Shown here: positions 1 through 64,000 of the stretch, in pieces
How the letters are laid out: each line of letters starts with the position of its first letter
How positions within the stretch are numbered: position 1 is the first letter of the stretch
From: Filosporella fistucella
Taxonomy: Eukaryota; Ascomycota; Leotiomycetes; Helotiales
Assembly: GCA_030077755.1 (NCBI GenBank)
Contig: JAQJZZ010000008.1
Coordinates: forward strand, 4,562,677 to 4,626,676
Reading direction: 5' to 3'
DNA length: 64,000 nucleotides
The notes under the pieces: generated by a model
The model's database searches: none
Seen by the model: the letters and a program-made list of their open reading frames with translations, nothing else
What the model was told of the DNA's origin: nothing
Position numbers and translations under genes: made by a program

Positions 1-1
1 T

Positions 2-403
2 GTCATTCACGTTCAGGATCAGGTAAATTCAAATGAGAATGCCATCGCTGCCCGGACACCTCCAGATTCAGATACTCACACTCAATTCTCCGCCACTACG
101 GCAGAAGATTTCATGCACAATCCTCTGCATCATCAAGCTATCGACTTCAATCTCAATTCCTTCGACGCCAATAACGTTGATCTCAATGATTTTCTCAACT
201 TTGATGGCAATGGGAATGTGAATGGCATGCAAGATCTATGGAATGTCCCACTTGAGGAGGGAGCACATGGCGAAAGTGGTGGCTGGGTAGGAGATATGAA
301 CTGGATTGACCAAGCTCCTGGATGGAGTAGATTGAACAGCCCTTTACCTGAAGGCGACATGTTTGGTGTGGGGAGAGCAGAGGATGTGGAGGTTGGTGCT
401 TAG
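2..403 (+). CDS. C-terminal part of an unrecognised acidic protein (5' end outside window)
   Basis: The frame is open from base 2 to a TAG stop at 401-403, about 133 codons, so the gene starts upstream of the window. The sequence is rich in Asn, Asp and Gly, with short hydrophobic-acidic patches such as DLNDFLNFDG and DLWNVPL. I see no catalytic motif and no transmembrane segment. Such acidic, aromatic-dotted tails are common at the C-terminus of fungal Zn2Cys6 transcription factors, where they act as activation regions; that is only an inference here because no DNA-binding domain is visible. Asn-rich composition also fits other nuclear proteins. The reading frame is more convincing than any functional label. 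Confidence 0.5.
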   Translation, partial: VIHVQDQVNSNENAIAARTPPDSDTHTQFSATTAEDFMHNPLHHQAIDFNLNSFDANNVDLNDFLNFDGNGNVNGMQDLWNVPLEEGAHGESGGWVGDMNWIDQAPGWSRLNSPLPEGDMFGVGRAEDVEVGA

Positions 404-3044
404 GGCGAGTACGATACGATACTAGATTCGGAGTAGATTGAGGGGAAGAGACGATGGGATAGACTTGGTTGTGGAAATTTACTTTATGATTGGAGTATGG
501 TTGGGTATGGATGAATCACAGAATTCACGGCGCTTGGGATGATTACAATGTTAGCTCTATCAAGCTTTCAATTGTTGATATGAACGATGAGTTGGTGTCA
601 GATCGCGTTTTCCTCCTTGCCGGGAAAGGAAACCCGACTGATGTCTGGGTGTAACCATCTGTTAGATACGATTAGCTTGTTACTCACTGTAGCTTGATGT
701 CGATAACTCAAAAGTTTAATGCCTATCTACATAATCCTGTGACCCTCTCATGGCCCCGTGTTGTGTACTTGTACATATAGCCTTCTTAACCACACTTATC
801 TCCACATCAGTAGGTAGTTACCGCTAGCCAACACATCATAATTTGATATTGTCGATCTTCTTCAGACGATGAACCGTTGTCTTGTCCGCACTAGCTGCAA
901 AAAGGCAACTTTCGACGACTCTGTTCTAGATTGTCTGAGAACTGTATATGATGTAAGATATTGGACTCCACCCGCACTTCTCTCCGATCTTTCACCAGGG
1001 CAGGTCAGCTAGGTAGAAGGTAGGTAAGAAGCTATATCGGGGGTGGCATGCATCGGAGACAAGAAATTGGAAAGGTGCGGCTTGGAGAAGCGGGCATGCC
1101 AAGGTGGGGAGGAAGAGTGCGGGCAAAGCGGGGTAGATGTGAGGGGAAATGAGGAGAAAGAGGCGAACGAGGAGAAACAGTCTTGACCAAAAACTTTGCG
1201 CGGATCGGACGGATTCGAAATGAGTGTGAATTTGTCGTTTTACCTAAGATCCCGATACTTTCCATTGTCATTAATATGTGCGGAAGAGCCGGAGTTTGTG
1301 TTTCGTCGTGCTATTTCCGTTGAGGGGATTTTGATAGAAAGGTGGGGAAAGTACCACGACAGGAATTTGAGGTGGGCAAGCGGAGATCAGAAACTGCCCG
1401 TGGGAAATGAGTTTCTTACTTCCACATTACCTTATTGTGTAGACGTTGGGAATAATTTCTAGTAGAATGATTATCTGAAACGTCCATGTGCGGTGCCGCC
1501 GTTTTCTTCGTTCTATTGTCACCATTGCGTACTTTTCTACTTGAGCTTCTATCCCTCTCCCCACAACATCAATTCCGAATAGACCGAAGTGTCCTTCGGC
1601 GACTATCAAACTTTCGAATTACCCATTGTAGACCAAGTCAGCTTGTTGGGTATAACGGCTTCTCGCCCGATCAATTTTGACACGGCATTGCATGCTTCAT
1701 TTGGTCCTTATGTGTTAGAGTGAGTCGAATCCATTCGTCTTGTGAACAAGATGTTCCATCTTGACAGCCGGAAGATATCCTGCCTTGGTAACTATTTCAG
1801 CTTGCTGCGCTATATTTGGACGACTCTCAAGATTCTTTTAAGCATGTTAGGAACTTGGGACTATTTTATATAGACTATCCGTCCTCCCAGAATAAAGTCG
1901 TAGATATAGAAAATGGATGAGAAATTTATTCAGAATTACACAGATCAACCCTTATGAAGGATAGAACATCTTAACCTACTTCAAGTTAGGCCCTTCACGA
2001 AGGCATCTAGTAGATATCAAGAATGACGCGCCTACTGACTCCGACACGGTCATTAGACACTATGGAATTCGATATACCAAGTCAGATAGGTTCAGGCCGG
2101 CCAGAAGAAAATATAAGATGCGACAGGAGAGATGACTATGCAGACGAAGATTGCTATTGAGAGACTTTCTGGCAAGACAATCCCTCGCCTTCCTTGGATG
2201 TGACCTTCTACACCCACCGAATGACAGATTCGCTTCACATGAAGATTGTGCTATAGATAAGACACTTGATGAGTGAGGTACAGGAATTAGGATAGAAAGT
2301 GATCTCGAGGCTCTTTTGAAGGATCTGTTTTATGCTGGGGACAGCAGAAGCCAAAGGTTGCAGAGAGGGTAAGTTGGATATGCAATCATAGGACCAGGAT
2401 CAGGAAGGTATGATAATATGTGATCAGGATCTGAAGGCTAGTGATGGTACATCACCGAATGCAGCTGACGAAGGAAAATGTTGCGACATATGTTTGTTCA
2501 CTCATACGGCACTATTGAAGCAACAGTTCAAGTATCCTGTCATTCTGAGGTCTCTTGTTCTGCAAGTCTCCATCCCCTCTTGCATCCGTCAGCAATTCCC
2601 CTCTCCGGATGTGGTGTAGCAACACTAATAATTCATCCCCAGAATTCAGCATCAGAGAGATCTTAGATCATTGAAAAAAAGGGACTTAAGCCTTGTGCCG
2701 AGAGTAAGAACCACCGTCCTGGAGCCGACTATAATTGGCACATCACGGTCCTGGTTCGATGGTATGTAGATTTGTACAACCGACCAGGCGGACCTGTCAT
2801 CAATGATGTCGAGAGAGTTCGGCATTCTGTGCTGTCATTGAAAATGTTCGATCGAAAGGTTTGATGGTCGATCCCCCAGTCTGAAGTGTTGAGATCGACT
2901 GAGCTCATCCTCAGCCAAATGGAGTTCGAAGTAGGTTTGATGTTCCATCTCTTATCTTCCAGAACACGAACATTCCTCGTGCATCAAACCAGCACGAGAT
3001 AAGCCCCAATCATTTTTTTAATCCCCAACATGATGTGGGCAGCT
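404..3044. other. Long intergenic region, no supported gene
   Basis: All open frames here are under about 90 codons, and none shows a recognisable domain or a sensible exon series. The stretch 1015-1185 is strongly purine-rich on the + strand (G/A runs). The stretch 1490-1570 is pyrimidine-rich. Base composition matches the neighbouring genes and does not look like RIP-damaged DNA. It may hold untranslated regions, a non-coding transcript or a decayed gene, but I cannot support any of these. Confidence 0.5.
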
Positions 3045-3452
3045 TCAGGTGGCTTTTTTTCGACCTCTCCCGGCACCTTTTGGCTTCTCTGCCTTTCCAG
3101 CCTTTTCTGAATCCACAAAATCCTGTATCATATCCCGCAAGGCATCATTGCGTCGAGTAAGCAGCATCACGTCGTCTGTAGTGATAGTTGTTCGACCTGC
3201 ATGACGAGAGAAAGTTTCCAAGTCTGTGGCTACGTTTTCTAAACATTTGTCAGGGCAATTCAACTAGACATGAAAGGCCGAAAGAGCACCTGATTGCTTA
3301 CCTATTTGTGCCCATACCATCTCCATCAGCGCGCCGATGAATTGAGGCGTTGCAGATGTATTCAGTCGCGCTGTCTCCTCGTCTACAATTTTACCTATGC
3401 TGAACCACAAGGAGGCTTTCAGGCGGTCTTGAACGGTCGAATTTTGAGACAT
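3045..3452 (-). CDS. mhf1: CENP-S/MHF1 histone-fold protein
   Basis: MHF1 (CENP-S) pairs with MHF2 (CENP-X) to form a histone-fold tetramer that binds DNA. It acts at kinetochores and with the FANCM/Mph1 translocase at stalled forks. The model has two exons, 3452-3302 and 3238-3045. They are separated by a 63-nt intron (3301-3239) that begins GTAAGC and ends TTTAG. Splicing gives 114 residues. The first exon carries the family start DRLKASLWFSIGKIVDEE and the second continues DLETFSRHAGRTTITTDDV and LLTRRNDALRD, which spans the histone fold (about residues 8-90). A basic Lys/Gly/Arg tail (GAGRGRKK) ends the protein. I chose the ATG at 3452 because it directly precedes the conserved region; an in-frame upstream Met adds 16 unconserved residues. 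The gene is divergent from PGA2. Confidence 0.9.
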
Positions 3453-3849
3453 TGCGATGATAGGGATCCGGATATCTGGAGTCCGCTTTCGAGCTGGCAC
3501 GTTCGAAATCGTATCAAGGTGTTGGAGTACAATGTGTTGTGGTGGAGCAACAAAATTCGGGGAGACGCGACGCGCCTTCCGAGATTGACCCGAAGCGTAC
3601 CCGATGATACGGAACTAAGAATTTCAATCTTGGCCCCAAAATACTCAATTCGCGCAAGGCTGAACCACACTTTTCTCAACTTGCAACTTTCTTCCCTTCT
3701 CTTCTTTTCCCTCCTTTCCTTACAACTAGTCAAAGCGCATTCATTTCTTCAAGTGTCTGGTGTTTTACGACCGAACAGCAACTTACGGGTCCACAAAACT
3801 CGTCGATTAGTATACCCATCGAAGCCATCCTCACCTCTATTTTGTAAGA
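3453..3849. promoter_or_regulatory. Divergent promoter between mhf1 and pga2
   Basis: These 397 bases separate two head-to-head start codons, so both promoters must lie here. The stretch 3680-3730, upstream of the + strand gene, is a strong CT tract, a common feature of fungal core promoters and 5' leaders. I see no convincing TATA box. Confidence 0.5.
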
Positions 3850-4371
3850 ATGGCAAATTTGGACCCAATGGAGCTGGTCATGTTCGTCCCGAATCTCGTA
3901 ATGCAAGGGGCGACAAACTTTTATCGCAACGCTACTGGCATGTTTGACGATATGACCCTCATCCGCTACATCCGAATGATTGCTGTTCTCGGTGCATACC
4001 TATTCCTACGGCCATACCTCGAGAAATTGGGAGCAAAATTGATGAAGAAAGGACACGAAGAATCGGAATCAGATCCATATTCAGAAGCAATTGCTGGGGA
4101 AGGGAGCAAGGGGAAATCCAAGAAAATTACACCGAATTCATTGAGAGATGCCGGGGGAAAGAAGGTCGAGATTGAGGATAGTGGGAGTGAGGAAGAGCCA
4201 GACACAAGCAGTGCGAATTGGGGAAAGAAGGCTAGAAAGAGGCAAAGAACTATGGTCAAGAAGGTGTTAGAAGAGCAAGAACGAAAGTTGAAGGAGGATC
4301 AGGAGGACGACGAGGATAAAGATATTAGGGACTTGCTTGTGGATTATGAAGAAGGAGTTGATGGGTGGTAG
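3850..4371 (+). CDS. pga2: PGA2-like ER trafficking protein
   Basis: This intronless gene encodes 173 residues and looks complete. Yeast Pga2 is an essential ER protein needed for processing and trafficking of Gas1 and alkaline phosphatase. The layout matches the family: a short N-terminus, one membrane segment around residues 43-57 (MIAVLGAYLFLRPYLE), then a charged cytoplasmic tail with acidic and Lys-rich stretches and a likely coiled-coil at about 130-155 (MVKKVLEEQERKLKEDQED). It ends in a short conserved tail, LLVDYEEGVDGW. The start ATG follows a clear pyrimidine-rich leader. I am fairly sure of the family (Trafficking_PGA2) from the overall pattern; the functional statement is by homology. 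Confidence 0.82.
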   Translation: MANLDPMELVMFVPNLVMQGATNFYRNATGMFDDMTLIRYIRMIAVLGAYLFLRPYLEKLGAKLMKKGHEESESDPYSEAIAGEGSKGKSKKITPNSLRDAGGKKVEIEDSGSEEEPDTSSANWGKKARKRQRTMVKKVLEEQERKLKEDQEDDEDKDIRDLLVDYEEGVDGW

Positions 4372-5907
4372 ATCGTCCGATGGTTCTATTGTACATATTG
4401 GAGGTCAATATATGGCTTCCTGTCTACAATTACAATGTGACTGAGGGTGCAACCAGGCAGGTTAACGGATGGCAATAAGCTAATTCGTCTACAGGATAAT
4501 ACGCAAACAGAAGGTGTCTGGATCTCGCATACTGGGGGTTCAAACGAACATTTTAAATGTGCTACTCTTTTAGTTGTGGCCATAGATATGAAGGAGCTCC
4601 GCCCGTCTTTGGAGCACCTCTGTCGTCACCAACTAGATTGCGGGAGGGCAACACACGACGATTGGCACGAATATCTCGAGCTCAGCCTCCCTTGCGATCA
4701 CTCAATGGCCTCCCTTCCTGAAACCATTCATCCACCATGGTGCTGAAGCATATCAGCCTCGAGTGTTTCACAACTATATTGTTGTTCTTCAGCATTAGTG
4801 TCCTCCTTCGTCGAACAGCCCGAGTCCAGCAAGCCATCAGTGCACCCCATTATTAGCAGGGAAATCAAGGCTCTTCCTAAGTAAGACGGCATCATTTTGT
4901 GGAGTATTTAGGTGTCTCCTTGATTTCTGTCAGCACCCTGCTGGCAAACAATATTGCTTATGGGCTTCTGGTCAGGATGAGCTTGTAATTGTGATGATAC
5001 ATCGTCTCGTGCCCCTTCATTGCTTTACTTTATCCACTTTTAGAAGGTGGAGAGCAAGGACGTTATTACACAAAGTCTACTCGGAATCACTGCATGATCT
5101 TGCTTTCCCATTCCTTAAGAGTAAAATCTGTCTTGTCGCATTGGGTGAAGTGATTCTGCAGGTATGTTTGAAGCAGAGAGAACAGTGTTCTCGTGTGCTC
5201 TGATTGCTGCTATTAAGCTCGTGCTGTACTTGGTAGGAATATGATGAAGGTACTAATTGTTTGGAGTTGAAAGAGGAGCTCGAGGGTCTGTTAGGCACAA
5301 GGGTATCAGGGTGCAGAGGGAGAGAGTGAAAGGTCTGGCGGGGTGTGATTCTCGACGCTATTCGGCATAATGATCGCATCGCAGCATATCTATGTACACT
5401 CTTCCTCCCTTGATGTTTCTTGAGATATGCCTGTAACTGAGACTTCAACAGTATGCGACTTTACTTTTCTAGACTAAACAAACGCGTGAACGTCTATGGT
5501 CCTCCTGGACCTGTCACTGAATAATGACGTCCGATATGTCTGACGACCAAAGCATTGAAGTAAGCTCGGAAAAGGGGTGACATTTGGCTTTCTCCTTCAA
5601 ATCGCAGATATCCGTTGCCACTCCCAGACCACATCATACATTATAGAGCCAAGCGTGCCTGGAAAGAAGTCATCTGTCTGGAGCTGCTTCGATAGGACAA
5701 TGCTCAAGTCATCTGAATCGTTACCAGCGCGTCCAAGACTTTTCGGATTCTCGGGCACTGAAGGTGCCACTACATTTGCCTTGGTCCTTGTCCTGAAACT
5801 ACTTCTGTAAATACGGACTAAAATGCTCTTTCTGCTCCATTATTCTGCAAGAAAGAAAAGTACAAGCAAGACTAACACTTGGAGCCATGGCAGTAAGCAA
5901 AACTGAT
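4372..5907. other. Intergenic region, no supported gene
   Basis: The longest open frame is 123 codons on the minus strand (5448-5077) and has no domain. It is interrupted by no plausible introns and looks like chance. The composition is normal for this arm. The region runs into the target-site repeat of the transposon at 5908. Confidence 0.5.
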
Positions 5908-5915
5908 TGGTCTCA

Positions 5916-5945
5916 CCAGTGGGTGCACTAATTCCCGCACCAGCC
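5916..5945 (+). repeat. Left terminal inverted repeat of the Tc1-like element
   Basis: Thirty bases starting CCAGTGGG and ending GCACCAGCC. They are the exact reverse complement of 7345-7374. Including the adjacent A at 5915, the match extends to 31 bases. Confidence 0.93.
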
Positions 5946-6001
5946 GAGAACACCAAAAAAGTCAAGAAAATGGCTATTAATGCTATAATTACTACAATTA
6001 A

Positions 6002-7279
6002 TTACCACAACGCTAATTTAATGCGCTTTCCACCTATTTTAGTAAGCAATTGACATCTCCTAGGCATGTCTATAATGCGTGCACGGATCTCTGCCATTGT
6101 AATCTTGCTCCATTCCTCTTGCACTACTTGTTTATACCCCTCCAAATCATCCCACCTTCTACGACGCACTCTTTGCTTTAATATGTTCCATACTGCCTCC
6201 ATAGGGTTTAAATCAGGGCTCTGCGGTGGATGCTTTAAGCAAGGGATCCAATTCTCGTCTCTAAGCTTCGAAGCCAAGCCATACTTCTTCTTGCCATGGC
6301 TAGGGTCGCCATCCTCTTAAAATAGCCACGGTTTAAGATCCCAGCCGGGCTATTATCGTGCTTTGTGAATGGCTTCGATATAAGTAGGCAGGATCTTCTC
6401 ACAATAATATAATTGCGTCATACCATTGCCCTGTGGCTTTACTTCGACCTTATGAGGCTTCCCTGCTTCCCACTCCTTTAAACGCGTGTCATATTGCTCT
6501 TGAGTCTCCTTTTTACGGTGGCGTGGCTTACGTGGATAGGGAGGAGTCTCCATATGAGGTTATTCGTCATTATAAAAGACTAAGTACTCTACCTTCTCCC
6601 ACCAAGTACACCACCCGGCCACATATAGCTTCGCCCCGGTTAAAGCAGGCCGTTGCTCGATATTTTCAGTGTCATACCGGTGCCCCTCCTCTCGTAGTAT
6701 CTCTCCTACACACATAGAAGAAGGATCTAAGTGTGCTTTATCTGTGAAGAAGACCCACGCCCAGAAATCGTGTATATTCTTGCCCCGGTGGGCTGCGCTA
6801 TAATGAATGCGTTCTACAAAGTTCTAACGGCGAAACACCTTCCTCACATATGCTTTCTTATACCTCCTGCCCTTCCTGGTGGTTGCTTTAAGTCTGGCTT
6901 GTAAAGCGCGCTTCTTAATAGGTAGGTTGTGGTGTTTAATTTATACCTCATATAGCTGGTCGCGTACCGGGTTTTGCGCTGGATCCACAAGCATTTTGCA
7001 CACCTCTGCTAAGACTTTAGAACGTCTACCAAGCTTCTCAGACAGCCTACGTGTCCTCTTATATGCAGGAGAGCCATAAATAGCTCTCTGGTCGAGCCAT
7101 CGCTGCCCATTCGGATGAGTAAGTCCAAAATCGCGTTCGAGGGCGCGTAGCGACTTTAAGGGGGATCTATGGTCCCATGCGTCATAGAATCGCACTCTCT
7201 TTCGAGAAGTACGTGTACCAGGGTTATAGAATTCAGTAGGGGGAGTTTGGTAGCGATTGGACCTTGTTTTGACTGCCAT
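6002..7279 (-). pseudogene. Degenerate Tc1/mariner-type transposase
   Basis: A single minus-strand reading frame of about 426 codons runs from ATG 7279 to the stop at 6002. It is broken by several in-frame stops, each explicable by C-to-T change of CAA, CAG or CGA. An N-terminal basic helix-turn-helix-like region (about residues 1-110) includes the stretch RALERDFGLTHPNGQRW. The first catalytic Asp probably lies in FFTDKAHLD. The second lies in EDGDPSHGKKKYG, and the catalytic Glu in SPDLNPMEAVW. The last two are 37 residues apart, so this is a DD37E-like spacing, not the DD34E of Tc1. The break pattern fits RIP, meaning the element was once multicopy in this genome. Confidence 0.85.
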
Positions 7280-7344
7280 AATGGTGGTTGAATTGAGTTT
7301 GTTTACTTTTAAAATCGAGGCTATTTACATCTCGCTTAAAATCT

Positions 7345-7374
7345 GGCTGGTGCGGGAATTAGTGCACCCACTGG
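7345..7374 (-). repeat. Right terminal inverted repeat of the Tc1-like element
   Basis: Exact 30-base inverse of the left end, finishing CACCCACTGG. It is followed by TGGTCTCG, which nearly matches the eight bases before the left end. Confidence 0.93.
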
Positions 7375-7382
7375 TGGTCTCG

Positions 7383-8681
7383 AGTTCTATAGTTCTATCA
7401 ACCACCGGGAGAGCGGCATCACGGGAAGGCCGTCTCGCCGAGTAAGTGAAAGGTCTTGGTTGCAGGCATCCAGTGGGTAGTGATATGGAGGTAGGCTTGG
7501 GAACGCATGGAGAGAGTCGAGACATGTCAAGTAGTTCCCGGAGTAGATGATTTCTGCACTGCACTCTGTCTGTCTAAGGTGCGTCAAATCCTCTGCGGAT
7601 TACCTTCGTGCTACTACCGCGCAAAGTGCGTCATGATATCCTAGGTTTCGTCTTCATGCAGCTATTTGAAGTGCATCTCAGCAAACTCTTTGTGTGTTGT
7701 TTGGACTCGATGCCAATTTGATGCCAATTCTCGTGTCGAATCCCTCAAATTGTGTCGTTCGATTGGGTAACAATTCGTCTTCCATCAGATTCTGTGCATT
7801 TTGTAAGTCCAAGAGTCCAAGTCCAAACTAGCACCCCTCTCCATAGTTGAATACCTGCCCTCGAAGCTACTGCAGCTATTGCTATGTACGAGCTATAGCA
7901 AGAGAGGGGACGCATTTGTAAAATGCATATCATTTTCGTCCTCAGTATTGTCCGTATTGTGTCACATGTACAATACTCTCTAGTAATAGCACAAGTAAGA
8001 ATGATAATTTGCCGGCACGGTCCTACGACGATGGACATCCACAGTAGTGCTCGATTGCTTGCAGTAGAGAGAATGAGAGAGCAGGTAGAAAAGTTAAACA
8101 CGTTGACGGCAGTGCAGATCATCAGATTTTTCAGGGACCCACGGACACCAATTCGTCAGAATCTGGGGGGCAAATCCCTTTCCTCCCACCCTCTCAGCCC
8201 GCTGTGCAATACCCAGCAAATGATATCTACCCCTCTATTCGCCCATCCTGCAGTGCATCCCTAAAGCTGCGCTCATTGAAACTTGAAGTTATCCCCACCG
8301 CTCTTTTGTGGATCTTTTACGGTATCGATTCATACGATTTTTAACGCCGTTCGCGTGCAATATTCCGTAAGAGCACCTCCGGAACATAAGAAATCGGTAG
8401 ACAATCTGAAGTGGTGTTGGCCCTCCCCTCTTCCGCTTGTCGTGACATAGTGAGGGGTCTTATTGCGACAAGCTTACGCCTCACTCTCGTACCCTCTCAC
8501 TAAAACCGCCCTCCTAACACCACACGCCAGCCACAATACGAACAACACCACCCATGGTGTTTTCAAAGTGATATACGAATCCACGATATAGTCTGATGCT
8601 TTACATATAATTTGCTTTGTCTGATGGCCACGACGATTCGCTCCTCCGAACTCTTTTTGCTAGCTTAATCAAGGATCAGCC
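7383..8681. other. Intergenic region and long 5' leader of the next gene
   Basis: No open frame here has a recognisable domain. From about 8400 to 8560 the DNA is rich in CT runs (CCCTCCCCTCTTCC, then CCGCCCTCC), which suggests the core promoter and leader of the gene starting at 8682. Nothing else is supported. Confidence 0.5.
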
Positions 8682-11573
8682 ATGGAAGGTCCGCAGAGAC
8701 GTGATATCGAAGGACTTCTAGCTAATGGCTTCTTCAAAACGAAGACTGCTGCCGGAAGAGAAAGAAGCCCTGGGTATAGCAAACGTCTGATGTATTTCCC
8801 TCTTGCTAACCTTCACAGTCCTCCATCCTCTCTAAACCTGCCGTCTTTTCTTCAGACCACCGAGTATACACCCTCCCGCGAGCGAAGTCGAAGTCGAGGA
8901 CCAAGACGCCCACCTCCTCCAAAACCTACAGTCGAGGATGAAGCCATTTCGCTGGCGAGAGAGAGTTCTGCGAGTGTACTGCCCTCCTACGATCCACCTT
9001 TGCGTGGTAAAATCGACCAAAATCCGATTATACTAGAAGCGGAGGTAACCACGGCAGAAGCCGCGAGACTGCAAGACATACCAGTCCCGAAAGATAAGGA
9101 TGATACCGCAGAGAAAAGATTTGTTTTCCTCCCAAATAATGATACTCAGGATCAGAAAGACGAAATTGAGCGAAAAAAAAGAGAAATTCGAAATCGACAC
9201 AAACCCGAGAAGGCGGAACGAGATCGCCGAGTACCACAAGAGGCAAGAAGAGACAAGACTAGAGAAACTCGATCGAAAAGACAAGAACCTGTCCAACAAC
9301 AAGAGAGAAAAGAAATACGTCCAGAACCAAGAAAAGTAGACAACCGGGAACCCGTACGACCAGAACCTAGAAGGCAGGCAAGCAGAGATCCTGTACGCCC
9401 TGAAGGAACAAGAAGAGAAACAAAAGAAACAGGACGACCCCCAATTGAACGGCACAGAAGTAGACAAGATCTGCCAACACTGGAAACGAAAGTCCCACGA
9501 GATATTCCACCACAGTTCCGACGTAGTGCATCAGCATTTGCTAGCACGCCCAAAGAAACCGTCGCAACACCTCAAACCACAACCCGTGCGCCGGAATATT
9601 TCCTCTCTCCAGAAACAATCAGACCTTCAAAGAATGACTCCTCACAAGATGCTCCGCGGCAACAAGTTCATGATTTGCTTTGGGGAAAGTCTACAACAGT
9701 GCCAAATAAGAGAGATAGCGGACACAGTTATACTGGATCTAGACCCGGGACACCGAATTCTGAGAAAGAGAAACGTCACAGTGGAAACTTTGACAACCTT
9801 GGACGAAACTTCAATGAGAAGTTGACTCGACCTCAGCAGCTGTCAGAAGATTTTCGAGGAAATTTAGAAAGACAAAACTCCGGGGATCGATTGTCTGGAC
9901 GGTCTTCGAGATCATCTACAAATGGGAGACAATATTATAGTAGCAGCGAAGATGATATTGCACCTGATAGTGATGGCGATAAACATCGAAGACGCCATCA
10001 GCGACACCATCTTGCCCATGAAGAGTCTCATCGCCGTTCACCATCGAGGTCGAATAGATCGTCATTGGATGTGAAGTCAAGGTCAAGGATATCGTCTCCT
10101 CTACCATCGCCCAAAGTATCGCCAAGCCAACTACCACGGGCTGATGAATTTGAGCGAGCTCAAACCTTTCCACAGCAATCTCGTAGGAACAGTTCCCGGC
10201 CAGTGTCTCCACACTCAGCAGACAAAGAAACCCCTCGCGCGGATCGCTTGAATCCATTTGATATTCCTCCCTTTCCAAAATCAAGGCAATCAGGATCCGC
10301 AACAACTCCAAAACCTCCTCAGGCTACTCATACTTCACTTCCGCTTCCAATCCCAATACCCCCTCGCGATATATACTCATCTGGAGACAGATCCCCATCG
10401 GCACCTCAATTTGAAGACAGTAGACCTGCAGGACCAAGGCCCCAACCAGCTTCATGGCAGCCGCCATCGTTTCAACCACCAAATTCACATCTTGACAAGC
10501 CAGTTGGGTCATTCCGTCGATACTCGGAAGACATTGAGCGTGGGAGCATCGCGCCACTTCCAACTTGTCCTCGAAAGTCTTTCATTTCTGGTCGGAATGA
10601 CTGGTTGACCTTGCCAAATTGCCCTTCGTTTGACATATGTCCGTCATGTTTCACGTCGGCCATCGCACCGACAGAATTCCGCCATATGTTTGTTCCTGCT
10701 CCTCGGAGACTGCCAGAGACCGAGGTATTGTGTGATTTTGGAAGTTCGCCATGGTATCGAATAGCTTGGTTACTCACTCTTAAAGAACGACGTAGAGATC
10801 TCAAACTTTTCTACGGCCTGGCCAATATTGCAGCGAATTATCAGCCTTGCTCAGGGAAATACGAAGCAGTCCGGCAATGGCACTCTATCATTGATCCAAA
10901 AACCAGAGCTCCAATACCTGGATTCGATGTCTGCTATAGCTGCGTCAAAAGCGTGGAGATTTTGTTGCCTGCCATACGTGGAATATTCGTTCGAACCGAT
11001 TCCCACGGATCATCTGGAATTCCGCGGATCTGCGACTTGCGATTTGAAAGCAAGAGATTTGTGCAATATTTCGACGCTCTGGAGACAGCAGCCGACAGAG
11101 CAGACTATGATGATGCTCCGCCAGATACCCGAAATCTGGCCACTTTGGTCCGTCGCTTTGCCCAGTTCGAAGAGTGCCAGCAAGACACTGAGCTCTTGGA
11201 TAAGCGCTGGCATATAATTACCCAGCTTCCAGAGTTCACTGTGTGTGGAGAGTGTTTTGAAGATGTTGTATGGCCTGAATTAGATGAAGGAAAGGCGATA
11301 CCCATGATGTTTAACAAGAACATGCAGAGAATCCCGAAAGCGAGCTGCCAACTTTACAGTTCTAAAATGAGAGGTATATTCAGACTCGCGGTTGATAGTG
11401 GAGACTACAAAATGCTTGCTGCTAAGGCTAGAGAGAGAAAATCAGTAGAAGGGGTTTATAAAGCAAGTTTGAAAGGCTGGGGACCAAATGGTGCGGGGTT
11501 ATTGGGAGGAAGGAATACTGGGGCGGAAAGAGAATTACAAAGGGTTGAGGAGGAGTGGAGGAGATGGGAATGA
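8682..11573 (+). CDS. Large fungal protein: disordered Ser/Arg/Pro-rich half plus three CxxC modules
   Basis: The open frame encodes 963 residues. A likely 45-nt in-frame intron (8774-8818, starting GTATAG, branch GCTAAC, ending CACAG) would shorten this to 948 residues. Residues 1 to about 620 are low-complexity and highly charged, with many RERSRSRG- and RRSPSRSNRSS-like runs, and are almost certainly disordered. The C-terminal ~330 residues are ordered. They contain three similar modules in which a Trp is followed by P-x-F-x-[IV]-C-x-x-C: FDICPSC near residue 649, FDVCYSC near 752 and FTVCGEC near 856, spaced about 103 residues apart. Similar fungal proteins are often annotated as Ser/Arg-related nuclear matrix proteins from composition only; I do not know a function. 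The CxxC pairs may bind zinc. It has no transmembrane segment and looks intact. Confidence 0.85.
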   Translation: MEGPQRRDIEGLLANGFFKTKTAAGRERSPGYSKRLMYFPLANLHSPPSSLNLPSFLQTTEYTPSRERSRSRGPRRPPPPKPTVEDEAISLARESSASVLPSYDPPLRGKIDQNPIILEAEVTTAEAARLQDIPVPKDKDDTAEKRFVFLPNNDTQDQKDEIERKKREIRNRHKPEKAERDRRVPQEARRDKTRETRSKRQEPVQQQERKEIRPEPRKVDNREPVRPEPRRQASRDPVRPEGTRRETKETGRPPIERHRSRQDLPTLETKVPRDIPPQFRRSASAFASTPKETVATPQTTTRAPEYFLSPETIRPSKNDSSQDAPRQQVHDLLWGKSTTVPNKRDSGHSYTGSRPGTPNSEKEKRHSGNFDNLGRNFNEKLTRPQQLSEDFRGNLERQNSGDRLSGRSSRSSTNGRQYYSSSEDDIAPDSDGDKHRRRHQRHHLAHEESHRRSPSRSNRSSLDVKSRSRISSPLPSPKVSPSQLPRADEFERAQTFPQQSRRNSSRPVSPHSADKETPRADRLNPFDIPPFPKSRQSGSATTPKPPQATHTSLPLPIPIPPRDIYSSGDRSPSAPQFEDSRPAGPRPQPASWQPPSFQPPNSHLDKPVGSFRRYSEDIERGSIAPLPTCPRKSFISGRNDWLTLPNCPSFDICPSCFTSAIAPTEFRHMFVPAPRRLPETEVLCDFGSSPWYRIAWLLTLKERRRDLKLFYGLANIAANYQPCSGKYEAVRQWHSIIDPKTRAPIPGFDVCYSCVKSVEILLPAIRGIFVRTDSHGSSGIPRICDLRFESKRFVQYFDALETAADRADYDDAPPDTRNLATLVRRFAQFEECQQDTELLDKRWHIITQLPEFTVCGECFEDVVWPELDEGKAIPMMFNKNMQRIPKASCQLYSSKMRGIFRLAVDSGDYKMLAAKARERKSVEGVYKASLKGWGPNGAGLLGGRNTGAERELQRVEEEWRRWE
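8774..8818 (+). other. Probable 45-nt intron inside the CxxC-module gene
   Basis: It starts GTATAG, has a GCTAAC branch site 15 nt before the end, and finishes CACAG. Its length is a multiple of three with no stop, so the open frame hides it. Removing it joins ERSPG to PPSSLNLP and deletes a hydrophobic insert in an otherwise charged region. Confidence 0.65.
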
Positions 11574-11984
11574 TTGTATGAACTTACGAATGAATGATGA
11601 TTGATGACTGCTATCTGATACTTCCCTAAGTCCTACCATTGCAATCGTACATAGGTGCAGGGCTTCTCAAGGGAGTGTCTGATCGGCTCAGCTCACCCAC
11701 CCACACATAGCAGGATGTCATGTGCACCTAATCTACGTCTGTACAGACACATTACGCAATAATGACTATGGGTCGTTATCAATTAGCTGGAATCGGAATT
11801 GGCTAGAAGCCTGGAGCGGATGGAGATGCATTGAGGTGGAGTTGTAAACATTTCGACATTAAACGTTCTGCTTGAACACGCCAGAATATCTTATTGATAT
11901 CTTGTATCCTATTAGATTACAACCTTTGTTGCTATTGTCCAAACTCCCACTTTTACGACCCGAACCCTTCAGGTGTTCCCTCCA
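11574..11984. other. Convergent intergenic region
   Basis: This lies between the 3' ends of the + strand CxxC gene and the - strand DUF4360 gene and should hold both terminators. No coding signal is visible. Confidence 0.5.
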
Positions 11985-12700
11985 TCAAGGAGTACAATCC
12001 CTCCACTCAAGCATTATATCTAGAATTCCAGCATCGTACAAAGTTCCTGAAGCTCCAGCAGGTGCACCTCCAGCCAAATTGAGCTTCAACACGTTATTGA
12101 TATTCATTGGTTGTGGGGTGCCACATGGAGACCACACATTGCTTGCAGTTTTCGCGACTTCAGTAGCTGTAAACTTTTGGTTCATCGGTCCTGTGAAAGA
12201 TTCCGAGCTGGAAATTTGGAGGGAATCTATTTGATTAGCTAATATTTGATACATTGTACGTTTAGAAGAACTCACTTCCCGAAAAGTAATAGGTGCTTTG
12301 ATGGCTTCCCAATACCCCACTGTCCAAGTTCGCATATCCACTATATGTGTTATTTGCAAGTGTGTATTGAATTCCGGCAGGATAATTGATGTCCAGATTG
12401 ATCTGACAATTTCTTCGGTTCGCGGTAACATTCACTCCTGGACCAATAGCTGCTGAGTAACCGTCAAAGATTCCAATAATTCTGCAGAAAGTCAGTCACA
12501 ATGAGGATGTCTGTGAAGCCAAAGAACAGGACGGCAAACCTGTCACTGGTAATTGGCCATATAAATCTTAACGAGCCCTGTGGACACCCACTTCCTCCGT
12601 GTGCAATCGCATGTAGCGATACACCTGTGACGTTCACTCCCGGCGTAGGCAGTGCCAGCGGCAGAGCCGATAATAACACTGTCGATAATTCAGACAACAT
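11985..12700 (-). CDS. Secreted DUF4360 protein
   Basis: Three exons (12700-12540, 12481-12276, 12226-11985) are joined across introns of 58 nt (GTTTGC...CTGCAG) and 49 nt (GTGAGT...AATAG). They give 202 residues. The N-terminus MLSELSTVLLSALPLALPTP is a signal peptide. The mature protein shows the DUF4360 pattern: VSLHAIAHGGSGCPQGSL, then YSAAIGPGVNVTANRRNCQI, then NNTYSGYANLDSGV, then NVWSPCGT, ending with MLEWRDC. The conserved Cys residues for disulphides are present, so the protein is probably extracellular and cell-wall associated. Members are small secreted proteins of unknown activity, common in fungi and some bacteria. Without splicing the gene looks like two unrelated fragments, which could cause it to be missed. 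It appears intact. Confidence 0.88.
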
Positions 12701-13387
12701 ATTGAATTCTCCCGCTCCAAAATCGCAAAATCTCAACACCAATCTGTCGGAAAGGCAGCACAAGCTATGTTATATGTTTTCATTCCTCTTCTTCCGGCTA
12801 CACGGTATCGGAAGCAAGGTGTCCATAAACGTTCTGTTTCCGCGAGGGCGCGCGGACGAGGATATTTACCCTTCATTTGGAACATCGAAGTTGTGATTAA
12901 TTGGCGCAACTTGTTGATTAGCCTCAATTGTGATAAATCTTAATATGGTAATGGATGATCAACAGAACACGCGGACTGGACAAGATCGGATCTGTAGGTA
13001 TATTTAGGATATATGTGTTCGTATTGAGGTGGGACCATGCCGTCTTTGATTTGTGTTTTGGTTGACATGTTTGTGTTCCAACCTTTATAAGACGAGCTTG
13101 GAGTGCGAGCATAGGTCCCTTGTGACGGGAACATTGATGTAGACGTATTCGGATATGCGATACTTACCTGAGGGTTCTTTTGGTATGTTCACCCCTGTAC
13201 ACTTACGCCTAGCACTTTGGTAACGGAAGATCAGTTGAGAAATATTTCACATCAGGAAAACAAAATCAATGTGTGGGGCCATTAACCAGACATAATTATA
13301 CAACGCTCGCATCGACGCCATGCTCGCTTTAATAACGCCCGCTAGAAGAACAGCACCTCAAAAACATCCCTCATCACTTCTATCATC
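12701..13387. other. Intergenic region (DUF4360 promoter, gasdermin 3' side)
   Basis: No supported coding sequence. The first few hundred bases should hold the DUF4360 promoter. Open frames here are short and without domains. Confidence 0.5.
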
Positions 13388-14239
13388 TCACATATCCTCA
13401 TCCAATTGAATACAAGTCACCTGGTCTCCTTCTTCGTCTACTGCAGCAACCATCTCTGCGTCTATGGCATCCCCGTCAACATCCACTGAGTCCAAGCCGA
13501 TCAGTTCAGCAAAACTCTCGCCGTCCGCATCTTGAGCTTCCTCCTTTTTCTGCCCATGTCCCATTAGATCACCCTTATCAAACTCCTTCTGATCCACTAC
13601 AGCTTTCTTCCGGTAACGGATCTCCCTCAGCCGGTAAGCAAAGACAAAATCATCTGTATGCTTCTCATCATACGACTGTCCTATGCTCTTAGACGCTGAG
13701 ATGTCAGGTCCAATCTGGATTGGAACAGCAAAAGGCGTGAGATCCACCCCGAGATGAAGATTGCCTCCCCTTGAACGTATCTTGGACACAGCGACATCTG
13801 CACCTCTCGCAACCTTGATGCCGGTGATCATATATAGATTGCTTCGAAAGCGACTATCCTTGATAGCCTTTTGTATTGATTCCTCTGAAAAGATAGCATT
13901 GACTTGTTCGGAGTCCGGAGCAATTGTTCGAGTGATCAGTTCGTCAAACTTGTAGGTTGCCACATCGATATTGTCCCAATTGCCACTGATCTCAGCTCCA
14001 ATTCCAATCCCATTGAGAAATTCGCTCCATATTCCAGTTTTCCCTTTCCCATCTTTGAACAGTTGCCGAGATGAATCCTTGAGTGAAGTTTCATATATTT
14101 CCAAAGTTTTGAGCTGGGCCGATTTCTTGCCGTTCAGTGAAAGCTCTGGTGATCTTGGAGATTTGACGATACTTCCTAGGAAGATCGGTCCTGTTGGCGG
14201 GGTGTCCCGTGTAGGAGCAAGGAAATACGTTTTCGACAT
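13388..14239 (-). CDS. Gasdermin-like pore-forming protein (RCD-1/HET-Q1 type)
   Basis: This intronless gene encodes 283 residues. Fungal gasdermins (RCD-1 in Neurospora, HET-Q1 in Podospora) form membrane pores and trigger regulated cell death, usually after proteolysis. Recognition is by pattern: an N-terminal FLAPTRDTPPTGPIFLGSI; a middle GIGAEISGNWDNIDVATYKF that matches the gasdermin beta segment; NLYMITGIKVARGADVAV (about 134-151), resembling the FVVTEV strand; and DDFVFAYRLREIRY (about 196-209), resembling the AFRVAQL strand. Residues 213-283 form a tail dense in Asp and Glu, with basic KK at about 231-232, where a cleavage loop would be expected. The tail probably restrains the pore domain. 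Neighbours are a membrane protein 193 bp upstream and a divergent subtilase, the classic partner. Family assignment is by eye, without a structure search. Confidence 0.75.
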   Translation of the reverse strand: MSKTYFLAPTRDTPPTGPIFLGSIVKSPRSPELSLNGKKSAQLKTLEIYETSLKDSSRQLFKDGKGKTGIWSEFLNGIGIGAEISGNWDNIDVATYKFDELITRTIAPDSEQVNAIFSEESIQKAIKDSRFRSNLYMITGIKVARGADVAVSKIRSRGGNLHLGVDLTPFAVPIQIGPDISASKSIGQSYDEKHTDDFVFAYRLREIRYRKKAVVDQKEFDKGDLMGHGQKKEEAQDADGESFAELIGLDSVDVDGDAIDAEMVAAVDEEGDQVTCIQLDEDM

Positions 14240-14432
14240 GGAAGCTCAGGAAAATCAATTGACACACGTGACTTATATGCTTGTTGGATATGGTTGAACC
14301 TTCGAAAAAAAGTCGATGGCGGAGTGACAATGTAACGATGACACCGAATAAAGCCTTCTCATTTGCCTGTTCAGGAACGGTGGTCTTATTGCCGCAAGAT
14401 GAGGGGTAGGTCCCAACGTGACTTCGCACCGG

Positions 14433-14909
14433 TTATGCTGAACTTTCCGAACTGGCGGATGTATCTGAATAATCGGTACTTACTGGCGGCGGATGCTCCC
14501 GTCTCCGAGTTGATTCCCGTTCAAAGTAAAAATACCTCTTCTCGAAGTTGTATCCGAGCCTTGTCGCGGTTTTCTCGGTGATAGGTGTCGGCAGTGCGTT
14601 TGGGTTTTGGACATATACCGAGGAAAACGAGCCTCTGTCAGACTGATAAGAAGCCCAGTCGGCTCTGCTACTTTTCACGCAGTATGTAATCAGTAACAAA
14701 AGAACGATAAACCCAATAATTGATCCAACTATTGCTCCAACTACTGTCCCGTTCGTTGGTGAATGGCTCGCTGTTGGTGCTGGTGTAGGTGTGGGATTGT
14801 CTCCGAGGGTAAAGACGGTGACAAAAGTCGTGGTTGAATCGCTGCGTGTCAACGTTCTATAGACAACTTCCGTAGGATCTGCTCGAGCTGTGATGGGAAA
14901 GTCTGGCAT
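14433..14909 (-). CDS. Small single-pass membrane protein next to the gasdermin gene
   Basis: The gene encodes 158 residues from the ATG at 14909. Residues 1-50 are Thr/Ser/Pro-rich and probably exposed (repeats such as TTTFVTVFTLGD). One strong transmembrane helix follows at about 55-77 (VVGAIVGSIIGFIVLLLLIT), with the YCVKSSR basic flank expected on the cytoplasmic side. The remaining ~80 residues are cytoplasmic and Ser/Tyr-rich, ending SDTSASSESSA. The frame is open further upstream without an ATG, so a 5' exon or a cleaved signal is possible. It lies in the same orientation as the gasdermin gene, 193 bp before it, and is divergent from the subtilase gene. I do not recognise a family; small Thr-rich single-pass proteins of this shape are common in ascomycetes. 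A role in the module is inference from position. Confidence 0.7.
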   Translation of the reverse strand: MPDFPITARADPTEVVYRTLTRSDSTTTFVTVFTLGDNPTPTPAPTASHSPTNGTVVGAIVGSIIGFIVLLLLITYCVKSSRADWASYQSDRGSFSSVYVQNPNALPTPITEKTATRLGYNFEKRYFYFERESTRRREHPPPVSTDYSDTSASSESSA

Positions 14910-15438
14910 TTGACTAACACTGGAGGAGAGAACGAACGCAATCGCTCTCAGCAATTGTGTTCTTCTCCAAGTTGTGACGGTTCGCGATAGCTCCTGTCAG
15001 CGTGCATATTTGTAGGGGGACTCGAGGGTGCAGCTGTGAAATCCAATATTGTGACAAGGATTGTGTAACCTGCATGAGGGTTTCCACGGAGACGGTGCGA
15101 AGGAAATCTTTGGAAAAGAAAGGCGATAAGCAGGAACTTGAAGAGGATATGTATGATACGATGTTTAAGGTCTTTTGAAAATCACAAGTGCGATTAGAAT
15201 ATAAATTGTCAAAGACTTGAGAATGACCTCCAAGTCCAAGATGGATGCATCCTTGGCAATACCCTGTTTTCCTAGTACAAAAGTAGTGCTGCCTTACCCC
15301 TCCTCCTCCTACGGCGAGAGACAGAGACAATGTGTGACAACGAGATGACAGGGGTTTTGCTGACACACACATCTCGACATTTGATCATGTTCAAGTCAAG
15401 TGCGGCTGAATGTTTGGATTTTCGAGGTAGATGCAAAA
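14910..15438. promoter_or_regulatory. Divergent promoter region of the gasdermin-subtilase cluster
   Basis: These 529 bases separate the membrane-protein start (14909, minus) from the TPR-subtilase start (15439, plus), so both transcription units must be driven from here. A CTCCTCCTCC pyrimidine run lies at 15300-15310. No known operator motif is recognisable. Confidence 0.5.
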
Positions 15439-18083
15439 ATGGGAAAGGGTTTGACAAGAGCGATCGATATCAGCAAAAAAGCAGAATTCGATGCTCGAAA
15501 ACAAAGACATCATGAAGCATGGTCCTATTTCGACAAGGGAAACCTGGATAAAAGTATCGAGCTATTCCGAGAGAATGTTGACTGGAGCTTAAAGAATCTT
15601 GGGCAGGAGCACGAGACAACGGTATGCGACCAGGAATCTCTCGCCTTCACTTTGAATGAACTTGGGGGAGATAATTATAATGAGGCTAGCAAGCTTGATG
15701 AGACAGCTTTGAACACACGGGCAAAAGCCGAGGGGCTCTCACCACCATCCAAAGATTATCTGCACACACAATGGAACCTTGCGAAAGACCATATCGGACG
15801 CAGAAACATCCGAAAAGCAGTGAAAATCTTACAAGAGAATTATGAGCATCGACTGAAGCATCCTGACTTCGGGGTAGACCATGAAACCACGCTGAAAGTT
15901 GGTCACGACCTGGCTGGCGCTCTTCATAGATCACGAGACTATGAAAATGCACGGAAGATAAATGAAACAATCTTGGAAGGGAGAATTCGACTCAAGAGGC
16001 CGGCAGACGAAATAATTTTAAGCAGGAATGCTCTGGCCGGTAACTTGGCTAAGCTCAAAGCTATCGAGGAGAAACAGCAGAAACAGAAGAAAGAGGAAGA
16101 AAAGCAGGCTAAGCTAGCAGCAAGAAACGAGGCACAATGGAAAGAAGCTGAGGCATTGCTGGCTGCCAAAAAAATTGAGAATCACAAACAATTCGATCGC
16201 GCTGAGTCGAGTAATGATACGAAAAGAGAGTCATGGAAGACAAGCCATACTCAAACGCCTTTCGAGAAGTCACAACCAATCCCAATACCGAAAATCAGTT
16301 TCAACCATGTTCCACCAAAGTCCCAATCACTTCCCAAGTCTGACCCAGAGTCCTTGACTTGGAAATTCGACAGCAAGAAGTCAGAAGGAAAAATTGCAGC
16401 TGGAACATCATGGGATAACAAGAAGGGAGGGTGGGGTGCTACGAACAACTGGAATGATTCTCAAACTACAGCCGAATCAGAGAATCCCAACAATAGCAGG
16501 AGGCGAAGAGGGATATCACAAGGAAATCGACCAGCAAGCATGCATATTGATTTTCGGCATGTGTCTAGCTCTGATGCACTTTCGCAGATTAGCACGCTAA
16601 ACCCTAGCCATATTGTTCAAGGAGAAACTCCATCGAGGCGACCAAGTGCGGCCTCGTTGACACCAAATGGCTCAGTACCAAAGAGCTCTCAGGTAGATTC
16701 GAAAAAATCTCCGACAATGGGAATTCCCTCCAAAAAGACGATACCTCAAACTGCAGAACTATCTCGTTCCCGGTCACAGTCAAATCGTCGTGACAAACCA
16801 GTAGCGCCGCCCCGAGCAAAGTCAAGCTCCCCAAGACGTGACCAGAAGCCAAAAGTGAAAAGTGATGAGGACGCAGAAGGTAAGTGAAGTTACTACAGAG
16901 ACATTGCATGCTGACAAAATCTCTAGAGATATTCTACTTCCCTCGTTTATTCGAAGCCAGAGATGGAAAAGACGACGAGCAGATGTGAGCAATGTTTTGA
17001 CTACATTTTGGCAGTAGCTTACATTCATATAGTAACCATGCAGTGGATGCATGGTTCTACAGCCTTCGAACTAAGACCCAGAAGCTCTTGGATCCTATGA
17101 GAAGATGCGATGGGAGGAAGATAAGAATTGCTATCCTAGATACAGGAATAGATCTGTCACATGAGGATTTTCAAGTTCATCCGCAACAGGAAAGTAACAA
17201 CCCACGAATCAAGAAGGTAGAGGACTTTGTAGATCAAGCAGGTAATGGAATTGATACTTGTGGACATGGGACTCATTGCGTCGGCCTGATACATAAAATT
17301 GCACCTGAGGCGGACATATATGTTGCGCGAGTGGCGAGAGACTTCAAAAGTGGCCTAGAAGCTGATGCTGTGGCCAAAGTAAGCCAAAAGCACTTTCTGC
17401 GGAAGTTACTAATAGATAGCAGGCAATAAATCGTGCTTGTAATAGTGGGAAGGACAAAGATGGGAAAGCCAATTGGAATGTTGACATCATCACAATGTCA
17501 TTTGGCTTCCCTCATCTATCAGAACCTCTACGTATCGTCCAGAAAGAGATTGAAGCAGCACTTACGAAGCCCGTCCTCATTTTTGCAGCTGCTTCAAACA
17601 ATGGTGATCGAGAAGACGTCACATTCCCAGCATGGATTCCCAATGTCATTTGCATTAACTCTGCAAATGCTAACGGTACTCCATCAGATTTTAATCCTGA
17701 TCCAATCGCTGGTAAGAACTTCTCCATTCTAGGGGAGAATGTCAAATCGGCTTGGATAGGAAAAGGTTATAAGCACATGTCAGGCACATCAGTAGCCACT
17801 CCAATTGCAGCAGCAGTTGCGGCTCTCGTCCTCGAATTCGCGCTGCAAAACGACCCGCCTTCGGTTTTGAAACATCACTTGAACGATTTGAAATCATTCA
17901 CCGGAATGACTGAAGTATTTGCGTCGATGGTAAAGAAGAACGGGACCTACCGAAACCTTGTACCTTGGCAGCTGCTCGGAGGTGATCGTGGGATTGTTTC
18001 TGGTATGTTCTGCTGTGATTTTACATATATACCTAACCTTTTCAGGTCGGATACGACACCAGCTACGAATGTTCACTCAGTGA
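15439..18083 (+). CDS. TPR-containing subtilisin-like serine protease (HET-Q2-like gasdermin protease candidate)
   Basis: Five exons: 15439-16879, 16927-16984, 17033-17378, 17423-18002 and 18046-18083. All four introns (43-48 nt) are GT-AG. They encode 820 residues. Residues ~20-190 form TPR-like helical repeats (AWSYFDKGNLDKSIELFREN; WNLAKDHIGRRNIRKAVKIL). A Lys/Gln coiled-coil (205-245) and a long disordered Ser/Pro/Lys linker (250-480) follow. The S8 subtilase domain starts near 480. Catalytic residues are all present: Asp536 in AILDTGID, His578 in CGHGTHC, oxyanion Asn674 in AAASNNGD and Ser738 in MSGTSVATP. There is no signal peptide, so it should act inside the cell. In fungi, subtilases joined to repeat domains are often encoded beside gasdermins and cleave them. 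The start is the ATG giving MGKGLTRAIDISKKAEF; no ATG lies upstream in frame. The last intron may be optional, since the frame stays open to 18166 if it is retained. Confidence 0.88.
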
Positions 18084-18529
18084 ATTCTTTAGGCGTGATC
18101 ACCATTCTTCTTGAGGATAAACATGAATTCGGTTCAAATCTCATTATTATACAGCTTTCAGCATAAAATAAAAGAAGGCGTCAGAGAGTTTGGTTGAGTT
18201 ATGAAGTTGTGGTTCAGAACCAATTTCGTATAGGACAAGCGTCAGAAATGACCCCTTCATTTGAATATTCTTATTCTCAACTAAACTTGCTTGTCAGGCT
18301 GGCGACCACTAAAATCTCACCAGATCAGCAATAGTTGAGAATTGATGCTGTCACCCTCCGCTCAAAATCCTTATCGAAGCTTACGCCGAGGTGTGAGTAC
18401 GTGATTCGCCGGAAATACGAATATGTCAGGCGCGATGGGAATTACTCCTGTCACGCTCCACCAACAAGATATTTATTTTGCAACTCTCTTTCCTCATGTT
18501 ACATTCTTCGCAATGTAAGTACCTCAACA
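18084..18529. other. Intergenic region before the P450 gene
   Basis: It should contain the subtilase terminator and the P450 promoter. No coding signal. Confidence 0.5.
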
Positions 18530-20220
18530 ATGGAGTTCTATGAGAAGGCGAACGAGGTCGTTGACTACTTCACACTACCAAACGCAGCTTATGTGTTCTT
18601 GGCCTACTTGACGATCAACTTCATCTGGCAAATCGTACACTACAGATTTTTGCATCCTCTTCGGGACTTTCCTGGCCCTTTTGGTGCGGTGTGACTCGAC
18701 TTCCACTTGCATGGCATAATTACTGGGATTTAGAAATCGCTTTTGAGGAAGAGCTGGTGAGAAAATATGGTAGACGTCGAGTACCTTACCCCGGGCTGGT
18801 ATTGAAGCTAATATATTCATAGGGAATATTTTCAGAATCTCCCCGACCATGTTGTTTGTGTCCACGGCGAGCAGTCTACCCTCTATTTATTATCGAACTG
18901 CAAGGAAGACTCCCCATTATACATTGTTTAGCTTTGGCAAAGAACCCTCGATCTTTCAAATGCATGAACATGGAGACTACGTGAATCGAGCAAAAACAAT
19001 CACTGGGATATATTCAACTCGAGCCCATATGCAGAGTACAGAAGAGACTATAAATCGACATAGTGTTGCATGTGCGAACTCACTTCGTCGGCGCTTTTTG
19101 TCCAAGAATCTTGCGTTCGACTTGAGCAAGTGGGTGGCATACTTGACTATGGATATAGCCATTGAGATATCCTTTGGACCTGAAAATAGCCTTGAATATG
19201 TGAAGAGTGGAAAAGATGTCCATGGAATCCAGAAAGGAACGAAGGATTCTCTTCCATTATTCGGAGTGATGTGTAGAATGCATCCTTTTGTATCATGGCT
19301 GAACACCACATGGTTCGGTGTGTTTTTCGACTGGTTCATGGTACATCTTGACCCACAGATGGGAAGGCCTATTAGATTCACGGATCTTATTCTGAAAAGG
19401 AGACTTGGAGATGCCGATGCGAAAGAGAAGAATGATATTCTACAAGCGTAAGTGTCTCCATTATCTGCGAACAAAATCTAAAGTTGCAAGGTTTATCAAC
19501 GCAAGGACCCCACAAGGCGAACAACTCTCTCGCACAACCCTCCGAGGAGAACTGCTCATTACTATTCTTGCAGGCACTGAGTCCACTACAGCAGGAATAT
19601 GCACTACAATTTTCCATCTCATACAGAATCCAAAGTCTTTGCAAAGAGTGCTGGCAGAACGCAATTCGGCAATATCATCTGGACATATTTCTGATGCTCC
19701 CCAACATGCAGAGATTTTGAAGCATTGCCCATTCTATGTGGCCTGTGTTAAAGAAAGCCTTCGATTCAACCCCAGCCTTTCATCCATCATTCCTCGGCAT
19801 TCAACCTCAGATGAGGCGAACCCTCTAGTGCTCCATGGCAGAAATATTCCTCCCAAGACCGAAGTTTCATGTCACCCTTACATTATCCATCGTGATATCA
19901 CGATGTTTGGGAAAGATCCAGCAGAATGGAAGCCAGAAAGGTGGCTTGATTCGGAGAAAGCAAAAGTTCTAGAGAGATATAATTTCACGTTTGGATATGG
20001 TAGTAGACATTGTCTTGGCAGGCAACTGGGTATGATGAGTGTGCTGAAGATTGTGTTGTTGGTAAGTCGAACCCGCGGAAGTGAATGGAGTTGTTATTGA
20101 CTGGAGTAGTTTTTGAAAAGCTTCCACATCGAGCTCGCGCTTAACACAACAAAGCCTAGGCTTATTGGTAGGGTAGATTTTGGATTCTGGGAGGACTTGG
20201 TAGTGAATATTAAGAATTGA
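18530..20220 (+). pseudogene. Cytochrome P450 with one frameshift near the N-terminus
   Basis: Exons are 18530-18769, 18823-19447, 19491-20061 and 20110-20220, with introns of 53, 43 and 48 nt. The order of P450 signatures is complete: N-terminal membrane anchor (AAYVFLAYLTINFIWQIVHY), proline hinge DFPGPFG, I-helix LAGTESTTAG, K-helix KESLR, PERW, and the haem loop FGYGSRHCLGRQLG with its Cys ligand. Near 18690 the frame from the ATG hits TGA, yet the conserved continuation (VTRLPLAWHNYW, then FEEELVRKYG) is read in another frame. One missing base explains this. An intron there would have to start GTGTGA and would remove the conserved block, so a frameshift (or a sequence error) is more likely. 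Everything else looks functional, about 515 residues. It resembles multicopy fungal P450 monooxygenases of secondary metabolism; the substrate is unknown. Confidence 0.8.
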
Positions 20221-21815
20221 ACTTGAAGAGGAAGGGTGGCAGTGGAGTCATAGCAGTGATGCAGGGACGGCTCGACGGCTTATTAAGGTGGGTGCTTTCT
20301 AGCGCCATAGAATTGATTCTCCCCACAAGACCCTATAATTGAATATGAGGTGGATCAATCTTTTGTTTATTTGTCAAAATTTGTTGATTATCGCAATTCT
20401 GCGACCAGCACAATCACGTAAACGACACTGTTTCCCAGTGGGAAGGAAGCTCGTTGTGGACGGGAAATGGAATGGAAGCAGGGAAATTTACGAATGGAAA
20501 AGGTGCGTGGGTGATACTGTGCATAAAAACCTGCATGATTGAATTTTGATGTGAACGGACTTTAAGTATATATTGAAGTGAAAATGAAGTTTCAAAAATA
20601 GGAGAATAATATTCTCCGAGAAACGATGTGAAACGGGTCTCAAGTGAGCGTCGTAAATTCATCTCCGCAAGTCTTTGCCAGGTGAATCCAATGCCGGAAC
20701 TAAGTTGAAGCAGAAATGAGTCAAGCATATTTGTTGGACAAGATAAAGAGAAGATTGGGTGTAAGGTAAGGCCAGGGCACTCGACATAATTGCTAGAGTT
20801 GACAACGAAGTGGCAATCTCAGAGGGAAAGGAGAAAAATCAAATGTTGAATGAGGATTATTAGGTAGGCATTGAACGCCATCGGTACATACCTATCGATC
20901 TTCAAGTTAAAGAATACGAAGACAGAGAGAATCCGTTCTTGGACAAAACGACGGAGACTTTCGGTGGAAGTTTACCGGTGTTTGACGGAAAACCCTTCTT
21001 GTCGTTTAGGTCTGGATGGTTGCTGACTTGAGGATCGTCTAACGGCATTTGCAGCTACAACTGAGGTCTTGAATATGGTTGATGAGGAGAGTAGTAGAAT
21101 ATATGGAAACGAGGCCGGTTATAGTTTTGTCAGATGGCGCAGTGATTGCAGCTGCAACTTCTGCAGTGCTCCGAGTTACGCTGCTGCAGGTGTTGGTGTT
21201 GGTTCTTTGATGAAGTGGTGCTGTTGTCTCGGAAGGTGGAATTGAGGCGGTGCAAAAGCCTCCATCCGCAGCAAGTGAGGCTCGCCTCCTGTCGGCTTCT
21301 CGTCTGGACAGCCAATCTTTTGTTCGCCTTCACGCCATTTTGGATTGATTGTCTTTGCCTCGATATCACATCACACAACACACCAACTGCGCATCGCACC
21401 CGAAACTCTCCACGCTTGCCCCTCTCAGTTTCAACCACGTCCATCACATTACGGGGTACAACAGATCAGATCAGATCCACTCGCCTCTTTCTGCCTTGCG
21501 CAATAGGTTTGGCGTCCATCTTTTTCAATATTTCCCTATGCTATTCGAAGTACAAGAATAGCACCAACCTCCTGTCAGCACTTCCTTTCTGCTACCCTGG
21601 TGCTTCTCCTCCTTGTCCCAGATGCTTATTCTCCTCTCTAAACTTCCTATTCGCCTGCTGGGAATAGATTTTTTTCTTACCTCTGACAACTTCATCCCTC
21701 TTCACGTCATTTCATCCCATCTTATCGATTGATGTAGTGTCAATTGAGTAAAGAGCCTACGCTATTCTCCTGCGCCAAGGCCATACAATCATTGCGCCGT
21801 TCGAACTCGACATTG
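20221..21815. other. Intergenic region and CT-rich 5' leader
   Basis: No supported gene. The last ~400 bases (21,350-21,750) are strongly pyrimidine-rich, as in fungal promoters and leaders of well-expressed genes. A 173-codon + frame (21146-21667) lies in this tract and has the composition of CT-rich leader DNA, not of a protein. Confidence 0.5.
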
Positions 21816-24803
21816 ATGACCTCGTCAGATTATAGAGCCACGACCAGAATGTCAGATAAACCAGCAGATCGCCAGAGTCTCCTGAGGGCTGAAGGGAGTG
21901 ACCTCTCCGAAGCCTCATCATCCACAGCACAACCTCGAACTTTTCGAACCATGGCTTCCCCACAAGATACAAAAGATTATACCGACCCTGCTCCTCGATA
22001 CTCGTCCCCAATTCCTGCCATCAGCGAATTTGAACCTTTGGATATTGGTACACAAGGTCTGGGAATATCTACAAGGAGGCAATCCATTCAGCGGGTACCA
22101 GTGGGAGCTCGAAGCAGTGTCATTGCTCCACGCACGAATCCTTTCATCGACGAACACGAAGCCATTGCACCGACTCCCCCTACACCCTATCCCTTCAATC
22201 AACCCTCGAGTTCGACAAGTACCCCAGAACAGAGCGCTCCGAATTCTACGAACCCTTTACTCTCACCAGGATGGCCAATGCCGAGTTCTGGTAATTCATC
22301 ATATAATGGCAGAGGAGAGGAACCAGCAAGGCCTCAATCGGTGCGCGGACAAGGCATTTCAAAAGGGAAGAGTATATTTACAGAGGCTCCAGATGTTGGG
22401 TATGGGGAAATAAATGATCGAACTGGGAGACCAAATTTCCCAGTAAATAATGATAATGATAATGATAATGATATTCCAAGTCAGAGCACTCCTCCAATCA
22501 TTGCCAATGGTTACTGACATAGGCAGAATTAATAGATGGATGCCCCGCGAAACACAATATACACGCACCCCGAAGGAGTTGGCTTTCGATATCGATCCTA
22601 ATGCTTTCCATATATTCCACGTTATTTTCTGGCTTTTACTTGTGTTTAGCCTTGGCCCAACCTCGATATGGAAGGTTTATCCACAGTGGAGGGCAACTGA
22701 CTCCAGCGACTGCCTCAATTCTGTTTGCATTATTTGCAAAAACTATCGAGCTGTCTTTCGTCACGGTTTTTATTACATTTCTTGGCCAAGTTCTGAGCCG
22801 CAGATCTCTTGTCAAGGCGTCTCGTGGGGTCACAATTGCAGAGATGACAATGAGAACTTGGGTGATTCAACCTGGGTTCATGATCACACATTTCAGGACT
22901 TTGCAGAAGGCGGCGATAACTATGCTTGGAATGATTTCTCTGACTGTTGCTTTGGTTGCTATGCTTTACACGACCGCTTCGGATGCTTTGGTATCTCCAC
23001 ATCTGAAGTTTGGAAAAGCCCACGAAAGGATTCTTTATGGTTTGGTTCAAACAAGTTACGCAAATCCAAAACATATCAGCGACTCCTGCCAGACTCCTAT
23101 CTCCGTTGAAGTGGATCGTGACAATGCAGGATTGACTTGCTTGGCTGTGTAAGTGAATCCTGCAGTACCATTCTCGACACATTTACTTACCCGACAGAAG
23201 TGAAAACGCAGGTCAGGCATACCACAATTCAATCACATTTCTCGATACTTGGGCACAGATCAGAGCTAGTGGCCAAGGAGCTTCAACCGATATAGGACTT
23301 AGACCTCAAGCTCCAGGCATGCTATACGACAATACGACCGTGGTGGGAAGTTGGGTAGAGACCAATTCGAGTGACATGAACTCCTCATATCACAAATATA
23401 ACCGTATAGTCAACAATGTTACGGTCTCAATGCCACACGCCGGGATATTTGCGGCAGCTCGCGCTTCAAAGAATGGTATCCTTCAACCAGAAGACCTCGC
23501 AGGAATCGGAGAATACACTATCGAAGCTTCTGTTGTTAGCCCGACGTTGAATGTGCGGTGTGCAAATATGAATGCCACGGAACTCGCACCCCTGATCTAT
23601 ACCGAATTTCCCAATGCAAATATCACCAACTCAAGTTCAATGCCTGGGCAAAGACTTGCTGCACCTGGTTATGAAAATGACATCCACCCTCTACCAGGAA
23701 AGCAATACCTGAACAGCACGGTTGTAGATGATATATTTGAATGGGGAGAGAAATACAAGCGTCAAGCTCCTGTATTCCCAAGGGTAAGTGCATCACGTCC
23801 GCCAAGATCATCATACTGACTTCCTCAGTATCCAATAGAATACAACTCGATTACCAATGTGTCGGTCGCCGACCCTGGTAAACCTAGCGATTCAATCTAC
23901 ATGCTTATCAAGGCGCCTGATTCGAGCACTCCCGACTACACTATATGTCAAATACGCTCGTACCTGTCTACAAATTGTAGCACATTCTATAACGTTTCGG
24001 GGCTTGCTGGTGGTCATCTTGCTGCCAATTGCCAACCAGGTAACAAAATGTCATACGACAAATCAGTTCCAACAGCACCAGTACCAGGGACTGACGGTTG
24101 GTCTTGGAAAGCCGACTGGAGGAATGTTGGGTCGTTGTGGATAACCTCTCTATCATTGAATACCGGTATAACAAATGGCAATTCCTCAACGTCACGACTG
24201 TTGGCCCAACTTATCCCAGTCATGCCAGGTTGGGGAGATGTCACGATGAACAAACTTACACCTACCATTGCGGAATTGCTGGCTGTGATGGGAGGAAGTA
24301 CCTTGATGTTGAGCTCAACTTCTTCGAGTTTCTATCATTATTGGGACGCAAATTATACCGCCAACGAGCTCAACCCTGGAGCTTATGAGCCTTTCAATGC
24401 GACATTGTCGACCCAACAATATACTTCTGGCTTATCACAAAAATGGCAAGGCATGTTTTATGTTGTTTTGACCTTAGTATTCCTCACAAATGTCTTCTGC
24501 CTGGTCTACTTTTGCCTCCGCTCTGGGCTTGTCACAGATTATACGGAGCCTCAGAATTTGTTTGCACTTGCGGTTAATAGCCCGCCCTCAGACAAACTCA
24601 GTGGAAGTTGTGGATCAGGACCTGAAGGAGATCAGCTTAATGTGGATTGGCATGTACATGCGGAGGACTCGTCAGGTCATTTCTTCATCAAGGAGGGGGG
24701 TGCAGGTGGAGAATCATATGAGATGCGGAGGCGGCTTCCTCAGAACATGAAGAGTATGACCAGCTATAGTAAACTGAGTAGCAAGAGGAGTAGCTTCTTG
24801 TAA
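21816..24803 (+). CDS. Large polytopic fungal membrane protein with glycosylated loop
   Basis: Four exons (21816-22442, 22523-23148, 23198-23783, 23829-24803) joined across introns of 80, 49 and 45 nt give 937 residues. Residues 1-225 are a Ser/Pro-rich disordered cytoplasmic part. Membrane helices follow: SWLSISILMLSIYSTLFSGF, then ATASILFALFAKTIELSFVT, then AAITMLGMISLTVALVAMLY. A long extracellular region carries many N-glycosylation sites (NSSY, NNVTV, NSSS, NATEL). A last helix near residue 840 is YVVLTLVFLTNVFCLVYFCL, and a charged tail ends KLSSKRSSFL. This is a widespread filamentous-fungal family without known function; relatives in Aspergillus are sometimes mislabelled MCM2/3/5. Intron 1 ends ACTGACATAG and hides the true join. 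The next upstream in-frame start is not ATG; Met at 21849 is an alternative start. It appears intact. Confidence 0.85.
22449..22472 (+). repeat. AATGAT microsatellite inside intron 1
   Basis: Four perfect AATGAT units directly after the 5' splice site (GTAAAT) of the membrane-protein gene. Length changes here would not alter the protein but could affect splicing. Confidence 0.9.
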
Positions 24804-25240
24804 TATATCAGTCCCGTGTGGGAAATCTTGATTCTGTCCCAGTCACCGGCGGTTCGGATAATTTCAAATGTGAATTCCACCCAAGCCGGTATCAGCATCC
24901 TTTCTTGGGAACTTTCAAAGTAACTGTGATTTCGCACAACCTACTTAGAATTCTACACCCTGAATCCATCGAAAATGATAATTACCATCTGAACGAGCCA
25001 CGGTGATTAGAAAACATTCTTCATTTTTTACGCCGTACTTTACTCCGTACTTTACTCTCGCTTTCTCAGCTACCCCATACTCCGTATCCGCATCCACACC
25101 GGAAGCGTACCTTTAGGTTTAGACCAGAGCGCCAATTTACTACGTACCTTCGAAAAAGTTTGACAGAAGTGGAATGACTTCCGAAACAGTTTTAATTTCT
25201 AGGAATTCTTTCTCTGCTCAAATTGCCGTTAACAAATTAT
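24804..25240. other. Intergenic edge of the breakpoint zone
   Basis: No gene. At 25031-25062 there is a short direct repeat, CCGTACTTTACT, twice in tandem, followed by further CTCCGTA words. This may be debris of a lost repeat element. Confidence 0.45.
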
Positions 25241-25548
25241 TGGAATCAGAGATTTGAGATGGCTCAAGTTGATGCATCCCTCACAGCCATCAATTCCCAT
25301 GTCGAGCCCCACCATTGGAACTTTCAACCAAAAGTGGCGACCGACCACAATGCTTCACATCGAATTTGCGGGTATCTCTGTTCGTTCTCACAGCAGCTAT
25401 GTCGATTGGAATGTCCAGCTTCTTAAAGGTTCTTTGCACTGTGATCACACCTCCTATCGCAATAGACCTGAAGATGTCCAGCGCTCAGGTCACCTGGATC
25501 AATGCTTCTTCAGCGTATGAGCTTTTGGTTGCTGGCCATAAAACCTAA
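25241..25548 (+). pseudogene. 5' fragment of an MFS transporter gene, truncated
   Basis: A short coding remnant has the look of the start of a DHA2/DHA1-type major facilitator: a hydrophobic first helix (LRVSLFVLTAAMSIGMSSFL, about 25363-25422), then PPIAIDLKMSSAQVTWINASS, which resembles the conserved stretch before helix 2 of these transporters. It stops in HKT at 25548, where AT-rich DNA begins, so the other helices are missing. The upstream coding is also shifted: the ATG at 25258 is in a different frame from the helix, and the helix frame has no ATG. I infer a decayed gene cut by a rearrangement. Confidence is limited by the short length. Confidence 0.5.
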
Positions 25549-25950
25549 TTAATTTAATATATTATTAAAGCATACTAATAATGTATTATATAATAATTAG
25601 GTATATATAAAAATAAAATAACTTAATGGTATTATTTTAATTATAAAAGCTTAAAAGAGTATAAGATTAATAAAAGTAATAAATAATTTTTTGAAAATTA
25701 AAATTATACAAAAAAATAATAAGAATATAATTTAGAGATATATGTTTTTTTTTGAAAAAATAAGAAAATAATTAATAATTATACTATTTATTTGTAATTT
25801 TATTAAAAATATAATAAGTTAATAATGGCTAGCTTAACTTAACTTATTAAGATTTTATACTTTTATAGAGAAAGTTGCTCACTATAATAAGTAAGGAGGG
25901 GATACTATTAGGAATTGGTTATGAATAAGAATTGCTAAATAATTATTAAT
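25549..25950. other. AT-rich filler between two truncated genes
   Basis: About 400 bases, mostly A and T, without open frames. It joins the cut MFS fragment to the cut HET fragment. Composition changes abruptly at both edges. It may be a RIP-damaged remnant of an inserted element; no ends or repeats could be recognised. Confidence 0.6.
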
Positions 25951-27365
25951 GTCTGCCATTCTGACCTAGTGAACCACTCAACCATTGTGTCCAATCTCTC
26001 CATCGCATCGTTTGAACGGCTTTCAATCCAGAGCACACCTAGTCGTTCAAAAGCATCGGGTCGCCGTGTAGATGTCCGTAAGATAATAGCGATATGGCTT
26101 CCCAAACGCGATCCCCATACAGCACAGAAAACCTTCGCATTATCGCCTAGAAATTCTATGTCCGATGGCGAATCTGGTTTAAATAAAGCCCTCTGATTCG
26201 TGGTGGTAATAATCCAATACTTGCAGGCCTCGCTTGAATCCCCCGACGGCTCACATTTGAGAGTAGCTTCGATAACGTTAGAACGGATTCTGATAAAGGA
26301 AGCGTCTGTTACTGCTCCAGTACTATCGAGACCCGCGGGGTTGCACTGTATCTCCCAAATTTTGCCATTGATTGTTATCCTGAGGTTTGGTTCCATTCTT
26401 GGCATTGGCATCGCAACAGGGCCTTTAATTGATGCCCATGACCATGTAGGTGCTATGTAGCTATTCCCTCTATTGCAATGCAAATCCCCAGTCGAAGTCC
26501 ACAAGAGCTGTGTCTCGAGCTCCTCGCGCCACATGCCTGCAACGAAGTTCCCCAGCCCTTATCCTTGGAAACGCTTTGCAAATCCCGACAGCGCTGAGAG
26601 ACGATCCTCGTAAAAGGTCAGCTCCCGGTTAGTATACTGACTGATTACTGTTGCCCAAACATCTAGGATGTTCAAGGTGTTTCTGCCAGGTAGGATGTTC
26701 AAGGTGTTTTTAACAAGGTCATGTGTGTTGGTAAGGAGAGTCTCGTAAAGAGCTTTGAAGGGAAGGCCATCGACCGAATAAGCACCCCGCAGCATTAGCA
26801 TCAATTCTCCAATTGTAGTGTTCTCTATTCCTCTGCACTGGCAGGTGGTCTTCGATTTGCACTCCCATACAAGCTCTGAGGACGTATAATGTAGGATTCG
26901 AGTAGAAAGGAGCCGCTCTTGCAGAGCCCAGGCTCGACTTTGCAAGGGCGCTAGCTTCGAGGCCGAGATATCGTCTGCTGCAAACTGCTTATGCGATAAC
27001 AAGGGGCGGACGAAAACGCCGGTCGATTGCCTCGGCTGAAATTGGAAAGGAATCTTAATGATGCGATCTTCCTCACGCTCTTCATCGTCCCTGAGATCTA
27101 CTTGAATCTGCCCCATATATTCACGTGTCGCAGAGTCATCGGGTATGCGAGCAAGAAAGGCGGACTTATTGACTGATTCTGGAATACTCAAGAGAGGTGG
27201 AAGAACTTCCCATGATTTTTCGCCGGCGAGTTCCAGCGTATCACGGTAACATCCGTGGTGAGCATTAACAGAGTCATTCGCTGCAATCGTAAGGGCTGCT
27301 TTCTCATAGATACTGGCCATTTTTGCGGATTCCAGCTGCCAGTCCTCGGTATCATCTTGGACGAT
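25935..27365 (-). pseudogene. Internal fragment of a HET-domain gene
   Basis: HET proteins control heterokaryon incompatibility and programmed cell death in ascomycetes. Read on the minus strand, the fragment starts inside the HET domain core (IVQDDTEDWQLESAKM, then IYEKAALTIAAND). It continues through the usual LQERLLSTRILHYTSSELVWEC block and SALSGFAKRFQG, and reaches NFVAGMWREELETQLLW and PTWSWASIKGPV. There is one in-frame TAA at 26559-26561. The frame on both sides is unchanged, and CAA to TAA would explain it. The 5' end is cut where the subtelomeric unit begins (27366), removing everything before IVQDD. The 3' end runs into AT-rich DNA after EWQT. About 470 codons remain of the roughly 600-700 usual for the family. 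It is not functional. Confidence 0.88.
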
Positions 27366-27393
27366 GTCCAGGTTGCGGGCGGCGGCCGGCTAA

Positions 27394-27413
27394 GCGAGGC
27401 GGCCACGCCTCGC
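27394..27413 (+). other. GC-rich hairpin at the start of unit U
   Basis: GCGAGGCG, a GCCA loop, then CGCCTCGC form a perfect 8-bp stem. It sits in a ~60-bp CpG-rich block (27373-27435) surrounded by AT-rich DNA. The same block opens copy 2 at 51111 onward. Its cytosines are mostly in CpG, CpC or CpT context, and RIP prefers CpA, which would explain why it survived. Confidence 0.8.
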
Positions 27414-28667
27414 CCCCGCGATCCTCGACGGCGACCGTGGCAGAGATAAATTAATCTAGGGCCAAATTAGGTGCTAATCGGATATAAATAGGCTAGGAAT
27501 TAATCGCGCATCGCATGCCCTTTATTCCTTATCTTTATCTTAATTATAACTTCTCTAATTTCATTTTAATAAGGACCTAGGCTTATTACGTGGTATTATA
27601 TAATATTATATTAAGCTTAGTCATAAAGCGTTACCTAATCTAGTAATATATAATATCACATGATATTTAATCCTACTTACCTTAAAATAATCTCACCACC
27701 ATAACCATTACTTATCCTGATATTAATTACTTTTCCTTTAAATAAATATCACTTATGCCACATTTCTTCCCCAAGCCCCTCTTAAATTATTACCGTATTA
27801 CTAGCGGTTAATATGCTACCAAAGCTATTACCGTAAAAGAGAAAGCGCCGAGCCATTAAGCAAACCTACCGGTAGCGATAAAGAATCGCAAACCGCGGCT
27901 AGCAGCCTATTCCACCAAGCTCCTTTATTCCTGCTATATTCCCTAAGCTACCAAGCCAAAATATAATAGCATTTTCCTCATTTACCATAGCTCTTTCAAG
28001 CGGCGCTAAATCCATACCTCTGGTACTTAATACTTAATATTAGGTGAATTATAATACCCTATATCCTTAATATCTTTAGGCATTTAGCTTACTTAATATA
28101 TAGAGTCGAGTCCCTCGAGTAATAGGACGCTATAGTCCACCAAGGTTAGGGTCACCATTTAGGCCGTTATAAGTAGATAATAATCCGAGTCTTAATAACC
28201 ATTAAATAAACCTTAAGTAAACCTTAATTCCCCCTCCTATAATTCCTTATCTGGCTTTATTATTAAAGCCCGAAGAAATATACTTTCCTCTTAGGTCGCC
28301 TATCCCTCCCTTTATCCGCGAAAATAATAAGCCAAATAGAAGCTACTCTAGCCCCCGACTCCTAAGTAATAACTCATAATCACATAGCCCTCTATTATCT
28401 CATTATTCCGAGTAAATATATGGGTTATTAAATAGTAACTCGGTCTTAAATAGAGATATTATTTATCCATATATAAAGTCCGAACCGAATTTTAATAATT
28501 TATATGCCTACTCGTTACCCGATACCGATCCGGGCCCGAATTATTAATAAAGCGCTAGGGATATTAGCTTTAATAATAAATTAGCTTATATATTACCCGG
28601 GAGCGAGTAAGAGGAGACCCGATCCATTAAAGATAAAGAATAAGCCCTTAAAGACTAGCTATTTAGG

Positions 28668-31600
28668 ATGGATTTAAGGGGCAAAGAGAGTAATAGGCCT
28701 GAGTTAAAGGAGGTCGAGGGGAACGGCGAGGCAAAAGAGATTAAGGTGGATAGAGAGGCGGAAGAGATCAAGGTGGATATCCCGCTTAAGCTTGCTCGCC
28801 ACTTAATACGCTTTTAAGGGTGCTTTATAGAAAAGCACAAAGAGATCGCGGATAAGCATTAAATCGACTTTAAATTACTTATTCTTAAGTAACACTTAAT
28901 TCTCTAAGAATATAATACGTTAATTATAAGATATGATTTGCCCGAATAGCTATTTAAGGCTAACTTGCTTATATATTCGGATTATAATAAGAATATTTCA
29001 CGAAGCTAGTTAATAGCATTTAAAGGCCCAGTCCACTTTATTACTCTATAAATTAGGGTCCTAGTAAGGAGCGATTAGGAGTTAAGTAATATAAGGAATA
29101 ATGATAAAGAGGAGCCGGATATATTAGAGCCCTTAACTCATTTGTGCCTGCGCTGCTCCTAATATTAAATAGATTAGACCGAGGCTCGCTTTAATATTAA
29201 TAGCTTTTTTGGGTTTACTTAAAGCCCGGCCTTTACCAAATAAGGACTCCTTATTATATTTTACCTAAAGTTTAATATTAACCTTTATATAAATCTCAAG
29301 TTATTTATAAGCGTGCTAAGGACCATAACTCGGGGCGAAAGAGTTATAAAATGGACTTATAAGGTGCTATTATATAAAGTTTTATACTATTATTAGGGGA
29401 GAGTGATTGGTCACGATAATATTAGTGTATTCTGGTTTTTCCCGCGTATATACGTATTAAATTTTATAAGCAATTTCCCTAAAACCGATAAGAGTATAGG
29501 CTATAATTTATTATAGCTATGGATTAACTTAATCCTAATCCCGGCTCTATTTCATTATTATTCGGGTTTAAATAGATAGCATTATCCCTTATCTTAGAGA
29601 CATGCTCGCCGGCAAGCGTTATCCCACTAGCGAATTAAACCTTTATTATTTAATAATAAAGGGGAGTCGGAATACCGTGCACTTGCCCTATATTATCCTC
29701 TTTACCCTTTAGCGCTCGTTATAATTTAGTAAGATATCCAGGAGCAATTGCTCTTTTTGCTAAATCAAATTTTCCATAGCGCTTAGCTTTTTTTCTCGAG
29801 TAAAAATACCAAGATCTAGTATTTTGCACTAATAATCGCCGAAGCCTAGCAAGCGTTTAATACCTCTCTTTTTAATGCTATAAACTTTACTTACTTATAG
29901 CGAGATAAGTGCTAGATTAATCTTGATAAAGAAACCATCTGCTTAAATTATAAACTTAATACGCTCATAGATAAAGGGATATTTAAAGCCAACTCGATGC
30001 CGATTACCTATCTACTCCATACCTATTATTAAGAGAGTTTTACACGTTAGGCAAAATTATTTAAAGGGAAAAGATTAGTAAAATCTAGACTTTATCCTAT
30101 AGCTATGCTATGAGATATAAGTAATATAACCCTAAAAATGTTAAAATTGAGTAAGAAGCGGCTAATTAGCTAGGTTTTATCGCAAAGCTATAATTCTATT
30201 AAGGAATTCTTTAATATAGCCAAAAATAAACCTTTCTCTTATAAATCTTTAAACCAAGTCGGTTAGGATAATGAGATTAGGAAGCTCCTATACCGGCTTA
30301 GGAAAGATATATCTAAAAAGGCAATTAAGGGAATTCTCGAGGGATATTAATGAGATAAAGAATTCCTATATAATGCTATGACGGATAATAAAGGGCTATT
30401 ATTTGGCTGCCGCGAAGAGCATCGCATCTCACTATTATTTATGGATTAATTAAAAGACCGCTTACGGATAATAAACGAGTAGGATATTATTTAGGACCGA
30501 GTAAATATAAATATGGCACATATTTGGGAGATAGCTATACCTAATTACATGTGCTTTCTCTATCTTAATATTAATAAGTATATTTCTCTTTTAAAATGGC
30601 TTTATACCTTAGATATTATTGGCCGTATTAGTTATAAGCATTATAAGTTAATAAGTATGCTTACTTAAGCCTTACTATTCACCTTTGACTCCGGACTAGT
30701 AAATATAAGCACCAAGATTTGGAAAATAGAATTTAAGCGACGGAGAAGCGGAGGGCAGGTTATTAATATGGGATTAGGCGATACTATGGCAGCTTACGGG
30801 TATGCATGGTTTCCCTTATAAATAGATTAGGATCGGTTTTAATTCCTACTAGAGTTTACTTAAAATCTGGCCTTTAATAATAATATGCTTCGCGAGATAT
30901 ACCGAGCCAATTAAAAGGTTATTAAGGATGCTAAGGAAGACTTAGCCCGACTTAAAGCTATATTATCTTGGCTATAATTATATTAATCGGACAATATATG
31001 TCTTAAGTGGATTTTAAGGTACCTCTATTACATTTTAATGGTAGCTTATTATAAGGAAGTCTTCCGTTATTAAAAGGATCTTATCCGGCTAGAATTCGAG
31101 GAGAAGGCTCTTTTAGGAGATATCCCCCTCTATTAATAATTTATTCTTAGCTATTTTAAACCCGAATCGGTTGAGAAACTCTATATTATTAAGCCTTAAC
31201 GGATAAAGATAAAGATAATAGAAGCTATTACTAGCTATTTATGGGATCCTAATATAGAGGGCGAAAGTAGTCTAATATAAAAAGAATGGGAGTTAGCACC
31301 ATTCCGGGTCTTAGCTTAAAAAGTAGAAGAGTTACTCGAGTATTACTTAGGAAAAGAGCAAATGGAAGATTTTCGAGAATTAATTAAGCGGTATTTTATT
31401 ATAACCTATTAAATCTTTTTATAGCCGATTATTACCAAGTTTATTTAGCGCGGATATAAGAATATTATTTAATGTTTTATAATCTATTATTTACGTTTAG
31501 CATTTTTAAACCACTAGCCTAATAATAAAGCATTTCCCCTTAAATGGTTATTAAAGACTGCCTTAAGGATGCCGGATATATATAAACCACACGAAGATTA

Positions 31601-31830
31601 TTACCTTATAATAGAGGCTAAGGCCAATGAATAAATACCGGACTAGCGACCTATAAATGGCTATAAAGGCCCGATTATGCCATATCTCATAAGCCTTAAG
31701 GAAATTATAGGGATCCCATATACGAGTAGCTTGGTCGATATCCAAGATACCCTCGAGCGCTAATAGACCGAGACACGGGAAAAAATGGGTAATAAGGAGG
31801 AGGCGATTAAAATATTATAAAGGAGCGCGT
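28668..31830 (+). pseudogene. RIP-damaged large gene U1, function unknown (copy 1)
   Basis: From the ATG at 28668 (MDLRGKESN) a protein-like frame can be followed for about 3 kb despite many stops. It starts with an acidic, Glu-rich leader, then IDFKLLILKQH, SVFWFFPRIYVLNF, YMCFLYLNINKYISLLKWLY and MPDIYKPHEDYY. The stops are TAA and TAG where CAA, CAG or TGG would fit, as expected from RIP. Copy 2 (52406 onward) preserves the same words with different stops, which supports that this was coding. I cannot name the family, and no ATPase or recombinase motif was visible. It lies 5' of a second unknown gene and a helicase in the same unit. Confidence 0.55.
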
Positions 31831-32450
31831 AAGGAAATATCACAATTATGCCTATATACTTTCCTAATTCTTTCTAATATAGGATAAATTATAAATAAAT
31901 AGCTAATAGGCATTATTTCATTATAAATAAATTAGCTTATTATAGCTTATTTATTTATTATTAAACTTAATATAGAGTTCCATCCTAGGTCTAACCCTTA
32001 CTTATTCCCTCTTAAATAAATAGAATCTTAATTATAATTATAGGGAAGTATAGGCACGCGTATATATCAAGTATTAAAGGCAAAGTAGCCTATCTTCTTA
32101 AATCTTATACTTAAAAGCTATAAAAAAGGCAAGCTAAATATAAGTAAAAAGGATATTATTTAATAAACTTTGGGTAGCTTATTTCTTTTTACTTATATAA
32201 AATAATTAATTAAAGCCAAAGTCTTATTTAAAATATACTATTTGCAAAAATTCATATTTAAAGATAAACTTTTAATTTGATTTTAAAAGTGAATTAATTA
32301 AATCATATCCTAAGAGAAAGGGACCTAGCTAGTCTATATAAACCCCCTCTTCTTCCTATTCTCTTAGATTTTCTTTTCCTTTAATATAACTTTTTTTTTG
32401 GTAAGTTGCCTCCCTATTTAACTCTTATTCGCTTTACCCTTTCTCTAATA

Positions 32451-32573
32451 AGAAGTTGGATTTGGGGACTAGCGAATAGGGAGCGAATCGCCTCCTATTT
32501 AGTCCACTCTTCTTTCAATTAAGAGTTGGATTAGGGGACTAGCGAATAGGGAGCGAATCGCCTCCTATTTATA
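32451..32573 (+). repeat. Direct repeat with AGCGAAT motif upstream of gene U2
   Basis: About 50 bases occur twice, 70 bp apart: AGTTGGATT, then GGGGACTAGCGAATAGGGAG, then CGAATCGCCTCCTATTT. They lie between a TATATAAACC box (32335-32345) and the ATG at 32700, so they may belong to a promoter or leader. Copy 2 shows the same pair at 56189-56311. Confidence 0.8.
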
Positions 32574-32699
32574 CTTTAATCATTATTTATTTATTACCTA
32601 TTTATTAGCTAACTATATGCTAGTTATCCTTTAACCATATCCCACCTTATATCTCTTTAAAACCAAATTACCACCTATTCGCTACCTTATTATATTATT

Positions 32700-33956
32700 A
32701 TGCCACCCAAGTTGACCCCCCTTAAGGGAAAAAAGAATATTATTACAAAGGTCGTCAAGGGTGATTTTAACTCGGAAAAGCCCGTAAAAGGTTTATAATT
32801 GGATAAGCTATTTAATAAATCCTCAATCTTTACTCACTAGCTATTTTCTATCCCCTCGGTATATATTTTTATATTAATTAACTCCTATCCCCTTATAATT
32901 CGCTTGCTAATTAATTTCAAAGACCCAGATCATTGGCCCTACTTACGCATTTAACCAAATCTATGCTAATGGCGTCTTAATGGCAAATGCTTATTAGTAA
33001 TATATCGGCGCTTTCATTTATATAAGCCTTTTTAACGTCTTTGGCCGGGGTATAAAGAAATATATTAAGCCCTTTTAGTAAGTGATCTTAATCTGAGTGA
33101 CCGCCGATTTGCTTGCTAATAGCCCCTAAATAGCTATATAATCTGCCCTAAATATGGCGTGAATGGCACTTAGTGTGGTTATTACGTCGGTCTCAGAAAG
33201 GGCACTAAATGCCAATCCGCTATAATATTAGATATGGACTTTTAAACGCTTGCTATTAAGATCGTTAAAACCGTTATCAAGTTTAATAATATCCTAAAAG
33301 GTCATAAATCCACTATGCCTAATAAGTAAAGAGACGTAAATAAGGAAATTGCTTTAGAGTTAAAGGCTCTCTTTACGAGTTTTATATGCATGAAAACCGG
33401 TATTATAGTGAGTTCCATTCTCTTTAAATTAGATTGCCATTTAATTGCTAATAGCCTAAAAAGAAGCGTGGAATCGCCCTCCTTAAAACCCTTATTAAAA
33501 AGCGAAAATATTCCGAGTTTGCTATTAAGTAGCATCTGACCCAGCTTAATAAGGACCTTAATCTTTATTATAATAGCGTTAATGCGAAGCTTAATAATAT
33601 CTTAATTAATTAAATTGAGATTTTAAAGGGCCTTTAGTTTATTATTAATAAGGTAAAACTTCTTACTTAATAAGTGCTTTATTTACTTATAATTGGATTC
33701 TTATTTGCTTATTATTTATAGCCGATCTATTTGGGCCCGGGCTTATACTAATTATTTAATAGACTCGGTATAGAGCATTGGTTATATCGTGAATAATATT
33801 AACGCAGCTATTAATAAGGGTCAAGTTAATGCTTAGGGCAATCCTATTAAACCCCAAAAAGCTCATCGTTTGCTCTTTAATTTAAATACGTTTTTTAATT
33901 CATTCAATAATGAGTCGGAGGAATAAGAGGATGAGCCTAAGGAGGAAGAGGGTTAA
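32700..33956 (+). pseudogene. RIP-damaged gene U2, function unknown (copy 1)
   Basis: The gene begins MPPKLTPLKGKKNIITKVVK and ends with an acidic Glu-rich tail and TAA at 33954-33956. A basic nuclear-localisation-like stretch, PKKKRGIALLKTLIKKRK, lies at 33455-33510. The likely coding frame shifts between these parts, so introns or small indels must be present. There are several RIP-type stops. The 3' flank carries the palindrome ATTCGCTAGCGAAT (33967-33980). A gene remnant with a similar basic-plus-acidic layout and the same 3' flank occurs at 59397-60035. I do not recognise a family. Nuclear localisation is inference. Confidence 0.5.
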
Positions 33957-35464
33957 TTTAGCTCTTATTCGCTAGCGAATCGGTTATGGATGGCTAGTGG
34001 ATAAGCTAGTAACTATATTCGGGGCGTTCGGGAATAGAACTTATATATAAATTTTCTTACTTGCTTTTAACCATTTAATAAGAGGCGTTTAAGGGGCGGA
34101 TAGGCATTTAATAATAGGCGTTAATATGATAATATCCTTATAGAATTAATACTTTTAATTTAAAATTAACTTTTCTTTTACTTATGGTTTAAAAATAAAT
34201 AAGTCGCGAATAGCTATTTATTTAATATCATTTATTAATAAGCTAAGTAGCTTACCTAACCTTATTTATTCACCTTTAAAGGTATATCGCATTCTTTTTA
34301 GCTATATTTTAAATATTTTCTTTTAAGCAAACAAAATCTCAAATGAGGCTATAGGCAAATACGGGCGCCTACAGCTATTATTTTAAAAGTAAAAAGTAAC
34401 CCAATTAAATGCCATATTTCCTTATTACCTTAAAGCGGGGTAAGTATAATTTATTTGAGTGGATGTGAATTTATAAAATACTCGGATAACTAATATATTT
34501 TTATTTATATATAAAATTATATTATATAATAAGTCACTCACTTGATACTTAAATTCAAATCCTTTACTATTAAAGTTAAACTTATTATATATTTTTATAA
34601 AGTAAATTAACGCTTAGGATAAACCCAAGTTATAATAAGGGTATAACTAATTATATAAACCTCCCTTATTCCCTTTCTCATAACTTATCTTATCCTTTTC
34701 TATAATTCTTTTTCTTAATAAGTCCACCTCCTATTTAATACCTATTTAATATTTATCCGCTTTATCCTACCTTCCACCTAGTCGATAGCTATTCGCTTAA
34801 GCAACCAAGACTAAGCCTTAGGGTTATTACCCTTTAATATTTTCTTTAATACTTATCTTAAGCTAATAGCTACCGAGTAAATGGTAAATAGACTATTATA
34901 AGCATATTATTCCTTATAATCTTTATAGCTAATAGCTACTTAATATCTAACCCTCTATTATTTACTTAAGCTTTTATTATACTCGCTTTACTTATTATTC
35001 CCTTTATTATAAGTTTTATATCATTGTTTGCTCCCGCTCCTTCTGCCTCCTAGTTAATTAATAAGAGGGGTATAGTTCCCCTTCCTACCCCTCCCTAACT
35101 TATTACTATTAAGCGCTTGCAAGTTCCCCGACCGGCCAGAAATACCTAGCCCGTCCGTTACATTCCCTTCCCGCTTAGCTTAATTATACATATCTTATCG
35201 TTAATTATTCGCTCGCGAACCGCTAGCTAATCCCTAGCTATTTAGGTTACCACGGGTCCTAAATATATTTTTAATAAAATTTATATTAAAGGCGATTTAT
35301 TAAAGAATGCCTGCTATTAATATGTGCTTGCGATATTATAATTAAGTTCTTCCCAAACGCTTGGCCGAGGCATTAATAACTTTAATAAGGTCTTTTTATA
35401 AGTGTTTTTACCTTATATTTATAGCAATTTAGCGCCTAATAAATATTGAATAGTTGTATGAAGC

Positions 35465-38400
35465 ATGCTTCTTTTAGTGTTAGTGGCACATAATGCGGAC
35501 GCTGCATTGGCCTACTTATTATGCCGGGTCGATTTTTTAGTGGAAAATAAGGGCACGTGCCTTTATCAGATTCGTCCTACCCTAGCATTTCCCCAGATTT
35601 TATTAGGAAATATTATGGTGGGAAACAATTTTTATATCTCTTTACTTTTTAACGTTTCAAGCAATCTTAGCTAGTCTTTATAACGTTGTTTTTATTTATA
35701 ATATTTAGCGAGCTTGTCTATAACCCGCTATACCAAGTAATAGTTTATAAGCGGTGCTAGACATGTGTTATTCCTGGCCCTATTAGCATTGAGCGATACC
35801 TTTAAGCTTAACCTTATTGCCTTTTAGGCTAGGTGCTTAAAACTCACCTAGCATATATATAAACATTATCCTTAAAGCCTATTTAGGAATTACGCAAATA
35901 AAAGCCTAATAGTCATATTCCCCTATTAAACTACCTTTAGGTATATAATGGGTTTCAATGCTTGCTATATAGCTCTTTTCTTATTATTTACTTACCTTAA
36001 ATGCGGCGTTATATGCATGTTTACGGCCGTAAAGCCAAGGAGCATTAAGCTTCTTTATTATAGCAGGAATATCGACTTTAGTCTTACTTTATTATAGGCA
36101 ATCGAGTAGACTATTTTATAATAGCGGACAATATAGAGAAGGGAGGAGTGATAGAGTTAAGTAATAATGCGATTAATTGGATAAAGCCTAAAAAAGAATT
36201 ATTTATAAAGCTAAAAAAGGATTATAAGAACGTTAAGGAGGATATTAAAGAGTAAGCAAATATCATTTATAACTTTGGGGATTCCAAGTTTAAGAGGATA
36301 CTATGGCTTAAAACGACCTGGTTTCCATTTTATATAGCTAGATTATAAGATAAAGAGATCCGAGGCTCTTATAAACTGCCGTTAAAGAAAGAATTGAATT
36401 AGGATGCCTAGGATGCCGTGGATTTAGACCTAATTCATATTTTAATAGCGGCCGAGAGTATATTAAGAAACGCTTATTAGCTTTATAGCAATAGCTTTAT
36501 AGAATGGAAAATAACATAATAACGGGCTAATATCCTAAATAAATTTTACGCTAGCATATTAGGCCGAGCAAATGGATTTAGGTATTTTAAGAACCCATTT
36601 ACTCTAATTAAATATTTTACCGCTATAAAGCAGCTGCTTATATATTATTACTAGGTAGTATATAAAGAAGACGGCCACTTTGCTCGGACCTAGCCAGATT
36701 AGACATTACCGGCAGACGTCATTTAGCCAATAATATAGCAGCTCTAGGCTATAGACGAGATTATAACCGCTTTAAATTATAAGGATTAAGAGATATCTGA
36801 GCTAGCTCTAAAGCATGCTATTTACTAACTCTATTTAGCCCTAATTTATCACGTTATTAGTAGTGTGCCATTTAAATTACTAGTCTTAAGCTTTTATGCT
36901 ATGCTTAATAAGAAAGTTAATAGGAAAGGCAACGGGTAATAAAAGGAGCTAAGGAATTATAATAGCTACTTATTTACCCTCACGTGGACTATATAGCTTA
37001 TTCTTTTCAATTATGCCTATTTTTAGGAGTAGGACGATAAGGATCAAATTCCGATATTCCTAGCTAAAATTTATAAGAGATTCTTTTAATAGCTAATAGA
37101 AACGCCCTTTAGGCATATCCTATAATAGCGCCTATATCTATTTCGGGTAGGGAAGGCAGCCATTGCCAAATATTAAGCTCGGTGGTCCTTAGATAAATAG
37201 ATTATAAAGTATTATAAGGTCGAATTATAGATATCCTATATCTTTAATCTCATCCTCTTAAAATATTAATAGGCTTATGCCCTATTATATAACGAGCTGC
37301 TATTTAAAGCTAGAGATTTAGTTCTTATAAAATCGTAGCGATTAAAGGATAACTTAAACCTTAAGGATTTTAGTGGCTCGTGGCTATTTTACCCTAGAAA
37401 TTCCGAGTTTCTTAAGGGTGCTAAGCTGGCCTTCTTTTAATAAATCCAGAGTAATGCCTAGCTCCGGGCTATATTCTTAATTATAGCTATAAATGGGACC
37501 ACCAATTTATATCCTAATGCCATGGCCATTTATAAATCATATGCTTAGGAATTCCTAAAAAGGATACTCGTCTTATGTCATATCCTACCAGGTCCCCCGT
37601 TATAAGAACCCGAGTTGCTTTTTATTACGTGGCGGAATACTACTCGGCCACGGCACATATTTATATGGGAGAAGCTAGTAATGCTATATACTCAATATTA
37701 TAAAGGCTAATAATAGTCTAGTGCTTATAAAGATAATATTCGGTTTCTCCCTAAGGCTATTAGAGACCTCTTACTTTAATATATTATAAATGTTATACCC
37801 TTGCGGCAGCTATTTCTTTAATAGCAAAAGCTAGGTGCTCTAATATCCCTATACTTATAGGCCAAATTAGACGGATTAATATGGCCTAATAAAACCATTT
37901 TAGCTTGCTTAACCAAGGCGTGTATACGTGCCAAGATCCCACGGCTGCACACTTTAAATTGGCAATAATTTATGGCATTAATTAGCAAGGAAAAGTTCTT
38001 TACTAAAGAATGGGCTAATTTTAATCTCGAGAATAATCTTGGAAAAGATATTAAGGATAAGCTAGACCTAGTTACTTTGGCTAAATAAAGTAACCATAGC
38101 TATTATACCTTTAATTATAGATATGCTAATATAATAACGCTAACCATAAATACCCTGCTTTATTAAAACTACCGCGCTTCTAAGAGCTAAAGGATATTCT
38201 TTTAGTTTAATTATACCTTATAAGGTAAGCGGCTACAGGGCGTATTAGAAACTCTATTATTATGAATGCTAGATTCTTTTAAATATGGTTAGCTTTATTA
38301 TAAAGGGGCATACTCTAAAGCTAACTTACTCGCTATGGCCTAGAGGCTATATAATAACCCCTTAATGCAATTCCGGATTCCAGGTTAGCGGAGTGGCGTT

Positions 38401-40100
38401 TTGGCGATAATGGGGCCCTAGCCAGCCGAGCAAGTGATTTTAGTCCTAGGAACCGGCTCTGGCAAGACATTGCCTATTATTATTAGTATTATTATCTCTA
38501 ATGCAAGTATAACGATTCTAATTCTTCCTATAATTGCTCTCCGGGCCGATATATTAAGACGCTTCCACGCCATTGGTATTTAATACCTCATTTGGTCTAT
38601 TAATTACAAATGAATAGCTTCCTTAATAATCGTATTAGCCGAGGCAGCTTATAACTAGAGCTTCCTTAAGTATGCTCATATTCTAATTAGCAAATAAAAG
38701 CTAAACCGCATTATGCTAGATGAGTATTATCTTATTATTATAGCTAGCGACTATCGGCTATGCATAGCTAAGCTAGGCTGGTATATATGATAGGTTTAGA
38801 CTTAAACTATATAGCTAATGGCAACCCTCTCTCCTATAATGCAAGAAGAGTTTATTAAGCATAATAAGCTTATTTAGCCATAAATTATCCGTAAATTAAT
38901 AAACCGGCCGAATATTAAATACTTGGTTAGCATAAAAGCCGGGTCTAGCACTTTAATTAAGAGAGCGGCCGATTTAATATAGGAATATTAGCCTAAGCAA
39001 GAGTTCTTTAATTAGTTACAGGATAAGATTATTATTTACTATCATAGCCGAGATAAAGTTAAAGAGCTAGCTAATCTTCTTTAATGCCCTTTTTATATAT
39101 TTGAGTCTAAAATCGAGGAGGAAAAGGCAGCTATCCTTATTAAATGGATTGCTACTCTTACTTAGCCAATTATTATCGCCACTTTTACGCTTAGAATTGG
39201 GTTTAATTATCCTTACGTGAAATGGGTAATGCATATTAATACCCTTATAAAGGCGTCCTCTTTCTCTTAGGAATCTGGTCGGGCTAGCCGAAATAATAAG
39301 AAGGCTTTCTTTATTATACTATTCTAGTTTAGCTAAAAGCCCGAACTAGAAAGGCACCTAATCCTGGACTAGGAGGCTATATAGCTATATTTGAGCTAAT
39401 AATATTATAGTCGCGCTATTTTAAGCCAATTTCTTAATGCTCCTATGGATTGGCAATAATATATGGCTAGTAATAAACCTTGCCAGGTTTATAAGATAGC
39501 ACATAGCATATTACGGCTAGTAAACGTAATTTATGCCTTATTAAGAAAGGTTCGGGCAGAGTTTATAGGCCTTACTAAGGTGCTATGCTAAGACCATATT
39601 TAAAATAAGATTTTAAATAGGTATAAAGCTGACTTGGAGGCTATAATAGGCATTTGTCTCTATTACCGGATTAAGGGCCATAGGTTTAATCATATAATAG
39701 GCTAATGCTCTCGGCGCTTTTATTAGATTAATGCTAAGAAGGAAGCATATGAGGATTAAAAAAGCAAGAGCAAAGAATGGATCCGATAATACGTGGCATA
39801 TTAGGAGTGCTATTAGCCATAAGACATTTATTAAGTGGCTAATCCGGAGCACGAGGAAATAAAATGCCAATTCCTAAATATGATAATTCCGCTAAGCTAT
39901 GGAGTATATTATCGGCCGGGGGGGCAGGCATGGCTATATAAGCACTTTTAGCGCCGGTTTAAGAATGAGTTAAAATATATGCTATGGCTTGGGGAAATAG
40001 CTTTACTTTAGGGAATAGAATATATTTAGGCTAATTATATAGCTACTCTTATACTTGCCAAATTTTAGAGGCATACCCTAAGGCTACTTAAGAACTAAAG
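35465..40100 (+). pseudogene. RecQ-like telomere-linked helicase remnant, type 1 (GTGSGKT)
   Basis: A + strand frame of about 4.6 kb, broken by many stops, carries helicase signatures in order: Walker A VILVLGTGSGKTLPIIIS at about 38431-38484; ILILPIIALRADILRRFHAI; a DEAH-like box RIMLDEYYLII near 38711; TLPPIMQEEF near 38830; IIIYCHSRDKVKELANLL near 39031; and a C-terminal RecA motif with SQESGRASRNNKKAFF near 39268. Long N-terminal sequence (FYISLLFNVSSNLS and beyond, from 35465) belongs to the same family of fungal telomere-linked helicases. Such helicase genes at chromosome ends are typical of fungi (TLH/Y' type) and are thought to help maintain chromosome ends. This copy cannot encode a protein. 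A truncated second copy abuts the telomere. Confidence 0.82.
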
Positions 40101-40364
40101 GTCTTAAAATATAAATCGATTTAGATATTAAACTTTATAACCCTAATAATTAACCTCTAATCGCTAATATTAATTATCGTCATTCACACCGTGAATGGGT
40201 TTTTTTATAATAGTAAAATTAAAGTATAATCTATGCCTAGTTATAGCGTGAATAGGTTAACCCCAAGTAACCCCAAACCCATTATCACCGCCCATATATT
40301 ACCTAAAATCATTTTAAAATATTATAAATAGCTAAGGAGCCATGGCTTAACCCATCCTTAAAGC

Positions 40365-43300
40365 ATTAAATTATATTATTGCGTTAAACGTTAAGTTTAA
40401 CGTATTAATTTATTTATAATATAAATATATAGTTTCGCCTACCGCTATTTCCCGACATTTGGGTAATAAGCATAAAACCCTAATTAAATTATAAAAAGAA
40501 TTAGATAAATATATTTAAACATTTCCGTTTTAATATAATTATACTAATATATAATTGCCTAATAATGGATTAGCGCCCTAGCCCATTATTCCTATTTTAG
40601 ATGGCCATTTATATTAGGATTGCCTATATATGAGCTAAAACCGAGACGTTATATAGTAATATGGGAATAAGATTTATAATAAGAAAAGGGTTTCTGATAA
40701 AGAATTATTTAAGATAGTTAAGTTATAATTATGGTTTAATAATCGATGAGCCCGATATTGGATTATTAACTAGAGTAAGTAATATAAGCAAGAGCAGCAA
40801 AGGCGCCGAGCTATAACACGTAATATTGGAAAAGAAACCGACGATTTAGACTATAGTAATAATAATAATATTAATAATAATAAGAGCGACTAGGATAATA
40901 TTAATAATTAAATTATTTAGGATATTAAAAAATGGAAGGATAAGGCCTAAGAGCGGCGATTATGGATATTAAAAGAGGTGCCTATTATTAAAATGGATTC
41001 GTGGTTATAATATATAAAGTAGAATAAGGTATTAAGCCAATTTAAGCACAATTTGATTAAGACATTTTATTATACCCATATGCCCGACCTAGATAAACCG
41101 TAATTAAAGCGATTATTACGTGTATGGAATTGAATTTTAGAGCGTTATTTAAATATATTAGAAGTAACCAATTATAAAGACGCATTAAAGTAGTGGGCAT
41201 TACCCAAAAATAAAGCCATAGACTAGCGCCCATTTAAGTTATTATAAAATGCCAAAAGCGTTAATAAGTATAATGGAATTTTTGCATATTTCATTTATTA
41301 TATAATACATATAGCGCCATTAGAAAATCATATAAATAAAATAGGTATATTAGATTATTTTTAATAATTTAAATATAATTTCTAAAATATAATAGAAAAT
41401 TTGACCACGATTATAGAAACCGGAGTAAGATATATCAACGCATAATGGAAGTGCATTTAAAGAATCCGGAGTGAATTAGATAAAGAAGTAATAGATAATA
41501 ATATAAAAGATTAACCATTAACTAGTGCATTAATATATTTGTGTATATTAACCATAATATAGGATACTAGCCGAATTGGATTATATTATTTACCTATAAT
41601 GCATTATTTAGCCATTTGAGATATTAATAAGTAAAGCCAGTTATTGCAATCCGCATTTTTTTATATGCCCATTTTAATAGGCATGTTATGGATTAATTAA
41701 TTAATTATATTAGAAGTGGCTATCCCATGTGAGCTATGGCCGGAATTAAAATTAGATAATAAAGCCAATATTAATTCCGTGCCCAATTAAATTTATAAGT
41801 TATAATAGTTGCATTTATATAAGGGTTCATTTTTACCTATATCTAATATTTTAACGTAATTGGCCATAGGAAAGAAATTTAATAAAACGCATTAATTACC
41901 ATTTAATATCCATTAGTCAAATAATAAATAAATAATTAATTATTTAGGCTAGCCAATTATATTAGCCAAGGTCTAGAGCATGTGTCACGCATTAATTAAA
42001 GAATTATAGGAATTAATAAAAGTATTAATATTTGGATCCCTAATGCCCCTTATCGATTTGAGTTAAATTATTAATAATATGGCATGGAGCCAAGCATTTC
42101 GGTAATAGAATTTTAGTTTTATTAACTATGCCTAAAATTAGGACTAGGTAGGTAGGGATTATAAGTTTTTATTAAAGTAAGCACGGAAAAGAGAGGGCTA
42201 GTGGAGGTTATTAAGGATAAACCACGTTACCAAGAAAGTTAAGTAGGTGGATTTATAAGTTATATTATATTTAACTAAGGAACGTTAATTTTTATAGAAA
42301 TTAATAATATATATGCATATTACCGGTATATCCGCCCATTTTATCCATTATACGGTTATTTATTAGATTAGGAGGCTAGCCCGCACATAGACCCGAATTA
42401 GGATCCATTAAAGTAAATAATAATATATATTTGGTACGTAATATATATATTATAAATGGTTAGATATATTTTTTAATTATATATAATAAGGCGCGGAAGA
42501 AAAGAGGGAATATAAAGTATATTATATAATATTTATTAGACGATATTAGCCAAATTATAGCCTAATATTTAATATGAGTTTAACCATTTACCCGGGCATT
42601 AGATTATTATAAGTCGGAATATTTATTTAAGGATTTATAAGGACCATGGGCTAGGGAGGAATTAAGCCAGGCGTTAGGGAGCATTATTAGAAAGCATTTA
42701 GGAATATATTTAAAGGCATCCGGATAAAGGCATACCGTAATTGGAATTGCTACCTGGAAGTTAATACGGGCTAATAAGACGTGGGAAAAGGAGCATAAGG
42801 AGCTTAAAGATAGAGTTAAAGAATTTATTAAAGGAGATAATAATAAGGAATTAGAGTTGGATATATTTTAACATATTATGGTCCGGTAGGTTTAATTTCC
42901 TTAATTAGGCGGGGGAAATAATATATATAAAATATTTAATTAATATAAAATATAGGCAATCCGGATATGGATATAAGGTAGCGCAAGTGCATTATGCCAT
43001 TAACGGGGCATTTTTATATTAATTAAGGCCCGAGTTAATTATGGCATATAAGCAAGCATTAATAGCATGGCATGGATTATAAAAGTTAGGCTATAATAGC
43101 ATTGGTAATAATTATAATATAAGAGGAACCGGTTATTAATATAAAGCCAGCTAGCAGTTAATTAGTCGGCCCATTAAGAGAGAGCGGATTAAAGGATCCG
43201 ATCTAGCGTTAATTAGATTATAGCAGATATATTATAATTCCCAAGCCAAACCACGATTAAAAGGATAGGCGTTAGCATTATAATTAGTCCATTATCCATC

Positions 43301-45060
43301 TAAAATATAACCGTTAATTATTATATTACCCACTAGTAATGGCAAGTTAGCATTATTTTTTTTAGTGGCAATAATGACCTAATAGTAAACGGTTATTATT
43401 ATAATGCCATTTGCCATATTAGTGGATAATATTATTACGCGTGGGCAAGTAGCCGGTTTAAATTATAAGGAATAGATTAATGAGAAATCTAGACATGAAT
43501 TATAATAATTAATTATAGTTAGCGTAGACCGGGCAGTCTAAGGGGAGTTTTTATATTACGCTAAGGGGTTAAAATTAAAAGGGCAATTAGCCTATATATT
43601 TTTCGATAAAGTCCATATTATATTTATAAATATATTATACCGCGAGCGGTTATGAGATTTATAAATATTATAATATTTAAATTGCCCGTTTACCGGATTA
43701 ATAGCAACGTTAATGGTTAATTTAAAAGATGTATTACGCGAGCGGTTATGTATTAATAATGCCTAGATATTCCAGCGGAGTATAGCGCGGAAGACTATTT
43801 AATATTAGGTAAGAGATAATAAGAATGAGGTGCTATCGGACGTGGCTATTAAATTTATTTAATAAGCATATTTGGGCGTAAGGAAGAGAGGTATTATATA
43901 TGTATAGAGTTATAAGATAAGAAGAGTGGTTAGTTAAGCATTGGATTGCCCGTTTTACCGAGCACGAGTAAAATCTAAAGGGGAGGTATTATAATAGTGG
44001 ATTTAGGGTGCTAATAAATGGATTATTACCACCGGGGCATTAAGGATAAGAATTAATATTAAAGGGATTATATATGTGGTTTATATTAGGCGACCATATA
44101 AGTTAATTAGTTTTATTTAGCAATCCAGATATAGGGGGCGGAATGGAGAGGTTAGTGAGTTAATTATTATTACGCGGGTTAAAAATAATAGCGGATAAAG
44201 ATAAAGCGAAATTATAAGCGAGTATTCCGTTAAGCAAATTAATAAGGATGTTATAATAGAATTTATTTAAGGGCAAGGGTATTAACGTTAGGTTTTAAGT
44301 TAATATATGGATAGAGATTAAGACGGGAGCAATTATAGCCAAACGGATAGTGTATTTTATAACCGGTATAAGATGAGTAATAAGGTAAGGGGCCTAAAAG
44401 GAGAAGAATTAATAGAAAAGCCCGGGATGCATATTATAAAAGATAGCATAGCAATTAAGGGAGCAGATATTATCTAAGATAGGTTAAGGGAAGTGCAAGC
44501 ATTATAAGACTAGATGATTAAGGTTATGGATCAATTATAAGGCGATTATATATATTATGGATTAATGCATTATAAATAAGCGAGAGGCAAGGCACACGCA
44601 TATAAGAATTGTCTATAGGCAATTGCGTCCGGGTGCGGGATTATAGCATATGAAGCATGGAGAGCGAATATTGATTTAAGAGAGTTTTAATATTATTAAA
44701 AGTGTGGATTATTATAATAAATATGCTGGCGTTTAAAAAATGATAGGTGGTATAAGTACCCCGAGATAATATTGCCCGGGATATATATATTATATTAGCA
44801 ATAGCATTTATAGGTAATTATTAAGGTAGCAGGATTTTAAGGGGATTATGCGATTAACGTTTAGGAATAGTTAAAGGAGGTCGGAGAGGGGTTTGGTTAG
44901 GATTAGGAGAGTAATTGGATAAAGACATAGCGGATGGCATGTGAGATATATAATAAAATAAAGGAGGAGGACAAATAGGTATAAAGAGGATATATTAAGA
45001 CCGATAAAGATTAAAGGCTAGGGGGAATGGCAGAGCACCCATAGTTAATAAGGGAGGGAG
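40365..45060 (+). pseudogene. RecQ-like helicase remnant, type 2, with OrsD/DUF3505-like N-terminus (copy 1)
   Basis: The broken frame starts with a region typical of the fungal OrsD/DUF3505 zinc-finger family: IIALNVKFNVLIYLQYKYIV, SRHLGNKHKTLIKL and QPIIPILDGHLYQDCLYMSQ. The Cys of the first finger appear changed to Tyr, as C-to-T/G-to-A damage would do. Helicase motifs follow: a Walker A-like LPTSNGKLALFF near 43326, a DEAH-like IFFDKVHIIF near 43600, YLNCPFTGLIATLMVN, then the C-terminal QSRYRGRNGEVSE near 44120-44155. It differs clearly from the type 1 helicase in the Walker A sequence and in the N-terminal domain. Dozens of TAA/TAG stops make it non-functional. Transcription direction is toward the telomere. 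Confidence 0.8.
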
Positions 45061-45080
45061 AGGCCAGGTTATTGGACATT

Positions 45081-45132
45081 AAGAGGGTTAGGGTTATTAT
45101 AGATTTTTAAAGACCCAACCCTAAACCCAATC
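45081..45132. repeat. Telomere-like inverted repeat at the end of unit B
   Basis: GGGTTAGGGTT is followed about 15 bases later by AACCCTAAACCC, giving a near-palindrome of telomere-type sequence just before the unit junction. The equivalent in copy 2 (50065-50116) is partly mutated. It could be a trace of past telomere capture at the unit border. Confidence 0.75.
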
Positions 45133-45145
45133 CATCGGCGCAAAG

Positions 45146-48100
45146 CGCTAACATTAGTTATCATTATTCACACCGTGAATGGGTTTTTTTATAGTGGTGA
45201 AATTAAAGTGTGATTTGTGCCTAGTCATAATATAAATGGGTTAATCCCAAGTAATCCCAAATTTATTATTACCGCCCACACATTGCCTAAAATCATTTTA
45301 AAATATTATAAATAGCCAAGGAGCCATGGCTTAACCTATCCCTAAAGCATTAGATTATATTATTGCGTTAAACGTTAAGTTTGGCGTATTAATTTATTTA
45401 TAATATAAATATGTAATTTCGCTTACCGCCATTTCCCGACATTTGGGTAATAAGCATAAAACCCTAATCAAATTATGAAAAGAATTAGATAAATATATTT
45501 AAACATTTCCGTTTTAGTATAATTATACTAGTATATAATTGCCTAATAATGGATTAGCGCCCTAGCCCATTATTCCTATTTTAGATGGCCATTTATATTA
45601 GGATTGCCTATATATGAGCCAGAACCGAGACGTTATATGGTAATATAAGAATAAGATCTATAATAAGAAAAGGGTTTCTAATAAAGAATTATTTAAGATA
45701 ATTAAGTTATAATCATGGTTTAATAATTAACGAGCCCGATATTAGATTATTAATTAGAGTAAATAATATGAGCAAGAGCGGCAAAGGCGCCGAGCTATAA
45801 CACGTAATATTAGAAAAGAAACCGATAATTTAAACTATAGCAATAATAATAATATTAATAATAGTGAGAGCGACCAGGATAATATTAATAACCAAATTGT
45901 TTAGGATATTAAAAAATGGAAGGATAAGGCCTAAGAGCGGCGATTGCGGATATTAAAAGAGGTGCCTATTATTAAAATGGATTTATGGTTATGATATATA
46001 AAGTGGAATGAGGTATTAAGCCAATTTAAGCATAATTTGGTTAAGACATTCCATTATACCCGTATGCCCGACCTAAATAAACCGTAATTAAAGCGATTAT
46101 TATGTGCATAGAATCGAATTTTAGAGCGTTATTTGGATATATTAGAAGTAACCGATTATAAAGACGTATTAAAGTGGTAGGCATTACCTAAAAATAAAGC
46201 CGCGGACTAGCGCCTATTTAAGTTATTATAAAATGCTAAAAGCATTAATAAGTATAGTAGAATTTTTATATGTTTTATTTATTATATAATGCGTATAGCG
46301 CCATTAGAAAATCATATAAATAAAATAGGTATATTGGATTATTTTTAATAATTTAAATATAATTTCTAAAATATAATAGAAAATTTGACCATAATTATAA
46401 AAACCGGAGTAAGATATATTAACGTATAATAAAAGTATATCTAAAGAATCCGGAGTGAATTAGATAAAGAAGTAATAGATAATGATATAAAAGATTAATT
46501 ATTGACTAGTATATTAATATATTTATATATGTTAATTATAATGTAAGATACTAGCCGAATTGGATTATATTATTTACCCATAATGCATTATTTAGCCATC
46601 TAAGGTATTAATAAGCAAAGCTAGTTATTGCGATCCGCATTTTTTTATACGCCTATTTTAGTAGGCATGTTATGGATTAATCGATTAATTATATTAAAAG
46701 TGGCCGTCCCATGTAAGCCATGGCCGGAATTAAAATTGGATAGCAAAGCCAATGTCGATTTTATGCCCGATTAAATCCATAAGTTATAATAGTTGCATTT
46801 GTGTAAGGGTTTATTTTTACCTATATCTAATATTTTGACGCAATTGGCCATAGGAAAGAAATTTAATAAAACGCACTAGTTACCATTTAATATCCATTGG
46901 TCGGATAATAAATAGACGATTAATTATTTAGGCTAGCTAATTATATTAGCCAAGGTCTAGAGCATGTGTTACGCATTAATTAAAGAATTGCAGGAATTAA
47001 TAAAAGTGTTAATATTTGGATCCCTAGTGCCCCCCATTAATTTAAGTCGAATTATTAATAATATGGCATGGAGCTAAGCATTTCGGCAATAGAATTTTAG
47101 TTTTATTAACTATGCCTAAAATTAGGACCAGGTAGGCGGGGATTATAAGTTTTTATTAGAGCGAGCACGGAAAAGAGAGGGCTAATAGAGGTTATTAAGG
47201 ACAAACCACGCTATTAAGAAAGTTGAGTAGGTGGATTCATAAGTTATATTATATTTGACCAAGGAACGTTAATTTTTATGGAAGTTAATAATATATATGC
47301 ATATTACCGGTATATCCGCCTATTCCATCCATTATATGGTTATTTATTAGATTAGGAAACTAGCCCGCATGTGGACCCGAATTAGGATCCATTAAAGTAA
47401 GTAATAATATATATTTAGCACGTAATATATATATTATAAATGATTGGATATGTTTTTTAACCATATATAATAAGGCGCGGAAGAAAAGAAGGAATATAGA
47501 ATATATTATATGGTATTTATTAGACGATATTAGCCAAATTATAGCCTAATATTTAATATGAGTTTAACCATTTGCCCGGGTATTAGATTATCGTGAGTTA
47601 GAATATTTATTTAGGGATTTGCAAGGACCATGGGCCGGGGAGGAATTAAGCCAGGCATTAAGGAGCGTTATTAGAAAGCATTTAGGAGTATATTTAAAGG
47701 CATCCGGATAAAGGCATACCATAATTGGAATTATTACCCGGAAGTTAATGCGGGCTAGTAAGACGTGGGAAAAGGAGTATAAGGAGCCCGAAAATAGAAT
47801 TAAAGAGTTTATTAAAGGAGATAATAATAAGGAATTAGAGTTAGATATATTTTAATATATCATGGTCCGGTAGGTTTGATTTCCCTAGCCGGGTAAGGGA
47901 AATAATATATATAAAATATTTAATTAATATAAAATATAAGTAATCCGGACATGGATATAGGGTAGCGCAAGCGCATTATGCCATTAATGGGGCATTTTTA
48001 TATTAATTAGGGCCCGAGTTAATCACGGCATATAAGTAAGCATTAATAGCATAGCATGGATTATAGAAGTTAGGCCGTAATAGCATTAATAATAGTTATA

Positions 48101-50129
48101 ATATAAGAGGAACCGGTTATTAACGTAAAGCCAGCTAATAATTAATTAGTCGGCCTATTAAGAGAGAATAAATTAAAGGATCCGATCTAGCGTTAGTTAG
48201 ATTATAGCGGATATACCATAATTCCCAAGCTAAACCACGATTAGAAGAATAGGCATTAGCATTATAATTAGTCTATTATCCATTTAAAACACAACCGTTG
48301 GTTATCATATTACCCATTAATAATGGCAAGTTAGCATTATTTTTTTTAGTGGCAGCGATGACCCAGTAATAAACGGTTATCGTTATAGTGCTATTTGCCG
48401 CATTAGTGGATAATATTATTACGCGTGGGCAAGTAGCCGGTTTAAATTGCGAGGAATGGATTAATGAGAAATCCGGACATAAATTATAATAATTAATTAT
48501 AATTAGCATAGACCAAGTAGTCCAAGGGGAGTTTTTATATTACGCTAAGGGGTTAAAATTAAAAGGGCAATTAGCCCATATATTTTTTAATAAAGTCCAT
48601 GTTACATTTATAAATATATTATACCGCAAGCAGTTATGAGATTTATGGATATTATAATATTTAAATTGCCCATTTACCAGATTAATAATAATATTAATAG
48701 TTAATTTGGAAGATATATTATGCGAGCGGTTATGCATTAATAATGCCTAAATATTCTGGCGAAGTATAGCGCGGAAGACTATTTAATATTAGGTGAGAGA
48801 TAGTAAGAACGAGGTGCCATTAGACGTGGCTATTAAATTTATTTAATAAGTATATTTGGGCATAAGGAAGAGAGGTATTATATATATATGGAGTTATAAG
48901 ATAGGAGGAATAATTAATTAAGCATTGAATTGCCCGTTTTACCGAGCATAAGCAAAATTTAAAGGGGAGGTATTATAATAGTGGATTTAGGGTGCCGGCG
49001 GATGGATCATTGCTACCAGGGCATTAGGGATAGGAATTAATATTAAAGGGATTATATATGTGATTTATATTAGGCGATTATATGGGTTAACCAGTTTTAT
49101 CTAATAATCCGGACGTGGGGGGCGGAATGGAGAGGTTAGTGAGTCAATTATTATTATGCGGATTAAGAATAATAGCGGATAAAGATGAAGCGAAATTATA
49201 AGCGAGTATTCCGTTGAATAAATTAATGAGGATGCTATAATAGAATTTATTTAAGGGCAAGGGTATTAACGTTAGGTTTTAAGTTAATATATGGACGGAG
49301 ATTAAGACGGGAGCAATTATAGCCAAACGGATAGTGTATTTTATGACCGGTATAAGATAAATAGCAAGGCAAGGGGCCTAAAAGGAGAAGAGTTAATAGA
49401 GAAGCCCGGGATGCATATTATAAAAGATAGCATAGCAATTAAGGGAATAGATATCATTTAGGGTAGGTTAAGGGAAGTATAAGCATTATAAGATTAGATA
49501 ATTAAGGTTATAGATCAATTATAAGGCGATTATATATATTGTGGATTAATATATTATAAGCAGGCGAGAGGCAAGGCACACGCATATAAGGATTATCCAT
49601 AGGTAATTACGTCCGGGTACGGGATTATAATATATAAAGCATAAAGAGCAAATATTAATTTGGGAGAGTTTTAATATTATTAAAAGTGTGGATTATCATA
49701 ATAAATATGCCAGCGTTTAAAAAATAATGGGTGGTGTGAATATCCCGAGGTAATATTGCCTAGGATATATATATTATATTAGTAATAGCATTTATAAGTG
49801 ATTATCGAGGTAACGGGATTTTAAGGGGATTATGCGATTAACGTTTGGGAGTGGTTAAAGGAGGTCGGAGAGGGGTTTAATTAGGATTGGGAGAGTAATT
49901 GGATAAAGATATGGCGGATGGCATGTGAGATATATAATAGAATAAAGGAAGAGGATAAATAGGTATAGAGAGGATATATTGAGATTAATAAAGATTAGAG
50001 GCTAGGGGGAATGATAGAGCACCTATAGTTAATAAGGGAGGGAGAGGCCAGGTTATTAGATATTAAGAGGGTTAGGGTTATTATAGATTTTTAAAGACTT
50101 AACCCCAAACCTAACCTATTGGCGCGAAG
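45146..50129 (+). repeat. Tandem helicase unit B, copy 2 (4,984 bp)
   Basis: Head-to-tail duplicate of 40162-45145 at a constant offset of 4,984, checked at both ends. In the parts I compared, the differences are transitions. It ends at GCGAAG followed by CGCTAA (50130), where unique sequence starts. Confidence 0.9.
45349..50044 (+). pseudogene. RecQ-like helicase remnant, type 2 (copy 2)
   Basis: Same gene as in the preceding unit, with the OrsD/DUF3505-like start, a Walker A region near 48310 and a C-terminal helicase motif near 49104-49139. Stops fall partly at different codons from copy 1. That indicates RIP acted independently on the two copies, or in more than one round after duplication. 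Not functional. Confidence 0.8.
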
Positions 50130-50180
50130 CGCTAATTGTAACCCCATAGGGTTGAAACGGGCATGCGGGTTAAGGGGGGC

Positions 50181-51105
50181 ATTTATATGTAGGTGGGGGA
50201 GGGTTAGGGTTATAAAGGAGATAGAGAAAGGTTATAATAATATTTAAGAAGATAGAGTAAATATTAATAAATAGTAAGTAAATAATATTAGAGTAAGAGA
50301 ATTGAATTAAGTAAGAAGAAGATAATTAAGAAAAAGAATAATAAGAAAAGAGAAGAGAATTAAGGTTAATAATATAAATTATTAGGTAATAATTAAGAAT
50401 TAAGATTATTTAAGTATTTTATTTAAGTATTTTATTTAAGTATTTTATTTGAGTATAAGGGTTTTATTTAGGTGTTTTATTAGAGTGTTTTATTTGAGTA
50501 TAAGGGTTTTATTTAGGTGTTTTATTTAGGTGTTTTATTAGAGTGTTTTATTTGAGTATAAGGGTTTTATTTAGGTGTTTTATTAGAGTGTTTTATTTGA
50601 GTATAAGGGTTTTATTTAGGTGTTTTATTAGAGTATTTTATTTGAGGAAATAAGATAATAGTATTAAAGAAAGAGAAGAATTAATTTTAAAGAAAAGGGA
50701 GAAAGAGAATAAAATAATAAGTTGAAATAAAAATAGAAAGAGTTAAAATTGAAAAGTAAAAGAAAGAGAATTGTATAGAAATAAAGAGAAGTAAAGATAT
50801 AAGTTATAAAAGGAAGAGTATATATTATTTAAGTTTAGATTTTAATATAAAAAGTTAGAATATTAGAGTAAAAGAATAAGGTAAGTAATAAGAGGAATTA
50901 GAGTTAAAGTAAATATAATTAAAAAGTGAAAGAAAGAAGTAGAAAATTAATTAAAAAAGAATTATAGTTGAAAAAGGAAAAATTAAGGGTTAAAATTATT
51001 TAATAAAGAGTAAATAAAGAATTAAAAAATAAGATAATATTTATTAATAAAAGAATAAAAGAGAAGTAAGAAAATTAGTAATTTAAAAAAGAGAAAATAA
51101 ATAGT
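50181..51105 (+). other. Cytosine-free tract, 925 bp
   Basis: Reading the + strand base by base, no C occurs from 50181 to 51105, although G makes up about a sixth to a quarter of each 60-base line I counted. The rest is A (most) and T. The tract starts with GGGTTAGGG-like sequence, contains a minisatellite, and ends where unit U copy 2 begins. No gene is visible. RIP removes C and G symmetrically from the two strands, so it cannot by itself give this pattern. Confidence 0.9.
50405..50647 (+). repeat. Minisatellite of TTTTATTTGAGTATAAGGG-type units
   Basis: About 45-bp units of the form TTTTATTTGAGTATAAGGG, TTTTATTTAGGTG, TTTTATTAGAGTG are repeated roughly four times, with shorter TATTTAAG variants at the left. 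The sub-units are themselves variants of a ~12-15-bp word. No cytosine is present. The G-rich, C-free words resemble degenerate telomeric DNA on the same strand as the terminal TTAGGG. Confidence 0.88.
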
Positions 51106-52405
51106 CCAGGTTGTAGGCGGCGGCCGGCTAAGCGAGGCGGCCACGCCTCGCCCCCGCGATCCTCAACAGCGACCGTAGTAGAGATAAATTAATTTAGGGC
51201 CAAATCAGGTGCTAATCGGATATAAATAAGCTAGGAATTAATCGCGCATCGCATGCCCTTTATTCCTTATCTTTATCTTAATTATAACTTCTTTAATTTC
51301 ATTTTAATAAGGACCTAGGCTTATCACGTGATATTATATAATATTATATTAAGCTTAGTCGTAAAGCATTACCCGATCTAGTAATATATAATATCACATA
51401 ATATTTAATCCTACTTACCTTAAAATAATCTCACCACCACGATTATTACTTATCCCGATATTAGTTACTTCTCCCCTAAATAAATATTACTTATGCCACA
51501 TTTTTTCCCTAAGCCCCTCTCGAATTATTATTATATTACTAGCGATTAATATATTACCAAAGCTATCGCCACGAGAGAAAAAGCGCCGAGCCATTAAGCA
51601 AATCTACCGGTAGCAATAAAGAATCGTAAACCGCGGCTAGCAGCCTATTCCACCAAGCTCCTTTATTCCTATTATATTCCCTAAGCCACTAAGCCAAAAT
51701 ATAATAGCATCTTCCTCATTTACCATAGCTCTTTTAAGCGGCGCTAAATCCATACCTCTAATACTTAATACTTAATATTAGGTAAATTGCGATACCTTAT
51801 ACCCTTAATATCTTTAGGCATTTAGCTTACTTAATATATAGAGTCGAGTCCCTCGAGTAATAGGACGCTATAGTCCACCAAGGTTAGGGTTATTATTTAG
51901 GCCGCTATAAGTAAATAATAATCCGAGTCTTAATAACCACCAAATAGACCTTAAGCAAACCTTAATTCCCCTTCCTATAATTCCTTATCCGGCTTTATTA
52001 TTAAAGCCCGAAGAAATATACTTTCCTCCCAGGTCGCTTATCCCTCCCTTTATCCGCGAAAATAATGAGCCAAATAAAAGCTACTTTAGCCCCCGACTCC
52101 CAAGTAATAACTCATAATCACGTAGCCCTCTATTATCTCATTATTCCAAGCAAATATATGGGCTATTAAATAGCAACTCGGTCTCGAGTAGAGATATTAT
52201 TTATCCATATATAAAGTCCGAACCGAATTCTAATAATTCATACGCCTACTCGTTACCTAATACCAATCCGGGCCCGAATTATTAGTAAAGCGCTAGGGAT
52301 ATTAGCTCTAATAATGAATTAGCTTATATATTACCCGGGAGCGAGCAAGAGGAGACCCGATCCATTAAAGATAAAGAATAAGCCCTTAAAGAATAATTAC
52401 TCGGG

Positions 52406-55400
52406 ATGGATTTAAGGGGTAAAGAGAGTAATGGGCTTAAGCTAGAGGAGGTCGAGGGGGACGGCGAGGCAGAGGAGATCGAGGTGAATAGAGAGGCGGA
52501 GGAGATTAAGGTAAATATCCCGCTTAAGCTTGCTCGCCACTTAATACGCTTTTAAGGGTGCTCTATAAAAAAGCACGAAGAGATCGCGGATAAGCATTAA
52601 ATCGACTTTAAATTACTTATTCCTAAGTAATACTTAATTCTCTAAGAATATAATATATTAATTATAAGATGTGATTTGCCTAAACGGCTATCTAAGGCTA
52701 ACCTGCTTATATATTTGGATTATAATGAGAATATTTCGCGAAGCTAGTTAATAGTATTTAAAGGCCTAGTCCACTTTATTACTCTATAAATTAGGGTCCT
52801 AATAAGGAGCGATCAAGAGTCAAGTAATATAGGGAGTAATGGTAAAGAGGAGCCGGATATATTAGAGCCCCCAACTCATTTATGCCTGCGCTGCTCCCAA
52901 TATTAAATAGACTAAACCGAGGCTCGCTTTAATATTAATAGCTTTCTTAGGTTTACTTAAAGCCCGGCCTTTGCCAAATAAGGACTCCTTATTACATTTT
53001 ACCCAAAGTTTAATACTAACCTTTATATGAATCTCAAGTTATTTATAAGCGTGCCAAGGATTATAACTCAGGGCAAAAAAGTTATAAAACGGACTTATAA
53101 GGTGCTATTATATAAAGTTCCGCACTATTACTAGGGGAGAGTGATTAGTCATGATGATATTAGTATATTCTGGTTTTTCCCGCGCATATACGCATTAAAT
53201 TTTATAACCAGTTTCCCTAAAACCGATGAGAGTATAAGCCATAGTTTATTATAGCTATAGACTAACTCGATCCTAATCCCGGCTCTATTTCGTTACTATT
53301 TAGGTTTAAATAAATAGTATTACCCCTTATCTTAAAGACATGCTCGCTAGTAAGCGTTATCTTATTAATGAATTAAACCTTTATTATCTAATAATAAAGG
53401 GGAGTCGGAATACCGTGCACTTGCCCTATATTATCCTCTTTACCCTTTGGCGCTTATTATAATTTGGTAGGATATTTAGGAGCAATTACTCCTCTTGCCG
53501 AATTAAATTTTCCGTGGCGCTTAGCTTTTTTTCTCGAGCAAAAATACCAAGATCTAGTACTTTGCACTAATAATCGCCGAAGCTTGGCAAGCGTTTAATA
53601 CCTCTCTTTTTAATATTATAGACTTTACCTACTTATAATGAGATAAGTGCTAGATTAATCTTGGTAAAGAGACCATTTGCTTAAATTATAAACTTAATAC
53701 GCCCGTAAATGGAGGAATGTTTAAAGCCGACTCGATGCCGATCACCTATTTACTCCATACCTATTACTAAGAGAGTTTTGCACGTTAGGCAGAATTATTT
53801 AAAGGGAAAAGATTAGTAAAATCTAGACTTTATCCTATAGCTATGCTATGAGATATAAGTGATATAACCCTAGAAATGTTAAGATTGAGCAAGAAGCGGC
53901 TAGTTGGCTAGGTTTTATTATAAAGCTATAATTCTATTAAGGAATTCTTTAATATAGCTAAAAATAAACCTTTCTCTTATAAATCTTTAAACCAAGTCGG
54001 TTAGGATAATGAGATTAGGAAGCTCTTATACCGGCTTAGGAAAGGTATATCCGAAAAGGCAATTAAGGGAATTCTTGAGGGATATTAATGAGATAAAGGA
54101 TTCTTATATAATATTATGACGGATAATAAAGGGCTATCATTTAGCTGCCGCGAAGAGCATCGCATCTCACTATTATTTATGGATTAATTAAAAGACCGCT
54201 TACGGATAATAAATGAGTAGGATATTATTTGGGACCGAGTAAATGTAAATATGGCACATATTTGAGAAATAGCTATACCCGATTATATGTGCTTTCTCTA
54301 TCTTAATATTAATAAGTATATTTCTCTTTTAAAATGGCTTTATATCCTAGATATTATTAGCCGTATTAATTACGAGTATTATAAGTTAATGAGTATGCTT
54401 ACTCAAGCCTTATCATTTACCTTTAACTCCGGACTAATAAATATAGGCACCGAGATTTGAAAGATAAAATTTGAGTAACGGAGAGGCGGAGGGCAGGTCA
54501 TTGGTATGGGATTAGGCGATATTATAATAGCTTATAGGTATATATGGTTTCCCTTATAAATAGATTAGGATCGGTTTTAATTCCTATTAGAGTTTACTCG
54601 AAATCTGGCCTTTAATAATAATATGCTTTATGAGATATATTAAGCCAATTAGAAGATTATTAAGGATGCTAAGGAAGACCTAGCCCGACTCGAAGCTATA
54701 TTATCTTAGCTATAGTTATATTAATCGGATAATATATATCTTAAGTGGATTTTAAGGTACCTCTATTATATTTTAATAATAGCTTACCGTAAGGAAGTCT
54801 TCCGTTATTAAAAGGATTTTATCCGGCCAAAATTCGAGGAAAAGGCTCTTTTAGGAGATATCCCCTTTTATTGGCAATTTATTCTTAGCCATTTTAGACC
54901 TGAATCGGTCGAGAAACTCTATATTATCGAGCCTTAACGGACGAAGATAAAGATAATAGAAGCTATTGCTAGCTATTTATGGGATCCTAATATAAAGGGC
55001 AAAAGTAGTCTAATGCGGAAAGGATAGGAGTTAGCACCATTCCGGGTCTTAGCTCGAAAAGTAGAAGAGTTACTCGAGTATTACTTAGGAAAAGAGTAAA
55101 TGGAAGATTTTCGAGAATCGATTAAGCGGTATTTTATTATAACCTATTAGATCTTCCCGTAGCCGATTATTATCAAGTTTATTTAACGCGGATATAAGAA
55201 TACTATTTAGTGTTTTATAGTCTATTATCTACGTTTAGCATTCTTAAACCACTAGCCTAACGATAAAGCATTTCCCCCTAAATGGTTATTAAAGACTGCC
55301 TTAAGGATGCCGGATATATATAAACCACACGAAGATTATTACCTTATAGTAGAGGCTAAGGCCAATGAATGGATACCGGACTAGCGACCTATAAACGGCT

Positions 55401-55568
55401 ATAAAGGCCCGATTATGCTATACCTCATAGGCCCTAAGGAAATTATAGGGATCCCATATACGAGTAGCTTGATTAATATCCAAGATACCCTCGAGCGCTA
55501 ATAGACCGAGACACGGGAAAAAATGGGTAATAAGGAGGAGGCAATTAAAATATTATAAAGGAGCGCGT
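52406..55568 (+). pseudogene. RIP-damaged large gene U1, function unknown (copy 2)
   Basis: Second copy of the gene remnant at 28668, with the same ATG and acidic leader (MDLRGKESNGLKLEEVEG). This copy keeps more G and C in the leader than copy 1, so its mutation load differs locally. Many stops remain. No family recognised. Confidence 0.55.
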
Positions 55569-56437
55569 AAGGGGATATCACAATTATGCCTATATACTTT
55601 CCTGGTTCTTTCTAGTATAGGATAGATTATAAATAAATAGCTAATAGGCATTATTTCATTATGAATAAATTAGCTTATTATAGCTTATTTGTCTATTATT
55701 AAACTTAATATAGAGTTCCATCCTAGGTCTAACCCTTACTTATTTCCTCTTAAATAAATAGAATCTTAATTATAATTATAGGGAAGTACGGGCACGCGTA
55801 TATATTAAGTATTAAAGGTAAAGTAGCCTATCTTCTTAAATCTTATATTTAAAAGCTATAAAAAAGGCAAGCTAAACGTAAGTAAAAAGGATATTATTTA
55901 ATAAACTTTGGGTAGCTTATCTCTTTTTACTTATATAAAATAATTAATTAAAGCCAAAGTCTTATTTAAAATATATTATTTGCAAAAATTCGTATTTAAA
56001 GATAAACTTTTAATTTGATTTTAAAAGTGAATTAATTAAATCATATCCTAAGAGGAAGGGACCTAGCTAGTCTATATAAACCCCCCCTTTTTCCTATTTT
56101 CTTAGATTTTCTTTTCCTTTAATATAACTTTTTTTTTGGTAAGTTGCCTCCCTATTTAACTCCTATTCGCTCTACCCTTTTTCTAATAAGAAGTTGGATT
56201 TGGGGACTAGCGAATAGGGAGCGAATCGCCTCCTATTCGGTCCACCCTTCTTCCAATTAAGAATTGGATTAGGGGACTAGCAAATAGGGAGCAAATCGCC
56301 TCCTATTCACACTTTAATCGTTACTTATTTGCCACCTATTTATTAGCTAACCATACGCTAATTACCCTCTAACCACATCCCACCTTATATCTTTTTAGAA
56401 CCAAATCACCACCTATTCGCTACCTTATCATACTATT

Positions 56438-57694
56438 ATGCCACCCAAGTTGACCCCCCCTAAGGGAAAAAAGAGTATTATTATAAAGGTTGCCAAGGGT
56501 GATTTTAACTCGGAAAAGCCCGTAAAAGATTTATAATTAGATAAGCCATTTAATAAATCCTTAATCTTTACTCACTAGCCATTTTCCATCCCCTCGGTAC
56601 ATATTTTTATATTAATTAACTCCTACCCCCTTATAATTTGCTTGCTAATTGATTTTAAAGACCTAGATTATCGGCCCCGCTTATGCATCTAACCAAATCC
56701 ATGCTAATAGCGTCTTAATAGCAAATGCTTGCTAATAATATATCGGCGCTTTCGCTTATATGAGCCTCTCTAACGTTTTCGGCCGGGGTATAAAGAAATA
56801 TATCGAGCCCTTTTGATAAGTAATCTTGATTTAAGTAACCACCGATTTGCTTGCTAATAGCCCCCGAATAGCTATATGATTTGCCCTAAGTATGGCGTGA
56901 ATAGCACTTAGTATAATCGCTACGTCGGTCTTAAAAAGGGCATTAAATGCCAATCTACTATAGTATTAGATATGGACTTTTAAACGCTTGCTATTAAGAT
57001 TATTAAAACCGCTACCAAGTTTAATAATATCCTAAAAGGTCATAAATCCACTACGCCTAATAAGTAGAGAAACGCAGATAAGGAAATTGCTCTAGAGTTA
57101 AAGGCTTTCTCTATGAGTTTTATATGCATGAAAACCGGTGCTATAATGAGTTTTATTCTCTCTAGATCAGATTGCCATTCGATTGCTAATAGCCTAAAAA
57201 GAAGCGTGGAATCGCCCTCCCTAAAACCCTTATTAAAAAGCGAAAATACTCCGAGTTTGCCGCTAAGTAGCATTTGACCTAGCTCGATAAGGACCTTAAT
57301 CTTCGTTATAATAGCGTTAATGCGAAGCTTAATAATATTTTAATTAATTAAATTAAGATTTTAAAGGGCTTTTAGTTTATTATTAATAAGGTAAAACTTC
57401 TTGCTCGGTAAGTGCTCTATTTACTCATAATTAGATTCTTATTTGCTCACTATTTATAGCCGATTTATTCGGGCCCGGGCTCATATTAGTTATCTGGTAG
57501 ACTCGGTATAAAGCATTAGTTATATTATAAACGATATTAACGTAGCTATTAATAAGGGTCAAGTTAATGCTTAAGGCAATCCTATCAAACCCCAAAAAGC
57601 TTATTATTTGCTCTTCGATTTAGATGCGTTTTCTAACCTATTTAATAACGAGTCGGAGGAATAAGAGGATAAGCCTAAGGAGGAAGAGGGTTAA
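56438..57694 (+). pseudogene. RIP-damaged gene U2, function unknown (copy 2)
   Basis: Second copy of the gene remnant at 32700, starting MPPKLTPPKGKKSIIIKVAK and ending in the same acidic tail. It is followed by the palindrome ATTCGCTAGCGAAT at 57705-57718. Both copies retain the basic PKKKRG stretch. Function unknown. Confidence 0.5.
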
Positions 57695-59396
57695 TTTAGC
57701 TCCTATTCGCTAGCGAATCGGTTATAGGTGGCTAGTGGGTAAGCCAGTAGCTATATTCGGGGCATTCGGGAATAAAACTTATATATAGATTTTCTTGCTT
57801 ACTTTTAACCATTTAATAGGAGGCGTTTAAGGGGCGGATAGGCGTTTAATAATAGGCGTTAATATAATAATACCCTTATAAAATTAATACTTTTAATTTA
57901 AAATTAACTTTTCTTTTACTTATGATTTAAAAATAAATAAGTTATAAATAGCTATTTATCTAATATTATTTATTAATAAGCTAAGTAGCTTACCTAACCT
58001 TATTTATTCACCTTTAAAGGTATATCGCATTCTTTTTAGCTACATTTTAAATATTTTCTTTTAAGTAAACAAAATCTTAAACGAGGCTACAGGCAAATAC
58101 GGGCGCCTATAGCTATTACTTCAAAAGCAAAAAGTAACCCAATTAAATGCTATATTTCCTTATCACCTTAAAGTGGGGTAAGTATAATTTATTTAAGTGG
58201 ATATGAATCCATAGAATACTCGGATAACTAATATACTTCTATTTATATATAAAATTATATTATATAACAAGTTACTCACTTGATACTTAGATTCAAATCC
58301 TTTACTATTAAAGTCAAACTTATTATATATTTTTATAAAGTAAATTAATGCTTAGGATAAACCCAAGTTATAATAAGGATATGACTAATTATATAAACCT
58401 CCCTTATTCCCTTTCTCATAACTTGTCTTATCCTTTTTTATAATTCTTCTTCTTAGTAAGTCCACCTCTTATTTGACACCTATTTAATATTTATCCGCTT
58501 TACCCTACCTTTTACCTAGTCGATAGCTATTTACTTAAGCACCCAAGATTAGGCCTTGGGGTTATTGCCCTTTAATATTTTCTTTAATACTTGTCTTAAG
58601 CTAATAGCTACCGAGTAAATAGTAAATAGACTATTATAAGCATATTATTCCCCATAATCTTTATAGCTAATAGCCACCTAGCATTTAACCCTTTATTATC
58701 CACTTAAGCCTCTATCGCACTCGCTTTACCCATTATTCCCTCTATTATAAGTTTTATATCATCGTTTGCTCCCGCTCCTTCCGCCTCCTAGTCGACTAAT
58801 AAGAGGGGTATAATTCCCCTTCCTGCCCCTCTCCAACTCATTATTATTAAGCGCTTATAAGTTCCCCGACCGGCTAGAAACACCTAGCCCGTCTATCACA
58901 TTCCCTTCCCGCTTAGCTTAATTATATATATCTTATCGCTAGTTATTCGCTCGCGAACCGCTAATTAATCCCTAGCTATTCAGGTTATTACGGGTCCTAA
59001 ATATATTTTTAATAAAATTTATATTAAAGGCGATTTGTTAAAGAATGCCTGCCATTAATGTGTGCTTGCGATATCGCAATTAAGTTTTTCCTAAACGCTT
59101 GGCCGAGGCATTAATAACTTTAATAAGGTCTTTTTATAAGTGTTTTTATCCCATATTTATAATAATTTAACGCTTAATAAATATTGAATAATTGCATAAA
59201 GCATGCTTTTTTTAGTATTAATAGCATATAATGCGGACGCTATATTAGCCTAGGCAAGGACTAGTTCTATTATGAGGTAAGCTTAACTAACCTATAACTT
59301 TGTGGCTATTCGCTAATTATTTAATAAATCCCTAAAGCAAATCGTTCGCAAGCCAAGAAGGTTATTGCCGTCGCTACCTAATGGAATAAGATTATA

Positions 59397-60035
59397 ATGG
59401 CCGAGTCTATAAAGGCGCCTAATAAGATAACGGCAAACCAATATGCCATTTTCTAAGAGTTGGTCATAGAGGCAAAAGATTATGCCCAGCTCTTATAAGG
59501 TTTCCGCGTGAGTATTATTATAAAGAATTTTTCTTATTACTTATATGCTAATAGCTACTTATTTAAAATCGAGGTGATTTCATTTCGACCCCAATTAAGA
59601 AGCGAAAAGCTAAAGATGCGTTTATTATTAAGAAGATCTCCGCTATTAAATATTCGATAAATCGTGGTTAGTTAAGCATAAAAGAGAAGGTGGAGAGTAT
59701 CGGTCAAGCTATTAACAAGATATCTAATCACCTCCTCACTATCCAGAAATCCCTCCTGGCTATGCTTAGGTAAGTAATCTAGCCGCTCCTTATTCAATGG
59801 CGGATAGCTAAGTAATTATAGCCGAGCCAAATTCTCTCGTGGCCGTGAGCGCCATTTTTATAAAGCTATGCAAGCTCTTGGTGCTAGTTTAAATAGACTT
59901 ATTACGGAAGTCAATATTAGCAAGATCGAGGACGATTAGCTAGACTTGATTAAGCTATTATTAGCCGAGGTGGCGGACTTGGACTTGACTTTCGATTATA
60001 ATACGGATAAAGAGTCTAAAGATGGTAAGGACTAA
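59397..60035 (+). pseudogene. Remnant of a small nuclear-type gene related in layout to U2
   Basis: The ATG at 59397 opens MAESIKAPNKITANQYAIF, then a TAA and ELVIEAKDYAQLL. Two plausible introns follow: GTGAGT at 59506 with TGCTAATAG, and GTAAGT at about 59771. Between them is a basic KKRKAKDAFIIKK stretch and a helical, possibly coiled-coil segment (EKVESIGQAINKISNHLLTI). The end is acidic (DKESKDGKD) with TAA at 60033-60035. The 3' flank, with ATTCGCTAGTGAAT and GGTGGCTAAAGGATAAGCCA, matches that of U2. It keeps far more CA and TG dinucleotides than its surroundings, so it may be younger or single-copy. Function unknown. Confidence 0.55.
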
Positions 60036-60045
60036 TTCCATTCCT

Positions 60046-60059
60046 ATTCGCTAGTGAAT
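60046..60059 (+). repeat. ATTCGCTAG(C/T)GAAT palindrome shared by 3' ends of U2-type genes
   Basis: The 14-bp word occurs 10-11 bp after the stop codons at 33967-33980 and 57705-57718 (perfect palindrome), and here with one base changed. The half-site AGCGAAT also recurs in the direct repeat upstream of U2. Confidence 0.75.
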
Positions 60060-60199
60060 CGACTATGGGTGGCTAAAGGATAAGCCAGCAATCGTATTTA
60101 GGGCAAATAGGATTAAGAATTAAGTAAATATTACTTTATAGTCTTTTTTATTACTTGTTAATTATTTTTCAGGGGCGTTTATAGCAGGAATGGATATCC

Positions 60200-61304
60200 T
60201 TGGGGTATCATTTAATAAGCACTTATAATTAATAAAATTTTTATTTTATAATTTATAAAGTATTTAAAATTAAAATTAATAATTATTTTTTATAAGATTT
60301 TCTATATAAATTTAATTATAAGAGCTTATATATAAAACTTTTTTAAATTATTTTATATATTTAATATAATTATATTAAAATTAAAATACTTAAAATTATT
60401 AATAAATCTTAAAAATAAAAGTATAATAATTATTATATAAATTAATATTTATATAATAATTTTAAATAAGAAATAAATATATTATAAAAAGATTTTAATT
60501 TATAATATTATTAAATATAAAAAATATTATTTAAAGTTAAATATAAAGCTTTTATATAATAATTAAAATATTAATCTTATATTATAAAATAATAAGAAGT
60601 ATATTATTTAAATATATAATAAATAATATAATAATTAAAATAATAAGGATAATATTTAAAAAAAAAAAAAAAAAAAATTATATTTAAGCTATATTATATA
60701 TAAAATAAATATTAAAGCAAAAAAATTATTTATTAATAAAATATATAATTTAAAATTATAAAGTCTTAACTTTAATATATATATTTTTCTTTAAGAATAA
60801 TCTTTTCTTAATTATTTTAAATTTTTTTTTTTTATATTTTAATCCTTTATAAATTAAAAACCCTTTTAATAATTATTCTTAATAAAGTTTTGCTTAAGAA
60901 ATAAGAAAGTCCTAGGTTTATAAGGAGGAAATCCTATATATAAATCTATTATAGTTATAATTATAATTATGGCCTAAGGCTTAATAAACCGGTTAAGCTA
61001 TATAAGGAATTATGATTAAAGAATTATAAGGCAAATATTATATAATTAAATTAAGAGAATTAAATAAATTAAGGGAATTAGTTCTTAATTTAATTAATTT
61101 ATATTAATTTAAATAATTTATTAAGGAATAAAGATTTTATATAAGATTAGCACTTTTGCTATTAAATAAGAGCTTTATGCTTAATTTTAAATAATATTCT
61201 TTATATTTAATAATATTATAATTAAAATGTATTTATAATATACTTATTCCTTATTTAAAATTATTATATAAGCATTAGCCTAACTCTAATTTTTAAAGAT
61301 TATA
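60200..61304. other. Extremely AT-rich block with poly(A) run
   Basis: Nearly all A and T on both strands, with both C and G very low, unlike the C-free tract at 50.2-51.1 kb. A run of about 20 A lies at 60658-60677. No genes. This looks like the end point of RIP or an old repeat of unknown origin. Confidence 0.7.
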
Positions 61305-63068
61305 ATATAATTGGGTTTTTTTTATATAATAAAATTAAGGTATAATCCATATAAGCACCTAATTAGAGTATAATATAATCCAGTTAACCCTAACCCTATA
61401 AATCCAGCCCACATAGCCGTTCAATTTATTTATAAATTATATATAATAAAACAAAACCATAGCCTAACTTATCCCTTAAGTATTAGCCTATTTAATTGCA
61501 TTAAATATGAAATTTAATATATTAATTTATATTTTATGCAAATTCGCTATTACCTTAACCGCCATTATTTAATATTTATAGGACTAATATAAGACTAATA
61601 TTAAATTATAAAAGCAAGTTAAAGAATATATATAAGAGTTTTCATTTATATATAATTATATTATAATCTTATTATTAAAGGAGAATTTAGCACCCTAGCC
61701 CATTATTCCGGTTATAAATAGGTTATAATATTAAAAGTATCTATTTAAGAGCTAAAATAGGGAAATAATAAAAAAGCATAAGAATAAAGAGCATGGTAAA
61801 AGACGGGTTATAAACAAAGATTTATTCCAGATTATAAAGTTATAATTATGGTTTAATAAAAAGAAAGCCTAATATTAGGTTATTAATAAGGCCAAAGGTT
61901 AAGAGTAAGAGCGCTAAACACGTCGGGTTATAACACGTAATATGAGAAAAGAAACCGATAATTTAAATAATAGCAATAATAATAATAAGAATAATAAAAG
62001 CGATTAGGATAATATAAATAATTAAATTATTTAAGATATTAAAAAATAAAAGGGCGAGGCTTAAGAGCAGCGATTATGGATATTAAAAGAGGTACCTATT
62101 ATTAAAATAAATTCATGGTTATAATATATTAAGTAAAATAAGGTATTAAGCTAATTTAAGTATAATTTAGTTTAAATATTCTATTATACCTATATGCCTA
62201 ACCTAGAGGAGCTATAATTAAAGCGATTATTACGTGTATAAAATCGAATTTTAAAGCGTTATTTAAATATATTAAAAGCAATTAATTATAAAAACGCATT
62301 AAAGTAATAAGTATCCCTTAAAAATAAAGCCGTGGACTAACGCTTATTTAAATTATTACAAAATGCCAAAAGCGTTAATAAATATAATAGGATTTTTGCA
62401 TATTTCATTTATTATATAATATATATAATGCTATTTAAAAATTATATAAATAAAACAGGTATATTAGATTATTCTTAATAATTTAAATATAATTTCCTAA
62501 ATATAATATAAAATTTAACCATAATTATAAAAACCAGGGTAAAATATATTAATATATAATAAAAGTATATTTAATGAATCCGGAATAAATTAAATAAGAG
62601 TAATTTAATAAATAATAATATTAAAGATTAATCATTAACTAATGCATTAATATATTTATATATATTAATGGTAATATAAAATATTAGCCAAATTAAATTA
62701 TACCATTTGCTTATAATATATTATTTAATTATCCGAGGAATTAATAAATAAAGCTAATTATTATAATCCGCATTTTTTTATACGCCTATTTTAATAGGCA
62801 TATTATGAATTAATCGGTTAATTATATTAAAAGTAGCTATCTTATATAAGTTATAGCCGGAATTAAAATTAAATAATAAAGCTAATATTAATTCCATACT
62901 CAACTAAATCCATTAATTATAAGAATTATATTTATATAAGGGTTTATTTTTACCTATATTTAATATTTTAACGTAATTGGCTATAGGAAAGAAATTTAAT
63001 AAGATATACTAGTTACTATTTAATATCCATTAATCGGATAACGAGTAAATAATTAATTATTTAAGCCA
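61305..63068 (+). repeat. Truncated, heavily mutated copy of unit B (copy 3)
   Basis: Corresponds to about 40190-41950 of unit B copy 1, at an offset of 21,116-21,117, so about one indel. It covers the leader and the OrsD-like N-terminal part of the type 2 helicase only. It is more AT-converted than copies 1 and 2. It ends abruptly at the join with unit U sequence. Confidence 0.85.
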
Positions 63069-63899
63069 GCCTACTTATTATGCCGGGTCGATTTTTTAAT
63101 AGAAAATAAGGGCACGTGCCTTTATTAAGTCTATCTTACCTTAGCATTTCCTTAGATTTTATTAGGAAATATTATAATAGGAAACAATTTCTATATTTCT
63201 TTACTTTTTAGCATTTTAAGTAGTCTTAGCTAGTCTTTATAACATTATTTTTATTTATAATATCTAGCGAGCTTATTTATAACCCATTATACCAAGTAAT
63301 AATTTATAAGCGGTATTAAATATATATTATTCCTAGCCTTATTAATATTAAGCAATACCTTTAAACTTAACCTTATTACCTTTTAGGCTAGGTATTTAAA
63401 ACTCACTTAGCATATATATAAATATTATCCTTAAAGCCTATTTAAGAATTATGCAAATAAAAGCCTAATAATTATATTCCCCTATTAGATTACCTTCGGG
63501 TATATAATAGGTTTTAATGCTTATTATATAGCTCTTTTCTTATTATTTACTTACCTTAAATGCGGCGTTATATGCATATTCACGGCCATAAAATTAAGGA
63601 GCATTAAGCTTCTTTATTATAATAGGAATATCGACTTTAGTCTTACTTTATTATAGGTAATTAGGTAAACTATTTTATAATAGTAGATAATATAGAAAAG
63701 GGAGGAGTGGTAAAGTTAAGTAATAATGCGATTAATTAAATAAAGCCCGAAAAAGAATTATTTATAAAGCTAAAAAAGGATTATAAGGACGTTAAGGAGG
63801 ATATTAAAAAGCAGGTAAGTATTATTTATAACTTTAGGGATTCTAAGTCTAAGAGGATATTATGGCTTAAGACGACCCGGTTTCCATTTCATATAGCTA
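63069..63899 (+). repeat. Terminal fragment of unit U copy 2, cut by the telomere
   Basis: Matches 35510-36340 at a constant offset of 27,559. It covers the start of the type 1 helicase remnant. Homology stops at TATAGCTA, and telomere repeats begin three bases later. In copy 1 the same position continues into helicase sequence. Confidence 0.9.
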
Positions 63900-63902
63900 A
63901 AT

Positions 63903-64000
63903 TTAGGGTTAGGGTTAGGGTTAGGGTTAGGGTTAAGGGTTAGGGTTAGGGTTAGGGTTAGGGTTAGGGTTAGGGTTAGGGTTAGGGTTAGGGTTAGGGT
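63903..64000 (+). repeat. Telomere, TTAGGG repeats
   Basis: About sixteen head-to-tail TTAGGG units run to the last base, with one variant TTAAGGG near 63934-63940. The G-rich strand is the + strand, so the chromosome end is to the right. The array is short, about 98 bp here, and may be cut by the end of the assembly. Confidence 0.98.

Follow-up and report, generated by a model that had tools for sequence, protein, structure and literature searches.

A gasdermin gene and its linked TPR-subtilase gene in Filosporella fistucella probably constitute a fungal cell-death cluster

We investigated a locus at positions 13388–18083 of a 64,000-nucleotide stretch of the Filosporella fistucella genome (contig JAQJZZ010000008.1; the whole stretch is hereafter called the window). 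The locus contains three genes, encoding a gasdermin (−), a small membrane protein (−), and a TPR-subtilase (+). The gasdermin and the protease are members of these families with intact coding sequences, they are linked here and in related fungi, and the gasdermin is built from a body, a linker, and a tail. We consider it quite likely that these genes make up a cell-death cluster of the fungal gasdermin/Q2L-protease type, including the functions proposed below for the tail, the sensor, the cut, and the third gene, the last of which is graded separately.

The gasdermin gene (fGSDM, HET-Q1/RCD-1-like; 13388..14239, −) is a single exon of 283 codons. A sequence-only reading of this DNA had described it as gasdermin-like with an acidic tail, and the last 40 residues indeed contain 14 D/E and 0 K/R. 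A search with a cut-off of E ≤ 0.01 yielded 78 relatives, with 66% identity over 99% of the length for the best of them, and Helotiales hold full-length relatives at 53–66% identity. The nearest named relatives were those of Cadophora, Leptodophora, Rhexocercosporidium, Oculimacula, and Mollisiaceae, which we take to belong to Helotiales. The sequence-only reading was to be abandoned if no structural match to gasdermins appeared; such a match was found in fold searches as well as by sequence. The protein has a gasdermin fold, with the body aligning to solved gasdermins, and shows sequence homology to characterised fungal gasdermins (RCD-1 and HET-Q1 chains) over the pore-forming body. The best single-sequence PDB match was RCD-1-2, and a profile search recovered the HET-Q1 pore chain 9uv9_A (E 7e-16) and bGSDM chains (E 0.004–0.05); the HET-Q1 chain was absent from the fold-search matches listed, but the sequence search did find it. 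Pfam assigned no family to the window gasdermin (E ≤ 1) and gave scattered weak matches only for 71 family members (best E 5e-4). Because no Pfam model catches these fungal gasdermins, this silence is no argument against the identification. In PADLOC, the ortholog P0001 matched the bGSDM model (E 5e-6), and the window gasdermin itself had no match. Relatives of neither the gasdermin nor the membrane protein were found in the viral contigs scanned.

The anatomy of the gasdermin was evaluated across 22 close orthologs, excluding P0009 (a fused model) and the partial P0022 and P0025. The pore-forming body (residues 1–223; 13571..14239, −), which is the part aligned to solved gasdermins, had a mean identity of 64%, and the hinge motif KGDL(M)G reached 95%. 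The variable linker (residues 228–243; 13511..13558, −) had a mean identity of 25%, a length of 16–39 residues among the orthologs, and low pLDDT. The acidic C-terminal tail (residues 244–283; 13391..13510, −) was 42% identical and comprised 39–40 aligned residues in all 22 orthologs, each with 13–19 D/E and 0–4 K/R. By analogy with HET-Q1, the tail would be the inhibitory piece and residues 228–243 the region of proteolytic cleavage. HET-Q2 cuts HET-Q1 at F238, removing 40 residues, according to the available part of one review (PMC10989679). Since HET-Q1 residue 228 aligns with G223 of the window gasdermin, this cut site maps near residue 233. The linker contains no conserved aromatic P1 residue, F243 not being common to the aligned orthologs. 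Autoinhibition by the tail is not directly visible, because the AlphaFold models place the tail without confidence: its mean pLDDT per ten residues was below 60 in both, and the second model, for which 33 closer sequences were aligned, was of lower quality (mean pLDDT 59.2) and again left the tail unplaced.

The protease gene was modelled as five exons separated by four GT–AG introns of 43–48 bp, encoding 820 residues and ending at 18083. Exon 1 (15439..16879, +) encodes the TPR region (TPR_12, E 4.7e-8) and a long low-complexity linker, and is followed by exon 2 (16927..16984, +). The S8 domain was detected in exon 3 (17033..17378, +; Peptidase_S8, E 3.1e-9), which carries Asp536 and His578, and in exon 4 (17423..18002, +; Peptidase_S8, E 1.8e-12), which carries Asn674 and Ser738; exon 5 with the stop codon occupies 18046..18083 (+). 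The four catalytic residues that had been claimed for this TPR-subtilase were present in 24 of 24 aligned sequences, namely the window protease and 23 of the 120 relatives listed. Their roles (catalytic Asp536, His578, and Ser738; Asn674 for the oxyanion hole) are presumed from knowledge of subtilisins, and the relative P0079 matched solved subtilisins with a best E of 2e-13. Two features of Q2L proteases, an S8 domain with intact catalytic residues and a position less than 10 kb from a fungal gasdermin gene, were observed, the start codons of the two genes being 1.2 kb apart; the third, cleavage of the adjacent gasdermin, is predicted from the HET-Q1/HET-Q2 precedent. Among the nine closest protease relatives, identity was 38–46% in the TPR region versus 57–63% in S8, as expected for a diversifying sensor. 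A Pfam scan (E ≤ 1) of the three large pieces of the protease outside the 58-bp exon 2 gave, besides TPR models and S8, a single lectin match of low significance (E 0.15), and neither NACHT nor NB-ARC, the nucleotide-binding domains of NLR-type sensors.

Co-occurrence of the two families as neighbours in related fungi had also been named as a point on which the idea would stand or fall. We analyzed 13 gasdermin relatives of named organism (E < 1e-40) against the best 120 of 464 S8 matches; two genes were assigned to the same contig when protein matches from the same organism had equal contig size, so that synteny was read from these matches and from locus tags rather than from the relatives’ DNA. 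An S8 match on the same contig was found for 10 of the 13, and in nine of these the locus tags were consecutive or nearly so. Six pairs had consecutive tags (ACEPPN_012333/012332, IFR05_010272/010271, PAC_10194/10193, DL769_004432/004433, MAPG_10260/10261, and RB595_001432/001433) and three had tags two apart (VTL71DRAFT_15718/15716, ONS95_012810/012808, and EG329_001932/001930); the BKA65DRAFT pair shared a contig, with tags that are not ordinal. For P0022, P0031, and P0035, no same-contig protease was present among the 120 of 464 matches listed, and P0035 had an S8 match of the same species on another contig. The genome under study (46 Mb in 19 contigs) showed the same association: three queries converged on the same three clear gasdermin loci, and all three adjoin S8 matches. 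The second locus (C3:509253-510104) has S8 at 508233-508931, and the third (C16:16372-16942; two pieces, best E 6e-6) has S8 at 18735-18968. The S8 search yielded 27 exon matches in 46 Mb and, by our own arithmetic, a random site would fall within 2 kb of one in about 0.2% of cases; the proximity at all three loci is therefore not attributable to chance.

Trees of the gasdermins and of the S8 proteases, with 11 taxa each, agreed in their main groups. Mollisiaceae grouped with Phialocephala in both (support 100 for the gasdermin and 97 for S8), a Cadophora–Oculimacula group was recovered in both (85 and 100), and the three Sordariomycetes were split off in both (100 and 100). The position of the window copy differed between the trees with weak support (68 and 64), Rhexocercosporidium was placed with Oculimacula (94) in one tree versus with Leptodophora and Cadophora M221 (58) in the other, and the order of the outgroups also differed.

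The gasdermin and protease genes had been described as arranged divergently around a shared region. The divergent orientation stands, but the intergenic stretch is not merely a shared region: it contains a third gene (14433..14909, −), co-oriented with the gasdermin gene and with relatives elsewhere, whose ORF ends 193 bp upstream of the gasdermin start codon. The remaining gap between the divergent start codons of this gene and the protease gene (14910..15438, 529 bp from the gene models) is a possible shared promoter. The ORF at 14914-15372 (−), considered as an upstream exon of the third gene, was left out because it lacked a Pfam match (E ≤ 0.01) and because, in most relatives, the protein begins at the same methionine or beside it. 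The product of the third gene is 158 residues long with a predicted transmembrane segment at residues 56–74 (14688..14744, −; 19-residue hydropathy 3.01). A hydropathy scan showed neither a second hydrophobic segment nor a hydrophobic N-terminal signal, in keeping with a single-pass protein. Its N-terminal part is rich in Ser/Thr/Pro and a weak positive charge lies C-terminal of the segment; the N-terminal part is probably outside and the Ser-rich tail inside. All that Pfam returned were weak, generic matches of glycine-zipper or transmembrane type.

Searching with the membrane protein and residues 1–110 of P0009 as queries gave 17 relatives, of which 16 had E ≤ 1.4e-32; the 17 include those of Mollisia scopiformis, Mollisiaceae sp. 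DMI_Dod_QoI, Acephala macrosclerotiorum, Cadophora sp. DSE1049, and Rhexocercosporidium sp. Nearest relatives seem to differ between the genes, being Cadophora and Leptodophora for the gasdermin and Mollisiaceae for the membrane protein; the gasdermin and S8 trees, consulted on this point, place the window copy with the weak support given above. There is about an even chance that the membrane protein is a bystander, retained through general conservation of gene order in Helotiales and playing no part in cell death. This would fit the two other gasdermin loci of the genome, where no membrane-protein relative was found, and pairs with consecutive tags, such as MAPG_10260/10261 and three from Helotiales, which have no annotated gene in between. 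Moreover, 12 of the 17 relatives had no counterpart among the gasdermin contigs or the listed protease contigs, and 7 of these 12 are on contigs of at least 5 kb. Against it, the locus tag of one membrane-protein relative, EG329_001931, falls exactly between those of the protease EG329_001930 and the gasdermin EG329_001932, and five of the 17 relatives matched gasdermin and/or listed protease contigs by equal size (four of the five named relatives and one on a 3493 bp contig), where equal-sized long contigs denote linkage and not adjacency. Acephala was the exception among the named relatives. In addition, the Cadophora gregata gasdermin gene model P0009 starts with the membrane protein, a fusion that suggests adjacency or read-through in that species, and the genome under study contains only weak matches to the membrane protein outside the locus (E 9e-4 or worse). 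The membrane-protein gene, which the cluster carries in at least some Helotiales, may encode a third, as yet undescribed part, and we tentatively propose that its product acts as a partner on the membrane side, for example as a regulator, an anchor, or a sensor at the surface. A fuller version, which we put forward tentatively and hold to be rather less likely than not, is that the Helotiales gasdermin switch is a three-gene unit in which the lineage-specific membrane protein, with its glycine-rich helix and conserved cytoplasmic tail, provides the membrane input or output. As input, it would be a surface receptor telling the TPR-subtilase when to cut; as output, it would, as a partner in the membrane, recruit the freed gasdermin or aid membrane rupture.

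For the cluster as a whole, we infer autoinhibition, cleavage, and pore formation from the precedent of HET-Q1/HET-Q2, and the neighbouring protease is probably what triggers the gasdermin. The gasdermin would be made in an inactive, soluble form, the 40-residue acidic tail blocking pores. The TPR-subtilase would combine the roles of sensor and switch. Its TPR region, which evolves faster, would recognise a cue; speculatively, this would probably be a partner that is non-self or damaged, met through hyphal fusion or on invasion. Its S8 domain would then cut the variable linker past the KGDL(M)G hinge, at about residues 226–243, and release a fragment of roughly 4–6 kDa, whereupon the freed body would form pores in the plasma membrane and the cell compartment would die. 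The same logic is described for HET-Q1/HET-Q2 and fGSDM/Q2L clusters in the available parts of three reviews, in which fungal gasdermins such as HET-Q1 are activated through cleavage by a linked subtilase (PMC10197012, PMC10989679, and PMC12881547), and this supports the interpretation offered by the sequence-only reading.

Alternatively, the gasdermin could behave like RCD-1 and kill once fusion brings two different alleles together, with no cleavage involved, in which case the protease would have another target. RCD-1-2 was the best PDB match, as noted above, and RCD-1, which is among the closest solved relatives, needs no cleavage for its activation according to the accessible part of PMC12881547. 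However, the conserved acidic tail extends beyond the RCD-1-like body, the S8 protease is linked in most of the named relatives and at every gasdermin locus of this genome within the samples given above, and RCD-1 is called an exception among fungal gasdermins in the part of PMC10197012 available; we therefore regard this alternative as improbable and retain activation by cleavage as the preferred explanation.

With about 16 TTAGGG repeats at 63903-64000, the window looks like the right end of a chromosome of a filamentous fungus, and an AT-rich block lies beyond its first 28 kb. The neighbouring P450 and HET genes had been called broken. This was upheld in part for the P450, whose match is incomplete (profile positions 241–423 of 462) and whose ORF runs into a stop there, although an intron is possible. 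For HET, the stretch at 25935-27389 (−) looked HET-like by eye, but Pfam detected no HET domain in its ORFs (E ≤ 0.01), and no window position occurred among the HET matches listed for the genome (150 of 287 candidates scored). The claim that both genes of the pair are intact held, in that the gasdermin and protease frames are open from end to end, the catalytic set and the tail being conserved, and the membrane-protein gene is likewise open at full length. The telomere repeats, the AT-rich block, and the incomplete P450 match might suggest a subtelomeric relic in decay, its genes still open by chance, but this is very improbable in view of these open frames and conserved features and the full-length relatives in Helotiales.

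Among known systems, the locus differs from RCD-1 of Neurospora crassa, which is activated by the pairing of two allelic variants and not by cleavage (PMC12881547, in the part available), whereas cleavage is proposed here. In bGSDM operons, as far as the sources available describe them, the gasdermin fold likewise comes with a linked protease and a short tail, but these operons are remote in sequence, and here a fungal gene is accompanied by a TPR-subtilase. With HET-Q1/HET-Q2 of Podospora anserina, the locus shares a gasdermin with a subtilisin-like S8 partner, a similar gasdermin length (283 versus 278 aa), and a tail of only about 40 residues; it differs in the protease, which has 820 aa and an N-terminal TPR region versus 388 aa in HET-Q2 (lengths from the accessible part of PMC10989679), in lacking a conserved F at the predicted cut site, and in having a third gene between the pair. 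With the fGSDM/Q2L clusters (Clave et al. 2022, via reviews), it has in common an S8 protease bearing TPR-type repeats that adjoins a fungal gasdermin. According to the portions of these reviews available, about 1900 fungal gasdermins occur in 400 genomes, a protease gene lies close to about 80% of their genes and an S8 gene to about 60–63% (PMC10197012 and PMC10989679), and TPR, ANK, and WD40 repeats are common Q2L architectures (PMC10197012, PMC10989679, and PMC12881547). The gasdermin–protease pair is thus of a published kind already common in fungi; taken alone, it adds a clean example to a known class. In those same portions, the unit consists of gasdermin and protease without a small membrane-protein gene, and none is named in gasdermin clusters in the literature as far as it was accessible, though Clave et al. 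2022 might mention one; the third gene is accordingly the part worth following. Which stimuli switch on the putative sensors of fungal death pathways is described as a major open question in the available part of PMC12881547. Should the membrane protein be part of the unit, it would be a concrete candidate for this missing input, and the question could be tested in yeast with the three genes.

Telomere repeats (TTAGGG, about 16 copies) close the window at its very end (63903-64000), which places the module of gasdermin and TPR-subtilase, with the small membrane-protein gene between them, about 46 kb from the apparent chromosome end. In the F. fistucella genome, another gasdermin/S8 locus, on contig C16, was located about 16 kb from the contig start; from these two distances, both loci may be subtelomeric. 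The AT-rich block at 28001-64000 (GC 17-36%) contains many tandem repeats, a composition and repeat content typical of a mutated, repeat-filled subtelomere, and no ORFs of at least 130 aa were found past 27.3 kb of the window.

At the C16 locus (L021 3873-7540, equivalent to G000:C16:16372-20039), the gasdermin adjoins the S8 gene and is split into two pieces, and a 309-codon ORF precedes the S8 gene. A possible fourth gasdermin relative, matched weakly (E 0.11), lies at G000:C3:6487-7020, about 6 kb from one end of the contig.

Among the neighbors that the sequence-only reading had called broken, pieces of a P450 matched the profile at 18849-20117; the match ends at profile position 423 of 462, at a point adjoined by a 16-bp tandem repeat (2.2 copies, 20082-20117). 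Visual inspection of two minus-strand ORFs at 25935-27389 suggests the central and C-terminal portions of a HET-domain protein, and a Pfam scan of them returned no matches at E ≤ 0.01. A 963-codon ORF at 8682-11573, whose product appears by eye to be abundant in Arg, Ser and Pro, had no Pfam match at E ≤ 0.01.

In P0009, a 450-aa relative of the window gasdermin from Cadophora gregata, the database gene model joins the small membrane protein to the gasdermin; the fusion is an error of annotation or else stems from transcriptional read-through.
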